64,000 nucleotides of DNA. Origin: Metallibacterium scheffleri. Its GTDB lineage: Bacteria > Pseudomonadota > Gammaproteobacteria > Xanthomonadales > Rhodanobacteraceae. Below the pieces are notes generated by a model that had not been told where the DNA came from, made no database searches, and saw only the letters and a list, made by a program, of their open reading frames with translations. The translations under genes and the position numbers were made by a program. Positions within the stretch are counted from its first letter, which is position 1, and every line of letters starts with the position of its first letter. Shown here one piece after another: positions 1 through 64,000 of the stretch. The DNA is taken from assembly GCF_002077135.1 (NCBI RefSeq), contig NZ_LDOS01000001.1:136219-200218 (forward strand), in the 5' to 3' direction.

Positions 1-2401
1 GATCGACCTCGGTGGGCGCCAGGCCGGGCGTGATCGTGGCCAGTGCGGTCATGGGCACCATGCCGCCCGAGCTGCTTTGCACATACAGGCGCTTGATCGA
101 CTCGGGCGTGGCCGCCATCGACGGCATGGCATTGAGCACGACCTGGTACTGGTTCATGTCGGTGTAGATGGTGCTGATCTGGCGCTGGCCGAAGGCATCA
201 TAGAGCGCGCCATCGATGGCGCCGATGCCGATGCCGAGGCGCGCCGCGGTATTGCGGTTGATATGCAGCGTCTCGCGCAGGCCGGAGCCGTCAAGACTGG
301 TGCTGACATCGGTGAAGATTTTCGACTTGCGCATCGCCGCGGCCAGTTTCGGCGTCCATGCCTCCAGTTCGGCGTAGTTGTCGCCCTTGAGGTTGTAGCT
401 GTAGAGGGTTTTGCTGTTGCCGCCGCCGGGACCGCCGATGTCCTGCACCGGACGCAGGAACACCGAGATGCCGGGCACATGCGCGGTAGCGAGGCGCAAC
501 TGGTTCATCACCTGTTCTGTGGTCAAGCTGCGGCCGTCGCCGAGCGGCTTGAGATTGATCAGCAAGGTGCCGGTGTTGCCGCTGCCGTGCCAGCTGCCGA
601 GGCGCGAACCGACGCTGTCGACCGATGGATTCTGCTGCACGATTTTCGCCACGCGCTGCTGCAGCTGCATCATCACCGCGGGCGAGATGTCGGCGCCCGC
701 CTGCGTGGAGCCCTGGATGGCGCCGGTGTCCTGCTGCGGAAAGAAGCTCTTCGGGATCACCACCATCAGCGCGATGGTCAGCACCAGCAGCAGCGGCACC
801 TGCGCCGCCATCAGGCGCGGATGGCGCAGCGCCCACTCCAGCGCCTTGGCGTAGCGCGCGCGCATGCCGGCGTGGAAGGCTTCCAGCTTGCGTCCCAGTC
901 GCGACGCTTCCGCTGCGGGCGGATGCGCGTGCAGGAACTGCCCGCACAGCGACGGCGTCAGGGTGAGCGAAACCAGCGCCGAGATCAGGATGGCCGCCAC
1001 CAGCGTGATCGAGAATTCGCGAAACAGCATGCCGAAGAAGCCGGTCATGAACAGCAACGGCGCGAACACCGCCACCAGCGACGCGGTGATCGAGACCACG
1101 GTGAAGCCCACCTCGCGCGTGCCGGCCAGCGCGGCATCCATCGGGCTCAGGCCCTTTTCGAGATGGCGATGGATGTTCTCGATCACCACGATGGCATCGT
1201 CGACGACAAAACCAATCGCGATCACCAGCGCCATCAGCGAGAAATTGTCCAGCGTGTAGCCGAGCACGTACATGACGATGAACGCGCCGGTCACCGACAG
1301 CGGTGCAGCCAGCGCGGCGATCAGCGTCGGCGCCCAGCGGCGCAGGAACAGCAGCATCACCATGATCACCAGGCCAAGGCTGATCAGCAGCGTGATCTGC
1401 ACCTCGTCCACCGAGGCGCGGATGGTCGGGGTGCGATCGAAGAAGGGCGTCAGCTTGACCCCCGCGGGCAGATCCGGGGTGAGCTGCGGCAGCAGCGCGC
1501 GCACCTGATCGACGATGGCGATGACGTTGGCATCGGCCTGCTTGCGGATCATCAGCAGGATCGCGCGCTGACCGTTGTACCAGGCGGCCTGGTACTGGTC
1601 CTGCTGGCCCGAGTAGACGTGCGCGATGTCCTTCAGTCGCACTGGCACGCCGTTGCGCACCGCGACGATGGCGTCGGCGAATTGATCCGGCTGGGTCATC
1701 GACGTGTTGGCGTTGATCGCCAGTTGCGTGTGGCCATCCGACAGATAGCCCATCGGCTCGATGACGTTGGCAGCGACCAGCGCGTTGCGCACCTGGTCGC
1801 CGGTCAGCCCCATGGCGGCCATGGCGCGCAGGTTCAGATCCACGCGCACCGCCGGCGTGGCGCCGCCGTTGATGTCCACCTGCGCCACGCCGGGAATCTG
1901 CGAGATGCGCGGCGACAGCGTGGTGTCGGCGTAGTTGTAAAGCTGCGACAGCGGCTGCGTGGTACCGGTCAGTGCCAGGATCAGCACCGGCGCGTTGTTG
2001 GGGTTGGCCTTGCGGTAGATCGGCGGCACGCGCAGGCTGCTGGGCAGGTCCGGCGCGGCGGCGTTGATCGCCGCCTGCACGTCGCGCGCCTTGTTGTCGA
2101 TGTTGGTGCCGACGTTGTACAGCATGACGATGAAGCTGGAGCCTTCCGAGCTGAACGAGTTCATCGTGTCGATGCCGCTGATCTGGCCGAGATGCCGCTC
2201 CAGCGGCGCGGCCACGGTGTTGGCCATGTTGCGCGCGTCGGCACCGGGCACGCTGGCCTGCACGAAGATCGCCGGGAACTCGAGGTTGGGCAGCGGCGCC
2301 ACGCCCAGCAGGAAGTAGCAAATCATGCCGATCACCAGCACGCCGGCGGCCAGCAGCGAGGTACCGACCGGGCGTTTGATGAAAGGTGCCGAGATGTTCA
2401 T
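1..2401 (-). CDS. mdtC: RND multidrug efflux permease, MdtC-like (3' part beyond window)
   Basis: Inner-membrane proton-driven pump of the HAE1 RND family, the second permease of an MdtABC-type tripartite exporter. Translating the minus strand from the ATG at 2401 gives an open frame of 800 codons to the window edge, so the C-terminal quarter is missing. It begins MNISAPFIKRPVGTSLL, typical of RND permeases, followed by TM1 and the porter domain. TM4 carries the paired acidic residues of the proton relay in the motif GFVVDDAIVVIENIHRH. The start overlaps the stop of the upstream permease by 4 bp (ATGA), so the two are translationally coupled. Having two different permeases after one fusion protein is the hallmark of MdtABC and MuxABC systems, which form heterotrimers. 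The exact substrates cannot be told from sequence. Confidence 0.93.
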   Translation of the reverse strand, partial: MNISAPFIKRPVGTSLLAAGVLVIGMICYFLLGVAPLPNLEFPAIFVQASVPGADARNMANTVAAPLERHLGQISGIDTMNSFSSEGSSFIVMLYNVGTNIDNKARDVQAAINAAAPDLPSSLRVPPIYRKANPNNAPVLILALTGTTQPLSQLYNYADTTLSPRISQIPGVAQVDINGGATPAVRVDLNLRAMAAMGLTGDQVRNALVAANVIEPMGYLSDGHTQLAINANTSMTQPDQFADAIVAVRNGVPVRLKDIAHVYSGQQDQYQAAWYNGQRAILLMIRKQADANVIAIVDQVRALLPQLTPDLPAGVKLTPFFDRTPTIRASVDEVQITLLISLGLVIMVMLLFLRRWAPTLIAALAAPLSVTGAFIVMYVLGYTLDNFSLMALVIAIGFVVDDAIVVIENIHRHLEKGLSPMDAALAGTREVGFTVVSITASLVAVFAPLLFMTGFFGMLFREFSITLVAAILISALVSLTLTPSLCGQFLHAHPPAAEASRLGRKLEAFHAGMRARYAKALEWALRHPRLMAAQVPLLLVLTIALMVVIPKSFFPQQDTGAIQGSTQAGADISPAVMMQLQQRVAKIVQQNPSVDSVGSRLGSWHGSGNTGTLLINLKPLGDGRSLTTEQVMNQLRLATAHVPGISVFLRPVQDIGGPGGGNSKTLYSYNLKGDNYAELEAWTPKLAAAMRKSKIFTDVSTSLDGSGLRETLHINRNTAARLGIGIGAIDGALYDAFGQRQISTIYTDMNQYQVVLNAMPSMAATPESIKRLYVQSSSGGMVPMTALATITPGLAPTEVD

Positions 2402-5400
2402 GTCACGCTGCCGTCCACGTTGACGCGGCGCACGCCGTGCGCGCGCAGCCATGCCGCGAAGCGCTCCAGGTACAGGTAAACCACCGGGGTGGTGTACAGC
2501 GTGACCAGCTGCGACAGCAGCAGGCCGCCGACGATGCTGATGCCCAGCGGCTGCCGCAGTTCTGCGCCGATACCGGTGCCCAGCGCCAGCGGCAGCGCGC
2601 CCAGCAGCGCGGCGGCGGTGGTCATCATGATCGGCCGGAAGCGCAGCAGCGCGGCATGGCGGATGGCGTGCTGCGGCGTCATGCCTTCGCGCTGCGCGAC
2701 GATGGCGAAGTCCACCATCATGATGGCGTTCTTCTTGACGATGCCCATCAGCAGGATGATGCCGATGATGCCGTCGATCGACAGCGGCAGGCCGAACAGC
2801 ATCAGCGAGAGCAGCGCGCCGACGCCGGCCGATGGCAGCGTGGACAGGATCGTCAGCGGATGGATGTAGCTCTCGTACAGCACGCCGAGCACGATGTAGA
2901 TCACCAGGATCGCGGCCAGGATCAGCAGCACCTCCTGACTGAGCGACGACGAGAACTCGGCCGCCGAGCCGATGAAGCCGGCGCGGACCGAATCCGGCAG
3001 TTGCATCTGTTGCTGTACGGTGTTGATCGCGTCCACCGCCTGCGACAGCGAATAGCCCGGCGCCAGATTGAACGACAACACCACCGCCGGCATCTGGTCG
3101 AGGTGGCTGACCACCAGCGGCGCCGTGGTTTCGCTGGCGTGCACCAGCACGCTCAGCGGCACGCTGCTGCCGCCACCGACGCTGATGCCGGTGTTGCTGA
3201 GGCCGATGCCGGTGGCGGTGGAGGTGTTGCTGGAGGCGGCCTGGCCGAAGCTGGTGGCGGTGCTGCCGGTCAGCGCGCCACTGCCGTTGCTGCGCACTGT
3301 GAGCTGATCGAGCAGCGCGGTGATGTTGCGGAACTGCGGCGCCACCTCGAGGATCACGCGGTACTGGTTGAGCTCGGTGAAGATGGTCGAGATCTGGCGC
3401 TGACCGAAGGCGTCATACAGCGTGTCGTTGATCGTCTGGATCGGCACGCCCAGCCGACTGGCGTTGGCGCGGTCGATCTGCAGGTCCATCACGCGGCCGC
3501 GATCGGCGAGATTGCTGTCCACATCGGCCAGCTCGGGCAGCTTGTGGAATGCGGCGGACATGCGCGTCGCGTATTGTTTCAGCGCGGCGGCATCCAGCGA
3601 GCGCATCACGTACTGGTACTGCGTGGCGGCCACGCGCGTATCCAGGGTCACGTCCTGCACCGGCTTGAGATACAGCGCCACGCCCGGCACATCGGCGGCA
3701 CTGCGCTGCAGGCGCGCGACGATGCTGGCCAGGCTGGAGCGCTCCGCGCGCGGCGTCAGCACGATGCTGAGCTGGCCCTGGTTGAGCGTGGGGTTGGTAT
3801 CGCCGATGCCGACGAACCCCGCCACGCCGGCCACTTCGGGATCGCGGCGCACCGCCGCCATCACCGCCTGCATGCGTCGCTCCATGGACGGGAACGCGAT
3901 GCTCGGGTCGGCCTGCACCACGCCGGTGATCAGGCCTGTGTCCTGCTCGGGCAACAGGCTCTTGGGGATGACGACATACAAAAACACCGTCACCACCACG
4001 CTCAGCGCGAACACGCCCATGATCGTGCGCTGATGCTCGAATACCCAGTCGAGACTGCGTTCATAGGCGCCGAGCATGCGCGCGAAGAAACCGCGTGGCT
4101 TGCCATCGGCGCTGTGCTCCTGCGGCAGCGCGCCGGGCTTGAGCAGATACGCGCACAGCATCGGCGTGAGCGTCAGCGAAATCACCGCCGACAGCGCCAC
4201 CGCGATCGTCAGCACCCAGGCAAACTCGTGGAACAGGCGCCCGGTCACGCCCGGCATCAGCAGCAGCGGCAGGAACACCGCGATCAGCGACACCGTCAGC
4301 GAGATGATGGTGAAGCCGATTTCCTTGGCGCCCAGTTCAGCGGCCTCGCGCGGCTGCTTGCCCTGCTCGATGTAGCGCACGATGTTCTCGATCATCACGA
4401 TCGCATCGTCGACCACGAAGCCGGTGGCCACGGTCAGCGCCATCAGCGAGAGGTTGTCCAGCGAGAATCCGGCGAAGGCCATCACGCCGAAGGTGCCGAT
4501 CAGCGACAACGGCACCGCCACCGATGGGATCACCGTGGCCCACAACCGGCGCAGGAACACGAAGATCACCATCACCACCAGCACGATGGCCAGCAGCAGG
4601 GTGAACTCCACGTCCGCCACCGAGGCGCGGATGGTGATGGTGCGGTCGGCGAAGATGCCGAGGTTGACCCCCGCCGGCAGTACCGCACGCAATGCCGGCA
4701 ACTCGGCGCGGATCGCCGCCACGGTTTCCACGATGTTGGCGCTGGGCTGGCGGCGGATGTCCAGCAGCACCGCCGACTTGCCGTTGGCCCACGCGGCCAC
4801 CTGGTCGTTCTCGACACCGTTGACCACGCTGGCGACATCGCTGAGCCGCACCGGCGCGCCGTTGACGTAGCTGATGATCAGGTTCTGGTAGGCCGCGGCA
4901 TCGGGCAACTGGTCGTTGGCGCCGATGGTGAAGCTTTGCGTGCTGCCGTTGAGATTGCCCAGCGGCGCGTTGACGTTGGCCTGGGTGATGGCGCTGCGCA
5001 CGTCCTCGAGCGTGAGGCCGAGGTTGGCCAGCGCCGCGGGGTTGACCTGGATGCGCACCGCCGGCTTGATGTTGCCCTCGACGCTGACCAAGCCCACGCC
5101 GGAGATCTGCGACAGCTTCTGCGCGAGGATGCTGTCGGCGTAATTGGTGACATCGCGCACCGGCAGGGTGTTGGAGGTCAGCGCCAGGGTCAGGATCGGC
5201 GCATCGGCCGGGTTGACCGCGTTGTACACCGGCGGATACGGCAGCGCCGCGGGCAGCGTGCCGCGCGCGGCGTTGATCGCGGCCTGCACGTCCTGCTCGG
5301 CGTTGGCGATATCGCGGCTCTGGGTGAACTGCAGGTTGATCACCGACAGACCCTGCGAGCTGTTCGAGCTCATCATGGTCAGGCCGGAAATCTGCCCGAA

Positions 5401-5637
5401 CTGGCGCTCCAGCGGCGTGGTCACCAGGCGCGCCATGGTCGAGGGGCTGGCGCCCGGATATTGCGTGGTCACCTGCAGGCTCGGCGCCTCGACGTTGGGC
5501 AGCGCCGCCACCGGCAGGGTGCGATAGCCGAAGATGCCGAACAGCAGCAGGGCCACCATCAGCAGCGAGGTGGCGATGGGGCGGCGGATGAACAGCGTCG
5601 AGATGCCGACGCCCGTGCCTGGCACCGCTTCAGTCAT
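2398..5637 (-). CDS. mdtB: RND multidrug efflux permease, MdtB-like
   Basis: Full-length RND permease of 1079 residues and first of the two pump subunits of this operon. It starts STLFIRRPIATSLLMVALL after a short N-terminal extension, and TM4 has the proton-relay motif GFVVDDAIVMIENIVRY. The ATG at 5637 is chosen because it lies just after the stop of the fusion-protein gene; an in-frame GTG at 5649 would overlap that gene. An unusual Ser/Gly/Thr-rich stretch of about 40 residues (roughly 3163-3292 in DNA) sits in the second porter/docking half, between a VRSNGSG segment and VPLSVLVHASE, where relatives usually have only a few residues. The gene shares a 4-bp overlap with the downstream permease. 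Substrates are probably drugs, bile-salt-like or phenolic compounds, judged from the family only. Confidence 0.94.
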   Translation of the reverse strand: MTEAVPGTGVGISTLFIRRPIATSLLMVALLLFGIFGYRTLPVAALPNVEAPSLQVTTQYPGASPSTMARLVTTPLERQFGQISGLTMMSSNSSQGLSVINLQFTQSRDIANAEQDVQAAINAARGTLPAALPYPPVYNAVNPADAPILTLALTSNTLPVRDVTNYADSILAQKLSQISGVGLVSVEGNIKPAVRIQVNPAALANLGLTLEDVRSAITQANVNAPLGNLNGSTQSFTIGANDQLPDAAAYQNLIISYVNGAPVRLSDVASVVNGVENDQVAAWANGKSAVLLDIRRQPSANIVETVAAIRAELPALRAVLPAGVNLGIFADRTITIRASVADVEFTLLLAIVLVVMVIFVFLRRLWATVIPSVAVPLSLIGTFGVMAFAGFSLDNLSLMALTVATGFVVDDAIVMIENIVRYIEQGKQPREAAELGAKEIGFTIISLTVSLIAVFLPLLLMPGVTGRLFHEFAWVLTIAVALSAVISLTLTPMLCAYLLKPGALPQEHSADGKPRGFFARMLGAYERSLDWVFEHQRTIMGVFALSVVVTVFLYVVIPKSLLPEQDTGLITGVVQADPSIAFPSMERRMQAVMAAVRRDPEVAGVAGFVGIGDTNPTLNQGQLSIVLTPRAERSSLASIVARLQRSAADVPGVALYLKPVQDVTLDTRVAATQYQYVMRSLDAAALKQYATRMSAAFHKLPELADVDSNLADRGRVMDLQIDRANASRLGVPIQTINDTLYDAFGQRQISTIFTELNQYRVILEVAPQFRNITALLDQLTVRSNGSGALTGSTATSFGQAASSNTSTATGIGLSNTGISVGGGSSVPLSVLVHASETTAPLVVSHLDQMPAVVLSFNLAPGYSLSQAVDAINTVQQQMQLPDSVRAGFIGSAAEFSSSLSQEVLLILAAILVIYIVLGVLYESYIHPLTILSTLPSAGVGALLSLMLFGLPLSIDGIIGIILLMGIVKKNAIMMVDFAIVAQREGMTPQHAIRHAALLRFRPIMMTTAAALLGALPLALGTGIGAELRQPLGISIVGGLLLSQLVTLYTTPVVYLYLERFAAWLRAHGVRRVNVDGSVT

Positions 5638-5638
5638 G

Positions 5639-6814
5639 TCAGCCGCCACCGCTGCGCGTGCCGGCCGTGGCGGTCTTGGGCAGCGGCGGCACCTGACCCG
5701 GCGCCAGCGGGATCACCTTGCTGTTCTGCTTGAGCCGGAATTGCCCCTCGGTGACCACGCGCGTACCGGCGACGAGTCCACTGCGGATCAGGGTCTGGCT
5801 GGCGCCGGCCTCGCCGCCGGTGGTCACCGCCTGCATCTTCACCGTGTTGCCGGGCTGCACCGCGAACACGTAGTCGCCATCGGGACCGCGCTGCACCGCC
5901 TGTGCCGGCACCACCAGCGCGTCGTGCAGCGTGCCTAGTTGCAGGCGCACGTTGACGAACTGCCCTGGCCACAGCGTATCGGTGGGATTGGCGAATTCGG
6001 CCTTGAGCTGGAACGTCGAGGTGCTGGTATCGATCTGGTTGCTGATCACCTTGAGCGCGCCCATGGCGATCACCTTGTCGTTGCTGCGATCCAGCGCCGC
6101 GACCTGCAGCGCGCCCTTGAGCATGCCGTCACGCACGGCTTCGATGTTCTGCTGGGGTAGATTGAACAGCACGCTGATCGGGTGGATCTGGGTCAGCACC
6201 ACGATGCCGCCGCTGGTGGTCGGGCCGACTATGTTGCCGACGTCCACCAGACGCAGTCCGGCGATGCCGTCGATCGGCGCGCGGATCGTGGTGTAGCCCA
6301 GTTGCACCCGCGCGCTGTCCAGCGCGGCCTGGTCGGCCAGCACCGCGGCGCGCTGCTGCAGCACGGTCTGCTCCTGCGCCTGCAGGGTTTGCGCGGCGAC
6401 GTACTGTTTCTTGCCCAGGTTTTCGTAGCTGGATGCCAGATACTTCGCCGCGCTCAGCAGCGCCTGATCCTGCGCCAGCTTGCCCTGCGCCTGCTCGACC
6501 GCGGCCTGAAACGTACGCGGATCGATTTGCGCGATCACGTCACCCTTCTTGATCTCCTTGCCTTCCTTGAAGTTGACCGAAACCAGCTGCCCGGTGACCT
6601 GCGGCACCACGGTGACCGTGTTCAGCGCGCTGACCGTGCCCAGCGCGGTCAGATAGACCGGCACGTTTTCGCGCGTGGCCGGCACCACGGTGACCGGGAT
6701 CGGCGTGTCCTCGCCGCCGCGCTGGAAACCGGTGGATCGATGCATGATGCGGTAACCAATGATGGCGACCACCAGCACGACCACGATGATCGCGACGATT
6801 TTCCAGCGTGACAT
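5639..6814 (-). CDS. mdtA: RND periplasmic membrane fusion protein, MdtA-like
   Basis: Periplasmic adaptor of 391 residues linking the MdtBC-like permeases to an outer-membrane channel. The start at 6814 (MSRWKIVAII) is preceded by an AGGAAG ribosome site; an upstream in-frame Met at 6865 lacks one. One N-terminal membrane anchor (about residues 4-22) is followed by the biotinyl-lipoyl half (VVPQVTGQLVSVNFKEG), a long alpha-helical hairpin and the second lipoyl half (GYTTIRAPIDGIAGLR), then beta-barrel and membrane-proximal domains (LWPGQFVNVRLQL). The tail is rich in Pro, Thr and Gly. It is the first gene of the operon; the next gene starts 1 nt after its stop. No dedicated outer-membrane factor gene is visible downstream within the window. 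Confidence 0.94.
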   Translation of the reverse strand: MSRWKIVAIIVVVLVVAIIGYRIMHRSTGFQRGGEDTPIPVTVVPATRENVPVYLTALGTVSALNTVTVVPQVTGQLVSVNFKEGKEIKKGDVIAQIDPRTFQAAVEQAQGKLAQDQALLSAAKYLASSYENLGKKQYVAAQTLQAQEQTVLQQRAAVLADQAALDSARVQLGYTTIRAPIDGIAGLRLVDVGNIVGPTTSGGIVVLTQIHPISVLFNLPQQNIEAVRDGMLKGALQVAALDRSNDKVIAMGALKVISNQIDTSTSTFQLKAEFANPTDTLWPGQFVNVRLQLGTLHDALVVPAQAVQRGPDGDYVFAVQPGNTVKMQAVTTGGEAGASQTLIRSGLVAGTRVVTEGQFRLKQNSKVIPLAPGQVPPLPKTATAGTRSGGG

Positions 6815-6869
6815 GGCGCTTCCTGGGATGGGGCGGGGATAGGTGTGGGCTCGCAAACCGTGCAAGTGT

Positions 6870-6900
6870 AGGGCCGCGCCGCCTGCGCGCGCGCGGCCCT
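6870..6900. terminator. GC-rich hairpin between the DUF2384 gene and the mdt operon
   Basis: A perfect 10-bp inverted repeat (AGGGCCGCGC / GCGCGGCCCT) with an 11-nt loop lies 69 bp beyond the stop of the DUF2384 gene and about 55 bp before the start of the mdtA-like gene. No U-run follows on either strand, so it is not a classic intrinsic terminator. It could end the upstream transcript with help from Rho, or act in the leader of the pump operon. Confidence 0.4.
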
Positions 6901-6968
6901 GCCATCAGTCATGTCGCGTCGCAAGCCAATTGCAAACTTGCGCGCGCCGCGGATACGCGCAGATCCGC

Positions 6969-7409
6969 TCAGGCCATGGGCGAATCGTCGTCGCCACGCG
7001 CTGGCGTGGAAAGGGCAAACGCGGCGCCGGCATCGCGCGTGGGCAGCGCGGCGCGCGTGTCCCAGCGTTCGACGCCATCCAGATAGTGCAACAGTTCACC
7101 AACGCGGCCCTCGGACACCATCTCCTCGGCGGTGCGGTAGGCGAACGTCGCCAGCGGCATGTGCCGGAACCAGTCACGCGCGGCCGCGCGGCCACCACCC
7201 AGGCGCGTGGCGCGATCGAGCACCGTACGCGCATCGCGCATGTAGCGTTGCAGTCGCGCATCGAGCGGCTGCAGGGTTGGGGTCTCCGGCGCGACGTTGG
7301 CGTACTCGGCCAGATGGCGCAGGTTGATGCCGAGGCTGCGCGCGAAACTGCGCGGATCATTGCTCGCGGTGCTGCCCGCGGCGGGGCTGGTACGTGTCGT
7401 GCAAGACAT
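6969..7409 (-). CDS. DUF2384 (MbcA/ParS/Xre antitoxin-type) domain protein, orphan
   Basis: 146-residue protein. The start at 7409 (MSCTTRTSPAAG) follows a GGAG site. The middle (about residues 55-112) fits the MbcA/ParS toxin-binding fold of DUF2384: a helix RDARTVLDRATRLGG, the AARDWFRHMPLA segment at the place of the usual ARxWL...NPAL motif, and RTAEEMVSEGRVGELLHYLD at the end. The N-terminal part (SLGINLRHLAEYANV) resembles the degenerate helix-turn-helix of Xre-MbcA antitoxins. Such proteins normally sit beside a RES-domain toxin; none is encoded here, so it may be a solitary regulator or a leftover antitoxin. The C-terminal 30 residues are disordered-looking and not conserved in the family. 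Assignment is by pattern, not by search. Confidence 0.6.
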   Translation of the reverse strand: MSCTTRTSPAAGSTASNDPRSFARSLGINLRHLAEYANVAPETPTLQPLDARLQRYMRDARTVLDRATRLGGGRAAARDWFRHMPLATFAYRTAEEMVSEGRVGELLHYLDGVERWDTRAALPTRDAGAAFALSTPARGDDDSPMA

Positions 7410-7644
7410 GGTGAACTCCGGATGCGGGCGCCGTCTGTCGCGGCGTGACATTGAGTGCGGCGCGCCGTTGGCGTCCGCGGCATCCGCCCCGCGCCGCCGG
7501 GGCTGCGCGCACGTGGGTCGGCATGCGCACTCTAGGTGCGCGTGCTGCGCGCAATGAATGCCTGGCGTGTCGGGATGTAACGGTTCGTTGCGCCACGGCC
7601 CCGTCGCAGCCCTGCTGCACCGCGCCATCGGCCACGCGCGGGCC

Positions 7645-7650
7645 TACAAT
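7645..7650 (+). promoter_or_regulatory. -10 element (TACAAT) of the QEGLA-motif gene
   Basis: TACAAT ends 6 nt before the ATG at 7657, so transcription would begin at or next to the start codon and the mRNA would be leaderless. No clear -35 is visible. The same spacing recurs before the hemD, hemX and higB genes in this window. Confidence 0.45.
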
Positions 7651-7656
7651 CGCGGC

Positions 7657-8934
7657 ATGCTCGCCGCAGCGCCGCCCGCATCCGACTTGCAGCGCATCGC
7701 CGCGCTGGATCAGCGTCTGAGCGCCGCGGTGCGTGGCGTGCGCATCCTGCGCACGGTGGCGCTGCCGGCGGCACAAGCCGAGCCGTTTCTGGCCGCGCAC
7801 GCGGCGGGGCGCCTGCGCATGCCGGTCGCGGACTATCGCGCCCCGGACCTGTCCGCCGCGCGCGACGAACTGGACGCGATCCTCGTCGCCATTCCGCATG
7901 CGCATCCGCTGGGCAATTATTTGCAGCGCGCGGCGAGCGCCTGGCGCGACGCCACGTTGATGCTGGAAGCGGTGGGCACGCCCGCCGCCAGCGCGCTGTC
8001 GGCGCAACTGTATGGCAGCCCGCAGGATGCGATCCCCGGCACCACGCTGAGCAGCGCCGCGGCCGCGCGCGAGTTCGTCGCGGTGGCCGCGGAACTGGGC
8101 GGCGAGCTGGAGGATTCGGCCGAGTTGCACGATATCGACGCCGCCACCCTGCAGACCGAGTTGCGCGTGGCGCTGGATGCGTTTTTCGGCGCCGGCAGCG
8201 TCGCGGTGGAGCTGGATGCCGAGTTGGCCGCCAAGGCCGCCGCCGGTGCCAGCCGCATCCGTTTGCGCAGCACGTCGCGGTTCAGCGCCTACGACCGCCA
8301 CCAGTTGCTCGCGCACGAAGCCTTCGTGCACACGCTCACCGCGCGCAACGGCCTGCTGCAGCCGGCGCTGGGCTCGCTGGCGCGCACCAGTCCGCACGTC
8401 ACCGCGACCCAGGAAGGCCTGGCGGTGTATGCCGAGCTGATCTCCGGCGGCATGGACCTGGCGCGGCTCAAGCGCATCAGCCTGCGCATCCTCGGCATCG
8501 AGCTGGCGCTTTCCGGCGCCGATTTCATCGAGGTGTTCCGTTTTTTCCTCGGCCACGGCCACGATGCCGCCGACAGCTACAACTCCACCGCGCGCATCTT
8601 CCGCGGCGTGCCGTTGCGCGGCGGCTATGCCTTCGCCAAGGACACCGTGTATCTGCATGGCCTGCTCAGCGTGCACACGTTTTTCCGCTGGGCCTTGCGT
8701 GGGCGCCGACTGAGCCTGCTGCGGCGTCTGTTCGCCGGCAAGATGGCGTTGAGTGACGTGCTCGATTTCGAGCCCTGGTTCGACACCGGCTTCATCGCCG
8801 AGCCACGCTACCTGCCGCCGTGGATCGCCTCGATGCAGGGACTCGCGGGCAGTCTGGCGTTCTCGCTGTTCATCAACCGCATTCCCATGGACGAAGTCAG
8901 CGCCGCCAACTGGCGCGCGCGGACTGACGCCTGA
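7657..8934 (+). CDS. QEGLA-motif protein (DUF1704), putative metallopeptidase
   Basis: 425-residue protein of the family annotated 'flavohemoglobin expression-modulating QEGLA motif protein', DUF1704, related to the eukaryotic KIAA0895/MATCAP tyrosine carboxypeptidases. The key signatures are present: an HExxxH zinc-type motif (HEAFVH, residues 220-225) and TQEGLA (251-256), which supplies the following acidic residue; RFSAYDRHQLLAHE precedes the zinc motif. Start: the ATG at 7657 directly downstream of a TACAAT box; an in-frame ATG at 7558 would add 33 atypical residues. There is no signal peptide, so it is likely cytosolic. It stands alone between opposite-strand genes. Peptidase activity is known for distant eukaryotic relatives; the bacterial substrate is unknown. 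Confidence 0.85.
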   Translation: MLAAAPPASDLQRIAALDQRLSAAVRGVRILRTVALPAAQAEPFLAAHAAGRLRMPVADYRAPDLSAARDELDAILVAIPHAHPLGNYLQRAASAWRDATLMLEAVGTPAASALSAQLYGSPQDAIPGTTLSSAAAAREFVAVAAELGGELEDSAELHDIDAATLQTELRVALDAFFGAGSVAVELDAELAAKAAAGASRIRLRSTSRFSAYDRHQLLAHEAFVHTLTARNGLLQPALGSLARTSPHVTATQEGLAVYAELISGGMDLARLKRISLRILGIELALSGADFIEVFRFFLGHGHDAADSYNSTARIFRGVPLRGGYAFAKDTVYLHGLLSVHTFFRWALRGRRLSLLRRLFAGKMALSDVLDFEPWFDTGFIAEPRYLPPWIASMQGLAGSLAFSLFINRIPMDEVSAANWRARTDA

Positions 8935-8948
8935 AGCCGGCAGGGCAA

Positions 8949-8980
8949 CGGCGTCCGCACCCACACGGATGCGGACACCG
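8949..8980. terminator. Candidate bidirectional terminator between convergent genes
   Basis: CGGCGTCCGCA and TGCGGACACCG form an 11-bp stem with one mismatch and a 10-nt loop. It lies in the 56-bp gap between the stops of the convergent QEGLA gene and the propeller gene, a typical place for a shared terminator. There is no long U-run on either side. Confidence 0.5.
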
Positions 8981-8990
8981 TGGGCTTGCC

Positions 8991-11900
8991 TCAGGTGCCG
9001 ATCAGCGGCGCGGGCACCACGCCGATCGGCGCACCGCCCGGCAGCGTGGGTGCGCCGGCCTTGTAGGCGGCGGCGTTCCACTGCGCCACGCCGTTGCCGA
9101 GCAGGCCATTGAACGCATCCAGTTTCTGCATGAGCTGGCCGCCGTATTCCTGCATCAGCCCGTGCATGGGCGGCGTCGGCGCCTGATCCTGCAGGCCGGA
9201 GACCAGGCCGTAGGTCATCTCCAGATTGGCGTGCAGATCCTGCAGGTAGTGGATGTCGTCCTCGATCACCTCGTGTTGCAGCAGCGGGTTGTAGATGCCG
9301 TCGCGCAGCGCCGTGACCTGCTTGTCCAGCACCTGCGCCTGCGCCAGCAGGCCACGCTGGGTGGCGTCCATGCTGCTGCCCGTGTCCTGCGCCTTGACCT
9401 CGTAGGCCTTCAGCGCGCCCTGCCAGGCGGTGAGGCGGTTGAGCATCTGGTTGAGCGCATCGACCTGGTTGCGTGTCGCCAGCGCAGCCTGCAGCGCGGC
9501 CGTGTTGGCAGCGGCGTCGAACTGCTGGTTGGGGTCGTACTGCAGCGTCACCGGCACGGCCTTGCTCACGCCGTCGGCGCTGATCGTCACCGTGTAGGTG
9601 CCGGGCAGCGCCAATGGTCCGCTGTTGTTGGCGCTCTTGATGTGGCGGTCGCCAAAGTCCAGACGCGTGTAGCCGTCCCAGGTCATGTCCCAGGCAAAGC
9701 GGTTGATGCCGGCCTTGGCCGGTCCCCAGCGCGTGGCCACCACGTCGCCCCTGGCGTCGGTGACCACGATCCGCACCGGCGTCTGCTTGCCGGCCTTTTC
9801 CGCCGCGCTGGGCGTCAGCGCCTTGGGCAGCCAGTAATCGAGGATCACGCCGGTGGGCGGATTGGGCGTGGTGAACGCCGGCTCGGCGCCCTCGCCGCGC
9901 GACCAGCGCTGCCATTCGATGCCGATGCTGGGCGTGAACACGTGCAGCGCATCCTGCGCCATGGCCGGACGCCACTGCGCCAGCGGCGCCATGTGATCGA
10001 ACACCCAGATGCCGTTGCCGTGCGTGCCCAGCACCAGATCGCCCTGCGCGTAGTTGAGATCCCATACCGGCGTCGTCGGGAACGCGTGCGTGACCAGCTT
10101 GTTCCAGTGCGCGCCGTCATCGTGCGAGATCCACACCCCGGTCATGGTGCCGGCGGCGAGGAAGCCCTGCTGCCGCGGATCCTCGCGCACCACCAGGGTC
10201 GAGGCGTTGTCGGGCAGGCCGCTGTCGATGCGCTGCCAGTGCGCGCCGTAATCGGTGGTCTTGTACACATAGGGTTTGTTGTCGGCCAGCATGTGCGCGT
10301 CGAACGACAGATACGCCGTGCCCAGGGTGAACGGCGAGGCGCCGATCTGGTACACGCGCGCCCACTTCGGCACGCCACCCGGGGTGACGTCGTGCCAGGT
10401 CTTGCCGCCGTCGCGGGTGACTTGCACCAGACCATCGTCGGTGCCCACCCAGATCACCTCGGGATTCTGCGGCGCGATGGCGATGGACTGGATGGTGTCG
10501 TAGGTCTCGGCGCCGGAGATGTCCTTGTTCACCGGCCCGCCCGAGTTGAGCTGCTTGCTCTTGTCGTTGCGCGTCAGGTCGGGGCTGTCCACGGTCCAGT
10601 CGAGGCCGCCGTCGGTGCTCTTGAACAACACGTTGGCGCCGAGGTACACGGTCTTGGCGTCGTTCGGATCCACCGCGATCGGCGCGGTCCAGTTGAAGCG
10701 GTACTTCTGGTTCCTGGTCTCCAGATCGTTCACCGCGCCGGGGCCGTGCAGATACGGCATGGCGAAGCGCGACAGCTTGGTGCGGCGATCGAATCGCATG
10801 GTCGCGCCGTCTTCGGCGTTGCTGTAAATCACATCGGCATCGCTCGGCGCGGGCACCGCGTATTCGCCGTCGCCACCGACCACGGTGTACCAGTCGTAGG
10901 CGCTGATCACGTTGTCGGCCATGGTGTTGCTCGGTCCGCACCAGCCGCTGTTGTCCTGCAGGCCGACACACACGTCGAAGGGTTTGCGGTTGTCGGTGGC
11001 GATCGCATACACCTGCTCGATGGGCAGGTCATCGAGAAAACGCCAGGTCTTGCCGCCGTCCAGCGAGGCATAGGCACCGCCGTCGTTGCCTTCGAGGATG
11101 CGGTTCGGATCGGTCGGGTCGATCCACAGCGCGTGGTGATCCACATGCACCGACTTGTCGAGCGGCTTGGCGGTCTTGCCGCCATTGTTCGAAACCATCA
11201 AATAGAACGAGTTGAAGTACACGCGCTGCGGGTCGTTGGGCGCGACCGCCAGCGTGCTGAAGTAGAACGGGCGCACGTCCAGCGCGTAGTTGTCGCTGAC
11301 CCGGTGCCAGTGCTCGCCCAGATCGTTCGAGGAAAACAGCAGGCCCTCGCCGCGCTTGGCCTCGACCAGCGCATACACCAGATCCGGCTGCGACGGCGCC
11401 ACCGCCAGACCGATGCGCCCCAGCGGACCCTTGGGCAGGCCATCGTGCAGCTCGGTCCAGGTGGCGCCACCGTCGTTGCTGCGCCAGATGCCGCTGCCGG
11501 GGCCGCCATCGTTCAAGGTCCACGGCGTGCGATTGGCCTGCCACGTGGCGGCGAACACCACCTTGGGATTGGACGGCGCCCAGGCCAGATCGACCGCGCC
11601 GGTGCCGTCATTGACGAACAGGCTCTTGTGCCAGGTCTTGCCACCGTCGGTGGTTTCGAACACGCCGCGCGCGGCGTTGGGCTTCCACGGATTGCCGAGC
11701 ACCGCCACCAGCACGTGCTCGGGATTCTGCGGGTCGATGAGGATGCGCCCCACCTGGCCGTGCTCATCCAGCACGCGCTTGAAGCTCTGCCCGGCATCGG
11801 TGGACACGTACACGCCATCGCCACCAATCACATCGCTGCGGATGTTGGCCTCGCCGGTGCCCACCCAGACGATGTTCGGGTTGGACGGCGCCAGTGCCAC

Positions 11901-12218
11901 CGCGCCGATCGAGGACGTACCTTCCTTGCCGAAGATCGAGGTGAAGTGCAGCCCGCCATCGACGGTTTTCCACACACCGCCGCTGGCCGCGCCCACATAA
12001 AACACGCGCGGATTGCCGGGGATGCCGGCGATGGCCGTCACGCGCCCGCCCGCCACCGCCGGGCCGAGATTGCGGAACGCCAGGTGGGTGAACGGCGATT
12101 CCGCCGGATTGACCGCCGGCTTCGCCGCCGATGCAGGCGCCGCCAGCAGCGGCAGCGCGGGAGCAAGCGCCAAAACCAGCGCAAGAGCAAGTGGGGACAG
12201 ACGCGGGGTGCGGGGCAT
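8991..12218 (-). CDS. Secreted VPS10/sortilin-like beta-propeller protein (BNR/Asp-box repeats)
   Basis: 1075-residue exported protein. The start at 12218 ([14 protein letters not shown]) follows a GGAG site and opens a clear signal peptide ending near PASAAKP. The body holds many Asp-box/BNR repeats ([45 protein letters not shown]) that build one or two multi-bladed propellers as in sortilin and xyloglucanase-type proteins. The C-terminal 300 residues contain a beta-sandwich-like part ([11 protein letters not shown]) and a helical tail. It is commonly annotated as a glycosyl hydrolase or VPS10 protein, but a catalytic role is unproven. A paralogue with the same opening (VGTGEA-R-SD...GDG-STDAG) begins at 60852. 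Transcribed divergently from the TraB/GumN-like gene. Confidence 0.88.
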
Positions 12219-12420
12219 GGTGGCGACTCCGAGGTTCAGACGAAGCCACTCAGACCGTTCAGCCGCGGTTTGGTTGCAGCGCGACCCCTGCCGGAAGTCA
12301 TGGGTTTCAGGGCGAAAAGCGGGATTGTATGGGAACCGTAATTGCGCGGTCGCGAGGGCACTTGTTGAGGGCGGTTTGCGGTGCAAGAATTGCCGCAAGC
12401 TTGCTGCTTCGGGGCATTCC

Positions 12421-13476
12421 ATGAACAGCAGATGGTTAGCATTTTTGACAGTTGCCGTTTTTATCGGTTTGTATGCGATCAGCGGCACCAGCCGCGCAAG
12501 CCCCGCTTTGGCAAGCAGCCAGGCCACTGCGTCGCTGCCGACGGTGCAGGTTGATCAGTACGGCCCGGCGATCTGGGGAATATCAAAAGGCAACCACGTG
12601 CTGTGGATTGTCGGCAGCGTTTCGCCAATCCAAAAGGATCTGAAGTGGAACTCTACAAATGTGACGGAATTGATGAAAACTGCGCGGGTATTCATTGCAG
12701 ACAAACGGAGCACAAATTTAGAAAAAAAGCTGCCCATACTAAGATTAATACAGGTGGATTGGCTTGAGCACCACCAGTGGCGCGAAAATCCCCACGGCGC
12801 AGTACTATCAAACATTCTGCCTAATTCTATTTACGAGCAATGGCTTCAATTATGGAAAAAATATGGGCATGGCCACAATCCGCCCGATCGACTCACGCCC
12901 TTTTATGCACAGGAAATACTTTACAAGCGTTTCCGCGATCACTATGGATTGAGAGAACGTTATGTCGATCATGCATTGATCCATATCGCCCGGCACGACG
13001 GGCTGCGAATTAAGCACCCGGTACTTATTCAAGATGTCAGTCATTTTGAAAAGGCATTTTTACGAATACGCAAACAGCAGGACGGGGACCATTTTGCCTG
13101 TTTTCGCGCCATTCTTGAGCGCGTTGCCCATGATTACCCAAAAATTTATTACCGGGCAAAAGCATGGGCGATTGGTGATCTTTCCCAGATTGAGTACCTG
13201 AAGCCGACCAGCCGTCACAGTTGCTATTGGAATTCAACATACCGCGCCGCGTATACTAAAGAATATGGTGGCCAAAACCTACGGTTTAAACATCGGCTTG
13301 TCGATTATTATGAAGGAATTATACAAAAATACCCTGTTGCGGTAACCGTTCTTCCAATCAATATTCTCCTGAGCGCAAAGGGTTTTATCTATCAGTTCAG
13401 AAAGCTGGGATATGCCATAACTGATCCACAAGGGATTACAAATCATAAAACGGGACTCGGGGACTTCCACCATTAA
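12421..13476 (+). CDS. TraB/GumN family exported protein (diverged)
   Basis: 351-residue protein. An N-terminal hydrophobic segment ([17 protein letters not shown]) works as signal peptide or anchor. The section [19 protein letters not shown] followed by [19 protein letters not shown] matches the opening of TraB/GumN (PF01963) proteins, in which a glycine-rich strand GxxxxLxGTxH is followed by the Leu/Trp-rich helix and an acidic residue; here the usual GTIH has become GSVS, so the supposed metal-binding His is absent. The gene is clearly poorer in GC than its surroundings from about 12.65 kb onward, suggesting acquisition from elsewhere. TraB/GumN proteins are thought to be membrane-linked metallo-hydrolases, but function in bacteria is not settled. 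Start: ATG at 12421, with a divergent neighbour 202 bp away. Confidence 0.65.
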
Positions 13477-13730
13477 AGGAGACGCCATTTTGCTATCCGG
13501 GTCCGTAAAACGAGGGTCAAAGTGCACCTTCCCCGGACTTGTCCCGCTTTGGTGGGCGGCCTGTTTTGGCGGAGCCGGCGCGGTGGGATAGCTGTCAAGT
13601 CCCGCTTGATTCTTGGCTTTTCCGATAAACAGATCCGGCTGCCGCGTGCGCCACGCGAGCTTGGCTTGGCGGGGTGTCTTGTGGCCGAACGCGCCACAAT
13701 CCGCGCAACCCGTGCCTTGCGAGTCAACCC

Positions 13731-14843
13731 ATGACCCCCCACACGATCGCGATCGTCACGCCCACGTTGCTGCTGCGCCCGTTTCGCCGCGGCGACGCGG
13801 TGCGCTTCGCGGCGGCGGTGCGCGAATCGGCGGCCAGCGTCGGGCGCTGGATGCCGTGGCCGCGCGCCGATTACACGCCGGACATGGCGCTAGCCTGGTT
13901 CGCCGATTGCGCGGCGCAGCGGCGCGCGGAAACCGCACACGCGCTCGGCATTTTCAGCCGTGACGGGCGCGAGTTGCTGGGTGGCGCCGGGCTCAATCGC
14001 ATCGACGCGCAACACCGCAGCGCCAATCTCGGCTACTGGGTGCGACATACGCGCGAGGGGCAAGGCATCGCCACGCAGGCGGCGCGCGCCTTGCTGGATT
14101 TCGGTTTCGACACGCTGCGACTGGCGCGCATCGAGATCGTGACGGCGCAAGGCAACGCCGCCAGCGCGGCGGTGGCGCGCAAGGCCGGCGCCACGCTGGA
14201 ATGCATCGCGCGCAATCGCCTGATCGTGGGCGGCCAGCCGGTGACGGCGCACGTGTTCGCGCGCGTGCCGATGACGACCACTGCCGCCCATGCGCAGCCT
14301 GCGTGCAAACCCGTGCAAGGCCCACGACGCACGCTGCCACCCACGCGCGTCGTGCTGCGCGCGCTGCGACCCGACGATGCACGGACGTTTCTGGCTGCCG
14401 CACGCATCAGCCGCGCCTTGCATCATCCCTGGCTGCGCGCGCCGCAGACGCCGCAGCAATTCCGCGCGCTGCTGGCGCGCGCCGCGCAGCCCGATCACTA
14501 CACGCATCTGGTGTGCCTGCGCGACAGCGGCGCGGCGGTCGGCGTGATCAATCTCAGCAAGATCGTGCGCGGCGCATTGTGCAGCGCGTATCTGAGCTAC
14601 TACGTGTTCGCCGGACACGAACGCCAGGGGCTGATGCGCGAGGCGCTGCACGCCGCCGTGCGCCACGCTTTCGGCGCGCTGAAACTGCACCGGCTGGAGA
14701 TCAACATCCAGCCCGGCAACGTGGCTTCGCGCGCGCTGGTGCGCGCCTGCGGCTTCACCCTGGAGGGTTTCTCGCCGCGCTATCTGAAAATCGGCGGCCG
14801 CTGGCGCGATCACGAGCGCTGGGCATTGCTGGCGGACGCTTGA
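13731..14843 (+). CDS. Double GNAT (RimJ/RimL-type) N-acetyltransferase fusion
   Basis: 370 residues made of two RimJ/RimL-like GNAT domains in tandem. Domain 1 (about 8-178): PTLLLRPFRRGDAVRF, then SANLGYWVRHTREGQGIATQAARALLDFGF with the acetyl-CoA loop REGQGIA, and the C-terminal GNAASAAVARKAGATLE. A linker of about 25 residues (AAHAQPACKPVQGPR) leads to domain 2 (about 203-370): PTRVVLRALRPDDARTF, SYYVFAGHERQGLMREALHAAVRHAF, and GNVASRALVRACGFTLEGFSPRYLKIGG. Domain 2 keeps the ERQGLM acetyl-CoA loop. Likely substrates are protein N-termini, amino acids or small amines, as for the family. Start: ATG at 13731; an upstream in-frame ATG at 13674 would add an unrelated leader. It is convergent with the RND gene, with only 3 bp between stops. 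Confidence 0.88.
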   Translation: MTPHTIAIVTPTLLLRPFRRGDAVRFAAAVRESAASVGRWMPWPRADYTPDMALAWFADCAAQRRAETAHALGIFSRDGRELLGGAGLNRIDAQHRSANLGYWVRHTREGQGIATQAARALLDFGFDTLRLARIEIVTAQGNAASAAVARKAGATLECIARNRLIVGGQPVTAHVFARVPMTTTAAHAQPACKPVQGPRRTLPPTRVVLRALRPDDARTFLAAARISRALHHPWLRAPQTPQQFRALLARAAQPDHYTHLVCLRDSGAAVGVINLSKIVRGALCSAYLSYYVFAGHERQGLMREALHAAVRHAFGALKLHRLEINIQPGNVASRALVRACGFTLEGFSPRYLKIGGRWRDHERWALLADA

Positions 14844-14846
14844 TCC

Positions 14847-17800
14847 TCAACGCGCCTCGCGCCGCGCCAGCAGCGCGTACAGCACCGGCACCAGCAGCAG
14901 CACCAGCGGCATCTGCACGGCGAGGCCGGCGATGATGGCGATGGCCAGTGGCTGCTGCATCGCCGAGCCCTGGCCGATGCCCAGCGCCAGCGGCAGCAGC
15001 GCCAGGGCGGCGGCCAGCGTGGTCATGGCGATCGGGCGCAGGCGGTTGACGCCGGCCTGGATGATCGCCTCGCCGAAGGCCATGCCTTCGCCGCGCAGCA
15101 GTTGCAGCTCGGAGAAATAGAACACGCCGACCTCGGTGACGATGCCAAGGATCATGGTCAGGCCCATCAGCGCGGTGATGTTGAGCGTCTGCCCGCTGAT
15201 CCACAGGCCAAAGAACACCGCGCTGGCGGCGAGCAGCGGCGCGGCCATGATCGCCAGCGCCACGCGAAACCGCTCGTACAGGAATAGCAGTGCCAGAAAC
15301 ACCAGCGCGGTGGCCGCGCCGAACACCATGGCCAGACCGCGAAACGCGATCTGCTGCTGCTGATACAAACCGCCGAGCGTGTAGTACACGCCCCGTGGCA
15401 GCAGGCCGGGCCGTGCCAGCACGCGCTTGACATCGGCCAGCGCATTGCCAAAGCCGCGACCCTCGATGCGCGCCGACACCGCGACCATGGGCTTGAGGTC
15501 GTAGCGCGTGATCTGCGGCTGCCCGGTGATCAGCTTGAGCGTGGCGATGCGCGCCAGTGGCAGCAGATGGCCGTCGACGGCGCGCAGACGCAGCGCCTCG
15601 ATGCGGCGCAACGAGTCGCGATCGCGCGGCGCCACCCACACGCGCACGCCGAGCACCTGCTGGCCCTGCAGCACGTGCGTGGTCACCGTGCCGGACAGGT
15701 ACGTGTCGAGCTGGCGCGTGACCGCAGCCGGGGTGATGCCCTCCAGCGCCGCCTTGATGCGATCGACCTTGATCTCCACGGCGTCGCCGGCGATGTTCAA
15801 GCCATCCTGCACCTCGGTCAGCCCGCGCACCTTGCCGACGGCAGCGGCGACCTTCGGCGCCAGCGTCACCAGCTGGCTCCAGTCGTCGCCGAACAGGCGG
15901 ATCACCACCGGGCGCGGCGAGCCGGTGAGGTCGCCGATGAGGTCCTGCATCGGCTGCGGCGTGTCGAGGATCTCGAAGCCCGGCACCTGCTGCTGGATGC
16001 GCGCGACGATGCGTTGCATGAGCGCGGCTTGCCCGGCGGGCGATTTCAGGCGCACGAAAAAGTCACCCTCGTTGGCCTCGGTGATGCCGCCGCCGAGCTG
16101 CGCGCCGGTGCGCCGCGACCAGGTATCCACGCCCGGCGTACTGGCCAGGATGTGCTCGACCTGCGCGATCAGGCGATCGCTCTCGCGCAACGAGGTGCCG
16201 GGCCGCGTGCGGTAATCGAGCACGAACCCGCCCTCCTGCATCTCCGGCATGAAGCCGGTGGGCACCTTGAAGTAGCCCAGCGTACCCAGCGCCAGCAGCG
16301 GCGCAAGCCCCAGCAACAGCAGGGCCGGACGCGCCAGCAACCGCGTCATCAGGCGCCGGTACCAGCCCTGCACGGCGTGGGTCAAACGCCCGCCATGCTC
16401 GATCGCGGCGTCCTTCGCGCCGAGCAGGTGATCGGCCAGCAGCGGCAGCGCCAGCCAGGCAAAGAAGAAACTGATCACCAGGCTGGCGCCCATGGTCAGC
16501 GACAACGCCTTGAAGAACGCGCCGGTGACGCCGCCGAGGAACGCCAGCGGCACGAAGATGATCACCGTGGCCGTGCTCGAGCCGGCCAGCGGCTGGGTGA
16601 ATTCGCGCGCGGCGGCGAGCAGCGTCTGCGTGCCGTGGCCGCGCTGCGCGCCGCGCCGCACGAGGTGTTCGAGCATGACGATCACGTCGTCGATGATCAG
16701 CCCCACCGCCGCGGCCATGCCGCCCAAGGTCATGATGTTGAAGCTCATGCCCAGCGCGTACAGCAGCAGGCTGGTCGCGGCCAGCACCGCGGGCACCACC
16801 AGCGCGGCGATCAGGGTCAGCTTCCAGTTGCGCAGAAACAGGAACAGCACAGCGGTAGCGAACAGCACGCCGAGGATGATGGCGTCGCGCACCGAGCCGG
16901 CCGACGCGGTGATCAACCCGCTCTGGTCGTACCACTGGTGGATGCGCACGTCGGCCGGCAGCTTGTCGCGGAACGCCGCCAATGCCGCGGCGATGTCGCG
17001 GCTGATCGCCACGGTGTTGCCGCCGAGCTGCTGGTACACGTTGATCAGCACCGCCGGCTTGCCGTCGGCGGTTTCGCTCTGCCAGCGCGGCACCGTGGCC
17101 AGGCTCACCGTGGCCACGTCGTCCAGTTCCACCACGCCGTCGCTGCCGGTGCGCAGCACGCTGTGGCGGATCGCATCAAGGCCACTGAAACGCGTGTCCG
17201 AGAGCAGCAGGTACAGCCGGCCCTGGCGCTGCAACCGGCCCACTGCCTGCACCACGTTGGCGGCGGACAGCGCCGCCTCGACATTCTGCAGGCTCAGTCC
17301 CAACGCTGCCAGCCGGGCCGGGTCCACGGTGACGCGGTATTCGGGCGTTTCGCCACCCTGCACCTGTACCGCGCGCACGCCGTGGATGCTCGAGATCAGC
17401 GGCAGCAGTTGATACTCGGCGATGGCGTGCAACTGCACCGGCGTCGCCGTGGGCGAGGTCAGGCTGTAGGCCACCACCGGAAACTTGGTCGGGTCCATCG
17501 GCCGCACGTTGAAGCGCGTGCCCGCGGGCAATTGCGGCAGCACCTGGTTGAGCGCGGCCTCGACCTGCAGCGCCGACTGGATGATGTCGGTGCCCCAGGC
17601 GAAACGCAGGTCGATGTCGGTGCTGCCGCGGCTGGAGGTGGACGCGATCGCCTGCACATTGGGCACGCCGCGCAGCGCCTGCTCCACCGGGCGCGTCACC
17701 TCGATGGCCATCTGTTGCGCCGGGCGGTCACCGGCGTCGATGCTCACGCGCACGCGCGGAAACTGGATCGCCGGAAACAGCGACACCGGCATGTTGAGCG

Positions 17801-17891
17801 CGGCGAGGAGCCCGCCGGCCGCGAGCACCGACATCAGGAACAGGATCGAGCGCCGGTGCCGCTGCAGCCAGGCCGCGAGCCCGCCGCTCAT
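14847..17891 (-). CDS. RND efflux permease
   Basis: 1014-residue inner-membrane RND pump. TM1 follows WLQRHRRSILFLMSVLAAG, and the porter domain starts PVSLFPAIQFPRVRVSIDAGD. TM4 carries the two acidic proton-relay residues (GLIIDDVIVMLEHLVRR). The sequence is not MdtBC-like and sits between the drug (HAE) and heavy-metal branches, so the substrate is open. It is the last gene of a long minus-strand run; its ATG overlaps the stop of the fusion protein gene by 4 bp (ATGA). The neighbours give all three parts of a tripartite exporter, placed behind a two-component system and a DedA gene. Confidence 0.92.
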   Translation of the reverse strand: MSGGLAAWLQRHRRSILFLMSVLAAGGLLAALNMPVSLFPAIQFPRVRVSIDAGDRPAQQMAIEVTRPVEQALRGVPNVQAIASTSSRGSTDIDLRFAWGTDIIQSALQVEAALNQVLPQLPAGTRFNVRPMDPTKFPVVAYSLTSPTATPVQLHAIAEYQLLPLISSIHGVRAVQVQGGETPEYRVTVDPARLAALGLSLQNVEAALSAANVVQAVGRLQRQGRLYLLLSDTRFSGLDAIRHSVLRTGSDGVVELDDVATVSLATVPRWQSETADGKPAVLINVYQQLGGNTVAISRDIAAALAAFRDKLPADVRIHQWYDQSGLITASAGSVRDAIILGVLFATAVLFLFLRNWKLTLIAALVVPAVLAATSLLLYALGMSFNIMTLGGMAAAVGLIIDDVIVMLEHLVRRGAQRGHGTQTLLAAAREFTQPLAGSSTATVIIFVPLAFLGGVTGAFFKALSLTMGASLVISFFFAWLALPLLADHLLGAKDAAIEHGGRLTHAVQGWYRRLMTRLLARPALLLLGLAPLLALGTLGYFKVPTGFMPEMQEGGFVLDYRTRPGTSLRESDRLIAQVEHILASTPGVDTWSRRTGAQLGGGITEANEGDFFVRLKSPAGQAALMQRIVARIQQQVPGFEILDTPQPMQDLIGDLTGSPRPVVIRLFGDDWSQLVTLAPKVAAAVGKVRGLTEVQDGLNIAGDAVEIKVDRIKAALEGITPAAVTRQLDTYLSGTVTTHVLQGQQVLGVRVWVAPRDRDSLRRIEALRLRAVDGHLLPLARIATLKLITGQPQITRYDLKPMVAVSARIEGRGFGNALADVKRVLARPGLLPRGVYYTLGGLYQQQQIAFRGLAMVFGAATALVFLALLFLYERFRVALAIMAAPLLAASAVFFGLWISGQTLNITALMGLTMILGIVTEVGVFYFSELQLLRGEGMAFGEAIIQAGVNRLRPIAMTTLAAALALLPLALGIGQGSAMQQPLAIAIIAGLAVQMPLVLLLVPVLYALLARREAR

Positions 17892-18925
17892 CGCGCCGGC
17901 GCCGCGGCGATGCGCACGGCCATGCCGTCGTGCAGTTCGTAGTTGCCGGCGCTGACCACCTGCGCGCCGGGCACCAGCGCGCCCTGCACCGCGATCCAGC
18001 CGCCCTGCTCAAGCCCCGCATTCACCGCCACGCGGCGCGCATGGCCGCGCTCGATCACGAACACGTAGTGGCCGCGCGCGTCGTCGAGCACGGCGCTGCG
18101 CGGCACCGCCAGCGCGCGCGTCGCGCGCAGGCGGATGACGCCGCGCATCCACGCACCGGGAATCTGCGCGGCCGCGCGCGCGCCATCCAGCCTGACCACG
18201 GCATCAAGCAGGTGCGTGGTCGGGTTGATCACCGCGTGCACCTGCGCGACGCGCGCGTCCAATGGCGCGCCGCCGAACACGGGCGTCAGCGTCACCGGCA
18301 TGCCCGGCGCGACGCGCGCGGCGTCCTCGGGCTCGACGCCAAAGCGCACCCAGACATGACCCTGCGCGCCCAGCAGCAACAGCGGCTGGCCCGGTTGCAC
18401 CAGCGCGCCTGGCGCGACATCGAGCTGCGTGACCACCGCGGCCGCGCTGGCACGCAGCACTTGCGTGGCGTGCTGCGCACCCTGCGCGTGCAGCGCGGCC
18501 AGCGCGGCCTCGGCACTGCCCAGCGCCTGCCGTGCGCTGGCCAGATCGGCGCGCGTGGCCAGTTGCTCACCGAACAGATTTTGCGTCTGCTGCAACTGGA
18601 TGCGCGCGCTGGCCACGCGGCCCTGCGCCTGCGTCCATGCCATGCGCGCCTGGGGTGCGGTGGCCAGCTCCAGCAGCGGCTGTCCTGGCGTCACGCGCTG
18701 GCCCAGCCCGACGTAGAGTTTGCGCACCTCGCCGCTGCTCAACGTGGTCACGGCGCGCAGACGCTCGGGGTCAGGCTCGACCTTGCCATACACGGTGAGC
18801 CGTTCATCGAGATCGCGCAACGTCGCCGGCACGGTTTGCACCAGCACGCTGGGCGCGGCGGGCGCGGCCTGCGCAAGGCGCGGCGCAAGCAGCAGCATCG
18901 GCAAGAACAGCACGAACCATTTCAT
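17888..18925 (-). CDS. RND periplasmic membrane fusion protein
   Basis: 345-residue adaptor with signal peptide MKWFVLFLPMLLLAPRLAQA. The order is a lipoyl half (LSSGEVRKLYVGLGQRVTPG), a short helical hairpin (ARIQLQQTQNLFGEQLATRADLASARQ), a second lipoyl half (AAAVVTQLDVAPGALVQPG) and a beta-barrel (VARVAPGMPVTLTPVFGG). The brief hairpin is usual for CusB/CzcB-like adaptors. Starts at the ATG at 18925, overlapping the stop of the outer-membrane factor gene by 4 bp, and is itself overlapped by the permease gene; the three are made together. No metal-binding Met or His cluster is evident at the N-terminus. Confidence 0.9.
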   Translation of the reverse strand: MKWFVLFLPMLLLAPRLAQAAPAAPSVLVQTVPATLRDLDERLTVYGKVEPDPERLRAVTTLSSGEVRKLYVGLGQRVTPGQPLLELATAPQARMAWTQAQGRVASARIQLQQTQNLFGEQLATRADLASARQALGSAEAALAALHAQGAQHATQVLRASAAAVVTQLDVAPGALVQPGQPLLLLGAQGHVWVRFGVEPEDAARVAPGMPVTLTPVFGGAPLDARVAQVHAVINPTTHLLDAVVRLDGARAAAQIPGAWMRGVIRLRATRALAVPRSAVLDDARGHYVFVIERGHARRVAVNAGLEQGGWIAVQGALVPGAQVVSAGNYELHDGMAVRIAAAPAR

Positions 18926-20274
18926 GGGATCGGAACTTCGGCAGGGTTGGAGGAGGTCGCCGTGGACAGCGCGGCGGCGCCGGGCGGCACGTGGCCGAGC
19001 AGCGCGGCCAGCGCCACCTGGCCCTTGGCCAAGGTGGCATCGAGATACAGCCGTTCCAGCTCGCGCGCGATCAGGTTCTGCTGCACGCCGGCCCAGGCGG
19101 TGCCGCTGAGATTGCCGCCGGCGAAGGCACGATCGGCATTGGCCGCCAGCTCGCGCAGCTGTGGCAGGTGCCCGACGAGCTGTGCGCGCTGCGCGACGAG
19201 CAGGCGCAACTGCGCGGCCAGCGCGCGCGCGGCGCGATCGGCGCCATCCAGGCGTGCCTGATATTCCGCCACGGCGCGGTCGCGCGTGGCCCCGGCGATG
19301 CGCGCGCGCGCCTGCGCGCCGCCGAAGACCGGCAGGCTCAGGCTGATGCCGATGCCGGTGCTGTGCACGCGGCTGGTGTCGGAGGCGCGGGTGATGCCGA
19401 CGCTGAGCGCGGGAAACTGCGCCAGCACCGCGGCGCGAAACTCGGCATCGCGCGCCTGTGCGGCGGCGGCCAGCGCAAGCAGGTCCGGACGCGTGCGTGG
19501 CAGCGCGGCCAGCGCGGCATCGAGCTGGTGCGCATCCGGCAGCGCCAGCACGCTGGGCGCCCGCAACGTGTAGCGCGCATCCGGCGGCAGATTGAGATCG
19601 GCATCCAGCCGCGCCCGCGCGGCAGCGCGCGCCTGTTCGGCGCTGGCCAGTTGCGATTCGGCCGCGGCCAGCGTGACCAGATTGGCGGCGGCGTTTTCCA
19701 GGGTCACATCGCGGCGCTGCAGTGCGCGCGAAAACGCCGCCGCGCGCGTGCGCTCCGTGTCCACCTGGCGCTGCAGCAAGGCGCAGCGCTGCTGCGCGCT
19801 CCACGCATCGATGAAATCGGTCGCCGTGCCTTGCGCCAGCGCCCAGCCCCGCCAGGCCAGATTCAACAACGTGGCGGTGCGCTGCGCGCGCGCGGCATCC
19901 AGCGTGGCCCCGCGCGTCAGCAGCCAGGACACGTCCGCGCTCAGACCCAGACCCCAGGCGCGACTGTAGCCCGGCGTGCCTGGATGATCGGCGCTGGCGC
20001 TCAGTTGCGGATCGGGCAGCAGGCCGGCGGCACGTAATTGCAAGGTACTGATGCGCGCGTCGAGCAGCGCCGCGCGGTAATCGGGATTGTCGTGCAAGGC
20101 CAGTGCCACGGCCTGCTTCAGATCGAGCCGCGGCAGCGCGCGCCCGGGTGCGGCAGCAGGCAGCGGCGACCAGCGCGGCGCCTGCGCCAGCGGTCGCGGC
20201 TGGTAGCTCACGCAGCCGCCCAGCAGCAACACCAGCAGCAACGCACCGGCCCGGCGTGCGCGATCACAGGCCAT
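18922..20274 (-). CDS. Outer-membrane efflux lipoprotein (TolC/OprM-like)
   Basis: 450-residue outer-membrane channel subunit. Start chosen at 20274, giving a lipoprotein signal MACDRARRAGALLLVLLLGGC with the lipobox LLGGC at residue 21. Two OEP repeats follow: DLKQAVALALHDNPDYRAALLDARISTLQLRAAG-type helices near residues 50-90, then the second half after DAHQLDAALAALPRTRPDLLALAAAAQARDAEFRAAVLAQFP. This is the export duct for the fusion protein and permease encoded just downstream. It overlaps the end of the DedA gene by 11 bp and the start of the fusion protein gene by 4 bp. A longer in-frame start at 20319 exists but would hide the signal peptide. Confidence 0.9.
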   Translation of the reverse strand: MACDRARRAGALLLVLLLGGCVSYQPRPLAQAPRWSPLPAAAPGRALPRLDLKQAVALALHDNPDYRAALLDARISTLQLRAAGLLPDPQLSASADHPGTPGYSRAWGLGLSADVSWLLTRGATLDAARAQRTATLLNLAWRGWALAQGTATDFIDAWSAQQRCALLQRQVDTERTRAAAFSRALQRRDVTLENAAANLVTLAAAESQLASAEQARAAARARLDADLNLPPDARYTLRAPSVLALPDAHQLDAALAALPRTRPDLLALAAAAQARDAEFRAAVLAQFPALSVGITRASDTSRVHSTGIGISLSLPVFGGAQARARIAGATRDRAVAEYQARLDGADRAARALAAQLRLLVAQRAQLVGHLPQLRELAANADRAFAGGNLSGTAWAGVQQNLIARELERLYLDATLAKGQVALAALLGHVPPGAAALSTATSSNPAEVPIP

Positions 20275-20821
20275 GCGCGTGCCACCAGGTGTTGAACCAG
20301 CCGCCATGCACCAGCGCATGGGTGACGAATGCCGCCGCGCCCAGATGCAGCGCCGCCCACACCAGCGCGGCGAACACGTCGGCGATGAGAAAGCGCCACC
20401 ACGGCAGCACCGAGGTGCCGGCCATTGCCGGTATCAGCGCGCGCGTCGGCGGCAGCAGGCGCCCGCCGAACACGGCCAGATCACCCCAGCGCGACAGCGC
20501 CTTTTCGCCGCGCACGATCCACACGCGGCGCTTGTCCAGCCGCGGCGAAGACAGCAGGCGCGGTCCGTAATGCCGGCCCAGGAAAAACGACAGGGTGTCG
20601 CCGGCCACCGCGCCGGACATTGCACCCAGCAGCAGCGGCAGCAGCGGCAGATGCAAGGCGCCGGCCGCCGCGCCCACCGCCACCAGCGTGGCCGAGCCGG
20701 GCACCAGCGTGCCGACCACGACCAGCGCCTCGCTGAAGGCCACCAGCGCCAGCAGCAGCGGCGCCCAGTGCGCGTGCGCCAGCACGAACTGCGCGAGCGC
20801 GTGGATCATGGCTTGAATCAT
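20264..20821 (-). CDS. DedA-family membrane protein
   Basis: 185-residue inner-membrane protein of the DedA/SNARE-associated superfamily, related to lipid flippases/scramblases for undecaprenyl phosphate and phospholipids. Visible family signs: the acidic-residue re-entrant region SEALVVVGTLVPGSATL, the AGDTLSFFLGRHYG segment with its acidic residue, and the basic GGRLLPPTRALIPAMAGT motif with two conserved arginines, then a C-terminal TM (FLIADVFAALVWAALHLGAAAF). It overlaps the sensor kinase stop by 4 bp and the outer-membrane factor start by 11 bp, so it is a fixed member of this operon. Some DedA proteins are needed for polymyxin resistance, which would fit a two-component/efflux context, but that is inference. 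Confidence 0.9.
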   Translation of the reverse strand: MIQAMIHALAQFVLAHAHWAPLLLALVAFSEALVVVGTLVPGSATLVAVGAAAGALHLPLLPLLLGAMSGAVAGDTLSFFLGRHYGPRLLSSPRLDKRRVWIVRGEKALSRWGDLAVFGGRLLPPTRALIPAMAGTSVLPWWRFLIADVFAALVWAALHLGAAAFVTHALVHGGWFNTWWHAHGL

Positions 20822-22224
20822 GCCAAGTCACCCGACCTGACCGGCGCGGCGCGTGCGCCGCGCAGCAGCACGCGCGTACCCGGTGCGTGGTCCGCGATGC
20901 TGGCGCGGAAACCATGCAACTCGGCGATGGCCTGCACCAACGCCAGACCCAGGCCGCTGCCCGGCGTCGCGCGCGACTGATCGAGGCGATAAAAGCGCTT
21001 GAACACGGCCTCGCGCTCGGCCGCCGGAATGCCGGGGCCGCGATCAGCCACCGTGGCAAGAAAACCCTGCGCGCCCTCGGCGGCGAGGCTCAAGGTGATT
21101 TCGGTATGCGCGGGGCTGTGCGTCATCGCGTTCTCGATCAGGTTGGCGAACAGTTGCTGCAGCAGGCGGCGGTCGCCGGCGACCATCAGCCCCGGCGCGA
21201 TCTGCGTGCGCAGGCGCTGGCCACGCTCCTCGGCGACCGGCGCGTAGTCGGCGGCGAGCACCTCGAGCAGGGTGCTGAAATCGACTATGGCAAAGCCGGC
21301 GCGGCGCTCACGCGCCTCGATACGCGCGATGGCCAGCATCGCGGAGAACGTGGACAGCACCTGGTCGACGTCGTGCTGTGCCTGCGCCAGCGCCGCGCGC
21401 AACGCGTCGGCATCGCTGGCACGCGCCGCGGTTTCCAGGCGCTGGCGCAAATGCGTCAGCGGCGTGCGCAGATCGTGCGCGATGTCGTTGGACACCTGGC
21501 GCATGCTTTCCATCAGGGTCTGGATGCGCGCCAACATCGCGTTGAGCTGGCGCGCGAGCAGGTCGAATTCATCGCCGCCTTGCGCGCGCGCCGGGATGCG
21601 CACGCTGAGGTCACCGTCCATGATGCGCTGCGCGCGGGTGCCGACCACGCGCACGCGGCGCAGATAACTGCGCCCGAGCAGCAGCCCGCCGAACAGTGCC
21701 AGCAGCAACGCCACGGCGCTGGCGATGGCGAAGGCACCGGCCAGGGTTTCGTCGAGCTGGATCAGGCTGGAGCGATCGCGGCCGACCACCAGCATGCGGC
21801 CATCGGGCAGGCGCTGCAGCCATAACTCGGCGCTGGCGTCGTCGCCGTCATCGGGGTCGTAGCTGCGCGGCATGTCGACCGCGTGCCAGCCGGGCGCCAG
21901 GCCATGCAGCGCGACCGACGCCGGCAAGTTGCTCAGCACCGGCTGGCCCGCGCCATCCAGCAACGCCATCAGCGTGTGCTCGATGCCACCGGCGCGCAGG
22001 CGTTCGGCGATTTCATCGCGCAGACCACCGTTGTCGGGCTCGTCGTGTTCCTCGAGCAGACGCTGCGTGTCGGCACGGATCGCCGCGCGCAGCTGATCGC
22101 GGCCGAACACGTGCACCTGCCAGCCGACGATGCCGGCCAGCACCCCGGCGGTCACCAGGAATAGCAACGCCTGCCACAGCGCCAGGCGCAGCGCCGAGGT
22201 GCGCAGCAGCTCAGGCAGGCGCAC
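20818..22224 (-). CDS. Two-component sensor histidine kinase
   Basis: 468-residue membrane sensor kinase. The GTG at 22224 is taken as start because it gives VRLPELLRTSALRLALWQ just before TM1 (about 11-38) and overlaps the response-regulator gene by 14 bp. A periplasmic domain (about 39-160) follows, then TM2 (161-186), HAMP (187-240), HisKA with phospho-acceptor His250 in SNDIAHDLRTPLTHLR, and HATPase with N box QLFANLIENAMTHS, G1 DRGPGIP and G2 GSGLGLALV. The periplasmic part is acidic (EEHDEPDN, SYDPDDGDDA), as in PhoQ/PmrB-like sensors of cations or cationic peptides; this is only suggestive. It is co-transcribed with a PepSY protein upstream and DedA plus an efflux system downstream. 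Confidence 0.93.
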   Translation of the reverse strand: MRLPELLRTSALRLALWQALLFLVTAGVLAGIVGWQVHVFGRDQLRAAIRADTQRLLEEHDEPDNGGLRDEIAERLRAGGIEHTLMALLDGAGQPVLSNLPASVALHGLAPGWHAVDMPRSYDPDDGDDASAELWLQRLPDGRMLVVGRDRSSLIQLDETLAGAFAIASAVALLLALFGGLLLGRSYLRRVRVVGTRAQRIMDGDLSVRIPARAQGGDEFDLLARQLNAMLARIQTLMESMRQVSNDIAHDLRTPLTHLRQRLETAARASDADALRAALAQAQHDVDQVLSTFSAMLAIARIEARERRAGFAIVDFSTLLEVLAADYAPVAEERGQRLRTQIAPGLMVAGDRRLLQQLFANLIENAMTHSPAHTEITLSLAAEGAQGFLATVADRGPGIPAAEREAVFKRFYRLDQSRATPGSGLGLALVQAIAELHGFRASIADHAPGTRVLLRGARAAPVRSGDLA

Positions 22225-22894
22225 GCAGGCAGTATCCGGCGCCGCGCACGGTGTATAGCAGTTCGCGCCCGGCGCCATGCGCGCGATCGATCTTGGCGCG
22301 CAGGCGACTGATGTGGGTCTCGACCACGCTGGTCTGCGGATCGAAATGGAAATCCCACACCTGCTCCAGCAGCATGGTACGCGTGACCACTTCGCCGGCG
22401 TGACGCATCATGTATTCGAGCAGGCGAAACTCGCGCGGCTGCAGCTCGATCAGCTTGCCGGCGCGGCGCACCTCGCGCTTGAGCAGATCCATCTCCAGGT
22501 CGGCCACCTGCAGCAGCGACACCTGCTCCTGCAACGGCGGACGCCGGCCCAGCGCCTGCACGCGCGCCAGCAGCTCGGTGAACACGAACGGCTTGCCCAG
22601 ATAATCGTCGGCGCCGGCCTCCAGGCCCTCGACGCGCTGATCGACCTCGCCCAGCGCGGTGAGCATCAGCACCGGCGTGCGCACCTCGGCAGCGCGCAGG
22701 GTCTTGAGCAGGGTCATGCCGTCCATGCCCGGCAACATGCGGTCCAGCACGATCAGGTCGTAGCTGCCGTCGGTTGCCAGGAACAATCCGTCGCGTCCGG
22801 TCGGCGCGCGCTCGACGGCGTGGCCGTGCTCGCTGAGCCCGCGCAGGATATAGGCCGCGGTCTCGTTGTCATCTTCGATCACCAGGATGCGCAT
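22211..22894 (-). CDS. OmpR/PhoB-family response regulator
   Basis: 227-residue DNA-binding response regulator paired with the following kinase. The receiver domain has the acidic pocket ED (residues 7-8), phospho-acceptor Asp51 in LIVLDRMLPGMDG, and the KPF lysine near residue 101. The winged-helix output domain (about 130-225) shows LQPREFRLLEYMMRHAGEVV, the recognition part TSVVETHISRLRAKID and the wing LLYTVRGAGYCL. Start ATG at 22894. The PepSY gene lies 156 bp upstream in the same direction. Likely targets include its own operon; tandem CTTGC half-sites 11 bp apart upstream of the PepSY gene have the usual form for this family. Confidence 0.94.
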   Translation of the reverse strand: MRILVIEDDNETAAYILRGLSEHGHAVERAPTGRDGLFLATDGSYDLIVLDRMLPGMDGMTLLKTLRAAEVRTPVLMLTALGEVDQRVEGLEAGADDYLGKPFVFTELLARVQALGRRPPLQEQVSLLQVADLEMDLLKREVRRAGKLIELQPREFRLLEYMMRHAGEVVTRTMLLEQVWDFHFDPQTSVVETHISRLRAKIDRAHGAGRELLYTVRGAGYCLRAPA

Positions 22895-23050
22895 GGCGTG
22901 TGCCCTCGCGGTGTGTGGCCTTGGCGGCCGGTGCGATGCGCGGCGCCGACGCGGCGCCGCGGCAGACGCATAGCATGGCTGCTGTGCAGCATCGCTGTCA
23001 CTCCGGCACGCAGCCGCGGCGATGGGCGGGCACCGCGGCGACCCGCGCCA

Positions 23051-23626
23051 TCAGTCCTGCTCGCTCTGCGGCGCGACGCCGACCGTTGCGTTGTCGGCGT
23101 TGACACTGAGGTGCTGCAACTTGCCACCGGCAGCGACCACATCGACGTCGTAGTGCGCGGTGACACCGCTGCCCGCGGGGCCGGCCTCCAGCGCGCGGCC
23201 ATGCGCGTGCGTCTCGGCGGCGCGCAAGGCCTGCACCAGATCGATCTTGCGCCCAGCTAGCGTACGCGCCCCGATCCTGTCGTCGCCCTTGGCCGGTTCG
23301 ATGCCGAGGAACGCGCCCGAGTGCGGATCGATGCGCGCGACCATGGACTGGCCCTTCACGTCGAGTTGCACCTCGTACCAGGTGCCCAGTCTGGCGACTT
23401 CCAGACCCATGCCGTAGGCGCGGCCGCCGCTGTGTTTCTCGGCCAGCGTCACCGCCGCGATCGGGGTGATGTGCGCCCTGGCCACGGCCGCGATCTCAGC
23501 GGCTTCGCTGGCGTCGGCGTGCGCGGCGGGGACAAATCCGGTCATGTCCAGCGCCAGGGCCAGCGCGACGGCCAGCCACAGCGGCCGTGGCGCCAGGGTC
23601 GTGTTTTTTGCCTGGATATCCTGCAT
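23051..23626 (-). CDS. Periplasmic PepSY-domain protein
   Basis: 191-residue exported protein; start at 23626 (MQDIQAKN) behind a GGAG site. A signal peptide (PLWLAVALALALDMTGFVPAAHADA) leads into two PepSY-type repeats: IAAVTLAEKHSGGRAYGMGLEV...YEVQLDVKGQSMVARIDPHSGAFLG (about 53-110) and LVQALRAAETHAHGRALEAG...HYDVDVVAAGGKLQHLSVNADNATV (about 128-182). PepSY proteins often inhibit peptidases or tune two-component systems. First gene of the run that includes the response regulator and kinase, so it is probably an accessory sensor or a reporter of envelope state. It stays in the periplasm, with no anchor at the C-terminus. Confidence 0.83.
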   Translation of the reverse strand: MQDIQAKNTTLAPRPLWLAVALALALDMTGFVPAAHADASEAAEIAAVARAHITPIAAVTLAEKHSGGRAYGMGLEVARLGTWYEVQLDVKGQSMVARIDPHSGAFLGIEPAKGDDRIGARTLAGRKIDLVQALRAAETHAHGRALEAGPAGSGVTAHYDVDVVAAGGKLQHLSVNADNATVGVAPQSEQD

Positions 23627-23696
23627 GTTCGTTCTCCACATCGGATGAGTAGGCATGAGCATGCGCGCGCGCACCACACCGCAAGCTTTGCGGCCA

Positions 23697-23712
23697 CTTA
23701 CCGATTGGTAAG
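23697..23712. promoter_or_regulatory. Perfect palindrome (candidate operator) between PepSY and MFS genes
   Basis: CTTACC-gatt-GGTAAG is a perfect 6-bp dyad with a 4-nt spacer in the 191-bp gap between divergent genes (23627-23817). It is AT-richer than its surroundings and has the size of a TetR-, MarR- or GntR-type operator. No repressor gene of those families is encoded nearby. Confidence 0.4.
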
Positions 23713-23734
23713 CCGGGCGCCGGCGGATCGCCAG

Positions 23735-23750
23735 CTTGCGGCGAACTTGC
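23735..23750. promoter_or_regulatory. Tandem CTTGC half-sites, candidate response-regulator box
   Basis: CTTGC-N6-CTTGC repeats every 11 bp, one helical turn, the arrangement bound by OmpR/PhoB-type dimers (for example CTTAA-N5-CTTAA for PmrA). It lies 109-124 bp upstream of the PepSY start and 68-83 bp upstream of the MFS start, so either gene could be the target. Confidence 0.35.
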
Positions 23751-23817
23751 ACGCTGCGCGACGGTCTGACCCAGCACCTACATCCAACACACACCTGACC
23801 CACCGGGGGACATCGAC

Positions 23818-25146
23818 ATGCGCGCGACGCGGTTCCGCTGGCTGGTGGTGGCGCTGATCTTCTTCATCACCGTGATCAACTACATCGACCGCTCGGCGAT
23901 CGCCTACGCCATCGGCGACATCGCGCGCGCACTGCATTTCGGGCAGCACGACAAGGACCTGCTCAACGGCTTCATCCTCGCCGCGTTCAGCCTCGGCTAC
24001 ATGTTCACCACGTTTCTCGGCGGCATCCTCGCCGATCGCCACGGCGCGCGCGTGACGCTGTTCTGGGCGGCGCTGCTGTGGTCGGCGGCGATCGGCATGA
24101 CCGGCTTCGCCGTGGGCTTCGCCATGCTGGTGGTGGCGCGCGTGCTGCTGGGCGTGGCCGAGGGCCCCAACTTTCCGGCGCTGAACCGCGCCGTGGCCGA
24201 CTGGCTGTCCAGCCGCGAACGCGCGATCGCGCTGGGCAATGCGCTGGTGGCGGTGCCGCTGGCGCTGGCCATCGGCGCGCCCATCGTCACCCAACTGATC
24301 CTGCATGTGTCGTGGCGCGGCATGTTCATCGTGCTGATGCTGGCCAGCCTGCTGTGGCTGCCCTTGTGGTGGTGGCTGTTCCGCGATTTCCCCGAGCACA
24401 GCAAGCACGTGAACGCCGCCGAGCTGGCGCATATCCGCGATGGCGCCGCGCCCGAGCTGGACCACGCCGCCAGCGCGCGCCACGCGGCGCGGCGCAAGAC
24501 GCGCGGACTGTGGAAGTTCCTGCTGCGCAATCCGACCCTGCTGGCCAACGACTGGGCATTTTTCGTGTTCGGCTATTTCCTGTTTTTCTTCATGACCTGG
24601 CTGCCCAGTTACCTGCAGCAGACCTATGGCCTGAAGCTGGCCGCGGTGGGCTGGTTCTCGGTGCTGCCGTGGCTGACCGCGGCGCTGATGCTGTGGGGCA
24701 CGGGCTATCTGTCGGACTGGCTGCTACGCCGCACCGGGCGCCTGCGCGTGGCGCGCTCGCATGTGATCTGGGTGACGCAATTGCTGGCCGGTCTGTGCAT
24801 CCTGCCGGTGATCTTCGTGCACCGGCTCGACGTGGCGCTGGTATTCATCACCCTGGCGGTCGGCCTCGGCATGAGCAGCAACGCCTGTTTTTATGCGGTC
24901 AACGTGGACGTGGCGCGGGCGCGCTCGGGCACCGCGCTAGGCGTGATGGACACCTTCTTTGCGCTGGCCGGGTTCATCGCACCGGTGCTCACCGGCTGGC
25001 TGGTCGGCATCAGCGGGCACTACACCGCGGCGTTCGCGCTGCTGGCGGTGCTGGCGCTGTCCTCGGTACTGGCGGTGCTGCTGTTTCACCACCCCGACCA
25101 GAGCGCGCGGCTGGACGACGGCACCGACACGCGCGCGGCGCAATGA
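23818..25146 (+). CDS. MFS transporter, ACS (anion:cation symporter) family
   Basis: 442-residue carrier with 12 predicted membrane helices in two halves of six. The N-terminus NYIDRSAIAYAIGDIARALHF carries the NYxDR motif typical of the ACS family (glucarate, hexuronate, tartrate and phthalate carriers). The loop GGILADRHGARV is the MFS signature between TM2 and TM3. The central cytosolic loop (about 200-235) is charged and ends in WKFLLRNPTLLANDW. The ATG at 23818 follows a GGGGGA site. The substrate is probably an organic anion such as a sugar acid, but no catabolic genes are adjacent to tell which. The divergent neighbour is the PepSY-led operon. Confidence 0.88.
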   Translation: MRATRFRWLVVALIFFITVINYIDRSAIAYAIGDIARALHFGQHDKDLLNGFILAAFSLGYMFTTFLGGILADRHGARVTLFWAALLWSAAIGMTGFAVGFAMLVVARVLLGVAEGPNFPALNRAVADWLSSRERAIALGNALVAVPLALAIGAPIVTQLILHVSWRGMFIVLMLASLLWLPLWWWLFRDFPEHSKHVNAAELAHIRDGAAPELDHAASARHAARRKTRGLWKFLLRNPTLLANDWAFFVFGYFLFFFMTWLPSYLQQTYGLKLAAVGWFSVLPWLTAALMLWGTGYLSDWLLRRTGRLRVARSHVIWVTQLLAGLCILPVIFVHRLDVALVFITLAVGLGMSSNACFYAVNVDVARARSGTALGVMDTFFALAGFIAPVLTGWLVGISGHYTAAFALLAVLALSSVLAVLLFHHPDQSARLDDGTDTRAAQ

Positions 25147-25222
25147 CGATGGGCGGTTGTCAGCACGGGGCGCGCACGGCTAGGCTCGCGCATCCTCGCC
25201 GCAGCCATGGACCCGTCGCAGC

Positions 25223-26805
25223 ATGAAGCGCAGCACACGCCTGGTCCTGCTGGCACTGGTACTGATCGTTTTCTTCGGCGGCCAATGGCTGTGGCAGCAC
25301 GCGCGCACGCCGACCGTGGCCGCCGCGGCACCCGCGCACTACCGCCTCGGACAACTGGATTTCAAACCCTGCACGCTGCACCAGCCGCAGAGTGGTCTGG
25401 CGACCGCGGCGTGGTGCGCGCCCTTCAGCGTGCCCGAGAACTGGGCCAGGCCGGATGGCCGCAAGCTGGCGCTGCGCCTGGCGCTGATCCGCTCGCACGC
25501 CGCGCAGCCGGCACCCGATCCCGTGCTGTACCTCGCCGGCGGCCCTGGGCAATCGGCCATCGACACCTGGCCCGAGATCGCGCCCGCGCTGGACGACGTG
25601 CTCGCGCATCGCAACGTGATCCTGCTCGACCAGCGTGGCACCGGCGGCTCGGCGCCACTGACTTGCCCGGATGTCACGCCGAAGGCGACGACCCCGCCCG
25701 CGGCCACCGCCGCCGCGCGCGCCGGCAAATCACACCCCGCGCCGCAGCCGGTACCCTCCGGCACGGCACGTCTGCGCGCGCTGGAAACCGAGACCCGCGC
25801 GTGTCTGGCGGCGCTGCGCAAACGCGGATTGAACCCCGCCGACTTCACCACCACGCAGGCGGTGCAGGATCTGGCCGCGCTGCGCCACGCGCTGGGCGAT
25901 CCGCAGTTCGACCTGGTCGGCGTGTCCTACGGCACGCGCGTTGCGCAGCAGTTCGTCATGCGCCATCCGCATGCGGTGCGCAGCGTGGTGCTGGACAGCG
26001 TGGTGCCCGATCAACTGATCCTGGGCCAGGATTTCGGCGTGAATCTGGACGCCGCGTTGCGTGACGATTTCGACTTGTGCATGAACTCGCCGGCCTGCCA
26101 CAAGGCCTTCGGCAATTCCTGGGCCACCCTGCTGGAACTGAAAAAGCGCCTCGAGAAAAACACCCCCGAGGTGAACTTCCGCACGCCGGATGGCTTCCAG
26201 CCGAAACAGGAAGCCATGACCGCCGATGCCCTGGTCGGCCTGGTGCGTCTGTATGCCTATTCGCCGCTGACCGCGGCGCTGCTGCCGCTGAGCCTGCACG
26301 CCGCCAGCGCGGGCCACTACGGACCGCTGCTGGCGCAAAGCCATTTCATCAGCAGCAGCCTGCAGCACAGCCTCAACGACGGCATGCAATTGTCGGTGGT
26401 GTGCAGCGAGGACGTGCCCTGGCTCAAGGTCACGCCGCGCGAGGCCGACACCCTGCTCGGCGATGCCTACATCAGGCAACTGCAGGCGCAATGCGCGCTG
26501 TGGCCGCATGGCGCGGTGCCGGCAAACTTTCATGCGCCGCTGCGCAGCAATGTGCCGGTGCTGATCCTCGAAGGCCAGTTCGACCCGGTCACGCCGCCGC
26601 GTTACGGCACGGAAGTGCTGAAGGGTCTCGGCGACGCGCGCATGCTGATCGCGCCCGGCCAGGGCCACAACGTGATCGGCGCCGGCTGCATGCCGCGTCT
26701 GGTCAAGCAATTCATCGCGAAGCCCGACCCACGCACGCTCGACGCGCAGTGTCTCGACCAGCTCAAGCCCACCGCGCCATTCCTGAATTACAACGGAGCC
26801 GCGCC

Positions 26806-26809
<4 letters not shown>
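25223..26809 (+). CDS. Secreted/anchored alpha/beta hydrolase (TAP-like peptidase family)
   Basis: 528-residue hydrolase with an N-terminal hydrophobic segment (LVLLALVLIVFFGGQWLW). The fold is that of proline iminopeptidase/tripeptidyl aminopeptidase relatives: oxyanion region YLAGGPGQSAID, LDQRGTGGSAPLTCPD, nucleophile elbow GVSYGTRVAQQF with Ser in GVSYG, acid EGQFDPVTPPRYG and catalytic His in GQGHNVIGAGC. A TAP-like C-terminal domain is present, and paired cysteines suggest oxidation outside the cytosol. It overlaps the ABC ATPase gene by 4 bp (ATGA at 26806), so it is part of the hydrolase-NatA-NatB operon. The substrate may be a small peptide or ester; the exporter could handle its product or a related toxic peptide (inference). 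Confidence 0.88.
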
Positions 26810-27536
<727 letters not shown>

Positions 27537-27540
<4 letters not shown>

Positions 27541-28742
27541 GCCTGCGCCCCGGATTCGCCCAGCGCCTGCACGCCGCGTGGACGGTCTACGTCAAGGAAG
27601 TGCGCGAAAACATCCGCGACAAGCGCACCGTGCTCAACGCGCTGATCACCGGGCCTTTGCTGGGGCCGATCCTGTTCGGCCTGATCTTCAGCTTCACCCT
27701 GCATCAGCAACTGGCCGATGCTGAGAAACCGCTGCCGGTGCCGGTGATCGGCGCAGCCCATGCACCCAATCTGATTCACGCGCTGGAAGCGCAGGGCATG
27801 GTGCTCGAACCCGCGCCCGCCAATGCCGCCGCCGCCATCCGCGCGCACCAGGCCAAGGTGGTGCTGGTGATTGCGCCCGGATTCGATGCCGCCTGGCGCA
27901 AGGGCCAGACGGCCGGCGTCGAGCTGTATTACGACTCGGCGCGCCAGGACAGCAACACGCCCGTGCGCCGTCTGAAAAAGATGCTGCAGGGCTACGCCGG
28001 CCTCACCGCGGCGCAGCGGCTGCTGGTGCGCGGCATCTCACCGACGCTGATGCGCCCGCTGGTGGCCGAGGATCGCGACCAGGCCACACCGCAATCGCGC
28101 AGCGCGCTGATGTTTTCCATCCTGCCGTATTTCTTCGTGCTCACCGTGTTCCTCGGCGGCATGTACATGGCCATCGACACCACCGCCGGCGAGCGCGAGC
28201 GGCAATCGCTGGAGCCGCTGCTGGTCAACCCGGTCGGCCGCGGCACCATCCTCAGCGGCAAGCTCGCCGCCACCGTCAGCTTCGCGCTGACCAGCCTGCT
28301 GCTGAGCATCGTCGCGTTCGCCGTGGTCGGGCGCTTCCTGCCGGTGGAAAAACTCGACGTGGTGCTCGACCTCGGCCCGCGCTTCGGCGCCTTCGTGCTG
28401 CTGCTGATGCTGCCGCTGGCGGTGCTGCTGGCCACCCTGCAGACGCTGGTGTCGGCCTTCGCCAAGAGCTATCGCGAGGCGCAGACCTACCTGTCGATCC
28501 TGATGCTGCTGCCGGTGATCCCGTCCCTGCTGCTGGCGGTGGTGCCGGTGCGCGCGCAGTTGTGGATGTACGCCGTGCCGCTGCTGGGCCAGCAGCTCGG
28601 CATCATGGACCTGGTGCGTGGTGAAACGCTCGACGGCCTGCAACTGGTCGCGTGCCTGGGCGGCACCAGCCTCGCCGCCGTGCTCGCCTTCCTGCTGGCG
28701 CGCTGGCTGTATTCCAGCGAGCGCCTGGCGGTGTCGGCGTAG
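27537..28742 (+). CDS. natB: ABC transporter permease, NatB-like
   Basis: 401-residue ABC-2 permease and membrane partner of the NatA-like ATPase. One N-terminal helix (NALITGPLLGPILFGLIFSF) is followed by a large extracytoplasmic domain (about 55-190), then five or more helices: ALMFSILPYFFVLTVFLGGMY, LAATVSFALTSLLLSIVAFAVV, FGAFVLLLMLPLAVLLATL, YLSILMLLPVIPSLLLAVVP and a C-terminal one. The short coupling segment DTTAGERERQSLEPLLVNPV is the ABC-2 hallmark. It starts by a 4-bp overlap (ATGA) with natA. Followed by about 320 bp without an intact gene. Confidence 0.92.
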
Positions 28743-28771
28743 GCGTCTGGGCAATAGGAAATTTCGCGCTG

Positions 28772-28980
28772 TGTGCTCCGCACTGGTCAGCTGGGCCCAC
28801 TCCGCAGCGAGCATCGTTCGGGTCCAAGCAACCGTACTCGAATCGAACGCTCGTTCAATTGCTGTACTGGAGCGCTGTGGTTTCGCGCGAGAAGGTCTCC
28901 TGCGTTCGTACCGCAAGGTACGCGGTAGGCATGGCAACTTCTACATGTATGCACACGTCGCATTGCGCGCAGACGCATAA
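28772..28980 (+). pseudogene. GNAT acetyltransferase C-terminal remnant
   Basis: The frame ending at 28980 encodes VQATVLESNARSIAVLERCG followed by FAREGLLRSYRKVRGRHG and a YMYAH end, the unmistakable C-terminal third of a RimJ/RimL-type acetyltransferase (residue pairs N-A-R-S and CGF-REG). The N-terminal acetyl-CoA-binding part is missing: upstream the frame runs into natB without an initiator or a GNAT core. It fills most of the 322-bp space between natB and higB and marks a past deletion or insertion boundary next to the toxin-antitoxin module. Confidence 0.75.
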
Positions 28981-29029
28981 CCCCGGCCAGCAAGCCGCGC
29001 AGGCGATTGCTGAGCGAGTGTCCCGGTGC

Positions 29030-29059
29030 TTGACAGTACATATTGTGTCTAGGCACAAT
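29030..29059 (+). promoter_or_regulatory. higBA promoter with overlapping dyad operator
   Basis: TTGACA (29030-29035) is a consensus -35, and CACAAT (29054-29059) is the likely -10 at 18-bp spacing, ending 5 nt before the toxin start codon. The -10 is half of a dyad ATTGTG-N6-CACAAT (29042-29059). This fits an operator for the HigA-type antitoxin, giving autorepression, and an almost leaderless transcript. Confidence 0.7.
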
Positions 29060-29064
29060 GTGGC

Positions 29065-29352
29065 ATGTGGACGATTCTGGAACACCGCCAGGCGGACAAG
29101 GAACTTTCGTCGGGGCGCGTTCCGGTCGAGATCCTGAAACGCTACGAGAAGTGGAAAGACATTGCCATGCTCTCCGGCCCGCAAGGCCTCCGCGCCATCA
29201 GGGGCTTCCGTGATGAGGCGCTATCCGGCGACTTGAAGGGTTTCAGGTCATCCCGGTTGAGCGAGCAATGGCGTGTCATCTACTCCGTGGAGGCCGACGT
29301 CATGACCGTCCAAGTTGTTCGCGTTACCCCGCATGACTATCGGAGGCACTGA
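29065..29352 (+). CDS. higB: HigB-like toxin (RelE/ParE superfamily)
   Basis: 95-residue small basic protein, likely a ribosome-dependent mRNA interferase of the HigB/RelE type. The core LRAIRGFRDEALSGDLKGFR followed by SSRLSEQWRVIYSVEAD matches the beta-sheet/helix pattern of this superfamily, with the basic and aromatic residues (R, K, W, Y) needed for RNA cleavage, and it ends VVRVTPHDYRRH. The toxin gene comes before the antitoxin, the HigBA order; the antitoxin starts 1 nt after its stop. The ATG at 29065 lies 5 nt after the -10 box. Toxicity itself cannot be read from sequence. Confidence 0.85.
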   Translation: MWTILEHRQADKELSSGRVPVEILKRYEKWKDIAMLSGPQGLRAIRGFRDEALSGDLKGFRSSRLSEQWRVIYSVEADVMTVQVVRVTPHDYRRH

Positions 29353-29353
29353 A

Positions 29354-29608
29354 ATGCCCAAGCTCATTCCTGCCAAAAAGCGCATCGATGTCAGTCCTGG
29401 CGAATCGGTGCGGATCATCCGCGAGTTGCAAAGCCTTAGCCAAACGCAGCTCTCGTCACTTTGCGGCATTCCGCAAACCACCATTTCCAGCATCGAAACT
29501 GGTCGGGTCAACCTCGGCGTCGAGCGTGCAAAGGTTCTGGCAACCTCGCTGCATTGCCATCCTGCAGTTCTCGTCTTCCCGGGTTGGCAGCTGGAATCTG
29601 CCGCATAG
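29354..29608 (+). CDS. higA: HigA-like Xre-family antitoxin
   Basis: 84-residue helix-turn-helix antitoxin and autorepressor. The HTH lies at about residues 21-50: ESVRIIRELQSLSQTQLSSL followed by CGIPQTTISSIETGRVN, with the classic turn and recognition helix. The rest, LGVERAKVLATSLHCHPAVL plus VFPGW, completes the Xre fold and probably binds the toxin. Starts at ATG 29354, 1 nt after the toxin stop. The dyad over the higBA -10 box is its probable operator. Its end overlaps the likely start region of a GNAT gene. Confidence 0.85.
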   Translation: MPKLIPAKKRIDVSPGESVRIIRELQSLSQTQLSSLCGIPQTTISSIETGRVNLGVERAKVLATSLHCHPAVLVFPGWQLESAA

Positions 29609-30096
29609 TTGTCGAGCAGCTCAGGCCCAGGCGGCATGATCGCGACGGGTTCGCCTGCAGCGAGCCATCCCTGGACACCTACCTGCGCCAGCAGGCAGCC
29701 CAACACCATCGCGCTGGCATCAGCACCACGCACGTCCTGGTGGCTGGCAGCGATCCGGCCCGCATCCTCGGCTATTGCAGCCTGTCCGCGGCTCAGCTCC
29801 TGCTGACCGAATTGCAGGAGGCGGATCGCAAGCACCTGCCCAGCTACCCGGTGCCGGCGATCCGGATGGGACGGCTCGCTGTCTCGGCCAGTGAGCAGGG
29901 GAAGGGGTATGGTGACTACCTGCTGGCGCATGCCGTGGCGCGCTGCCTGGGGCTGCGGGACCAGCTTGGGGTGAACGTACTGCTGGTGGATGCGCTGCAC
30001 GAGAAGGCGGCCCGTTTCTATCGCGCCTATGGTTTCCGCGAAGCCACGGCGAATTCGCAGACATTGTATTTACCACTGGGTGTTGCCGAGCGTTGA
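29584..30096 (+). CDS. TacT-like GNAT acetyltransferase downstream of higBA
   Basis: About 170 residues. The sequence resembles tRNA-acetylating toxins of the TacT/AtaT group: HDRDGFACSEPSLDTYLRQQ at the N-terminus (family pattern HDRxxFxCGxxxLDxxLR), the acetyl-CoA loop RMGRLAVSASEQGKGYGDYL, and the ending KAARFYRAYGFRE with the conserved tyrosine. The start is unsure: TTG 29584 gives a compact protein overlapping higA by 25 bp; an ATG at 29461 also exists. TacT enzymes usually follow a DUF1778 (TacA) ribbon-helix-helix antitoxin; none is present and higA holds that place. It may be a third member of the module, or a stray toxin. Confidence 0.75.
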   Translation: MAAGICRIVVEQLRPRRHDRDGFACSEPSLDTYLRQQAAQHHRAGISTTHVLVAGSDPARILGYCSLSAAQLLLTELQEADRKHLPSYPVPAIRMGRLAVSASEQGKGYGDYLLAHAVARCLGLRDQLGVNVLLVDALHEKAARFYRAYGFREATANSQTLYLPLGVAER

Positions 30097-30245
30097 AAGC
30101 CGATCAAGATTGCGGGGCAACCGTATCGGCGCCAGACGCGTATCAGGCACGGCTGCGTACACGCCTGCGCGAATCGGCCACTGGCGTGACCGCTTCGCGT
30201 CGGCCAGCCATGGCCTGGCTGAGAGGCTGAAAAATTCACACCCGC

Positions 30246-31301
30246 TCAGCGCTCGCGCTGACGCCGCCCCAGCACGCGTGACGGGCGCGGGTCGGCGTGG
30301 CGACGCAACTGCGCTTCCAGCGCGGCTTCCTGCTGTTCCCGCTCGCTGCTGAGTTTCAGATAGCTGCGCCAGCGCGCCGGGTTGAGTTCGCCGCTATCCA
30401 GCGCGTCGCGCACGGCGCAGCCCGGTTCGTTGCCGTGCGCGCAATCGCTGAAGCGGCACTGGCCGGCCAGCGCCTCGATATCGGCGTACTGGGCCAGGTC
30501 CTCGTCGCCGGTGAGCTTGAGCTCGCGCATGCCCGGCGTGTCGATCAGGCAGGCGCCGCCCGGCAGCGGCAGCAACGCGCGGTGCGTGGTGGTGTGGCGG
30601 CCGCGGCTGTCGTGCGCGCGCACCGCGGCGGTGGCCTGCGCGGCGTGACCCAGCAGCGTGTTGGTGAGGGTGGACTTGCCCGCGCCGGAAGAGCCCACCA
30701 GCGCCAGCGTGGCGCCAGGTTGCAGCCACGACGCGAGCTGGTCGCCCAGCGTCGCGTCCTTGGCATTGATCGCCAGTGCCGACGCGTCGGCGGGCAAGGC
30801 AGCGCGCAGCGCAGCGAGCTGCGCGGCATGCCCGGGATGCACATCGGCCTTGCTCAGCAGGATCAGTGCCTGCGCGCCGGAGCCTTCGATCAGCGCCAGA
30901 TAGCGCTGGATGCGCGCGGGATTGAAATCGCCGTCCAGGCCCATCAGCACGCACACGGTGTCGACGTTGGCGGCGATCGGCTGGCGCGCGTAGCGCTCGC
31001 CGGCGGCGGCACGACTGAGCAGGCTGCGCCGCGGCAGGATCTCGATGATATGCGGCGGCCTGCCGTCGGCAAGGATGACGAAATCGCCGACTACCGGGCG
31101 CTGCTCGGGCGTCAGGCTGCGGCGCAGAAAGCCTGGCGCGGGCTGCGCCTTGAAACTCTCGCGGCCATCGTGCAGCACGTAACCGGCGCGGTGCTGCGCG
31201 GCCACGCGCGCCACGCGCTGCGCGGCCGCGAGCGCGGGCCATGGCTGCGCCGGCGGCCAGCCCACGGCCACCAGCGCGGCGAACGGATCGAAGGTATGCA
31301 T
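30246..31301 (-). CDS. rsgA: Ribosome small subunit-dependent GTPase RsgA
   Basis: 351-residue circularly permuted GTPase that checks 30S subunit maturation. An N-terminal OB-fold (about 60-120, VVGDFVILADG) is followed by G motifs in the permuted order: G4 LSKAD, G1 GSSGAGKST, G2 SRGRHTTTH and G3 DTPGMREL. The C-terminal zinc-binding part reads CRFSDCAHGNEPGC with the C-x-C-H-C spacing. Start at ATG 31301 (MHTFDPFAAL); an in-frame ATG at 31355 would extend into a region with no RsgA similarity. Divergent from the aminotransferase gene. Length and motifs are normal for the family. Confidence 0.95.
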   Translation of the reverse strand: MHTFDPFAALVAVGWPPAQPWPALAAAQRVARVAAQHRAGYVLHDGRESFKAQPAPGFLRRSLTPEQRPVVGDFVILADGRPPHIIEILPRRSLLSRAAAGERYARQPIAANVDTVCVLMGLDGDFNPARIQRYLALIEGSGAQALILLSKADVHPGHAAQLAALRAALPADASALAINAKDATLGDQLASWLQPGATLALVGSSGAGKSTLTNTLLGHAAQATAAVRAHDSRGRHTTTHRALLPLPGGACLIDTPGMRELKLTGDEDLAQYADIEALAGQCRFSDCAHGNEPGCAVRDALDSGELNPARWRSYLKLSSEREQQEAALEAQLRRHADPRPSRVLGRRQRER

Positions 31302-31384
31302 GCATGGATTATGGCGGGTGCGACGCATGAACCGCTGGTGCGCGCGTGCCGCCATGCACGCGCGAACGCGGCCGCAGGCACTGC

Positions 31385-31390
31385 TAGCAT
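31385..31390 (+). promoter_or_regulatory. -10 element (TAGCAT) upstream of the aminotransferase gene
   Basis: TAGCAT sits in CTGCTAGCAT, the same decamer core found before hemD and hemX in this window. It ends 30 nt before the start codon, leaving a short leader, unlike the leaderless arrangement at hemD and hemX. Confidence 0.45.
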
Positions 31391-31420
31391 GGCGCGCTTT
31401 GCAGCCATGTCGGTCACGTC

Positions 31421-32668
31421 ATGCCCGATTTCCGCCTCGCTCCCGCCACGCGTCTCGACCAGGTGCGCTACGACATCCGCGGCCCACTCAGCCAGCGCGC
31501 GCGTGAACTCGAGCAGCAGGGCGTGGACCTGCTGCGCATCAACATCGGCAATCCGGCGCGCTTCGGCCTGCACCCGCCGGCGGCGCTGCGCGAGGCCATC
31601 GCTGCGCACCTGCACGAGGCCGACGCCTACGGCCACGAGCTGGGCCTGGAGATCGCGCGCGAGGCGCTGATCGCCGACGCCGCGGCGCGCGGCATTGGCG
31701 TACTGGATGCCGAGCACGTATTCATCGGCAACGGCGTCAGCGAGCTGATCGACATGAGCCTGCGCGCGCTGCTGGAGCCGGGCGACGAGGTGCTGCTGCC
31801 GCGTCCCGACTATCCGCTATGGAGCGCCGCCACGCGCCTCAACGGCGGCGTGCCGCGCTACTACGACTGCCCGGCGTCGCGCGGCCACCAGCCGGATGCG
31901 GGAGAGATCGAGGCACTGATCACCCCGCGCACACGCGCGCTGGTGCTGATCAATCCCAACAACCCGACCGGCGCGATGTATCCGCGTGCGCTGCTGCAGC
32001 AACTGGTGGCACTGGCCGCGCGGCATCGGCTGCTGCTGCTGAGCGACGAGATTTATGACGGCATCACCTACGACGATGCGCAGTTCACGCCCTTGGCCGC
32101 GCTGTCCGGAGAGGTGCCCTGTCTGAGCTTCGGCGGACTGTCCAAGCTCTGGCGCGCCTGCGGCTATCGTGTCGGTTGGCTGCAATTGACCGGCGCGCGC
32201 GCGGCGCTGCAGCCGTTGCGCGATGCCTTGCAGTTGCTGGCCGCGCTGCGCCTGTGCGCCAACCAGATGGGGCAGTATGCGATCCCCGTGGCCTTGCAAC
32301 TGCGCGGCGAGATACACACCCTCACCACGCCGGGCGGACGCCTGCACGCCACGCGCGCGAGTTTGATCGAAGGCATCGCGCGCAGCGAGTTCCTCGAGGT
32401 GGTCGTGCCGCGCGGTGCCATCTACGCGTTCCCCGCGCTGCGTGACGGACTGCTGCCCGGCTTCGACGACCAGGCCTTTGCGCTGGACCTGCTCGAGCAC
32501 GAGCACGTGCTGCTGACGCCGGGCAGCGGCTTCAACCTGACCGACAGCCGGCACCTGCGCCTGACCCTGCTGCCCGAGCCAGCGATGATGACCGAGGTGC
32601 TGGCGCGCCTCGAGCGTGCGTTGGCGCGCCATGTCGAAGCCGCGGCGCCGCGTTACGCGCATGGCTGA
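31421..32668 (+). CDS. alaA: Pyridoxal-phosphate aminotransferase, AlaA-like (alanine aminotransferase)
   Basis: 415-residue class I aminotransferase, probably pyruvate-glutamate (alanine) transaminase. The start PATRLDQVRYDIRGPLSQRA is typical of the AlaA/YfbQ group. The cofactor pocket is visible: INPNNPTGAMY, LLLLSDEIYDGITYD with the pyridine-nitrogen Asp, and the Schiff-base lysine K242 in GGLSKLWRACGYRVGW (family form NGLSKxxRxxGxRxGW). It ends HLRLTLLPEP with the substrate-binding Arg. Overlaps the SGNH hydrolase gene by 8 bp and is divergent from rsgA. Confidence 0.9.
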   Translation: MPDFRLAPATRLDQVRYDIRGPLSQRARELEQQGVDLLRINIGNPARFGLHPPAALREAIAAHLHEADAYGHELGLEIAREALIADAAARGIGVLDAEHVFIGNGVSELIDMSLRALLEPGDEVLLPRPDYPLWSAATRLNGGVPRYYDCPASRGHQPDAGEIEALITPRTRALVLINPNNPTGAMYPRALLQQLVALAARHRLLLLSDEIYDGITYDDAQFTPLAALSGEVPCLSFGGLSKLWRACGYRVGWLQLTGARAALQPLRDALQLLAALRLCANQMGQYAIPVALQLRGEIHTLTTPGGRLHATRASLIEGIARSEFLEVVVPRGAIYAFPALRDGLLPGFDDQAFALDLLEHEHVLLTPGSGFNLTDSRHLRLTLLPEPAMMTEVLARLERALARHVEAAAPRYAHG

Positions 32669-33281
32669 ACTGCGCCTGCTGGCGCTGGGCGATTCGTACA
32701 CGGTGGGCGAGGGCGTGGCGCCAAGCGCAGCCTGGCCCGCGCAACTCGTCGCGCGCCTGCGCGAACACGGCCACGACTGCGCCGCGCCGACCGTGCTGGC
32801 GCGCACCGGCTGGACCACGGATGAGCTGCTGGCGGCACTGGCAACGGCCACGCTGGCACCGCCCTATGACCTGGTGACGCTGCAGATCGGCGTCAACGAC
32901 CAGTACCGCGGCCGCGACATGGAGGCATTCGTGCGCGGTTTCGATGCACTGCTGGCGCAGGCGCTGCGCCTCGCCGATGCGCGCGCGACGCGCGTGCTGG
33001 GCGTGTCGATTCCGGACTGGAGCGTGACGCCGTTCGCCAGGCAGGATGCGCGCGCGCCGCAAGCCATCGCCACGACCATCGACCAATTCAATGCGCGGGC
33101 GCGCGCGTGCGCACTGCGTGTCGGCGCCGGCTGGGTTGACATCACCAGCGCCAGCCGCCGCGCTGGCCAAGCGCCCGAACAGCTGTGCGCCGATAGCCTG
33201 CATCCCGGTCCCGCGCAATACGCGCACTGGGTTGCAACCGCACTGTTGCCCGCCGCACGGGAGCAACTGCCCGCACCCTGA
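32661..33281 (+). CDS. SGNH/GDSL hydrolase
   Basis: 206-residue esterase/lipase-type hydrolase. Block I has the nucleophile in LALGDSYTVGEGV, the third block is GVNDQYRG (Asn), and the catalytic Asp/His pair is in CADSLHPGPAQYAHW. No signal peptide, so it is cytosolic. The ATG at 32661 overlaps the aminotransferase stop by 8 bp, so the two are coupled. The substrate is unknown; cytosolic SGNH enzymes act on acyl-thioesters, lipids or acetylated carbohydrates. Confidence 0.88.
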   Translation: MAELRLLALGDSYTVGEGVAPSAAWPAQLVARLREHGHDCAAPTVLARTGWTTDELLAALATATLAPPYDLVTLQIGVNDQYRGRDMEAFVRGFDALLAQALRLADARATRVLGVSIPDWSVTPFARQDARAPQAIATTIDQFNARARACALRVGAGWVDITSASRRAGQAPEQLCADSLHPGPAQYAHWVATALLPAAREQLPAP

Positions 33282-33394
33282 AATGGCCGCGCGGCACATG
33301 GTCCGCAGCGCCTTGAGCACGCATATTGCCGCAGTCACGCACCAAACGGTGTTGCGATCCGTTATCATTTGCGCTCAGCCCCGTGGAACCCGCC

Positions 33395-34645
33395 ATGTCC
33401 TCGCCTGCCGCTCGTACGCGCCTGCCGCGCTCGTCGCGCTGGATCGCTTTTTTCGCGGTGCTGGGGCCGGGGCTGGTGGTGATGCTGGCCGATACCGACG
33501 TCGGCAGCGTGATCACCGCCGCGCAAAGCGGCGCGCAATGGGGCTATCGACTGCTGATCTGGCAACTGCTGCTGGTGCCGGTGCTGTACGTGGTGCAGGA
33601 ACTCACCGTGCGCCTGGGCATTTTCACCGGCAAGGGCCACGGCGAGCTGATCCGCGAGCACTTCGGCGCGGGCTGGGCATGGCTTTCGGTCAGCGGGCTG
33701 GCGGTGGCGTCGGCGGGCGCGATCATCACCGAATTTTCCGGCGTGGCCGGCGTCGGCGAGCTGTTCGGCGTGCCACGCGCGGCCAGTCTGGCACTGGCCG
33801 CGGCGTTTCTGCTGGTCGTGGTGTGGACCGGCAGCTACCGGCGCGTGGAGCGCGTGGCGATCCTGCTGGGCCTGTTCGAGCTGGCCTTCGTCTGGGTGGC
33901 GCTGCGCGCGCCGCTGGATGGCCACCAGGTGGCGCGCCAGTTGTTCGCCATGCCGCTGCACAGCGGTGATTACTGGTATCTGGTCGCGGCCAACATTGGC
34001 GCGGTGATCATGCCGTGGATGGTGTTTTATCAGCAGTCGGCGGTGGCCGACAAAAAACTCACGCCCGGCGATTACGCCTATGCGCGCTGGGACACCGCGC
34101 TGGGCGCAGTGCTGACCCAGGTGATCATGGCGGCGGTGCTGATGGCTGCCGCGGCGACACTGGCCTCCGCGCACAGCAACGCGGCGCTGAACAGCGTCGG
34201 CCAGATCGCCGGTGCGCTGACGCCGATGCTGGGCCACGCCCTGGGCCATACGCTGTTTGGTCTGGGCATGCTCGGCGCGGCCATGGTCGCGGCCATCGTA
34301 GTCGCGCTGGCGGCGGCATGGGGCTTCGGCGAGGTCACCGGCTACAAGCATTCGCTCGAGCATCACCCACTGGAAGCGCCGTGGTTCTACCTGATCTTCA
34401 GCGTCGGCGTGATCGGCGGCGCGCTGGTGGTGGCGCTGGTACCCGACCTGGTGGCGCTGGCGGTGGGCGTGGAGGTGATGAACGCGCTGATGTTGCCGCT
34501 GGTGCTGGGCTTGCTGGTGGCGCTGGCGATGCGTGCGCTGCCGCCCGCGCACCGCTTGCGCGGCGTCTATGCCGTGGTGGTGATCGCGGTGGTCGTGCTG
34601 ACCTCGCTGCTCGGCGTGTACGGCGGCCTCTCGACGCTGTTTTGA
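33395..34645 (+). CDS. NRAMP-family (SLC11-related) metal transporter, atypical subgroup
   Basis: 416-residue protein with about 11 membrane helices, SLC11 fold. TM1 reads VVMLADTDVGSVITAAQSGA: DTDVGS (residues 33-38) stands where transition-metal NRAMPs have DPGN. TM6 reads AVIMPWMVF with Met206-Pro-Trp in place of Met-Pro-His. The methionine that prefers soft transition metals is kept, but Asn (TM1) and His (TM6) are changed, so specificity or proton coupling could differ from MntH. A weak -10 (TATCAT, 33363-33368) precedes the ATG at 33395. Alternatives are a Mg or other NRAMP-related carrier. Confidence 0.85.
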   Translation: MSSPAARTRLPRSSRWIAFFAVLGPGLVVMLADTDVGSVITAAQSGAQWGYRLLIWQLLLVPVLYVVQELTVRLGIFTGKGHGELIREHFGAGWAWLSVSGLAVASAGAIITEFSGVAGVGELFGVPRAASLALAAAFLLVVVWTGSYRRVERVAILLGLFELAFVWVALRAPLDGHQVARQLFAMPLHSGDYWYLVAANIGAVIMPWMVFYQQSAVADKKLTPGDYAYARWDTALGAVLTQVIMAAVLMAAAATLASAHSNAALNSVGQIAGALTPMLGHALGHTLFGLGMLGAAMVAAIVVALAAAWGFGEVTGYKHSLEHHPLEAPWFYLIFSVGVIGGALVVALVPDLVALAVGVEVMNALMLPLVLGLLVALAMRALPPAHRLRGVYAVVVIAVVVLTSLLGVYGGLSTLF

Positions 34646-34646
34646 G

Positions 34647-34667
34647 CCATGCCGCACCCGGGCATGG
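34647..34667. terminator. Candidate hairpin terminator after the NRAMP-like gene
   Basis: A perfect 7-bp stem CCATGCC / GGCATGG with a 7-nt loop starts 2 nt after the NRAMP stop, in the 133-bp gap to the convergent kinase gene. No U-run follows. Confidence 0.4.
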
Positions 34668-34778
34668 GGGCTCGCAACGGACGCCAAGCGCGCAGGATTC
34701 TTGCCGGAGCCGCACCCGAAATCATTGCGCGGCCTTGGCGTTTTTTGCGAACAGCAGGTGCTTCGAACACCAGGCGCT

Positions 34779-35723
34779 TCATTCCAGAGCTTCGATCAGC
34801 GCGTCGAGATCGGCGAGGTGCTCGTCCCACCAGCGCGGTTCGCCGGCAAAGGGAAACGCGCGCGGAAACGCCGGATCGTGCCAGCGCGCCGCGATCCAGC
34901 CGGCGTGGTGCACCTGGCGCAGCGCGCGCAGCGCCGGTATCAAAGCCAGCTCGGCGTGATCGAACGGGCGCATTTGTTCATAGCCTTCCAGCAACTGCTG
35001 CATGGCCAGCTCGTCGCTCGCCAGCATCCACAAGTCCTGCACCGCTGGGCCCATGCGCGCGTCATCGAAATCGACCAGGGTCGGCCCCGCATCGGTCCAC
35101 AGCACGTTGCCCGCGTGGCAGTCGCCGTGCAGGCGCAGGCGGCGCGCGGCGACGGCATCGAGGCGCGCGTCGATGCGTTCGGCCAGCCGGCGCGTGGCCG
35201 CGCGGTAGGACGCATGCAGATGCGCCGGCAACAAGCCCGAGGCCAGCACCGCCGCGGCCGGCTGGCGCAGGAAACTGTCCACGTCCAGCGCGCCGCGCGC
35301 GCGGAACGCCTGGCGCGCGCCGATCTCGTGCACGCGCGCCAGCAGGCGTCCCAGCCATTGCAGGGTGTCGGCGGATTCCAGCACCGGCGCGTGTCCGCCA
35401 CGGCGCGCAAACAGCGCGTAACGAAAGCCATCGTGACGCAGTAGCGTGTGTCCGCCGCAGCGCAGCGGCGCCACCACCGGTAATTCGCCCGCGGCCAGCT
35501 CGGCGGCAAAATCGTGTTCCTCGGCGATGGCCGCATCCGACCAGCGCCCCGGCCGGTAGAACTTGACCACCACGAAACCGCCCGCGTCGAGGCCAACCTG
35601 ATACACGCGGTTCTCGTAGCTGGGCAGCGCCAGCAGGCGTCCGTCGGGGGCATACCCCGCAGCGTCCACGGCATCCAGCACGCGCGCTGGATCGAGCCCG
35701 GCGTAGGGCGCGACCTGGCTCAT
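34779..35723 (-). CDS. srkA: SrkA-like stress-response Ser/Thr kinase (RdoA/YihE family)
   Basis: 314-residue aminoglycoside-phosphotransferase-fold kinase. The ATP-binding start is LPSYENRVYQVGLDAGGFVV followed by VKFYRPGRWS with its Lys; the catalytic loop is LHGDCHAGNVLW with Asp and Asn, and the metal-binding Asp is in LVDFDDARMGP. This matches SrkA/RdoA, which protects cells from programmed death under envelope stress. ATG at 35723 overlaps the thioesterase stop by 4 bp. It is the last gene of the rhodanese-thioesterase-kinase run; no dsbA, which often follows in enteric bacteria, is present. Confidence 0.9.
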   Translation of the reverse strand: MSQVAPYAGLDPARVLDAVDAAGYAPDGRLLALPSYENRVYQVGLDAGGFVVVKFYRPGRWSDAAIAEEHDFAAELAAGELPVVAPLRCGGHTLLRHDGFRYALFARRGGHAPVLESADTLQWLGRLLARVHEIGARQAFRARGALDVDSFLRQPAAAVLASGLLPAHLHASYRAATRRLAERIDARLDAVAARRLRLHGDCHAGNVLWTDAGPTLVDFDDARMGPAVQDLWMLASDELAMQQLLEGYEQMRPFDHAELALIPALRALRQVHHAGWIAARWHDPAFPRAFPFAGEPRWWDEHLADLDALIEALE

Positions 35724-36160
35724 GCGCCGTCGTTCGGATCGCGCTCCGCGACGATGGCGCAGGTCAACCGCGAGATGCAGGTCAGGCGTCCGTCCGCGTC
35801 CTCGATGCGGATTTCCCAGACCTGCGTGGCACGGCCCAGATGCAAGGGCCGCGCGGTGCCGGTGACCGTGCCCGCGCGCACCGCGCGCAGGTGATTGGCG
35901 TTGATCTCCAGCCCGACCGCGCGCGTACCGGGCGCGCAACACAGGTTGGCGGCGGCGCTGCCCAGGGTCTCGGCCAGCGCCGCCGAGGCGCCGCCATGCA
36001 GCAGGCCGAACGGCTGCACGGTGCGCGCATCCACCGGCAGGGTGCCACGCAGGAAATCCGCGCCCGCTTCGGTGAGGTGCATGCCGAGGGTTTCCGCCAG
36101 CGTGCCGCGCGCGGCGACATTCAGCGCAACCAGATCGGGGGATGTCCGCCAGATACCCAC
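35720..36160 (-). CDS. Hotdog-fold thioesterase (PaaI/YdiI-like)
   Basis: 146-residue acyl-CoA thioesterase of the hotdog superfamily. The family's active-site region is LLHGGASAALAETLGSAAAN, with the His-Gly-Gly loop and the catalytic Glu in LAETLG, then the NANHLRAVRAGTVTGTARPL strand pair. Closest in pattern to YdiI/MenI and EntH, which release aromatic acyl groups from CoA; the real substrate is open since no menaquinone genes are nearby. Start: GTG 36160, 2 nt after the rhodanese stop. Overlaps the kinase gene by 4 bp. Confidence 0.87.
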   Translation of the reverse strand: MGIWRTSPDLVALNVAARGTLAETLGMHLTEAGADFLRGTLPVDARTVQPFGLLHGGASAALAETLGSAAANLCCAPGTRAVGLEINANHLRAVRAGTVTGTARPLHLGRATQVWEIRIEDADGRLTCISRLTCAIVAERDPNDGA

Positions 36161-36162
36161 GC

Positions 36163-36606
36163 TCAGTTCTTGCCCTTGGCCACCGGCAGATCGGCCTGGC
36201 GCCAGGCTGCGATGCCACCCGCCAGGCTATGCACATTCTTGAAACCGGCCTGCACCAGGCGCTTGGCGGCGCGCTGCGAGGTGATGCCGCTGCGGCAGCA
36301 CACCACCACCGGCATCTCCTTGAGCTTGGCCAGGTCCTTGTGCTCGGGATCGAACTTGTCCATGGCCACGTGCTTGGCGCCGGGGATGTGCGCCTTGTCG
36401 TACTCGGCGCGCGGCGAAACATCGATCAGCAGCGCGCTCTCGCGGTTGAGCAGGCGCGTGACCGTGGCCGGCGTGGCGTCCTGCCAGCCGCGACGCAGGC
36501 GCATGATCTCGGTGACGATCAGGGCCAGGATCAGCGCCGCGAAAGCCGCCAGCAGCAGGCCATGCTGGGCTGCGAACGCGGGCAGGTGCTGCAGAAACTC
36601 ATGCAT
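36163..36606 (-). CDS. Membrane-anchored rhodanese-like sulfurtransferase (YibN-like)
   Basis: 147 residues. One N-terminal membrane helix (LLLAAFAALILALIVTEIM, about 22-40) anchors a single rhodanese domain (about 52-140) with ESALLIDVSPRAEYDKAHI and active-site cysteine in VVVCCRSGITSQRAA; the loop CRSGIT is short, as in single-domain rhodaneses. The start at 36606 gives the expected Met before the helix. First gene of a three-gene run with the thioesterase and kinase. In enteric bacteria yibN lies next to secB, which is not seen here. Confidence 0.88.
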   Translation of the reverse strand: MHEFLQHLPAFAAQHGLLLAAFAALILALIVTEIMRLRRGWQDATPATVTRLLNRESALLIDVSPRAEYDKAHIPGAKHVAMDKFDPEHKDLAKLKEMPVVVCCRSGITSQRAAKRLVQAGFKNVHSLAGGIAAWRQADLPVAKGKN

Positions 36607-36959
36607 CGGGGGACACTCGGCGTAGGCGGTAGGCCGGCCATTATCGGCGCGCCGTGGCGCGCGTGCACGAAGCAGATGTGGCGCACCTCTTCCGACATGC
36701 GTTACCAGCGCGGCATCGTGTGCCCAGGGCATCCACAGTCCCTTCCGGCCACCCATTGCGATGAACGTGGCAGGCGGTAACGACCGGCATTGGACCTGTG
36801 CCGCCATGACCGTTTCCTGTTCAGGTCATTGCGTTCGAATTATTTGTAATTACGGATTAATCACGGCGAATACGGTTTTTGTAATTTGACAGAAATATCA
36901 AGCGCCCGTATGAAACATGAACCATGCCTGTCTGACCGCACCGATTCCAGGAGAGATTC
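36607..36959. other. Intergenic region between rhodanese and ggt genes
   Basis: 353 bp between divergent genes. No coding gene is supported. The right third (36830-36915) is AT-rich and carries the ggt promoter described separately; the left part is ordinary GC-rich sequence in which no clear promoter for the rhodanese run was found. Confidence 0.7.
36886..36914 (+). promoter_or_regulatory. Sigma-70-type promoter of the gamma-glutamyltransferase gene
   Basis: TTGACA (36886-36891) and TATGAA (36909-36914) are separated by exactly 17 bp, and the stretch before them is AT-rich like an UP element. The start codon follows 45 nt later, after an AGGAGA site at 36949-36954. Confidence 0.75.
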
Positions 36960-38750
36960 ATGCGCCGTTTTGTTCCTGTCCTGCTTGGTGGATTGCTTCT
37001 GGCATCCCCGGCATTCGCGGCGCAGCAGAGCGCCACCGCGACACCCGCGCATGCGCAAACCAGCACGTCGATTTCGACCACGGCGCTGCATGAGGGAGCC
37101 GGCGCCACCTCCAGCGCTGGATGGATGGACGCCCAGCCCGTGCTGGCCCGACACGCGATGGTGGTTTCATCCCAGCACTACGCCACCGAGGTGGGCCTGG
37201 ACATTCTCAAGCAAGGCGGCAACGCGGTGGATGCCGCGGTCGCCGTCGGCTACGCACTGGCCGTGGTGCATCCCTGCTGCGGCAACATCGGTGGCGGTGG
37301 CTTCATGACCCTCCACCTGGCCAATGGCAAGAACATCTTTCTCGATTTCCGCGAGCGCGCGCCGCTGGCGGCCACGCCGACGCTGTTCCAGGACGCGCAG
37401 GGCAACGTGGTGCCCGGCCGCAGCACCAAGACCTGGCTGGGCGTGGGCGTACCCGGCTCGGTGATGGGCCTGGATGCGGCGCTGAAGAAATACGGCACGA
37501 TGAGCCTGAAACAGGTGATGGCCCCGGCCATCAAGCTGGCGCGCGACGGCTTTGTGCTGCAGCCGGGCGACGTGAAGATCCTGGACACGCGCAGCAAGGA
37601 CTTCGCCGCGCACCCCAACGTCGCCGCCATCTTCCTCAACCACGGCCAGCCCTGGAAAGCGGGCGAGCGGTTGAAGCAGCCCGAGCTCGCGCACACGCTG
37701 GAATTGATCGCGCAGGGCGGCAGCAAGGCCTATTACGACGGCCCCATCGCCAGGGCCATCGTCGCCGCCAGCGCGCAGCACGGCGGCATCCTCAGCCTCA
37801 AGGACTTCCGCGACTACAAGGTGGTGTGGGCCAAGCCCATCGAATGCCGCTACCAGGGCACTACGGTGGTGACGCCGCCGCCGCCCAGCTCGGGCGAGAC
37901 GGTGTGCGAGATCCTGCGCATCCTCGATGGCTATCCGCTGGCCCAGTGGGGCTACGCCTCGGTGCTGACCACGCACGTCCTGGCCGAGGCCGAACGCCAC
38001 GCCTTCGCCGATCGCAACACCTACCTCGGTGATCCGGCCTTCGTGCACAACCCGATCAAGCGCCTGCTCTCCACCGCCAACATCGCGCGCATCCGCAGCC
38101 AGATCCAGCCCGACCGCGCCACCCCCTCGAGCGAGGTCAAGGGCAGCCTGGGCGCCGCCGAAGGCATGCACACCACGCACTACTCCGTGCTCGATGCCAA
38201 GGGCAACGCGGTCAGCGTCACCTACAGCATCAACTATCTGTTCGGTGTCGGCATGATGGCCGGCAACACCGGCTTCTTCCTCAACAACACCATGGACGAC
38301 TTCACCTCCAAGCCCGGCGTGCCCAACTCCTTCGGGCTGGTGCAGGGCCACGTCAACGAGATCCAGCCGGGCAAGATCCCGCTGTCCTCGATGGTGCCGA
38401 GCATCGTGCTCAAGCACGGCAAGGTGTTCATGGTCACCGGCAGTCCGGGTGGCTCGACCATCATCTCCTCCACGCTCGAGAGCATCCTCAACGTCGTCGA
38501 CTTCGGCATGAACATGCAGCAGGCGGTGGATGCACCGCGCATGCACATGCAGTGGTACCCGGACGCCATCTTCGTCGAACCCGGCTATCTCACGCCGACC
38601 ACCCAGGCCGCCCTGCAGAACATGGGCTACACGTTCAAGCCAATCCCCTTCTGGGGCGCCGACGAAGCCATTTTGGTCAACTCGAAAACACACCTTATTG
38701 AAGGCGCCAATGATCGGCGCAGTCCTGCGGGTCTGGCTGCCGGGTATTAA
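36960..38750 (+). CDS. ggt: Gamma-glutamyltransferase (glutathione hydrolase)
   Basis: 596-residue periplasmic Ntn-hydrolase that cleaves or transfers the gamma-glutamyl group of glutathione. Signal peptide MRRFVPVLLGGLLLASPAFA. The precursor self-cleaves before the nucleophile Thr405 in GMHTTHYSVLD, giving large and small chains. The large chain has GGNAVDAAVAVGYALAVVHP and DFRERAP with its gamma-glutamyl-binding Arg; the small chain has PLSSMVPS and the oxyanion GSPGGSTI. Length is normal. Start ATG 36960 behind AGGAGA and a strong promoter. It ends LAAGY and is followed 209 bp later by the TonB receptor. Confidence 0.96.
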   Translation: MRRFVPVLLGGLLLASPAFAAQQSATATPAHAQTSTSISTTALHEGAGATSSAGWMDAQPVLARHAMVVSSQHYATEVGLDILKQGGNAVDAAVAVGYALAVVHPCCGNIGGGGFMTLHLANGKNIFLDFRERAPLAATPTLFQDAQGNVVPGRSTKTWLGVGVPGSVMGLDAALKKYGTMSLKQVMAPAIKLARDGFVLQPGDVKILDTRSKDFAAHPNVAAIFLNHGQPWKAGERLKQPELAHTLELIAQGGSKAYYDGPIARAIVAASAQHGGILSLKDFRDYKVVWAKPIECRYQGTTVVTPPPPSSGETVCEILRILDGYPLAQWGYASVLTTHVLAEAERHAFADRNTYLGDPAFVHNPIKRLLSTANIARIRSQIQPDRATPSSEVKGSLGAAEGMHTTHYSVLDAKGNAVSVTYSINYLFGVGMMAGNTGFFLNNTMDDFTSKPGVPNSFGLVQGHVNEIQPGKIPLSSMVPSIVLKHGKVFMVTGSPGGSTIISSTLESILNVVDFGMNMQQAVDAPRMHMQWYPDAIFVEPGYLTPTTQAALQNMGYTFKPIPFWGADEAILVNSKTHLIEGANDRRSPAGLAAGY

Positions 38751-38959
38751 GTGGCACCAAATTGAATCTGCACCACGCGGCGCGCCGGGTTGCGAATGAT
38801 TGCACGCTGGCCCATTGCCGGAGTTATGAAAAGTGTGGCCTGCATGCCGACACTGATTAGTTCACGAAGTCAAGGAAAAAAGGAGTCCATACAACAGGAT
38901 GCCTGAAGAGTGGAAGAGAGAGGAGCGATGTCGACCCCATTCACTGCGAGAGAAATAAA

Positions 38960-41392
38960 ATGACACGTCAAAAAGCCCCTCTGCACCGCAACCCACTGGC
39001 GCTGGCGCTGCTTACCATTCTTGCGGCATCCGGCGCCCATGCACAGAATACGTCTTCGACACCCACTGCTGCGACGGCCAATCCATCCAAGGCAAAACAG
39101 TTGCAGACGATTGTCGTGACCGGCACGCGTGCATTTGATCGGACTGAAGCCGATTCGATGTCGCCGATTGACGTCCTGACACCCAAAGATCTGACCTCGA
39201 CAGGTGCGACAAGCCTTGCCGGAGCTCTGCGCACCCTGCTCCCCTCATTCAATTTTCCGCAACCATCCGTCACCGACGCCACGGATGCCATCCAGCCGGC
39301 TCAGTTGCGCGGTCTGTCACCCGACGAAACGCTGGTACTGATCAATGGCAAACTGCAGCACACATCGGCCAGTCTGAATGTTGACGGGTCCGAGGGGCGT
39401 GGTGCATCCCCTGTAGATATCAATGCAATTCCGATCAATGCAGTCGCCAGCATCGAGGTGCTGCGCGACGGCGCTGCGGCGCAGTATGGCTCGTCGGCGA
39501 TTGCCGGGGTAATCAACATCATCCTCAAGGGCGGCAGCCAGAGTGGCTCCGTCTATTCCACCGTTGGCGTGTACAGTCATCATGACGGGGAAGACGGCAG
39601 AACCGTGAGAGGTGGCGCCGATGGTGGTTTTGCACTCGGCAAGAAAGGATGGGTGCATCTAAGCTTTGACGCAGAGCATCAGGACCCCACCAACAGTGCA
39701 GGTCCGGACTATCGTTACCCGGGCGATCCGACTTATGGACAAGTCACTTTTCATTATGGGCTGCCCTTGCTCAGTCAGAAAAGCGCTGCCTTCAACATGC
39801 AATATGACTTTGCCCCGCATGTGCAATTCTATGCCTTCGGAATCTTCAACAAGCGCAATGTCAGTGCCCAGGGATTTTTCAGATCATTGTCATCCTACAA
39901 GACCAGCCAGCCTGCCGCTCTGGCCGTCTACCCGGACGGCTATCTGCCAGTTGAAAATACCTCGGTGCTCGATTCGTCGCTGGTCGCCGGGATACGTGGC
40001 AAAGTGCTCAACGGATGGCATTATGATATCAGCGCTGATGCAGGCAGCAACCACTGGAAACTGAATACTGCCGATACGTTCAACTACTCGCTCGGAGCTG
40101 CATCACCAACCTCGTTTTACATCGGCACACTGACAACGCAGCAGAACTACCTGAATGCTGATTTCACCAAGTATGTCAATATTGAATCCTTGGAAAATCC
40201 GCTCGTTGTCGCATGGGGCCTGGAATACGGGCAAGACAAGTTCGCAATCAAGCAGGGTGACCCGGCGTCATATGCCGGCGCCGGAGCCCAGGTGTTTCCC
40301 GGTTTCCGGCCTGGCGATGCAGGGAACTACATGCGCCACAATCAGGCGGCCTATCTGGATCTGGAAGAAGACTGGACAGAAAATTTTTCCACCGAATTCG
40401 CGGCGCGTCATTCACACTACAGTGATTTCGGCAATTCGAATGTCTGGAAGTTCTCGGGACGTTACGCATTCAATAACACGATCGCCGCACGCGCCACGGT
40501 CTCCACCGGCTTTCGTGCGCCTTCGTTGCAGCAGGAATATTACTCGAGTACCGGAATCCAATTCATCAACAATGGCGTGAGCGATCTACCATATACAATC
40601 AGAACATTTCCTGTCGATAATCCGGCAGCCATCGCGCTGGGCGCGCAGCCTCTGAAACCGGAGCAGTCGCACAATTACAGTGCAGGATTGGTCTTCACTC
40701 CGCACAACGGACTCTATGCGACGCTCGATTTCTACCAGATAACCATTGACAACCGGATCATTCTCAGCGGCAATCTAATCGGCACGAACGTCGCCGCGTA
40801 TCTCACGTCAGTTGGCATTCCGCAAGTCAGCGGCGGCCAATTCTTCACCAATGGCGTCAATACGCGCACGCGCGGCGTCGACTTGATCGGAACCTATCCG
40901 ATCGACCTCGGGAGTGCCGGAACGCTTAAATTGACCGGTGGCGGAAATTACAACAAGACGATTATCACGTACATTGAGCCCAATCCCCCGCAGCTGGGTC
41001 TGGCAGGTTTGACGCTGCCAGTCATCGACCGCCCCACGCAGGGGATCATCACCGACGGCACGCCAAAAGACAAAGTTTTCCTTGCTGGCGACTGGACTTA
41101 CGGCAATTGGCTGGTGCATGGTCAAGTGACGCGCTGGGGTTCTTTCATCAACTTTGGAAGCACGCCTGCAGGCGATATCGTCAATGCGGCGAAATACACG
41201 CTTGATGCTTCAGTTGGATATACCTGGAATCGTTGGGATTTCACGATTGGCGGGGATAATTTAACCAACCAATATCCAACCGCGGCACCTGCTTCCGGCG
41301 GGCCTTACAACATCATTCTGCCTTACTCGGAGTACGCTCCATTCGGCTTCAGCGGCGCATATTATTACGTGCGTGCGGCTTATCACTGGTAA
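38960..41392 (+). CDS. TonB-dependent receptor
   Basis: 810-residue outer-membrane active importer. Signal peptide (NPLALALLTILAASGAHAQ), then the plug domain: LQTIVVTGTRAFDRTEADSM, the LRGLSPDETLVLINGKL strand, IEVLRDGAAAQYGSSAIAGV and INIILKGG, followed by a 22-strand barrel ending with an aromatic residue (AAYHW). The plug motif resembles receptors for organic compounds, peptides or siderophores. Codon use is noticeably less GC-rich than the neighbouring housekeeping genes, which hints at acquisition. RBS: GAGAGAA before ATG 38960. The ligand cannot be named. Confidence 0.92.
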   Translation: MTRQKAPLHRNPLALALLTILAASGAHAQNTSSTPTAATANPSKAKQLQTIVVTGTRAFDRTEADSMSPIDVLTPKDLTSTGATSLAGALRTLLPSFNFPQPSVTDATDAIQPAQLRGLSPDETLVLINGKLQHTSASLNVDGSEGRGASPVDINAIPINAVASIEVLRDGAAAQYGSSAIAGVINIILKGGSQSGSVYSTVGVYSHHDGEDGRTVRGGADGGFALGKKGWVHLSFDAEHQDPTNSAGPDYRYPGDPTYGQVTFHYGLPLLSQKSAAFNMQYDFAPHVQFYAFGIFNKRNVSAQGFFRSLSSYKTSQPAALAVYPDGYLPVENTSVLDSSLVAGIRGKVLNGWHYDISADAGSNHWKLNTADTFNYSLGAASPTSFYIGTLTTQQNYLNADFTKYVNIESLENPLVVAWGLEYGQDKFAIKQGDPASYAGAGAQVFPGFRPGDAGNYMRHNQAAYLDLEEDWTENFSTEFAARHSHYSDFGNSNVWKFSGRYAFNNTIAARATVSTGFRAPSLQQEYYSSTGIQFINNGVSDLPYTIRTFPVDNPAAIALGAQPLKPEQSHNYSAGLVFTPHNGLYATLDFYQITIDNRIILSGNLIGTNVAAYLTSVGIPQVSGGQFFTNGVNTRTRGVDLIGTYPIDLGSAGTLKLTGGGNYNKTIITYIEPNPPQLGLAGLTLPVIDRPTQGIITDGTPKDKVFLAGDWTYGNWLVHGQVTRWGSFINFGSTPAGDIVNAAKYTLDASVGYTWNRWDFTIGGDNLTNQYPTAAPASGGPYNIILPYSEYAPFGFSGAYYYVRAAYHW

Positions 41393-41696
41393 GACGGAGG
41401 TTGAGAACAGTTGCCGACCGTTTCAGCATACAAGCGCAGCGGGCATTGTTCGCTGCGCGCTGGTACCGCGGATATACCGATCCGGTTTTGGCAGGGAGCA
41501 AAATGCTCGATGCCAGTGCCTGTTGCTCACGCAGCAGCGCGCCTTTGCCGCGTCTGTCTGCGTGCGGCGGTTGCATTGAATCAGGGGCTGGACGCCCGGT
41601 CTTGAATGATCCCGAGCCGCGCATCGCTCGGGGTTGCTGCATGCAGAGGCTTTACCGCCTGTGCAAATGACATCTCGAAAACCTGCGAGGCACACC
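41393..41696. other. Intergenic region after the TonB receptor
   Basis: 304 bp without a supported gene. A 7-bp inverted repeat CCCGAGC / GCTCGGG (41611-41632) could be the end of the receptor transcript. Nothing else stands out. Confidence 0.5.
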
Positions 41697-43325
41697 ATGT
41701 CTGATCAATATCGAATCGGCCGGCGGCTCGGACTGTCGCTCGTTGCAGGGATATGGGTGGCAGGGATGTGGGCGCTTGTGGCCACGCCCGTGACGGCGCA
41801 GGCGCAGACGCCCTTCCTGGGCCCCGTACCCGCACCGGTTTGTCAGCCGGGGGATCGGACCGAGTCGGGGGTCGATGGTCAGCTCACGACTGCCGAGCGT
41901 GCCAGCGGTGCTTCGACGCATCCCTACAACTGCAATCTTGCCATCGTCGGCGAATACGCCGGACAGGGTGCTGGTCACCAGTTGATGTGGTACGGCCATT
42001 GCGCCTACGTCACCACCGAGGGCTATGAAGCGGGGCAAAAAGGCGTTCCACCGCTGCGGCATCCTGGTATCCAGGTGCTGGATGTGTCGAACCCGCACGC
42101 GCCACGGTATGTCACCCACCTGGACGATCCGGCCTCGCTTTACGACTGGGAAGACGGGGCGGTCAACTCGCGGCGGGCGTTGCTGGCCAGCGCCGAAAGC
42201 TGGATGGGCGCCGGGCCGCAACCCGCCGTCTCCTTCTACGACCTCTCCAATTGCGCGCACCCGCGGCTGCTGTCCAGTGTCCAGTTGCCGGACCCGAAGT
42301 TGATGGCGCATGGCGGCAACTTCGCGTACGACGGCAAGACTTACTGGATCACGTCGTACAACAAACGTCGTCTCTACGCCATCGACGTCACCGACCCGAG
42401 ACATCCTAAAGAGCTCCTGGACTGGGATTTTCCAGGCGGCCAGGCGGGTGGCGCCGGCGCCGGCCAGATCTGCCACCGAATCTCGCTCAATCAGTTCACG
42501 GTCGACGGCCATCCGCCCGATACGCTGTTGTTCTGCGGCGTGGTCGGTCACCTGGTCCGCCCGGGTGTCTACCGCTCGGGCAACGGGCTCGTCATCTATG
42601 ACGTGAGCGAGGTGCAGGAGCGCCGTCCGCATCCGGTCATCAAGGCGATCAGCTCGCTTTACTGGGTGAACGGCAACATCGCCATCGAGCCCGACCTGGC
42701 GTTCATCCACGGAACGCCCTATGTGGGCGTCGGTGACGAGTGCGGATCCGGCGGCTGCAGTTATCCCAAGGGTGCAATCGCTGCCTGCCGAGCGGGGCTG
42801 CCGCCGTTCGGGTTCGAGAGGCTCATCGACATCAGCAACCTCGCCAAACCCAGGCTCGTGGCACAACTCATGATCGGCGTGGACAGCCCGAAGAATTGCC
42901 CGCTGACCGAACACGACATCACCGCCACGATGGGCGGTTACGGCTACAGCATGCACGACTGCACCTTCGACAATCCGCGCGACGCGACCCTGCTGGCCTG
43001 CTCCGGCCATCAGGCGGGCGTGCGCGTGTTCGACATTCGCAATCCGGAACAGCCGCGCGAGATCGCCTATTTTGTCGGCCCGGCACCACCGCTGCCGACC
43101 GAGATCGATCCGGGCTCGCTGTTGAACACCTTCCAGGGCGTTACTCCACCCATCAACTTTGCATGGTCGAAGGCGCACAGCCGCTTTGTCTGGCGGCATG
43201 GCCAACTTTACCTTTGGATCACCTCCAGCCATGGTGGCTTCTACGTCTTGAAGTTCGAGAACCAGGCCGAAATCGCGAAATTGAAACCCGTGCCAACCCC
43301 CGGGAACGAGGACTACCAGGATTGA
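41697..43325 (+). CDS. Secreted LVIVD-repeat-type beta-propeller protein
   Basis: 542-residue exported protein; start ATG 41697 (MSDQYRIGRRLGLS) with a GAGG site. Signal region LSLVAGIWVAGMWALVATPVTAQAQ. The body has LVIVD-type blades: GIQVLDVSNPHAPRYVTHL, LYAIDVTDPRHPKELLDW, LIDISNLAKPRLVAQLMI and VRVFDIRNPEQPREIAYF, each an 'xVxDVSNPxxP' repeat. Many cysteines (CNLAIVG, GHCAYV, GDECGSGGCSY, NCPL, HDCTF) imply disulfides. It has no known enzyme motif. It is encoded after the TonB receptor and may share its substrate, but that is inference. GC is high, like the core genome. Confidence 0.75.
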   Translation: MSDQYRIGRRLGLSLVAGIWVAGMWALVATPVTAQAQTPFLGPVPAPVCQPGDRTESGVDGQLTTAERASGASTHPYNCNLAIVGEYAGQGAGHQLMWYGHCAYVTTEGYEAGQKGVPPLRHPGIQVLDVSNPHAPRYVTHLDDPASLYDWEDGAVNSRRALLASAESWMGAGPQPAVSFYDLSNCAHPRLLSSVQLPDPKLMAHGGNFAYDGKTYWITSYNKRRLYAIDVTDPRHPKELLDWDFPGGQAGGAGAGQICHRISLNQFTVDGHPPDTLLFCGVVGHLVRPGVYRSGNGLVIYDVSEVQERRPHPVIKAISSLYWVNGNIAIEPDLAFIHGTPYVGVGDECGSGGCSYPKGAIAACRAGLPPFGFERLIDISNLAKPRLVAQLMIGVDSPKNCPLTEHDITATMGGYGYSMHDCTFDNPRDATLLACSGHQAGVRVFDIRNPEQPREIAYFVGPAPPLPTEIDPGSLLNTFQGVTPPINFAWSKAHSRFVWRHGQLYLWITSSHGGFYVLKFENQAEIAKLKPVPTPGNEDYQD

Positions 43326-43664
43326 GTGCGGCGCCGGATCTTCAGGGTTTTGCGCGGGATCGCTGTCCGGCGGATCGTTGGCAAGATCACAGGGGTGGCT
43401 GACCGTGTTGTTGGTCATACGTTGGCGCTGCTCGCGCGGTCCGGCGCTGCTGCGATCATGGCAACAATCCTGAAGGGCAACGACGCATGCCCGTTGGCTC
43501 GATGGCAATCCCGCATGCCTGATCCATGTCCACAACTTTCGCGAACATCTCGCGAGGGCACGGGGCTGATGTCGGCGAGGCTTAACCTTGCCAAAGATAT
43601 AACGCATTGATGTTACATGCGTTCCTCTGGCGCCCATGTCATTTCTGCGAAATTCTGGACAGGG
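43326..43664. other. Intergenic region before the IS30 element
   Basis: 339 bp between the LVIVD gene and the left end of the IS element. Short frames here have no recognizable domain, ribosome site or family pattern; the last 70 bp are AT-richer. No gene is supported. Confidence 0.6.
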
Positions 43665-44759
43665 GGCGGTTTCAAGGTCCCGGTGCAACAGAATCAGTGC
43701 ATGGTGCCGAGCGTGGCCTCGGCGAGTCGTAGATGTTCGTTGTAGACCTGCAGCGGCGTGTGGAATCCATGCCGTTGCCGAGGTCGGGTGTTGAGGCTCA
43801 ACGCGATCTGGTTGAGCTCGTCTTGGCTGTACACCGACAGGTCCGTGCCCTTGGGCAGGTACTGACGCAACAGGCCGTTGGTGTTTTCGTTGCTGCCGCG
43901 CTGCCAGGGGCTGTGCGGGTCGGCGAAGTAGACCGCCACACCGGTTCGCAAGGTCAACGCATCGTGATAGCTCATCTCCTTGCCCTGATCGTAGGTCAGC
44001 GTCTTGCGCAGGGCGGCCGGGATGCGCTGCAGGGCTTGGCTGAAGCTCACCAGCGCGTCTGCGGCGGTGGCGCTGCTCATCTTGGCCAGGACCACGAAGC
44101 CACTGCTGCGCTCGACCAGCGTGCCGACCGAAGAGCGATTGCCGGTGCCCTTGATCAGATCACCCTCCCAGTGGCCCGGGACCAACCGGTCTTCGACCTC
44201 GGGCGGGCGCACATGGATGCTCTGCATGTTCGGGATCTGGCCACGTCGATCCTGACCGCGGCTGCGCGGCTTGCGGGTGCTGCGGCCCTGCCGCAGGCAG
44301 GCAATCAGCTGCTTGCGCAAGTCGCCCCGCGGGGTCACGTAGATCGCGCCATAGATGGTCTCGTGCGACACCCGGTAGTCCGCCCGATCGGGGAAGGCCC
44401 GCGCCAGTATCCCGGCGATCTGCTGCGGCGACCAGCGCGCAAACAGAAGCTCATGGACCACTTCTCGCAGCGCTGGATCGTCGAGCTTGCGCGGCACCCG
44501 CGGTTTGCGTCGGCAGAGGCCCGCTCGCCCTTGCGCCGCCTGCGCGAGATAGGTCACCCCACTCGGCGCACGCCGGCGCTCGCGGCTGATCGTGCTCGCG
44601 GCACGGCCCAGCGAGCGGGCAATCGCACGCAGACTGTCACCGGCTTCCAGACGTCGCTGCATCTCCACGCGCTCATCCAAACTCAGTTCGTTGTAGGTTC
44701 GCATCGCAACAGCCTAAGCTACTCCCGCTTGGGTGTTGCACCTGGAGTTTGAGGCCGCC
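43665..44759 (-). mobile_element. IS30-family insertion sequence
   Basis: 1095-bp element with one transposase gene and imperfect terminal inverted repeats of about 26 bp (43665-43690 and 44734-44759). Both ends share GGCGG..TCAA..TCC.GGTGCAACA on the respective strands. Size and one-gene layout are typical for IS30. Target duplications of 2-3 bp could not be confirmed. The element stands between the LVIVD gene and a ParE-type toxin-antitoxin pair and marks the left edge of an accessory patch. Confidence 0.85.
43694..44704 (-). CDS. IS30-family transposase
   Basis: 336-residue DDE transposase. An N-terminal HTH (LSLDERVEMQRRLEAGDSLR and AIARSLGRAASTISRE) binds the ends. The catalytic core has the acidic residues in HWEGDLIKG, TYDQGKEMSYHDAL and SNENTNGLLRQYLPKGTD, and the signature ADPHSPWQRGSNENTNG of IS30. 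Frame is intact, so it is possibly active. It lies inside the inverted repeats, with 29 bp to its right and left ends or thereabouts. Confidence 0.95.
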   Translation of the reverse strand: MRTYNELSLDERVEMQRRLEAGDSLRAIARSLGRAASTISRERRRAPSGVTYLAQAAQGRAGLCRRKPRVPRKLDDPALREVVHELLFARWSPQQIAGILARAFPDRADYRVSHETIYGAIYVTPRGDLRKQLIACLRQGRSTRKPRSRGQDRRGQIPNMQSIHVRPPEVEDRLVPGHWEGDLIKGTGNRSSVGTLVERSSGFVVLAKMSSATAADALVSFSQALQRIPAALRKTLTYDQGKEMSYHDALTLRTGVAVYFADPHSPWQRGSNENTNGLLRQYLPKGTDLSVYSQDELNQIALSLNTRPRQRHGFHTPLQVYNEHLRLAEATLGTMH

Positions 44760-44949
44760 GGGTTAAACGCCCAAGCGTGTGCTGATGACAAGTTTATGCA
44801 TCATCGCCGCTGATTTTGTGGCTATAAATGCGACAAGCCAGTCGGAACACGCTTGCATCACGTGTGCCGGCTCGGTTCACCCAGACTTGTCGCGCTGGAC
44901 CGCGATCATTCCATCTAGACGTCTATGCTGCATGGATGCCATTCAACAC

Positions 44950-45207
44950 TCAGCCCTCAAACCGCTCGCCGATCGATTCCAGCAAGCGCCGACCATGCAG
45001 CACCGCCAACACCGCGATGCGGTCGGGACGCGCTTCGTAGATCAGGCGGTAGCTGTAGAGGAAGCGCTCGCGCACTTGCACGTCGCCAAGCTCGAACAAC
45101 CCTTCCACCACGCGTTGCGCGTGATGCGGCGAGTCGCGACTGATGAACTGGGCAATCGCGTCAATGTCGTCGAGCGATTCGCTCGACCAGATCAGCGCGG
45201 CAACCAC
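44950..45207 (-). CDS. ParE-like toxin, possibly shortened
   Basis: 85-residue RelE/ParE-superfamily toxin. It begins LIWSSESLDDIDAIAQFISR and ends SYRLIYEARPDRIAVLAVLH GRR region plus LLESI, the usual ParE pattern. Family members have about 95-100 residues; the segment between VVEGL and FELGDVQVRER lacks the usual 'LAEFPxxGRxVPE' piece, so 10-15 residues appear deleted in frame. The start is GTG 45207, overlapping the antitoxin stop by 16 bp. Activity may therefore be lost; equally it may belong to a short subgroup. Confidence 0.75.
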   Translation of the reverse strand: MVAALIWSSESLDDIDAIAQFISRDSPHHAQRVVEGLFELGDVQVRERFLYSYRLIYEARPDRIAVLAVLHGRRLLESIGERFEG

Positions 45208-45389
45208 CGCGCCAATCGCTCACGCGCCTGCTCGTGGGTATGGCCGCGCCCCGCGGCAATGTCTGCCCGCCCGCGCCGGATTTTTTCCAGCACGTACACG
45301 TGGTACTGGATGTCTTCCAGCGTGGCGTCATCCGGCAACTGCGCCAGCAACTGCGCGACTTCCTGTTTCGAGGTCACAGGCAGACTCAT
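45192..45389 (-). CDS. Antitoxin of the ParE-like pair
   Basis: 65-residue small protein beginning MSLPVTSKQEVAQLLAQLPD and continuing LEDIQYHVYVLEKIRRGRAD, then GHTHEQARERLARWL. The centre 'IQYHxYVLEKIRRG...A..G...' is a familiar pattern in antitoxins paired with RelE/ParE toxins. The start at 45389 has a GGAG site 6 nt upstream; an in-frame ATG at 45416 would add nine residues. The antitoxin comes first and overlaps the toxin start, a normal layout for coupled pairs. Confidence 0.72.
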   Translation of the reverse strand: MSLPVTSKQEVAQLLAQLPDDATLEDIQYHVYVLEKIRRGRADIAAGRGHTHEQARERLARWLPR

Positions 45390-45416
45390 GGCGGACTCCA
45401 GGGCGGTCGCCATCAT

Positions 45417-45862
45417 GTTACGCGATCCTCGTCTCAGTCATCCCCTTCGGCGCTCTCGGCATCGAGCACATCGTCATGTCGTCGGCCCGTGGGTGCGGCC
45501 ACCGCTGCCGTTGGTTTCGTCATGCGCCCTGTCGCCGGATGCGTGGCGTCCTGGCATCCGCCCCGCACACCGCGCGCGCCGCAGTAAGTGAACCTGACCC
45601 CGTTCCTCGCCCCCGTTTCAACCGCCGATTTGATCTGCGTGCGATGCTGCCGCGACTGGCGCGGGCGATGATGCTGTGCAAGCCTCATCCCGAGCCGGTT
45701 CTGCGCATGGCGAGCAATTTTCATGACTGAGGATCAGGGCGAATCAGGAACAAACATGCCCGCGCATGGCGGGCGTCAACGATCCAGACGGTGGCGTAAG
45801 CCGCTGCGCGCACACCGCACACCGCACACCGCACACCGCACACCGCACACCGCACACCCCGC
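45417..45862. other. Gene-poor region with tandem repeat
   Basis: 446 bp without a supported gene. The left 300 bp are GC-rich with no convincing frame; the right end holds the heptanucleotide repeat listed separately. It separates the ParE-like pair from the RHS-associated genes. Confidence 0.6.
45811..45859. repeat. Heptanucleotide tandem repeat (CACACCG)n
   Basis: Six perfect copies of CACACCG followed by a partial seventh (CACACC). The unit is not a multiple of three. It lies 4 bp beyond the stop of the 45863 lipoprotein-like gene, so slippage would alter the 3' end or transcript end, not the reading frame of that gene. Confidence 0.95.
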
Positions 45863-46321
45863 CTATTTTTGCAGGTGTTTTATCGTAATAGTGACGTCTT
45901 GTAGCTTTACGGTCTCGAGATTTATGCGCGGGTTTCCGCTGTAGGTAACAAGCAGATGCAGCGGACCCAGCCATCGCATCTCGAGGTCTATCGTTCCACC
46001 AGCGTTTACGGTGTTATCCAATACGTATGGATGGGGCACTGGCCCATTTGTGGAAAAGCCCAAAATAGAATACAGAGACTGTCGGTCATTTTTTCTTTTC
46101 AAATAAACACTTGTTTCGACATAGCCAGAACCGAAACCACCATTTTGTACAGTTTCTGCGCTGGCTATCCATGATCCATTCGGCGATGCCACTTTTTCTC
46201 TCCAAACAACCAAATCCGCCTCCTTCGCGCACCCGGCCGAGGAAATCCCAGCTATCACGACAAGCAGGCATGTAAAGATGCGTCTATGATTGAGCAACAG
46301 CGTCGTGATTTTGAGAATCAA
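45863..46321 (-). CDS. Hypothetical lipoprotein (DUF5412-like)
   Basis: About 152 residues. The N-terminal helix RRIFTCLLVVIAGISSAGC ends in a lipobox (SSAGC), so a lipid-anchored envelope protein is likely. The body has SPNGSWIASAETVQNGGFGS, YVETSVYLKRKND and YSGNPRINLETVKLQDVTIT, resembling small beta-sheet lipoproteins of DUF5412 type. Start unsure: TTG 46321 follows a strong GAGGAGAGAG; an ATG at 46390 has no such site. GC is low. It is downstream of the RHS tip and could be one of its immunity or accessory proteins (inference). Confidence 0.55.
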   Translation of the reverse strand: MILKITTLLLNHRRIFTCLLVVIAGISSAGCAKEADLVVWREKVASPNGSWIASAETVQNGGFGSGYVETSVYLKRKNDRQSLYSILGFSTNGPVPHPYVLDNTVNAGGTIDLEMRWLGPLHLLVTYSGNPRINLETVKLQDVTITIKHLQK

Positions 46322-46580
46322 GTTAACTCTCTCCTCATGTGCTCGTCTGGTTGGACTATCCACAACACCTTCATCGAGCGTGATTGGCAAGATACGCTAT
46401 ACCCACAACCCGAGCTGTACGGGGACTGTTCCGCTACTACTGCGCTTTTATACACAGCACACCGGCTTTTGTAGCATTATAGCCATTAACTATGTTCTGA
46501 ACGTTTACAGCCGGAATTCCAGGATAACTGGAACTCATTTGCACCTCGTTCGGATTATAGTGGGAAATCAGCATGCATGC

Positions 46581-46811
46581 TCATTTCGGTTTCCATCGCA
46601 TAATGAAAATTATACACAAAACGTACCCAATGATAGTCACAAGTACAACATTCAGGTCTAACACATTGCATCCGTAATTATAATCTCCGGACACACAGCG
46701 GATATTAAAATTGGCATTAGAAAGTTGAAGGTAAAGCACCGATCCAAAAACCAGCGTCGCAACTGCCATAACGATAATTTTAATCAGCTTCCAAATCATG
46801 ACGAGTATCAT
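46581..46811 (-). CDS. Small two-helix membrane protein
   Basis: 76 residues with two membrane helices (LIKIIVMAVATLVFGSVLYL and VVLVTIIGYVLCIIFIM) around a short loop with two cysteines (RCVSGDYNYGCN). The start at 46811 overlaps the previous gene by 4 bp (ATGA), so it is coupled to it. No family recognized. GC-poor. Its position right after a putative immunity gene hints at a role in the RHS cassette. Confidence 0.6.
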   Translation of the reverse strand: MILVMIWKLIKIIVMAVATLVFGSVLYLQLSNANFNIRCVSGDYNYGCNVLDLNVVLVTIIGYVLCIIFIMRWKPK

Positions 46812-47353
46812 TGCCCTGGACGTGGAACAACTATAATAGATTTCTTCGATGGCATGAAGAACTCAATCAAGATCAGGCCAAGAATTCTACGCTTTTGACT
46901 GAAAGATGTTGCATATTTGAATGCCTTTAAATACAAAGCCAGCGGTCTTTCGCGCTTTAGTGTTTTGATTCGGTCGCTCTTGGCTATGCTTGCTGCAAGA
47001 AGCAAATTTCGATCATAACGAGAATCCTTGAGACTCATAAATAGTGAGTTTAGTCTGGTATTATCCGCATAATCGGAAGTTTCGAGTAGCATAAGTGTCT
47101 CCCTAAAGACGCCTATCTCGTAGGCTCTAGAGCTTGAATCGTATATCTCGTTTAGCTCTTTTTGCAGCTGCGCAGCCCGCTTTAAATCTTTGTAATCTTC
47201 TACATGCCAATAGATTTCCGCAAGATAACTCTTTGCTTTCACGCTCCCAAGCTTGACGAGTGGTTCCAGCAGCTCTATAGCACGCGGGTATTCATGCTGC
47301 TCAAATTTTTCAATAGCAGACTGAAGATTATCAGCTTGGCTAGGCGTAGTCAT
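46808..47353 (-). CDS. TPR/Sel1-like helical protein, candidate immunity protein
   Basis: 181 residues. SAIEKFEQHEYPRAIELLEP followed by LVKLGSVKAKSYLAEIYWH is a tetratricopeptide/Sel1-like helix pair; the rest is helical and charged. Start ATG 47353 overlaps the RHS stop by 4 bp (ATGA), so it is translated together with it. Genes coupled directly to the 3' end of an RHS gene are often immunity proteins against its C-terminal toxin. That role is inferred from position; no known immunity family was recognized. AT-rich compared with the RHS gene. Confidence 0.6.
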   Translation of the reverse strand: MTTPSQADNLQSAIEKFEQHEYPRAIELLEPLVKLGSVKAKSYLAEIYWHVEDYKDLKRAAQLQKELNEIYDSSSRAYEIGVFRETLMLLETSDYADNTRLNSLFMSLKDSRYDRNLLLAASIAKSDRIKTLKRERPLALYLKAFKYATSFSQKRRILGLILIEFFMPSKKSIIVVPRPGQ

Positions 47354-48816
47354 TTTGGGCCAAACCATAAAGGTGTGGTCACTACATCGTACTGAACAAT
47401 CAAGCCCAGTGCGTTAGCTTGATCTTGTGCAGCTATAAGGCTCGCCAAGTCGCCACCGCCTTCTCCAGTATATAAGGCAGCGGCGAGCAGAGCCGCTCGG
47501 CCGCTTGCTGCTGAATATGACGCAATCGCTACTGGCGCGTATGCAGCTGCAGCTGCATCTAACCCAATGCCATATGCCGCGCCCGCAGCAGCACCGCTGT
47601 GATAGAAAGCGCTGCATTCATTCGCACCGTCAATACCGAGAATCTGGCGCGTCGCTGCAAGATCACCGTAGCCAAATGTTAACGCTGACACTAACGAATC
47701 ACCGAATCCTGCCGTGAAGTCCACAAACCCTTGCGGCAGCAATGGCAATGCGAATGTCCCATATGGATCGATCCCGTTGATCGGATCCTGCAAAACATAC
47801 CCATAAAAATTTTCGCCGCCGCCTCCAAATCCGAGCGGATCCTCGCTGATGAATCGCCCCATCGCTGGCGCGTAGTAGCGCGCCCGGTAGTAGTACAGGC
47901 CATCACCGTCGTTCTCGCGCCCGGTGTACTGGTACGGGTTGTCGAAACCGCTCATGCTGGCAGTGGTGGCGCCATATGGGTCATAGCTGTACTGCTCCAC
48001 GATCGCCCCCGCGTTGTTGGTCAGAGCCATGGTGCTGTTCAGCGCATCGCTCAGGAAATCCGTGCGTCCGCTGAGATCAGTGCGCGCAAAGCGCTCATCG
48101 ACCGCCAGTCCGGTCAGGATCGACGTCGCCGTGCTGCCATGCGTCTCCTGCACCGCGTTCAAGCCATCGTAAAGGTAACTCGCCGCGTTGCCGTTGAAGT
48201 CCGTATCGACGCGCCGACCCAGGGGATCGTAGCTGAAGCTGGCAATCGTCGTGCCGCCCTGCTTGACCGCGGCGAGTTGGTTGCGCGCGTTCCACGCATA
48301 GGTGTCGGTGCCGTTGCCAGTCAGGTTGCCATCTGCATCGTACGTATATGTCTGCCCGTTCCAACTGGTCAGGCGGTCATTGAGGTCGACCGTCGCTGGC
48401 GTCGTTGTGGCGGGTGGCAGCACATTGGAAGCCAGGCTGCCGCTTTCGCCGCTGCGCTGGCCGGCCGTGTTGTAGGTGTAAGCGATGTTCCCCAGCACGC
48501 TGCCGTTGGCGTCGGCATAGTTCAGGCCGGTGAGGTCACTGGCCGCATCGTAGCCGTAGGTCGTGGTCACGCCATTGGGCAGCGTCAGCTCGATGCGGCG
48601 GTTGGCAGCGTCATAGCTGAAGCCGACTTCCTCGCTGCCTTGTGTGATGTTGGTCAAGCGGTTGGCTGCGTCATAGGTATAACTGACGGTCGCTTGCGAT
48701 CCCGCAGTCATGGTAATGCGACGCCCAGCCGCGTCATAGGCATAACCGCCGACAGCTGATGCTGGAAGTTGCGGCAACAATAATGTTTCAAATATCATCT
48801 TTGTTGTCTTGAGCAT
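47350..48816 (-). CDS. RHS-repeat protein, orphan core and C-terminal tip
   Basis: 488 residues, much shorter than full RHS proteins (over 1000). YD repeats fill about residues 20-270 (YAYDAAGRRITM, YTYDAANRLTNI, FSYDAANRRIEL, YTYDADGNLTGN, FSYDPLGRRVDT), then the RHS-associated core YYYRARYYAPAMGRFISEDP and LGFGGGGENFYGYVLQDPIN ending in GIDPYG, which marks the toxin junction. The C-terminal 130 residues begin TFALPLLPQGFVDFTAGFGD; no toxin family was recognized. The start at 48816 is the first sensible Met and only 12 bp from a divergent gene, so it is probably a displaced 3' fragment rather than a full gene. Normally RHS proteins are exported by type VI secretion; none is encoded here. Confidence 0.85.
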   Translation of the reverse strand: MLKTTKMIFETLLLPQLPASAVGGYAYDAAGRRITMTAGSQATVSYTYDAANRLTNITQGSEEVGFSYDAANRRIELTLPNGVTTTYGYDAASDLTGLNYADANGSVLGNIAYTYNTAGQRSGESGSLASNVLPPATTTPATVDLNDRLTSWNGQTYTYDADGNLTGNGTDTYAWNARNQLAAVKQGGTTIASFSYDPLGRRVDTDFNGNAASYLYDGLNAVQETHGSTATSILTGLAVDERFARTDLSGRTDFLSDALNSTMALTNNAGAIVEQYSYDPYGATTASMSGFDNPYQYTGRENDGDGLYYYRARYYAPAMGRFISEDPLGFGGGGENFYGYVLQDPINGIDPYGTFALPLLPQGFVDFTAGFGDSLVSALTFGYGDLAATRQILGIDGANECSAFYHSGAAAGAAYGIGLDAAAAAYAPVAIASYSAASGRAALLAAALYTGEGGGDLASLIAAQDQANALGLIVQYDVVTTPLWFGPK

Positions 48817-48828
48817 TAGAGTTGATGC

Positions 48829-49101
48829 GTGATCACCGCACCGCAACTACGCGCCGCGCGTGCGCTACTCGGCCTTGACCAGCGTCAGTTGGCCGAGCTG
48901 TGCGGTTTGTCGGTGCCCACCATCCAGCGCATGGAAGCCAGCGATGGCACCGTGCGCGGCACCGTGGATTCGCTGATGAAGCTGATCGATGCGCTGGAGC
49001 GCGGCGGCATCGAGTTGATCGGCGAGGGCCAGATCAGCAGCGGCGGACGCGGCGTGCGCCTGAAATCGCCGGCAGCGCCATCGGAACCGGGCCTGCCATG
49101 A
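48829..49101 (+). CDS. Xre-type helix-turn-helix regulator, first gene of the Ehr operon
   Basis: 90-residue DNA-binding protein. HTH at about residues 7-38: RAARALLGLDQRQLAELCGL and SVPTIQRMEASDGTVRG, then a helix (SLMKLIDALERGGIELI) and a strand GEGQISSGGRGVRLK. Start GTG 48829; an in-frame ATG is not available nearby. Its stop overlaps the hyfB-like start by 4 bp (ATGA), so regulator and complex are made from one transcript, which suggests feedback control of the operon. An unrelated RHS gene is divergent 12 bp away. Confidence 0.8.
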   Translation: MITAPQLRAARALLGLDQRQLAELCGLSVPTIQRMEASDGTVRGTVDSLMKLIDALERGGIELIGEGQISSGGRGVRLKSPAAPSEPGLP

Positions 49102-51089
49102 TGCTCGACGCACTCGTGCTGCCACTGGCCGGCGTCGCCGTGCTGGCGGCGCTGGCTTCGGCGGCGGTCAGTCTGGCCGCGTCACGCTGGCCGCGGGTGC
49201 TGTCGTGGCTGAGTTTTCCGCTGCTCGGCGTGTGTGCGCTGGCGGCGCTCGCGTCCGGCATCGATGCGCTGTGGTTCGGCGGCGCGCATCAGGCCGTGCT
49301 GCCGCTGGGCCTGCCGTGGCTGCCGTGGGAAGTCAATGTAGACCCCCTGACCGGTGTGTTTCTGCTGATCCTCGGCGCGGTCCTGCTGGCGGTAGCGGTT
49401 TATGGCCCCGGTTACGCGCGCGAGTTCCGCAACGGGCGCGATTCTCTGGCCGCGCTGGGCGTGTTCACCGCGCTGTTCGTGCTCGGCATGCTCGGCGTGC
49501 TGCTGGCGGCGGATGCCTTCCTGTTCATGGTGGCCTGGGAGCTGATGTCGCTGGCCTCGTATTTCCTGGTGGCGTTCCAGCACGAGCAGGCCGAGCACCG
49601 CCATGCCGCGTTTTTGTATCTGCTGATGGCACACGTGGCCGGGCTGGCGATCCTGCTGGCCTTTGGCGTGCTGGCCGCGGCCAGCGGCAGTTTTTCCTTC
49701 GCGGTGATGCGCAGCATGCATCCCGATGCGTTCTGGGCCGCGGTGGCTTTCGCGCTGGCGTTGCTGGGTTTTGGCACCAAGGCCGGTCTGGCGCCACTGC
49801 ACGTGTGGCTGCCCGAGGCGCATCCGGCCGCGCCCTCGCACATTTCCGCGCTGATGTCGGCGGTGATGCTGAAGGTGGCGCTGTACGGCTTCCTGCGCGT
49901 GGTGTTCGATCTGCTCGGCCCGCCGCAGTGGGGATTCGGCGTGACCTTGGTGCTGGTCGGCGGCGCCACCGCGGTGATGGGCGTGCTGTTCGCATTGCAG
50001 CAGACCGATCTGAAGCGCCTGCTGGCGTATTCATCCATCGAGAACCTCGGCATCATCTTTCTGGCGCTGGGGCTGGCGCAGATCTTCCAGGTCGCCAGAC
50101 ATCCGGCGCTGGCCGCGCTGGCGCTGGTGGCCGCGCTGTACCAGGCGCTCAATCACGCGCTGCTCAAGGGTTTGCTGTTTCTCGGCGCTGGCGCGGTGCT
50201 GCACGGTGCGCACGAACGCAGCCTCGAGCACCTCGGCGGCTTGCTGCGGCGCATGCCGCGCACCGGCTGGTTTTTCCTGATCGGCTGCCTGGGCATGGCG
50301 GCGGTACCGCCGTTGAACGGTTTCGTCTCCGAGTGGCTGACGTTCCAGGCGGCGTTGCAGGCGTGGCAATTGCACGACAGCCTGCTGCGCATCCTGGTGC
50401 CGCTGGCGGCGGCGGCGCTGGCATTGACCGCGGCGCTGGGTGCCGCCGTGTTCGTGCGCGCCTTCGGCACGGCCTTTCTCGGCCGCGCCCGTTCGCGTCA
50501 GGCACGGCACGCGCACGAGGTCGGCCGCGGCATGCTGGCCGGACAGGCGCTGCTGGTCCTGGGCATCGCCATCGCCGCGCTGCTGCCGGGCCCGGTACTG
50601 GGCCTGCTGGCACGTGCCGCGACGCAGTTGACCGGCGCCGCGGTCAGCGGCGACGGCTGGCTGTGGCTGACGCCGATCAGCCCGAGCGTGGCCAGTTACG
50701 CGCCCCTGCCGATCCTTGCGGTCCTGCTGGTCGTCGGCGCACTGGGCGTGGCGCTGCTGCGCCCGCGGCGGCGCGCGGCGATACGCCGCGCCGTGCCATG
50801 GGATTGCGGCTTCGCGCCGCCGACACCGCGCATGCAATACAGCGCGGCGGGCTTTGCACAGCCGCAGCGCCGCGTGTTCGCGCCGCTGTATGCGTTGCAC
50901 GAGCAAGTCACGCCGGGGCGTTACGAACAGGCCGTCGGTGATCGCGCCTGGCGCCAGCTGTACCTGCCGCTGGGCACGCTGACCGATCGCGTCGCCGACC
51001 TCGCCCGGCGCATGCAGGCCGGGCACGTGCGGCGTTATCTGGCCTGGTCACTCATTACTCTGCTGGTGTTGTTGTGGATCGTGTCCTGA
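49098..51089 (+). CDS. Ehr complex proton/ion-translocating subunit, HyfB/NuoL-like
   Basis: 663-residue integral membrane protein with about 16 helices. The antiporter-like core has MVAWELMSLASYFLVAF, the TM with KAGLAPLHVWLPEAHPAAPS and ISALMSAVMLKVALYGFLRV, and the DLKRLLAYSSIENLGIIFL motif; the Glu of MVAWE and Lys of TKAG and LK are the usual proton-path residues. The C-terminal part WDCGFAPPTPRMQYSAAGFAQP matches HyfB rather than NuoL. Overlaps the HTH gene by 4 bp and the next gene by 16 bp. It would couple redox chemistry to proton (or sodium) movement. Confidence 0.9.
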   Translation: MMLDALVLPLAGVAVLAALASAAVSLAASRWPRVLSWLSFPLLGVCALAALASGIDALWFGGAHQAVLPLGLPWLPWEVNVDPLTGVFLLILGAVLLAVAVYGPGYAREFRNGRDSLAALGVFTALFVLGMLGVLLAADAFLFMVAWELMSLASYFLVAFQHEQAEHRHAAFLYLLMAHVAGLAILLAFGVLAAASGSFSFAVMRSMHPDAFWAAVAFALALLGFGTKAGLAPLHVWLPEAHPAAPSHISALMSAVMLKVALYGFLRVVFDLLGPPQWGFGVTLVLVGGATAVMGVLFALQQTDLKRLLAYSSIENLGIIFLALGLAQIFQVARHPALAALALVAALYQALNHALLKGLLFLGAGAVLHGAHERSLEHLGGLLRRMPRTGWFFLIGCLGMAAVPPLNGFVSEWLTFQAALQAWQLHDSLLRILVPLAAAALALTAALGAAVFVRAFGTAFLGRARSRQARHAHEVGRGMLAGQALLVLGIAIAALLPGPVLGLLARAATQLTGAAVSGDGWLWLTPISPSVASYAPLPILAVLLVVGALGVALLRPRRRAAIRRAVPWDCGFAPPTPRMQYSAAGFAQPQRRVFAPLYALHEQVTPGRYEQAVGDRAWRQLYLPLGTLTDRVADLARRMQAGHVRRYLAWSLITLLVLLWIVS

Positions 51090-52030
51090 CCTTGACTGCC
51101 GCGCTGTTGCAGCCGCTGCTGCTGCTGGCGGCGGCGCCGCTGCTGGTGGCGTGGATACGCCGCGTCAAGGCGCGCCTGCAGAATCGCCGCGGCGCGCCCC
51201 TGCTGACCCCGTATCGCGAACTGCGCAAGCTGCTGGGCAAGGAAGCCGTGGTGGCGCGCACGGCCTCGCCGCTGTTTCGCATCGCGCCGTACGTGGTGTT
51301 CGCCGCCACCTTGCTGGCGGCGGCGGCGCTGCCGGTGCTGAGCACGCTGCTGCCGGGCGCGCGCGTCGCCGATGCGATCGCGCTGATCGGCCTGCTGGGC
51401 CTGGCGCGCATCATGCTGACGCTGGCCGGGCTGGATGCCGGCACGCCGTTCGGCGGCATGGGCGCCTCGCGCGAGATGCTGGTGACGACCTTCGCCGAAC
51501 CCGCGCTGCTGCTGGTGGTGTTCACCCTGGCGATGACCACGCACACCACCAACCTGGCCAGCATGGCCGCCAGCACGCTGGCCGGCGACAGCGTGCTGCG
51601 GCCTTCGTACATGTTCGCGCTGGCGGCGCTGCTGCTGGTGGGCGTGGCCGAATGCGGGCGCATTCCGGTGGACAACCCCAGCACGCATCTGGAACTGACC
51701 ATGATCCACGAGGGCATGCTGCTGGAATACAGCGGCCGCCATCTGGCGCTGATGGAGTGGGCGGCGCAGCTCAAGCTGGCGCTGTTCGCGGTGCTGACCG
51801 TGGACCTGTTCCTGCCATGGGGGCTGGCGACGCGCCTGACCCCGCTGACCCTGCTGGGCGCGCTCGCCGCGCTGGCGCTGAAGCTCGCGGCGCTGGGCGC
51901 GCTGCTCGCGGTCAGCGAAACAGTGCTGGCCAAGATGCGCCTGTTCCGCGTGCCGGGCTTCCTGGCCATGGCGTTCCTGCTGGCATTGCTGGGACTGTTC
52001 GCGCACGTGATTCTGGAATCGGCGCTGTGA
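51074..52030 (+). CDS. Ehr complex membrane subunit, HyfC/NuoH-like
   Basis: 318-residue membrane protein with about eight helices, homologous to HyfC/HycD and NuoH. Signature parts: TPYRELRKLLGKEAVV at the cytosolic side, the acidic loop VAECGRIPVDNPSTHLELTM followed by IHEGMLLEYSGRHLALM, then EWAAQLKLALF. These glutamates and aspartates line the quinone-pocket or E-channel region in complex I. Start GTG 51074, overlapping the previous stop by 16 bp; overlaps the next gene by 4 bp. It links the peripheral redox subunits to the membrane arm. Confidence 0.92.
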   Translation: MDRVLTLTAALLQPLLLLAAAPLLVAWIRRVKARLQNRRGAPLLTPYRELRKLLGKEAVVARTASPLFRIAPYVVFAATLLAAAALPVLSTLLPGARVADAIALIGLLGLARIMLTLAGLDAGTPFGGMGASREMLVTTFAEPALLLVVFTLAMTTHTTNLASMAASTLAGDSVLRPSYMFALAALLLVGVAECGRIPVDNPSTHLELTMIHEGMLLEYSGRHLALMEWAAQLKLALFAVLTVDLFLPWGLATRLTPLTLLGALAALALKLAALGALLAVSETVLAKMRLFRVPGFLAMAFLLALLGLFAHVILESAL

Positions 52031-52731
52031 GTCTCGCGGCGCTGCCGCTGCTGGATCAGGCCGTGCTGGTGCTGGCGGCGATGGCCTTGTTCAGCGCCTT
52101 CGCGCTGCTGGCGCAATCGCGGCTGCTGTCGGCGATCCACGTGTTCGCCTGGCAGGGCGCGCTGGTCGCCGCGGTCGCGGCACTGACCGGCGCCGCCAGC
52201 GGCGATGTGAATCTGTACATCTCGGCGGCGATCACCTTCGTGCTCAAGGTGCTGCTGATTCCATGGATGCTGCACCGCCTGGTGCGACGCCTGGCGCTGG
52301 AACGCCAGGCCGACCCGCTGCCCTACCCCGCGCTGACCTTGCTGGCGGGCGCGGCGATCGTGGTGTTCGCCGACTGGGTGGCCGCGCCGGTGGCGCAATT
52401 CGAGCACTCGGCCACGCGCAACGTCATCGCCATCAGTCTGGCCATCGTGCTGCTGGGCATGCTGACCATGGTGGTGCGCCGGCAGGCGCTGGCGCAGGTG
52501 CTGGGCTTCATGGCCATCGAGAACGGCCTGTTCCTGGCCGCGGTGGCCAGCACCCATGGCATGCCGCTGGTGGTGGAGCTGGGCGTGGCCTTCGACGTGC
52601 TGGTGGCGATGGTGCTGTTCGGCGTGTTCTTTCTGCAGATCAAGGACAGCATCGACACCCTGGATATCGACCGCCTCAGCCAGCTCGCCTCCAGTGTCGA
52701 GCAGGACGACGACACGGAGTCGCCACGATGA
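52027..52731 (+). CDS. Ehr complex membrane subunit, HyfE/NuoK-like
   Basis: 234-residue membrane protein with six or more helices. NuoK-like signs: ISAAITFVLKVLLIPWMLHR, then AISLAIVLLGMLTMVVRRQA and GFMAIENGLFLAAVASTHGM, including the buried Glu of IENGLF and VELGVAFDVLVAMVL. Start GTG 52027 (GTGA overlap with the previous stop); overlaps the next gene by 4 bp. The C-terminal tail is acidic (SSVEQDDDTESPR) and cytosolic. Confidence 0.88.
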   Translation: MSLAALPLLDQAVLVLAAMALFSAFALLAQSRLLSAIHVFAWQGALVAAVAALTGAASGDVNLYISAAITFVLKVLLIPWMLHRLVRRLALERQADPLPYPALTLLAGAAIVVFADWVAAPVAQFEHSATRNVIAISLAIVLLGMLTMVVRRQALAQVLGFMAIENGLFLAAVASTHGMPLVVELGVAFDVLVAMVLFGVFFLQIKDSIDTLDIDRLSQLASSVEQDDDTESPR

Positions 52732-54203
52732 TCTGGCTGCTGCTGACCGTGTTCACCCCGCTGGCCGGCGCGCTGCTGCTGCCCTTGCTGCCGCGCGTGA
52801 GCGTGGCCGGCTGGCTCAACCTCGCGCTGTGCGCGCTCAGTCTGGTCGGCGCGCTGGGGCTGGCGATCGAGGTGTTGCTGCACGGCAGCCTGGCGGGAGA
52901 CTCGTTTCGCGTCGATGCCTTCAATGTCTATCTGGCGGTGCTGACCGCGTTCGTCGGCCTGACCACGGCGATCTTCTCGCGCCCGTACATGTACTACGTG
53001 CACAGCGAGGAAAAGCGCGTCAGCCGCAACGGCATGCGCCTGTACCACAGCATGTATCAGGGCTTTTTGTTCACCATGCTGCTGGCGCTGACCACCGACA
53101 ACCTCGGCATCCTGTGGGTGGCGGTCGAGGGCGCCACGCTGACCACGGTGCTGCTGGTGTCGCTGTACCGCACGCCCGCGGCGATCGAGGCGGCGTGGAA
53201 GTATTTCATCCTCTGCGGCGTCGGCATCGCGCAGGCGCTGTTTGGCACTGTGGCACTGTATTTCGCCGCGCAGCACGCGCTGCCCCCAGGCGCCAATGGC
53301 TTGAGCTGGAGCACGCTGTACGCCATCGCACCGCATCTGGAGCCGCGCGTGATGGTGGTGGCCTTCGTGTTCCTGCTGGTGGGCTATGGCACCAAGGTGG
53401 GCCTGGTGCCGCTGCACAGTTGGCTGCCGGACGCGCATTCGGAAGGCCCCACGCCGATGTCGGCGGTGCTGTCCGGCCTGCTGCTGAACGTGGCGCTGTA
53501 CGCGGTGGTGCGCATGAAGATGCTCACCGACGCCGCGCTGCTGCACAGCGACTCGCCGCAGTTGGCCGGGCATCTGCTGATGGGCTTCGGTCTGCTGACG
53601 TTTCTGGTCGGCGCGATTTCGTTGCACAGGCGCCGCGACATCAAGCGACTCTTCAGCTATTCGTCGATCGAACACATGGGCCTGATGACCTTCGGCTTCG
53701 GCGTGGGCGGCCCGCTGGCCACGTTCGCCGCGCTGCTGCACATGCTGGTGCACTCGCTGACCAAGAGCTCGATCTTCATCAGCGTCGGCCACGCCACGCA
53801 CATCGCCCGCACCCAGCGCATCGAGCGTATCCGTGGCTTGATCCGCACGCAGCCGGCGGTGGGCTGGAGCCTGTTGCTGGGCGTGGTCGCCATCGCCGGC
53901 TTTCCGCCCTTCGGCATCTTCACCAGCGAGTTCCTGCTGCTGGTGGCGACGATGCAGGCGTGGCCGTGGCTGACGCCGCTGCTGGTGCTGGGCCTGCTGG
54001 TGGCCCTTGCCGGCCTGTTCCGCGCGGTGCAACCGATGGTGTTCGGCGCCGCGCCGGTGGGCCAGTACCCGGTGCGCGCCAACATGCTGCCGGTGATCCT
54101 GCAACTGGCCATGGTGCTGATCCTCGGCATCGCCATTCCGGGCGTGCTGGCGCACTGGCTGGATCAGGCCACGCAATTGATCTCGGGCAGGCCGCTGCTG
54201 TGA
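52728..54203 (+). CDS. Ehr complex proton/ion-translocating subunit, HyfF/NuoN-like
   Basis: 491-residue antiporter-like membrane subunit with about 13-14 helices, the second ion-pump module of the complex. Core motifs: LWVAVEGATLTTVLLVSLYR with the conserved Glu, LLVGYGTKVGLVPLHSWLPD and AHSEGPTPMSAVLSGLLLNV with the channel Lys, and IKRLFSYSSIEHMGLMTFGF. Start ATG 52728 overlaps the previous stop by 4 bp; its stop overlaps the next start (GTGA). Fits HyfF or the Mycobacterium HycQ type. Confidence 0.9.
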   Translation: MIWLLLTVFTPLAGALLLPLLPRVSVAGWLNLALCALSLVGALGLAIEVLLHGSLAGDSFRVDAFNVYLAVLTAFVGLTTAIFSRPYMYYVHSEEKRVSRNGMRLYHSMYQGFLFTMLLALTTDNLGILWVAVEGATLTTVLLVSLYRTPAAIEAAWKYFILCGVGIAQALFGTVALYFAAQHALPPGANGLSWSTLYAIAPHLEPRVMVVAFVFLLVGYGTKVGLVPLHSWLPDAHSEGPTPMSAVLSGLLLNVALYAVVRMKMLTDAALLHSDSPQLAGHLLMGFGLLTFLVGAISLHRRRDIKRLFSYSSIEHMGLMTFGFGVGGPLATFAALLHMLVHSLTKSSIFISVGHATHIARTQRIERIRGLIRTQPAVGWSLLLGVVAIAGFPPFGIFTSEFLLLVATMQAWPWLTPLLVLGLLVALAGLFRAVQPMVFGAAPVGQYPVRANMLPVILQLAMVLILGIAIPGVLAHWLDQATQLISGRPLL

Positions 54204-55786
54204 GCACTGCACTGACCGACGTGACCCTGCTCGCGCGCCTGCGCGCCGCGCTGCCGGGCCGCGTTGCGCCGCCACAGGTGGCGCATGCCGAGGCGCTGCT
54301 GCCGGGGCGCACGCTGCAGTTGCAGGCCCGTGATTGGGCCAGCGCCGCGGCGGCGCTGGCGACATTCGGCGCGCGTTTCTCCGCGCTGTGGATCGACCAC
54401 GGTGTGCGGCCATGGCAGGGGCTGGCCTTGTTCGCCGATGGCGGCGACTACCTGCTGCTGCATGCCGAACTCGACAGCCCGAACCCGGCCCTGCCCAGCC
54501 TGACGCCACACTTCGCCGGCGCCGCGCGCAGCGAGCGTGGCTGGCACGACCTGCTGGGCGTGGACTTCGTCGGCCATCCCGACCCGCGCCGCTGGTTGCG
54601 CCATCAAGCCTGGGGCGAGCACGAATTCCCGCTGGCTGCGCCGACGCAACCGCCCGCGCGCACCCCGGCCGATACCACGTACCCGTTCACGCGCGTGGCC
54701 GGCGGCGCCGTGCACGAGGTCGCCGTCGGTCCGATCCATGCCGGCACCATCGAACCAGGGCATTTCCGTTTCGCCACCGTCGGCGAGCAGGCATTGCAGC
54801 TGGAATTGCGCCTCGGCTATGTCCACCGCGGCGTGCAGAGCATCGCCTGCGGGCGTGACGCGGCCGGGCTGCTGCGCCTGGCCGCGCGTGTCAGCGGCGA
54901 CAGCGCGGTGGCGCACGCCTGGGCGGCGGCGATGGCGCTGGAACACGCGGCGGGTGTCACGCCGCCCGCGCGTGCGCTGGCGCTGCGCGCGGTGCTGGCC
55001 GAGCGCGAGCGCGTGGCCAATCATCTCGGCGATGCCGCCGGCATCGCCAACGACGTCGGTTTCAGTTTCGCGCACGTGCAGTTCGGCGCATTGCGCGAGC
55101 GCTGGCAGCGACGTAGCGCCGAGTTGTTCGGGCATCGCCTGCTGTTCGATGTACTGACGCCGGGCGGCGTGCGCGTGGACGTGGATGCCGCGGCGATCGC
55201 CAGCCTGCGCGCCGATCACGACGCATTGCGCGCGGTGTTGCGGCCGCTGATCAACATCGTGCTCGATCACCCCTCGCTGGACGACCGCCTGGTTGGCACC
55301 GGCGTACTCGGCGCCGGCGACGCGCGCGCGCTCGGCTGTCTCGGCTACGTGGCGCGCGCCTCGGGGCAGGATCTGGATGTGCGCCGCGATGCGCCCTATG
55401 CGCCGTATGACCGGCTTGGCGTGCGCGTGCCGGTGTACACGCAGGGCGATGTCGTCGCACGCCTGCGCGTGCGTCTGGATGAAATCGGCATCGCGCTCGA
55501 CCTGCTCGATGCGCTGCTTGCCGATCTGCCCGCCGGCGCGACCATGCTGACCTGGGCTGCCCCCGCGGGTGGCGGCACGGGTCTTGGCCTGGTCGAAGGC
55601 TGGCGCGGTGAAACCGTGGCGTATGTGCGCCTGGATGCGCTGGGTCGCGTGAGTTGCTATGCGCCACGCGATCCCGGCGTGTTGAACTGGCCGGCGCTGG
55701 AGCGCCTGTTGCCGGGCAACATCATCCCGGACTTTCCGGTATGCAATAAATCCATCAACGGCAGTTACGCCGGCCACGATCTGTAA
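54200..55786 (+). CDS. Ehr complex large subunit, HyfG/NuoCD-like without NiFe ligands
   Basis: 528 residues, a NuoC-like N-terminal part (about 1-165) fused to a NuoD/HycE-like part, the usual HyfG plan. True group 4 hydrogenases bind NiFe through two CxxC pairs. Here the first is AARVSGDSAVAHAW: Ser232 and Ser235 replace the cysteines of RVCGIC. The second end reads DFPVCNKSINGSYAGHDL: one cysteine, no DPCxxC. The subunit therefore cannot hold a NiFe centre. The fold marks are normal: LELRLGYVHRGVQSIACGRD, and ERERVANHLGDAAGIANDVG. Start GTG 54200. It probably forms, with the HyfI-like subunit, a complex I-like redox or quinone-binding site. Called a 'hydrogenase' in many annotations. Confidence 0.9.
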   Translation: MSTALTDVTLLARLRAALPGRVAPPQVAHAEALLPGRTLQLQARDWASAAAALATFGARFSALWIDHGVRPWQGLALFADGGDYLLLHAELDSPNPALPSLTPHFAGAARSERGWHDLLGVDFVGHPDPRRWLRHQAWGEHEFPLAAPTQPPARTPADTTYPFTRVAGGAVHEVAVGPIHAGTIEPGHFRFATVGEQALQLELRLGYVHRGVQSIACGRDAAGLLRLAARVSGDSAVAHAWAAAMALEHAAGVTPPARALALRAVLAERERVANHLGDAAGIANDVGFSFAHVQFGALRERWQRRSAELFGHRLLFDVLTPGGVRVDVDAAAIASLRADHDALRAVLRPLINIVLDHPSLDDRLVGTGVLGAGDARALGCLGYVARASGQDLDVRRDAPYAPYDRLGVRVPVYTQGDVVARLRVRLDEIGIALDLLDALLADLPAGATMLTWAAPAGGGTGLGLVEGWRGETVAYVRLDALGRVSCYAPRDPGVLNWPALERLLPGNIIPDFPVCNKSINGSYAGHDL

Positions 55787-55792
55787 ACGCCC

Positions 55793-56302
55793 ATGCTGCG
55801 CATCCTCAACCGCATCGCCCGCACCGGCAACCTGACCGAGCCGCTCGACGCCTCGGCATCGCTCGAGGCACTGGGCATCGCGGTGCGGCGCACGCTGGAT
55901 GCGCGCTTCGCCGGCAGCCTGGCGATCCGCCACATCGATGCCGGCTCCTGCAACGGCTGCGAGCTGGAAGTGCAGGCGCTGGGCAATCCGTACTACGACC
56001 TCGAACGCTTCGGCATCCATTTCGTGGCCTCGCCGCGCCACGCCGACGCGCTGCTGGTCACTGGCGTGGTGACCCGCCACATGCAGGCGGCGCTGCTGGA
56101 TGCCTGGCAGGCCATGGCCGAGCCGCATCTGCTGATCGCCGCCGGCAACTGCGCCTGTGATGGCGGTGAATTCGGCTGCTCCTACGCCAGTCTGGGCGCG
56201 GTGGAAAACGTGCTGCCCGTGGATGTGCGCATTCCGGGTTGCCCGCCCACGCCCGTGGTGTTGTTGCGCGGCCTGCTGGCGGCGCTGGGACGCACGCGCT
56301 GA
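55793..56302 (+). CDS. Ehr complex small subunit, HyfI/NuoB-like, with 4Fe-4S ligands
   Basis: 169-residue iron-sulfur subunit. The four cysteines expected for the proximal/N2-type 4Fe-4S cluster are present: Cys53 and Cys56 in GSCNGCELEV, Cys120 in AAGNCACDGG and Cys150 in IPGCPPTP. A start MLRILNRIARTGNLTEP gives the N-terminal helix. ATG 55793, 6 nt after the large-subunit stop. Because the cluster is kept but the NiFe site is lost, electrons probably pass from an unknown donor through this cluster to an unknown acceptor near the large subunit. It is the last gene of the operon; no ferredoxin (HyfA/HyfH) or HyfD-like gene follows. Confidence 0.92.
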   Translation: MLRILNRIARTGNLTEPLDASASLEALGIAVRRTLDARFAGSLAIRHIDAGSCNGCELEVQALGNPYYDLERFGIHFVASPRHADALLVTGVVTRHMQAALLDAWQAMAEPHLLIAAGNCACDGGEFGCSYASLGAVENVLPVDVRIPGCPPTPVVLLRGLLAALGRTR

Positions 56303-56348
56303 GGACGGTTCAGCGCATCCGCTGCGCGCGTGGGCGCAAGGCAATCGC

Positions 56349-56762
56349 TCAATCGCCCTGGGTCACATCCGGCAGGCCGGACACCAGCCACCACTGCTTG
56401 TCCTTGGCATCCCAGCGCCAGGTCTGCTTGTCGGTGATGTCGCGCACGGTCTGCGTATTGCGGTTGATCAGCCCGATTCGCACGACTTGCCGATAGGTGT
56501 CGGGCGTACCCGGCAGCGTACCCTGCACCTCGTAGCTGGCGACGCGCAATTGCGCGTAGCGCGCAATCTCGAACTTGCTCAGCGGATGCTCGCGGCGCAA
56601 CTTGGGCTCGATGAATGTTGCGCCGGCGACGATGCTGTCCCAGCGCAGCGCCGTGGAGTAGTCGTCGAGGGTTTTCTGCAACGCGTCGGCGCGGCGATCG
56701 GTGGCGCAACCAGCCAGCAGCACGGCGACCAGGGCGAGCACGAGCAGCGGGCGCAGGCGCAT
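56349..56762 (-). CDS. Hypothetical outer-membrane-type lipoprotein
   Basis: 137 residues. Lipoprotein signal MRLRPLLVLALVAVLLAGC with lipobox LLAGC at residue 19. The mature part is a small alpha+beta domain (DALQKTLDDYSTALRWDSIV; QLRVASYEVQGTLPG; WRWDAKDKQWWLVSGLPD), like the SnoaL/NTF2-type lipoproteins common in this group. Convergent with the Ehr operon; 47 bp lie between stops. It is 8 bp downstream of the YiiD-type thioesterase gene, with which it is probably co-transcribed. Function unknown. Confidence 0.75.
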   Translation of the reverse strand: MRLRPLLVLALVAVLLAGCATDRRADALQKTLDDYSTALRWDSIVAGATFIEPKLRREHPLSKFEIARYAQLRVASYEVQGTLPGTPDTYRQVVRIGLINRNTQTVRDITDKQTWRWDAKDKQWWLVSGLPDVTQGD

Positions 56763-56770
56763 GGCGATCC

Positions 56771-57268
56771 TCAGGTCGAGCGCGGCAGACGCGCGACGTA
56801 GCGCGCCTGCAGCAGCGTGGCCGGTTCACCCGCGCTTTCGGCGCTGGCGCGGATCTGCAATCGCGCCTTGCCGCGCGCGGTCAGCGCGGCGAAGAAATCA
56901 TCCCAGTGCTCGCCATCGTCCAGATGCGCAACGGCGTGCAGCTCGCCCCACACCGGCGCCACGTAGCGCAGCGTGGAGTCCTGCACGAACACCTCGCAGT
57001 GCAGCCCGCGTGCCTCCAGTTCCAGCTCGACCAGCGCCCAGCCCGCCAGCGTCAGCAACGACGCCAGGCTGCCGCCGAAGGCACAGCCCTTGTCGTTGAT
57101 GTTGGGCGCCAGCGGCGCGCGCAGGCTGAGCATGCCGTGGGCGTGCACACCCGGCTGCAAGTCCATGGCGGCGGCCAGCGGAATCTCGGCGCGCATGCGC
57201 GCGACCAGGCGTGCCAGCGCGCCATCGGCGCTGACGAGGTTGGCGGAATCGTGCAATCGGGTATTCAT
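56771..57268 (-). CDS. YiiD C-terminal-type hotdog thioesterase
   Basis: 165-residue hotdog protein. The pattern LRAPLAPNINDKGCAFGGSL plus ASLLTLAGWALVELEL matches the YiiD_C/YtmI-type thioesterase domain, with the catalytic Asn-Asp-Lys-Gly...FGGS loop; the C-terminal strands carry EVFVQDSTLRYVAPVWGELH. Start ATG 57268. Likely hydrolyses an acyl-thioester; substrate unknown. Divergent from hemD, with 241 bp between starts; upstream of a lipoprotein gene. Confidence 0.82.
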   Translation of the reverse strand: MNTRLHDSANLVSADGALARLVARMRAEIPLAAAMDLQPGVHAHGMLSLRAPLAPNINDKGCAFGGSLASLLTLAGWALVELELEARGLHCEVFVQDSTLRYVAPVWGELHAVAHLDDGEHWDDFFAALTARGKARLQIRASAESAGEPATLLQARYVARLPRST

Positions 57269-57495
57269 GGACGGCGAGTGTGACCGGCCCGCGCCAGAGC
57301 CACAAGCCGCAGCCGGCACGCGGAGCCTGCGCCAGCAGCCTGTCGGGCTTTGCTGGTCGAGGCGAGCATGCGGCTGGCGCGGACCGCTTTTCGACGCTGC
57401 GCCGGCGCATGCTGGTTCCATGGGCCAAGCAGCGGCGGAAATGCGGACCACACCGACGGATTCGCAGCCCGGTCGGGCAAAGTCCGCCGGACTGC

Positions 57496-57501
57496 TAGCA
57501 T
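57496..57501 (+). promoter_or_regulatory. -10 element (TAGCAT) of hemD
   Basis: TAGCAT in GGACTGCTAGCAT ends 8 nt before the hemD ATG at 57510, so the transcript would be leaderless or nearly so. The hemX gene has the same CTGCTAGCAT core. Confidence 0.5.
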
Positions 57502-57509
57502 CGCTGCGC

Positions 57510-58331
57510 ATGAAGGTCTCGGTTTCCGATGTCGTCGCGACGCCGGCGCATGCGTCCTTGCGCGGCGCCACGCTGGTACTGACGCGCGCCGCCGGCAGCG
57601 CGCGGCATGAGGCGCAGCGCGTGCGCGCACTGGGTGGACGCGCACTGCTGCTGCCGGGTTCACGGCTGGCGCCGGCTGCGGATGCCAGCGCCGCGCGCGC
57701 CGCGCTGCACGCGGCATTGCGCGCGCCACTGTGCATCTTCGTTTCGCCCGCCGCGGTGCGCGCCGCGGCGCGGCTCGATGCACTCGCGCCCGGCCGCCGC
57801 ACACGCGTGCTCGCCGTGGGCGCGGCCAGTGCGCGCACGCTGCGACGTCACGGTCTGACCGATGTGGAATTCCCCGCGCGCGCCGACAGCGAGGGCCTGC
57901 TGGCGTTGCCGGCGTTGCAAGCGCCGTTGACGCGCGTGGGCCTGGTCGGCGCCCCAGGTGGACGCGAGCTGTTGCCGCAGGCACTGGCCGCGCGCGGTGC
58001 GCGCGTGCTGCGCGCCGAGGTGTATCAGCGCCTGCCCGCGCGTCTGGACCGGCGTCACCTGGAGCCACTGCGGCGCACGCGCGCGCCGCTGTACGTGCTG
58101 CTGTCCAGCAGCGAGGCATTGGCGCATCTCATGCGCTCGCTGCCAGCCGCAGCGCGTGCACGGCTGCTGACCGCCAGCGTCATCGCCAGCGGCGCGCGCG
58201 TGGCGGCGCAGGCGCGCGCCGCGGGTTTCGCGCAGGTACATCAAGCCCGCTCGGCGCTGTCCGCCGACTTGCTCGCGGCCGCCGGGGCCATCCACGCGCA
58301 ACGCGCGCTGGGTCACGGCACGAGAACCTGA
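57510..58331 (+). CDS. hemD: Uroporphyrinogen-III synthase
   Basis: 273 residues. It closes hydroxymethylbilane to uroporphyrinogen III, the first branched tetrapyrrole intermediate. The family is poorly conserved, but the two-domain pattern is visible: LRGATLVLTRAAGSARHEAQ and LGGRALLLPGSRLAP, IFVSPAAVRAAARLD, VLAVGAASARTLRRHG, VEFPARADSEGLLAL, VGLVGAPGGRELLPQALAAR, AEVYQRLP and VLLSSSEALAHLM. Start ATG 57510 right after the -10 box. Immediately followed by hemX and hemY, the standard order that supports the call. No hemC lies upstream here. Confidence 0.9.
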   Translation: MKVSVSDVVATPAHASLRGATLVLTRAAGSARHEAQRVRALGGRALLLPGSRLAPAADASAARAALHAALRAPLCIFVSPAAVRAAARLDALAPGRRTRVLAVGAASARTLRRHGLTDVEFPARADSEGLLALPALQAPLTRVGLVGAPGGRELLPQALAARGARVLRAEVYQRLPARLDRRHLEPLRRTRAPLYVLLSSSEALAHLMRSLPAAARARLLTASVIASGARVAAQARAAGFAQVHQARSALSADLLAAAGAIHAQRALGHGTRT

Positions 58332-58353
58332 CTGGTTGCGCCCGACAGGCTGC

Positions 58354-58359
58354 TAGCAT
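58354..58359 (+). promoter_or_regulatory. -10 element (TAGCAT) of hemX
   Basis: TAGCAT in CTGCTAGCATTCCACC ends 6 nt before the hemX ATG, giving hemX-hemY their own leaderless promoter besides read-through from hemD. Confidence 0.5.
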
Positions 58360-58365
58360 TCCACC

Positions 58366-59409
58366 ATGGACGAGACTTATATCCCCGCGCACCCCGAGCC
58401 CCCGCGCAGCCGCTGGCGCCGGCTGTGGTGGTGGCTGCCGCTGCTGGTCGTACTGCTGCTGGGCGCGGCACTGTGGCAACTGCGGCAGACCGATCACGCG
58501 GCACGGCAGGCGCTGAGCCTGAGCCGCAGCCAGAACGAACGCATCGACACACTGCAGGATGCGCTGGGCAACCTGCAGCAGGAGCGTGCGGGACTCAGCC
58601 AGCGCCTGGACGACGCCGCCGCGGTGAACCGCGCCTTGCGCGAAGAGTTGCTCGGCCTGCGCGAGCGCACGCGCACGCTGGAAGACGCCGTGGCCGCGTT
58701 GGGCGAGAGTCGCAACGGCGGCACCCAGGCGCTGCGCCTGGATGAGGCCGAGTTCTTGCTGCGCATGGCGCAGGAGCGCTACAGCCTGTTCCACGACGCC
58801 GGCGGTGCGCTGGATGCAGCGCGCCTGGCCGCGCAGGCGCTGAGCGGCGTCAACGCGCCGGTCTATGCGCCGTTGCGTGCCGATGTTGCTGGCGTGATCA
58901 CGGCGCTGGAGAACCTGCAGCCGATCGCGCGCGCGGCCCAGCTCGACGTGCTGGGCCAGCTGCGTGCGCAGGTGTGGGCCTTGCCGCTGGCGCCCGGCGC
59001 GCAGCCCGCTGCGCGGCAAGCCGGGGTGCTGGCGCGGATCGGTCACGCCCTGGCGGGCCTGGTGCGCATCCGCCGCATCGACCAGGCGCCGCTGTCCGGC
59101 GCCGGCAGCAACCTGCTGCACGAGATGCTGGCACTGGATCTGGCGCAGGCGCAGGCTGCCTTGCTGGCCTGGGACGGCAGCACGTATCAGTCCGCGCTGG
59201 CCGACGCGCGCGCCTTGCTGCAATCGCGCTTCGATGCGCGCGCCATCGCCACGCAGAACTTCAGCGCGCAAATCGAAGCGCTGAAGCCATTGCCCGCTGC
59301 GCCGCTGCCGCAACTCGCCGCCACGCTCACCGAGCTGCGCCGCCTGCGCGCGCTGGAAACCCTGCGCGCGCCGGTGCCGGTCGCGCCTGCCAAGGGTGCG
59401 CGCAGATGA
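58366..59409 (+). CDS. hemX: HemX, uroporphyrin-III C-methyltransferase-like membrane protein
   Basis: 347 residues. A short cytosolic start is followed by one membrane helix (LWWWLPLLVVLLLGAALW, about 20-37), then a long coiled coil (AARQALSLSRSQNERIDTLQ and on, about 43-115) and the HemX domain with the motif LRLDEAEFLLRMAQERYSLF. It lacks the methyltransferase domain; the product name comes from homology. HemX is thought to help scaffold haem or tetrapyrrole enzymes at the membrane. It overlaps hemY by 4 bp (ATGA at 59406). Confidence 0.9.
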   Translation: MDETYIPAHPEPPRSRWRRLWWWLPLLVVLLLGAALWQLRQTDHAARQALSLSRSQNERIDTLQDALGNLQQERAGLSQRLDDAAAVNRALREELLGLRERTRTLEDAVAALGESRNGGTQALRLDEAEFLLRMAQERYSLFHDAGGALDAARLAAQALSGVNAPVYAPLRADVAGVITALENLQPIARAAQLDVLGQLRAQVWALPLAPGAQPAARQAGVLARIGHALAGLVRIRRIDQAPLSGAGSNLLHEMLALDLAQAQAALLAWDGSTYQSALADARALLQSRFDARAIATQNFSAQIEALKPLPAAPLPQLAATLTELRRLRALETLRAPVPVAPAKGARR

Positions 59410-60656
59410 CGCTGTGGCGCTGGGCACTGTGGCTGCTGCTGGTCGCTCTGGTTGCCGGCCTGGGCTGGCATGCACTGGCCAGCGATCCGGGCTATGTGCT
59501 GTTGCGCTTCCATGGCTGGCAACTCGAAAGCACCGTGGTCGCGCTGGCGCTGCTGATCCTGTTGCTGTGGATCGTGCTGGGCCTGGCCTGGCGCCTGCTG
59601 CGCTGGCCGTTCGGCGCCATGTCGCGACGCCACCGGCGCATGAGCCGCAAGCGTTTTTCCGAGGGGCTCATTGCGCTGATCGAGGGGCGCCACGGCGAGG
59701 CGCAGCGTGCGCTGACCCGCGCCGCGCGCTTCGGGCCACTACGCGCACCGGCGCTGCTGGCCGAAGCCGAGGCCGCCTATCGACGCGGCGAGGCCACGCG
59801 CGCACTGGAAGCCCTGGACGAAGCCAGCCAGCAGGCGCCACGTGCCGCGCGCGTGCTGCGCGCGCGCGTACTGCGCCGCGAAGGCCGCGCCGAGGAAGCC
59901 CTGGCCCTGCTGGTCCCCGCTGCCGAAAGCCAGCAGTTGCCGCCAGCCGGCTGGGTGGAACTGGCCGAAGCCGCACTGGCCGCCGGCCGCACCGACCGCG
60001 CGCGCAGCGCGCTGGAGCCATTGCGCGCCAGCGCCGCGTTGAGCGCCAATGCCTACGCCGAACTGGAAGCACGCGTACTGGCGCAATCCATTGCCGAGAC
60101 CCATGGCGCCGGTGCCATCAACGCGCTGTGGGCCGACTTGTCGCGCGCGCAGCGGCGCCCACCCGGCGTGGTGGCTGCCTACGCGCGCCGCGCCGCGCAG
60201 TTCGGCGCCGGACTGGCGGCCATGGACGAAATCGAAACCGCGCTGGCGCGGCACTGGGATCCGCAATTGCTGGACGCCTGGGCCGAGCTGGGCGAGCCCG
60301 ACACCCTGCCGGTGCGTTTGCAGCGCGCCGAGCACTGGCTGGAGGCGCATCCCAATGATGCCGCGCTGCTGACCGCCATCGGCCAGCTGCAACTCGGCCT
60401 GCGTCGCCCCGGTGCCGCGCGCGAAGCGCTGCAGCGCGCGCTGGGCCTGGCGCCGAGCGCACGCGGCTGGGAACTGCTGGGGATGGCACTGCAAGCCCTC
60501 GGTGAGCATGCCGATGCCTGCCACGCGCTGCTCAATGCGCTGCGCCTGAGCCAGGGTGAAGCCAGCCAACCGCTGAGCACCCCGGGGCGCATGAACACGC
60601 GCCCGATCGCGGTCGAGCAGCGCGACGAACAGGGGCTGCCTCGGCTGCCGGAATAA
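59406..60656 (+). CDS. hemY: HemY, TPR-containing haem-biosynthesis-associated membrane protein
   Basis: 416 residues. Two N-terminal helices (LWRWALWLLLVALVAGLGWH and VVALALLILLLWIVLGLAW) lead to tetratricopeptide repeats from about residue 90 (SEGLIALIEGRHGEAQRALT, PALLAEAEAAYRRGEATRAL, RARVLRREGRAEEALALLVP, PNDAALLTAIGQLQLGLRRP). Known as protein HemY in gammaproteobacteria, distinct from the oxygen-dependent protoporphyrinogen oxidase of the same name. Starts by a 4-bp overlap with hemX. Possibly a scaffold in the inner membrane. Confidence 0.9.
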   Translation: MTLWRWALWLLLVALVAGLGWHALASDPGYVLLRFHGWQLESTVVALALLILLLWIVLGLAWRLLRWPFGAMSRRHRRMSRKRFSEGLIALIEGRHGEAQRALTRAARFGPLRAPALLAEAEAAYRRGEATRALEALDEASQQAPRAARVLRARVLRREGRAEEALALLVPAAESQQLPPAGWVELAEAALAAGRTDRARSALEPLRASAALSANAYAELEARVLAQSIAETHGAGAINALWADLSRAQRRPPGVVAAYARRAAQFGAGLAAMDEIETALARHWDPQLLDAWAELGEPDTLPVRLQRAEHWLEAHPNDAALLTAIGQLQLGLRRPGAAREALQRALGLAPSARGWELLGMALQALGEHADACHALLNALRLSQGEASQPLSTPGRMNTRPIAVEQRDEQGLPRLPE

Positions 60657-60817
60657 GCCGCGACTTGCGCCGCGCGCGTGGCGCTGGATGCGCAAAACCT
60701 GTTTGCCTGGACCTGCGCCATACGAAACTTGTGCGCGGTGCGCGAGTCCAAACCCTCGGGCAACATTCCAGATCACGGGTTCGCCGTGCGCAGGGTGCGC
60801 TGCGGCGTTGGCTAGAC

Positions 60818-60834
60818 GGGCGTGGCGCACGCCC
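60818..60834. other. Tight hairpin before the second propeller gene
   Basis: GGGCGTG-gcg-CACGCCC is a perfect 7-bp stem with a 3-nt loop, 17 nt before the ATG at 60852. It overlaps the expected leader region and could affect ribosome access or end the hem transcript. Confidence 0.35.
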
Positions 60835-60851
60835 ACTTCGGGGACCAACTC

Positions 60852-63800
60852 ATGCATCCATCGCTTGGCAAGACTCTGACATTGACCCTGCTCATGACGC
60901 TGGCCGCGGGCGGCACGCTGGCCACGGCCGCGCCTGCTGCGGCGCCAGGTCCCGCGCGGGTCGCGCCAGCCTTGTTCCAGGATCTGCACTGGCGCCTGAT
61001 CGGTCCGTTCCGCGGCGGACGCGTGCTGGCGGTCAGCGGCGTGCCGCAGCATCCGCAGCGCTTTTACTTCGGCGCGGTCGATGGCGGCGTCTGGCGCAGC
61101 GACAATGCCGGACGCACGTGGACGCCGATCTTCGACGCCGAACCGGTGGGCTCGATCGGCGCGCTGGCGGTGGCGCCCTCCGACCCGGACGTGATCTATG
61201 TCGGCACCGGCGAGGCCGACATGCGCTCGGACATCGCCATGGGCGATGGCATGTGGAAATCCACCGACGCCGGGCGCACCTGGACGCATATCGGCCTCAC
61301 CCACACGCAGGCGATCGGCAGCGTGCTGGTTGACCCGCATGATCCGAACATCGTCTACGTCGCCGCGCTGGGCCATCCCTACGGCCCCAACGCCGAACGC
61401 GGTGTGTTCAAGACCACGGATGGCGGCCGGACCTGGCAGAAAGTGCTGTACAAGAACGCCAACACCGGCGCCATCGACCTGGCCTTCCAGCCCGGAAATG
61501 CCAGCGTGATCTACGCCGCGCTGTGGCAGACGCGGCGCCCGCCGTGGAACGTGTATCCGCCGTCCAACGGACCGGATTCCGGGCTGTACAAGTCCACCGA
61601 CGGCGGCGCGCACTGGCGCGAGATCAGCCAGCCCGCGCACGGCTTCGCCGCACAGCCGGGGCGCATCGGCGTGGCGGTGGCGCCGTCCGACCCGCAACGC
61701 GTGTACGCCATGGTCGATGCCAAGGCCGGTGGCCTGTACCGCTCGGACGACGGCGGCGCGCACTGGACGCACGTCAGTTCCGACGTGCGCATCTGGCAGC
61801 GCGGCTGGTATTTCGGCGGCATCACCGTCGATCCGCGCGACAGCGATGTGGTCTACGCGGCCAACACCGCGCTGTACGAATCGCGCAACGGCGGCAAGAC
61901 CTTCGTGCCGGTCAAGGGCGCGCCCGGCGGCGATGACTACCACACACTGTGGATCGACCCGCGCGACCCGGCCCACCGCATTCTGGGCGTGGATCAAGGT
62001 GCGGTGGTCAGTGTCGATGGCGGCAAGACCTGGTCGAGCTGGTACAACCAGCCGACCGCGCAGATCTATCACGTCACCACCGACAACCGCTTTCCATTCT
62101 GGGTGTGCGGCGCGCAGCAGGACTCCGGCGCGGTGTGCCTGCCCAGCCAGAGCGAGCACGGCGTCGACGGCATCAGCATGATGCAGTTCCACGAACTGAC
62201 CGCGGGCGGCGAGAGCGGCGAGATTGCGGTCGATCCGCACGATCCCGATCTGGTCTACGGCAACAGCTACAACGGCTCGGTGGACAAGTACGACCAGCGC
62301 ACCCAGCAGACGCAATCGGTCAACCCGACCCTGGCCTGGCCGGGCCTGTATCGCGCCACCTGGACGCTGCCGCTGGTGTTTTCTCCGGCGCAGCCCAAGG
62401 CGTTGTACTTCGGCAACCAGCGCGTGTTCCGCACCCTCGACGGCGGCGCGCACTGGGCGCCGATCAGCCCCGACCTGACCCGCCGCGACCCGGCCGTGCC
62501 GGCCAATCTCGACGCCAGCACCGCCGCCGACAGCCCCATCGCCGGACCACGCCGCGGTGTGGTGTACAGCATCGCGCCCTCGCCGCTGGATGCCGGCTTG
62601 GTGTGGGCCGGCACCGATGATGGCCTGCTGTGGGTGACGCACGATGGCGGCGCGCACTGGAGCAACGTCACCCCGTCCGCGCTGACGCCGTGGTCGAAGG
62701 TGGCCGGCATCGCACCCTCGCCGCGTCATGCGCGGGTCGCCTACGTGGCCATCGACCGGCACCGGCTGGACGATTTCCACCCGTATATTTACCGCACGCG
62801 CGATGGCGGCACATCCTGGCAGGCGATCACCCACGGCATTCCGCCGCGTGATTTCGTCAACGTGGTCACGGTCGATCCGGTGACGCCAGGCCTGCTCTAT
62901 GCCGGCACCGAGTTCGGCGTGTTCGTCTCGTTCGATGACGGCGATCACTGGCAGCCGCTGCAGCAGAATCTGCCGGTGACCTCGGTGCGCGATCTGCTGG
63001 TCAAGGACAACGATCTGGTGATCGCCACGCACGGACGCGGCATCTGGATCATGGACGACATCACCCCGCTGCGGCAGATGGCGGCGGCTAGCGCCGCGCC
63101 GGGCACGTATCTGTTCGCACCACTGGCGGCCTATCGCGTGCGTCCGCTGGGCTTCGCCGGCACGCCGCTGCCGCTGAGCGAACCGCGCGGCAAGAATCCG
63201 CCCAGCGGCGCCTACATCGACTACGCGCTCAAATCACCGGCGCACAGGGTGAGCCTGAGCATCCTCGACGCCGCCGGCCAGGTCGTGCGCCGCTACAGCA
63301 GCGCCGATGCGTTGCCTGGCATCGACCTCACCAAGATCCAGATCGCGCCGGTGTGGGTGCAGCAGCCGACACCACTGGCGACCACGCCCGGCATGCACCG
63401 TTTCGTGTGGAATCTGCATTGGGCGGCGCCGGCGGCGCTGGCCCCGCACGGGGTGTGGAGCGATGGCGTGTGGGCCGCGCCCGGCGCGTATCGCGTGGTG
63501 CTGGATGTGGACGGCCAGCACTTCACGCAGCCACTGCGCGTGCTGCCCGATCCGCGCGTGCGCGGCATGAGCGCCGCCGATTACGCCGCGCAGTTCAAGC
63601 TGGCGCAGGCGATTGAAACCGATCGCGCCGCGCTGGCTAGTGCGCTGCGCGGCGCCGCGCGCCTGCAAAAGGCACTCGCGCAGGTCAGTGCCACGCTGCC
63701 CGCCGCGCAGGCCGCGGCGCTGGGTGCGTTTCGCGCGCGCCTCGCGGCGCTCAGCGACATCCCTGCGCCCGATCCGTCGAACTCGGTGGGCACGCCGCCC

Positions 63801-64000
63801 ACGCATCTCGACAGCCTGACCGCGCTGGCCGCGCGCATGGACAGCCTCGAGCACGCGGTGGACAACGCCGACGTGCCGCCGACCCGCGACGCCGAGCTGG
63901 GCTTCCGCATGGCCCACGCGACCCTGCAGCAAACCCTGGCACGCTGGCGGCACTTGCGTGGTCCCGAGCTGGCCACGCTCAACGCCAGCCTGCACGGGGC
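60852..64000 (+). CDS. Secreted sortilin/VPS10-like beta-propeller protein (3' end beyond window)
   Basis: At least 1049 residues, open at the right edge. Signal peptide TLTLTLLMTLAAGGTLATAA, then Asp-box/BNR blades: RSDNAGRTWTP, STDAGRTWTH, TTDGGRTWQK, STDGGAHWRE, SDDGGAHWTH, VDGGKTWSS, LDGGAHWAP, HDGGAHWSN and RDGGTSWQA. After the propeller comes a domain with HGRGIWIMDDITPL and a beta-sandwich (PGAYRVVLDVDGQHFTQPLR), then a helical stretch. It is a paralogue of the protein at 8991-12218 and of the exported 'glycosyl hydrolase' proteins of this order. Start ATG 60852. No catalytic residues were identified, so a hydrolase activity is not claimed. Confidence 0.88.
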   Translation, partial: MHPSLGKTLTLTLLMTLAAGGTLATAAPAAAPGPARVAPALFQDLHWRLIGPFRGGRVLAVSGVPQHPQRFYFGAVDGGVWRSDNAGRTWTPIFDAEPVGSIGALAVAPSDPDVIYVGTGEADMRSDIAMGDGMWKSTDAGRTWTHIGLTHTQAIGSVLVDPHDPNIVYVAALGHPYGPNAERGVFKTTDGGRTWQKVLYKNANTGAIDLAFQPGNASVIYAALWQTRRPPWNVYPPSNGPDSGLYKSTDGGAHWREISQPAHGFAAQPGRIGVAVAPSDPQRVYAMVDAKAGGLYRSDDGGAHWTHVSSDVRIWQRGWYFGGITVDPRDSDVVYAANTALYESRNGGKTFVPVKGAPGGDDYHTLWIDPRDPAHRILGVDQGAVVSVDGGKTWSSWYNQPTAQIYHVTTDNRFPFWVCGAQQDSGAVCLPSQSEHGVDGISMMQFHELTAGGESGEIAVDPHDPDLVYGNSYNGSVDKYDQRTQQTQSVNPTLAWPGLYRATWTLPLVFSPAQPKALYFGNQRVFRTLDGGAHWAPISPDLTRRDPAVPANLDASTAADSPIAGPRRGVVYSIAPSPLDAGLVWAGTDDGLLWVTHDGGAHWSNVTPSALTPWSKVAGIAPSPRHARVAYVAIDRHRLDDFHPYIYRTRDGGTSWQAITHGIPPRDFVNVVTVDPVTPGLLYAGTEFGVFVSFDDGDHWQPLQQNLPVTSVRDLLVKDNDLVIATHGRGIWIMDDITPLRQMAAASAAPGTYLFAPLAAYRVRPLGFAGTPLPLSEPRGKNPPSGAYIDYALKSPAHRVSLSILDAAGQVVRRYSSADALPGIDLTKIQIAPVWVQQPTPLATTPGMHRFVWNLHWAAPAALAPHGVWSDGVWAAPGAYRVVLDVDGQHFTQPLRVLPDPRVRGMSAADYAAQFKLAQAIETDRAALASALRGAARLQKALAQVSATLPAAQAAALGAFRARLAALSDIPAPDPSNSVGTPPTHLDSLTALAARMDSLEHAVDNADVPPTRDAELGFRMAHATLQQTLARWRHLRGPELATLNASLHG

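Follow-up and report, generated by a model that had tools for sequence, protein, structure and literature searches.

The window, i.e., the whole 64 kb stretch of DNA analyzed here, contains a tightly packed operon (48829-56302), in which a gene for an XRE-type regulator is followed by HyfB-, C-, E-, F-, G- and I-like genes, all on the forward strand. The hyqR-like gene (48829..49101) codes for a 90 aa XRE/HTH_3 protein (Pfam HTH_3, 6e-8). Next come hyqB (49098..51089), coding for a HyfB/NuoL-like antiporter subunit (Proton_antipo_M, 1e-53), hyqC (51074..52030), for a HyfC/NuoH-like subunit (NADHdh, 2e-39), hyqE (52027..52731), for a HyfE-like membrane subunit (profile match to E. coli HyfE, E 6e-17), and hyqF (52728..54203), for a HyfF/NuoM/N-like antiporter subunit (Proton_antipo_M, 8e-50). 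The last two genes are hyqG (54200..55786), which specifies a NuoC-D/HycE-like large subunit of 528 aa (Complex1_49kDa, 2e-32; 30kDa, 7e-13), and hyqI (55793..56302), which specifies a small subunit with a single [4Fe-4S] cluster site (Oxidored_q6, 1e-29). Neighboring genes overlap by 4 bp at the R/B, C/E, E/F and F/G junctions and by 16 bp at B/C, with a 6 bp gap at G/I. The ORFs and their spacings agree with a prior sequence-only reading of the locus as a single seven-gene operon with 4-bp overlaps, and the Pfam and profile matches agree with the identities that it gave to the regulator and the HyfB/C/E/F/G/I-like subunits.

The operon is present in 11 of the 13 genomes of the window's genus, the two congeners without it being represented by assemblies that are 81% and 89% complete. 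It is also common outside the genus, and 45 of 259 sampled Pseudomonadota genomes carry it. This distribution rules out a chance grouping of genes. Pairwise dN/dS for the seven genes ranges from 0.01 to 0.18 against the congener G009 (locus L036) and from 0.13 to 0.41 against G005 (L037), a more distantly related congener, where the regulator has the highest value. Together with the intact ORFs, these low ratios rule out a pseudogene or decaying operon.

The closest known system that we found is hyqRBCEFGI of Azorhizobium caulinodans ORS571, which matches the window gene for gene, order included (R-B-C-E-F-G-I); judged by sequence, the window operon is an orthologue of it. The sequence-only reading did not name this system, and gave the mycobacterial Rv0081-Rv0088 region as its example. 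The window regulator shows 75% identity over 80 aa to A. caulinodans HyqR, and the likeness extends to a candidate operator upstream of the regulator gene. This element, ATAATGTTTCAAATATCAT (48780..48798, forward strand), differs at two positions from the palindrome ATGATGTTTNAAACATCAT, of which the A. caulinodans upstream sequence has a perfect copy. It is the sole match in the 64 kb when as many as 3 mismatches are allowed, with 0 expected (100 shuffles). Across the family, 22 of 28 regulator upstream regions, the window's included, rank within the best 5% when set against random stretches from their own locus, and 20 of the 28 pass against shuffles. HyqR may control the operon by binding the palindrome adjoining its own gene. 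A 2009 paper on A. caulinodans reported both a NifA box and a sigma-54 pattern upstream of hyqR. Our search of the 320 nt upstream of that gene recovered neither a NifA box (TGT-N10-ACA) nor a sigma-54 pattern, but the patterns used were strict ones and the result is no refutation.

The large subunit HyqG has lost both CxxC motifs, with RVSGDS where RVCGIC is expected and NGSYAG where DPCYSC is expected. Alignment with E. coli HycE places C241, C244, C531 and C534 of the latter at S232, S235, S522 and G525 of the window protein. Thus, SGDS (codons 232-235; 54893..54904, forward strand) replaces the first CxxC (CGIC), and NKSINGSYAGHD (codons 516-527; 55745..55780, forward strand) replaces the DPCYSC region. 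Among 95 type-A rows (short fragments, type B/C loci and the divergent second gene of locus L101 being excluded), the C241 column has S/A/C/V in 82/7/5/1 rows, the C244 column S/T/A/C in 69/23/2/1, the C531 column S/A/N in 83/8/4, and the C534 column G in all 95. The claim that the large subunit has lost its metal ligands is therefore upheld for all four NiFe cysteines; within the window's genus, three distinct lineages are devoid of these ligands. HyqG ends one residue past D527, lacking the C-terminal extension that HycE and HyfG of E. coli possess along with the NiFe ligands, and it displays the C-terminal NKS...Y(S/A)G.D-type motif of the Hyq family. The residues H224 and Y273 of E. coli NuoCD (His/Tyr of NuoD), which we take to be the quinone headgroup ligands of complex I, are replaced by I184 (Ile in 95/95 rows) and G233 (Gly in 93/95); a different invariant set, D234, N516, K517, S518, Y523 and D527, takes over from the lost ligands. 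The lack of the canonical quinone ligands argues against a simple quinone reductase.

An AlphaFold2 model of HyqG (pLDDT 90.9) has E. coli HycE as its closest solved structure (7z0s_E, TM 0.91). In a quick large-subunit tree, with long branches flagged and a midpoint root for drawing, 97 type-A large subunits lie apart from five true NiFe group-4 rows; the latter form one group (SH-aLRT 100) excluding the window, and the fork with the 97 type-A rows has an SH-aLRT of 81. The tree check proposed with the sequence-only reading thus places the window protein outside the NiFe rows, and a true NiFe hydrogenase is rejected on the ligands, the C-terminal extension and the tree. In a pairwise alignment, HyqG of the window and of A. 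caulinodans are 43% identical and both are without both CxxC motifs. A 2012 paper likewise noted the missing CxxC in A. caulinodans HyqG and called its Cys258, Cys491 and Cys497 completely conserved (PMC3357923). We found Cys in only 43, 57 and 12 of 95 rows in these respective columns, and hence these cysteines are not a family-wide feature; the window has A283, C515 and G521, i.e., two of the three are missing. An alternative metal site formed by them is so poorly kept over the family that we rejected it.

The other subunits retain their key residues. The cluster cysteines of HyqI (C53, C56, C120 and C150) are kept in 88/88 rows, in keeping with the prior description of them as intact. In the membrane arm, HyqB E147, K227 and E411 (numbered from the ATG at 49101) are kept in 76/76 rows, HyqF E134, K223 and E401 in 88/88, and HyqC E142, D200, E207 and E218 in 79/79, with His205 of HyqC standing where NuoH has E218; short fragments and type B/C loci were excluded from these counts, and loci L036 and L057 belong to one genome. 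HyqE had no Pfam match at 0.01, scored 86.6 bits against NCBIfam NF008556 (below the cut-off of 136) and was only weakly similar to E. coli NuoK (E 0.19). The idea of an intact membrane arm therefore holds for the pump residues of the antiporter and NuoH-like subunits, but the label "NuoK-like" for the HyfE-like subunit is weak.

The window system shares a group-4-like large subunit devoid of NiFe ligands and an Mrp/Nuo-like membrane arm with the Ehr complexes, a collective name to which we liken it by published description as opposed to alignment with named sequences. Two Nitrospira papers describe, respectively, an hyfBCEFGI operon (PMC5596200) and an Ehr of comammox Nitrospira with the CxxC motifs lost (PMC10284858), both as in the window. 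E. coli hydrogenase-4 and formate hydrogenlyase (HyfA-J, HycA-I) have a homologous membrane arm and the same subunit order, but HyfA, HyfD, HyfH and HyfJ have no counterpart among the seven genes. Complex I likewise has homologues in the window (of NuoB, C, D and H, and of the NuoL/M type) in which the pump residues are retained, whereas its NADH module and NuoI relay are both missing from the operon. BLAST searches with E. coli queries (E 1e-5) found no relatives of HyfA, HycB, NuoE, NuoF, NuoG or NuoI in 102 type-A stretches; a HyfH/HycF match was seen only in L101, a locus with two HyqG-like genes, the second of them divergent.

We then compared the 45 Hyq carriers with the 214 other genomes of the Pseudomonadota sample, counting a gene as absent if it had no match at threshold (HypD E 1e-30, NifH 1e-110, RuBisCO 1e-50, NuoD 1e-50). 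One carrier, G189, has a partial Hyq match only (model 10-298), with the C-terminal motif outside the matched part. HypD, required for NiFe cofactor assembly, had no match in 25 of the 45 carriers, including three (G288, G240 and G191) with single-contig, 100% complete genomes, and was found in all eight genomes with a HycE/HyfG-level match; CxxC motifs were seen directly in the four of these eight that were fetched. HypD is nevertheless enriched in carriers (20/45 vs 49/214; odds ratio 2.7, p 0.005). HypD does occur in the window genome, close to a separately encoded, full-length NiFe hydrogenase large subunit, and a separate NuoD over the cut-off is present too. NifH was not found in 36 of the 45 carriers, nor over the cut-off in the window genome, and thus the recycling of nitrogenase-derived H2 is rejected as a general role, although Hyq and nifH are associated at the genus level (odds ratio 5.6, p 0.0009; weakly at the genome level, p 0.08). 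RuBisCO was counted in 27/45 carriers vs 40/214 others (odds ratio 6.5, p 7e-8; genus level p 6e-5); nine lower-scoring RuBisCO-like matches, among them that of the carrier G278, were excluded from the 76 genomes with family matches, leaving 67. A survey of gene neighborhoods, in which recurrent neighbor clusters were listed and 10 representatives Pfam-scanned, recovered no constant electron donor gene beside the operon.

We consider it somewhat probable that Hyq is a minimal NiFe-free, redox-driven ion pump of the complex I/group-4 hydrogenase superfamily, because the NiFe ligands are lost, the large subunits stand apart in the tree and 25/45 carriers are without HypD; this grading pertains to the pump and not to its substrates. 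A cytoplasmic redox reaction would drive ion translocation in such a complex. As the operon encodes no relay resembling NuoI, HyfA or HyfH, electrons might be exchanged directly between the HyqI cluster and a soluble low-potential carrier of the ferredoxin/flavodoxin type. A second substrate would occupy the former NiFe/quinone site, the lining of which consists of the invariant D234, N516, K517, S518, Y523 and D527. Our leading, if tentative, candidate for this substrate is a quinone bound in a manner different from that in complex I, with a soluble acceptor as the other option. HyqB and HyqF would provide the paths for the ions, in a reaction that would be reversible.

A different role, the conversion of H2 in vivo by a center other than the usual NiFe, has been proposed for A. 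caulinodans, the only organism with published Hyq H2 phenotypes as far as we know. Several in vivo studies describe the effects of its hyq deletion (PMC2650096, PMC2930871, PMC3357923), with data from two of these pointing to H2 turnover (PMC2930871, PMC3357923). The ΔhyqRI strain evolves 15-fold more H2 at 20 uM O2 (175 vs 12 pmol per 10^9 cells per min), and the loss of hyq lowers the H2 output of a ΔhupSL strain at <1 uM O2 from 61,000 to 14,000. A nifK ΔhupSL strain retains an output of 56,600, as against 1,100 in a nifA strain, and large amounts of H2 come from nodules only if hup and hyq have been deleted together. The enrichment of HypD among carriers (p 0.005) also favors H2 conversion. 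However, A. caulinodans HyqG itself is without CxxC, its three noted cysteines are not kept family-wide (A283, C515 and G521 in the window) and 25/45 carriers have no HypD match. Moreover, the A. caulinodans effect may be indirect, because the deletion takes out the regulator gene hyqR along with the structural genes and a cell-free H2 uptake assay was said not to be at hand (PMC3357923). Accordingly, we regard such H2 conversion as quite unlikely, and the more specific version, in which the pocket formed by the invariant residues is or holds a new H2-activating site, as very improbable. Membership in the nif regulon and H2 recycling are reported for A. caulinodans only, and the nif regulon role cannot apply to the window genome, given the lack of a NifH over the cut-off. 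The sequence-only reading, an Ehr-type complex without a NiFe center, gains support from the ligand loss, the tree and the HypD-less carriers, but in vivo work on the A. caulinodans orthologue has already claimed the kind of evidence that it named as telling against it, namely complex-dependent H2 activity.

Among redox pumps, one resembling archaeal Mbx/Mbs, a ferredoxin:NAD(P) or ferredoxin:sulfur-type reductase whose soluble acceptor binds in the HyqG pocket, would account for the loss of both the NiFe and the quinone ligands and for the new invariant polar set, and a ferredoxin:NADP role has been ascribed to Pyrococcus Mbx (PMC6349859). We nonetheless judge it unlikely, as no NuoE-, NuoF- or NuoG-like gene occurs in the 102 type-A stretches. 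Further, the chain 6u8y_L, presumably of the Mbs type (its listing name is NADH dehydrogenase subunit D), scored 125.7 bits, well under HycE at 316.2 bits. Electrons could instead be supplied by an unlinked formate dehydrogenase, a formate link of the kind that two papers propose for Ehr of other lineages (PMC6349859, PMC7894505); the absence of E. coli FdhF relatives from all 108 stretches and of a HyfA/HycB relay makes this improbable. The complex might also drive, or be driven by, the transport of anions (bicarbonate or sulfate) in the service of autotrophy, redox chemistry playing little or no part. Genes of a sulfate-permease-type cluster occur in 12/101 stretches: 5' of hyqB on the same strand in nine (with a 4-bp overlap in L068), between hyqF and hyqG in L087, and divergently in L045 and L079; the one member scanned, from L083, matches Sulfate_transp at 2e-65. 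The RuBisCO enrichment (odds ratio 6.5) fits such a link, but 18/45 carriers were not counted with RuBisCO and the genomes are not independent. The permease is confined to methanotrophs, some other gammaproteobacteria and one betaproteobacterial MAG, with none seen in stretches from the window's genus, and the invariant HyqI cluster site implies redox work. Transport of this sort thus appears distinctly improbable, and the NiFe-free redox pump remains our preferred reading.

These results contradict the name "hydrogenase 4" that subunits of the family bear in NCBIfam, where window B and F exceed the cut-offs for its subunits B and F, and in a Nitrospira paper (PMC5596200): both the ligands and the distribution of HypD speak against it. 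The sole experimental work that we found, on A. caulinodans, claims H2 turnover with the catalytic site unaccounted for. As a family member without the NiFe-holding residues, the window operon sharpens the question of the real role of the "Hyq endo-hydrogenase" family. Hyq genomes without a HypD or NifH match offer test objects, as does the 0.9 Mb genome G218, which has no match for NuoD, HypD, NifH or RuBisCO and keeps B, C, E, F, G and I, on two contigs. Further handles are the invariant HyqG residue set and the candidate operator, by which the regulon might be traced.

We found the seven genes of the window's hyq operon at 48829-56302, all on the plus strand and at the positions of the sequence-only reading, and the overlapping or closely spaced arrangement that it described is borne out by overlaps of 4, 16, 4, 4 and 4 bp and a single 6-bp gap. 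Domain searches recovered HTH_3, Proton_antipo_M (twice), NADHdh, Complex1_49kDa/30kDa and Oxidored_q6. For the HyfE-like gene there was no Pfam match and an NCBIfam match below threshold; profile comparison with E. coli HyfE (E 6e-17) upholds its HyfE-like character, whereas its match to NuoK, the other label proposed for it, is weak (E 0.19). All seven genes display low dN/dS values, 0.01-0.18 against the congener G009 and 0.13-0.41 against the congener G005, and are thus under purifying selection.

The charged residues checked in the membrane arm, which we take to be those essential for pumping, are invariant across type A, the Hyq family of the window: E147/K227/E411 of HyqB in 76/76 rows, E134/K223/E401 of HyqF in 88/88 and E142/D200/E207/E218 of HyqC in 79/79. 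The four cluster cysteines of the small subunit HyqI are likewise present in 88/88 rows, in line with the earlier claim that membrane arm and cluster cysteines are intact. HyqC differs from NuoH of complex I in the loop adjoining the quinone site: at the column of NuoH E216, 44 of 79 rows have A, 17 S, 11 T, 3 G and 2 E, and the column of E218 is His in all 79.

In the large subunit HyqG (528 aa), the HycE residues C241, C244, C531 and C534 of E. coli align with S232, S235, S522 and G525, confirming the reported loss of the metal ligands. Among the residues listed, Cys occurs at these four columns in only 5, 1, 0 and 0 of 95 type-A rows. E. coli NuoCD H224 and Y273, presumably quinone residues of complex I, correspond to I184 and G233. 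A different set (D234, N516, K517, S518, Y523, G525 and D527) is kept in at least 99% of rows. The AlphaFold2 model of HyqG (527 residues) is confident (pLDDT 90.9, pTM 0.93), with low confidence in loops 179-183 and 524-527 near the site, and is nearest to HycE (7z0s_E, TM 0.91), complex I NuoCD coming second. The large-subunit tree proposed as a check on the ligand-less assignment sets type A apart from the E. coli-type NiFe hydrogenases, and also from NuoD and two further ligand-less lineages of the window's genus.

Type A is present in 11 of 13 genomes of this genus, and tblastn confirmed at least 573 relatives among named genomes. The best 80 of these, which were fetched, are mostly from Pseudomonadota with some from Nitrospirota, and include single records labelled Thermodesulfobacteriota and Myxococcota. 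Among 102 type-A stretches from all sources, some of which end at contig ends, 79 show the order B-C-E-F-G-I on one strand, the rest retaining a portion of that order or, in L098, a split C; a hyqR-like regulator is found in 25. BLAST detected no relative of HyfA, HycB, NuoE, NuoF, NuoG, NuoI or FdhF in any of the 102, and L101 is the only one with a HyfH/HycF match; the type-B loci L048-L050, L052 and L053 do give such matches.

The two additional Ehr-like lineages of the genus, seen at L048 (G000:C2:1483000-1490000) and L049-L051 (G009/G012), have the order C-E-F-G-I-B and likewise lack NiFe ligands, their motifs being SFGSTIAGCDR and SFGL(A/S)MAEQDR; the first has a HyfH/HycF-like match absent from the window type. 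G012 holds both operons, adjacent and oppositely oriented, in addition to the window type. The stretch L101, from Piscinibacter caeni, codes for a second, very divergent HyqG-like protein (1227-2795, ending in DFPICNKSFDLSYCGNDL), with the HyfH-like match in the same stretch. A Lysobacterales MAG (L109) carries another Hyq subfamily, with G 45% identical, whose 5' and 3' neighbors are the same hemD/X/Y and c2/c3 genes as in the window, an arrangement that would fit an in-place exchange of the operon. In methanotrophs and relatives, a sulfate-permease-type gene adjoins hyqB on the same strand (L068, L069, L070, L071, L074, L076, L080, L083 and L097) or precedes hyqG (L087).

Composition, intact pump residues and a single cluster together indicate that the Hyq complex would function as a redox-driven pump. 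On sequence grounds, the ligand loss and the carriers with no HypD match speak against its being a NiFe hydrogenase. An evenly drawn sample of 259 Pseudomonadota genomes, each of 90% completeness or more, contains 45 type-A carriers; 44 of them reach 514 bits or more, and G189 matches in part. HypD turns up in 20/45 carriers against 49/214 genomes without type A, and this enrichment (odds ratio 2.7, p 0.005) counts against the NiFe-free reading. All eight genomes with HycE/HyfG-level matches (334-366 bits) have HypD, and both CxxC motifs are present in all four of these that were fetched; the HypD-less carriers include three single-contig genomes. NifH occurs in 9/45 carriers (genus-level association, p 0.0009), and 24/45 have neither HypD nor NifH. 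RuBisCO was counted in 27/45 carriers versus 40/214 others, with relatedness only partly corrected for. NuoD is found in 42/45, the exceptions being two genomes 92-93% complete and G218 (0.9 Mb), which has only two antiporter-type subunits, both Hyq. In the window genome itself, NuoD exceeds the cut-off and NifH does not; RuBisCO and HypD are present, as are a NiFe hydrogenase large subunit of full length and a second Ehr operon without the ligands. G218 gave no match for NuoD, HypD, NifH or RuBisCO, yet keeps its hyq genes; a contig break within hyqC separates them into two parts (L138, L150; 35% GC on contig C21), and their neighbors, named by eye, resemble sugar-acid degradation genes.

In Azorhizobium caulinodans, whose Hyq is called an "endo-hydrogenase", hyqRBCEFGI was described by Ng et al. 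2009 (PMC2650096). H2 phenotypes of a hyqR-to-hyqI deletion were reported by Ciccolella et al. 2010 (PMC2930871) and by Sprecher et al. 2012 (PMC3357923), all three papers coming from the Ludwig laboratory. By the account of the last, HyqG has neither of the Cys-X-X-Cys motifs and no cell-free uptake assay was at hand. These phenotypes may be an indirect effect, hyqR having been deleted along with the structural genes, or may reflect genuine H2 chemistry without NiFe. Among the freely available papers listed for hyq, these three are the ones on Hyq; three more contain "endo-hydrogenase" a single time each, and the remainder look unrelated from their titles. The freely available papers listed for Ehr do not include the three, and the Hyq-Ehr link may already be in print. 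We located the operon in G326, the sole genome of 391 searched to carry primer Hyq-Prox; Hyq-Prox, Hyq-B, Hyq-C and Hyq-Dist have one match place each in 16 kb taken from it, and a 10-base core of Hyq-A has two, one as expected. Its HyqG has Cys 258, 491 and 497 as printed, ends in DFPLCNKSFNCSYAGHDL and is 43% identical to that of the window, the regulator being 75% identical over 80 aa. Its CNKSFNC motif recurs in G288 and G240, two of the three single-contig carriers with no HypD match.

A perfect palindrome, ATGATGTTTAAAACATCAT, stands upstream of the A. caulinodans operon; with two mismatches it recurs in the window at 48780-48798 as a candidate HyqR operator (pattern ATGATGTTTNAAACATCAT), the sole match in 64 kb at up to three mismatches (0 expected). 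Of 28 regulator upstream regions (the window counted in, one genome twice), 22 rank among the top 5% when compared with random stretches from their own locus, and 20 pass against shuffles; the others do not. Homology with relatives begins at ~48755, which puts a rearrangement immediately 5' of the candidate operator. On the minus strand, an RHS-repeat ORF (47350-48846) starts within the hyq promoter region, and upstream of it lie a transposase-like ORF, presumably IS30-like, and a ParE-type toxin gene (43694-45416). Second hyqR-like copies are found beside some hyq operons (L044 at 1630-1893, L135, L139 and L140).
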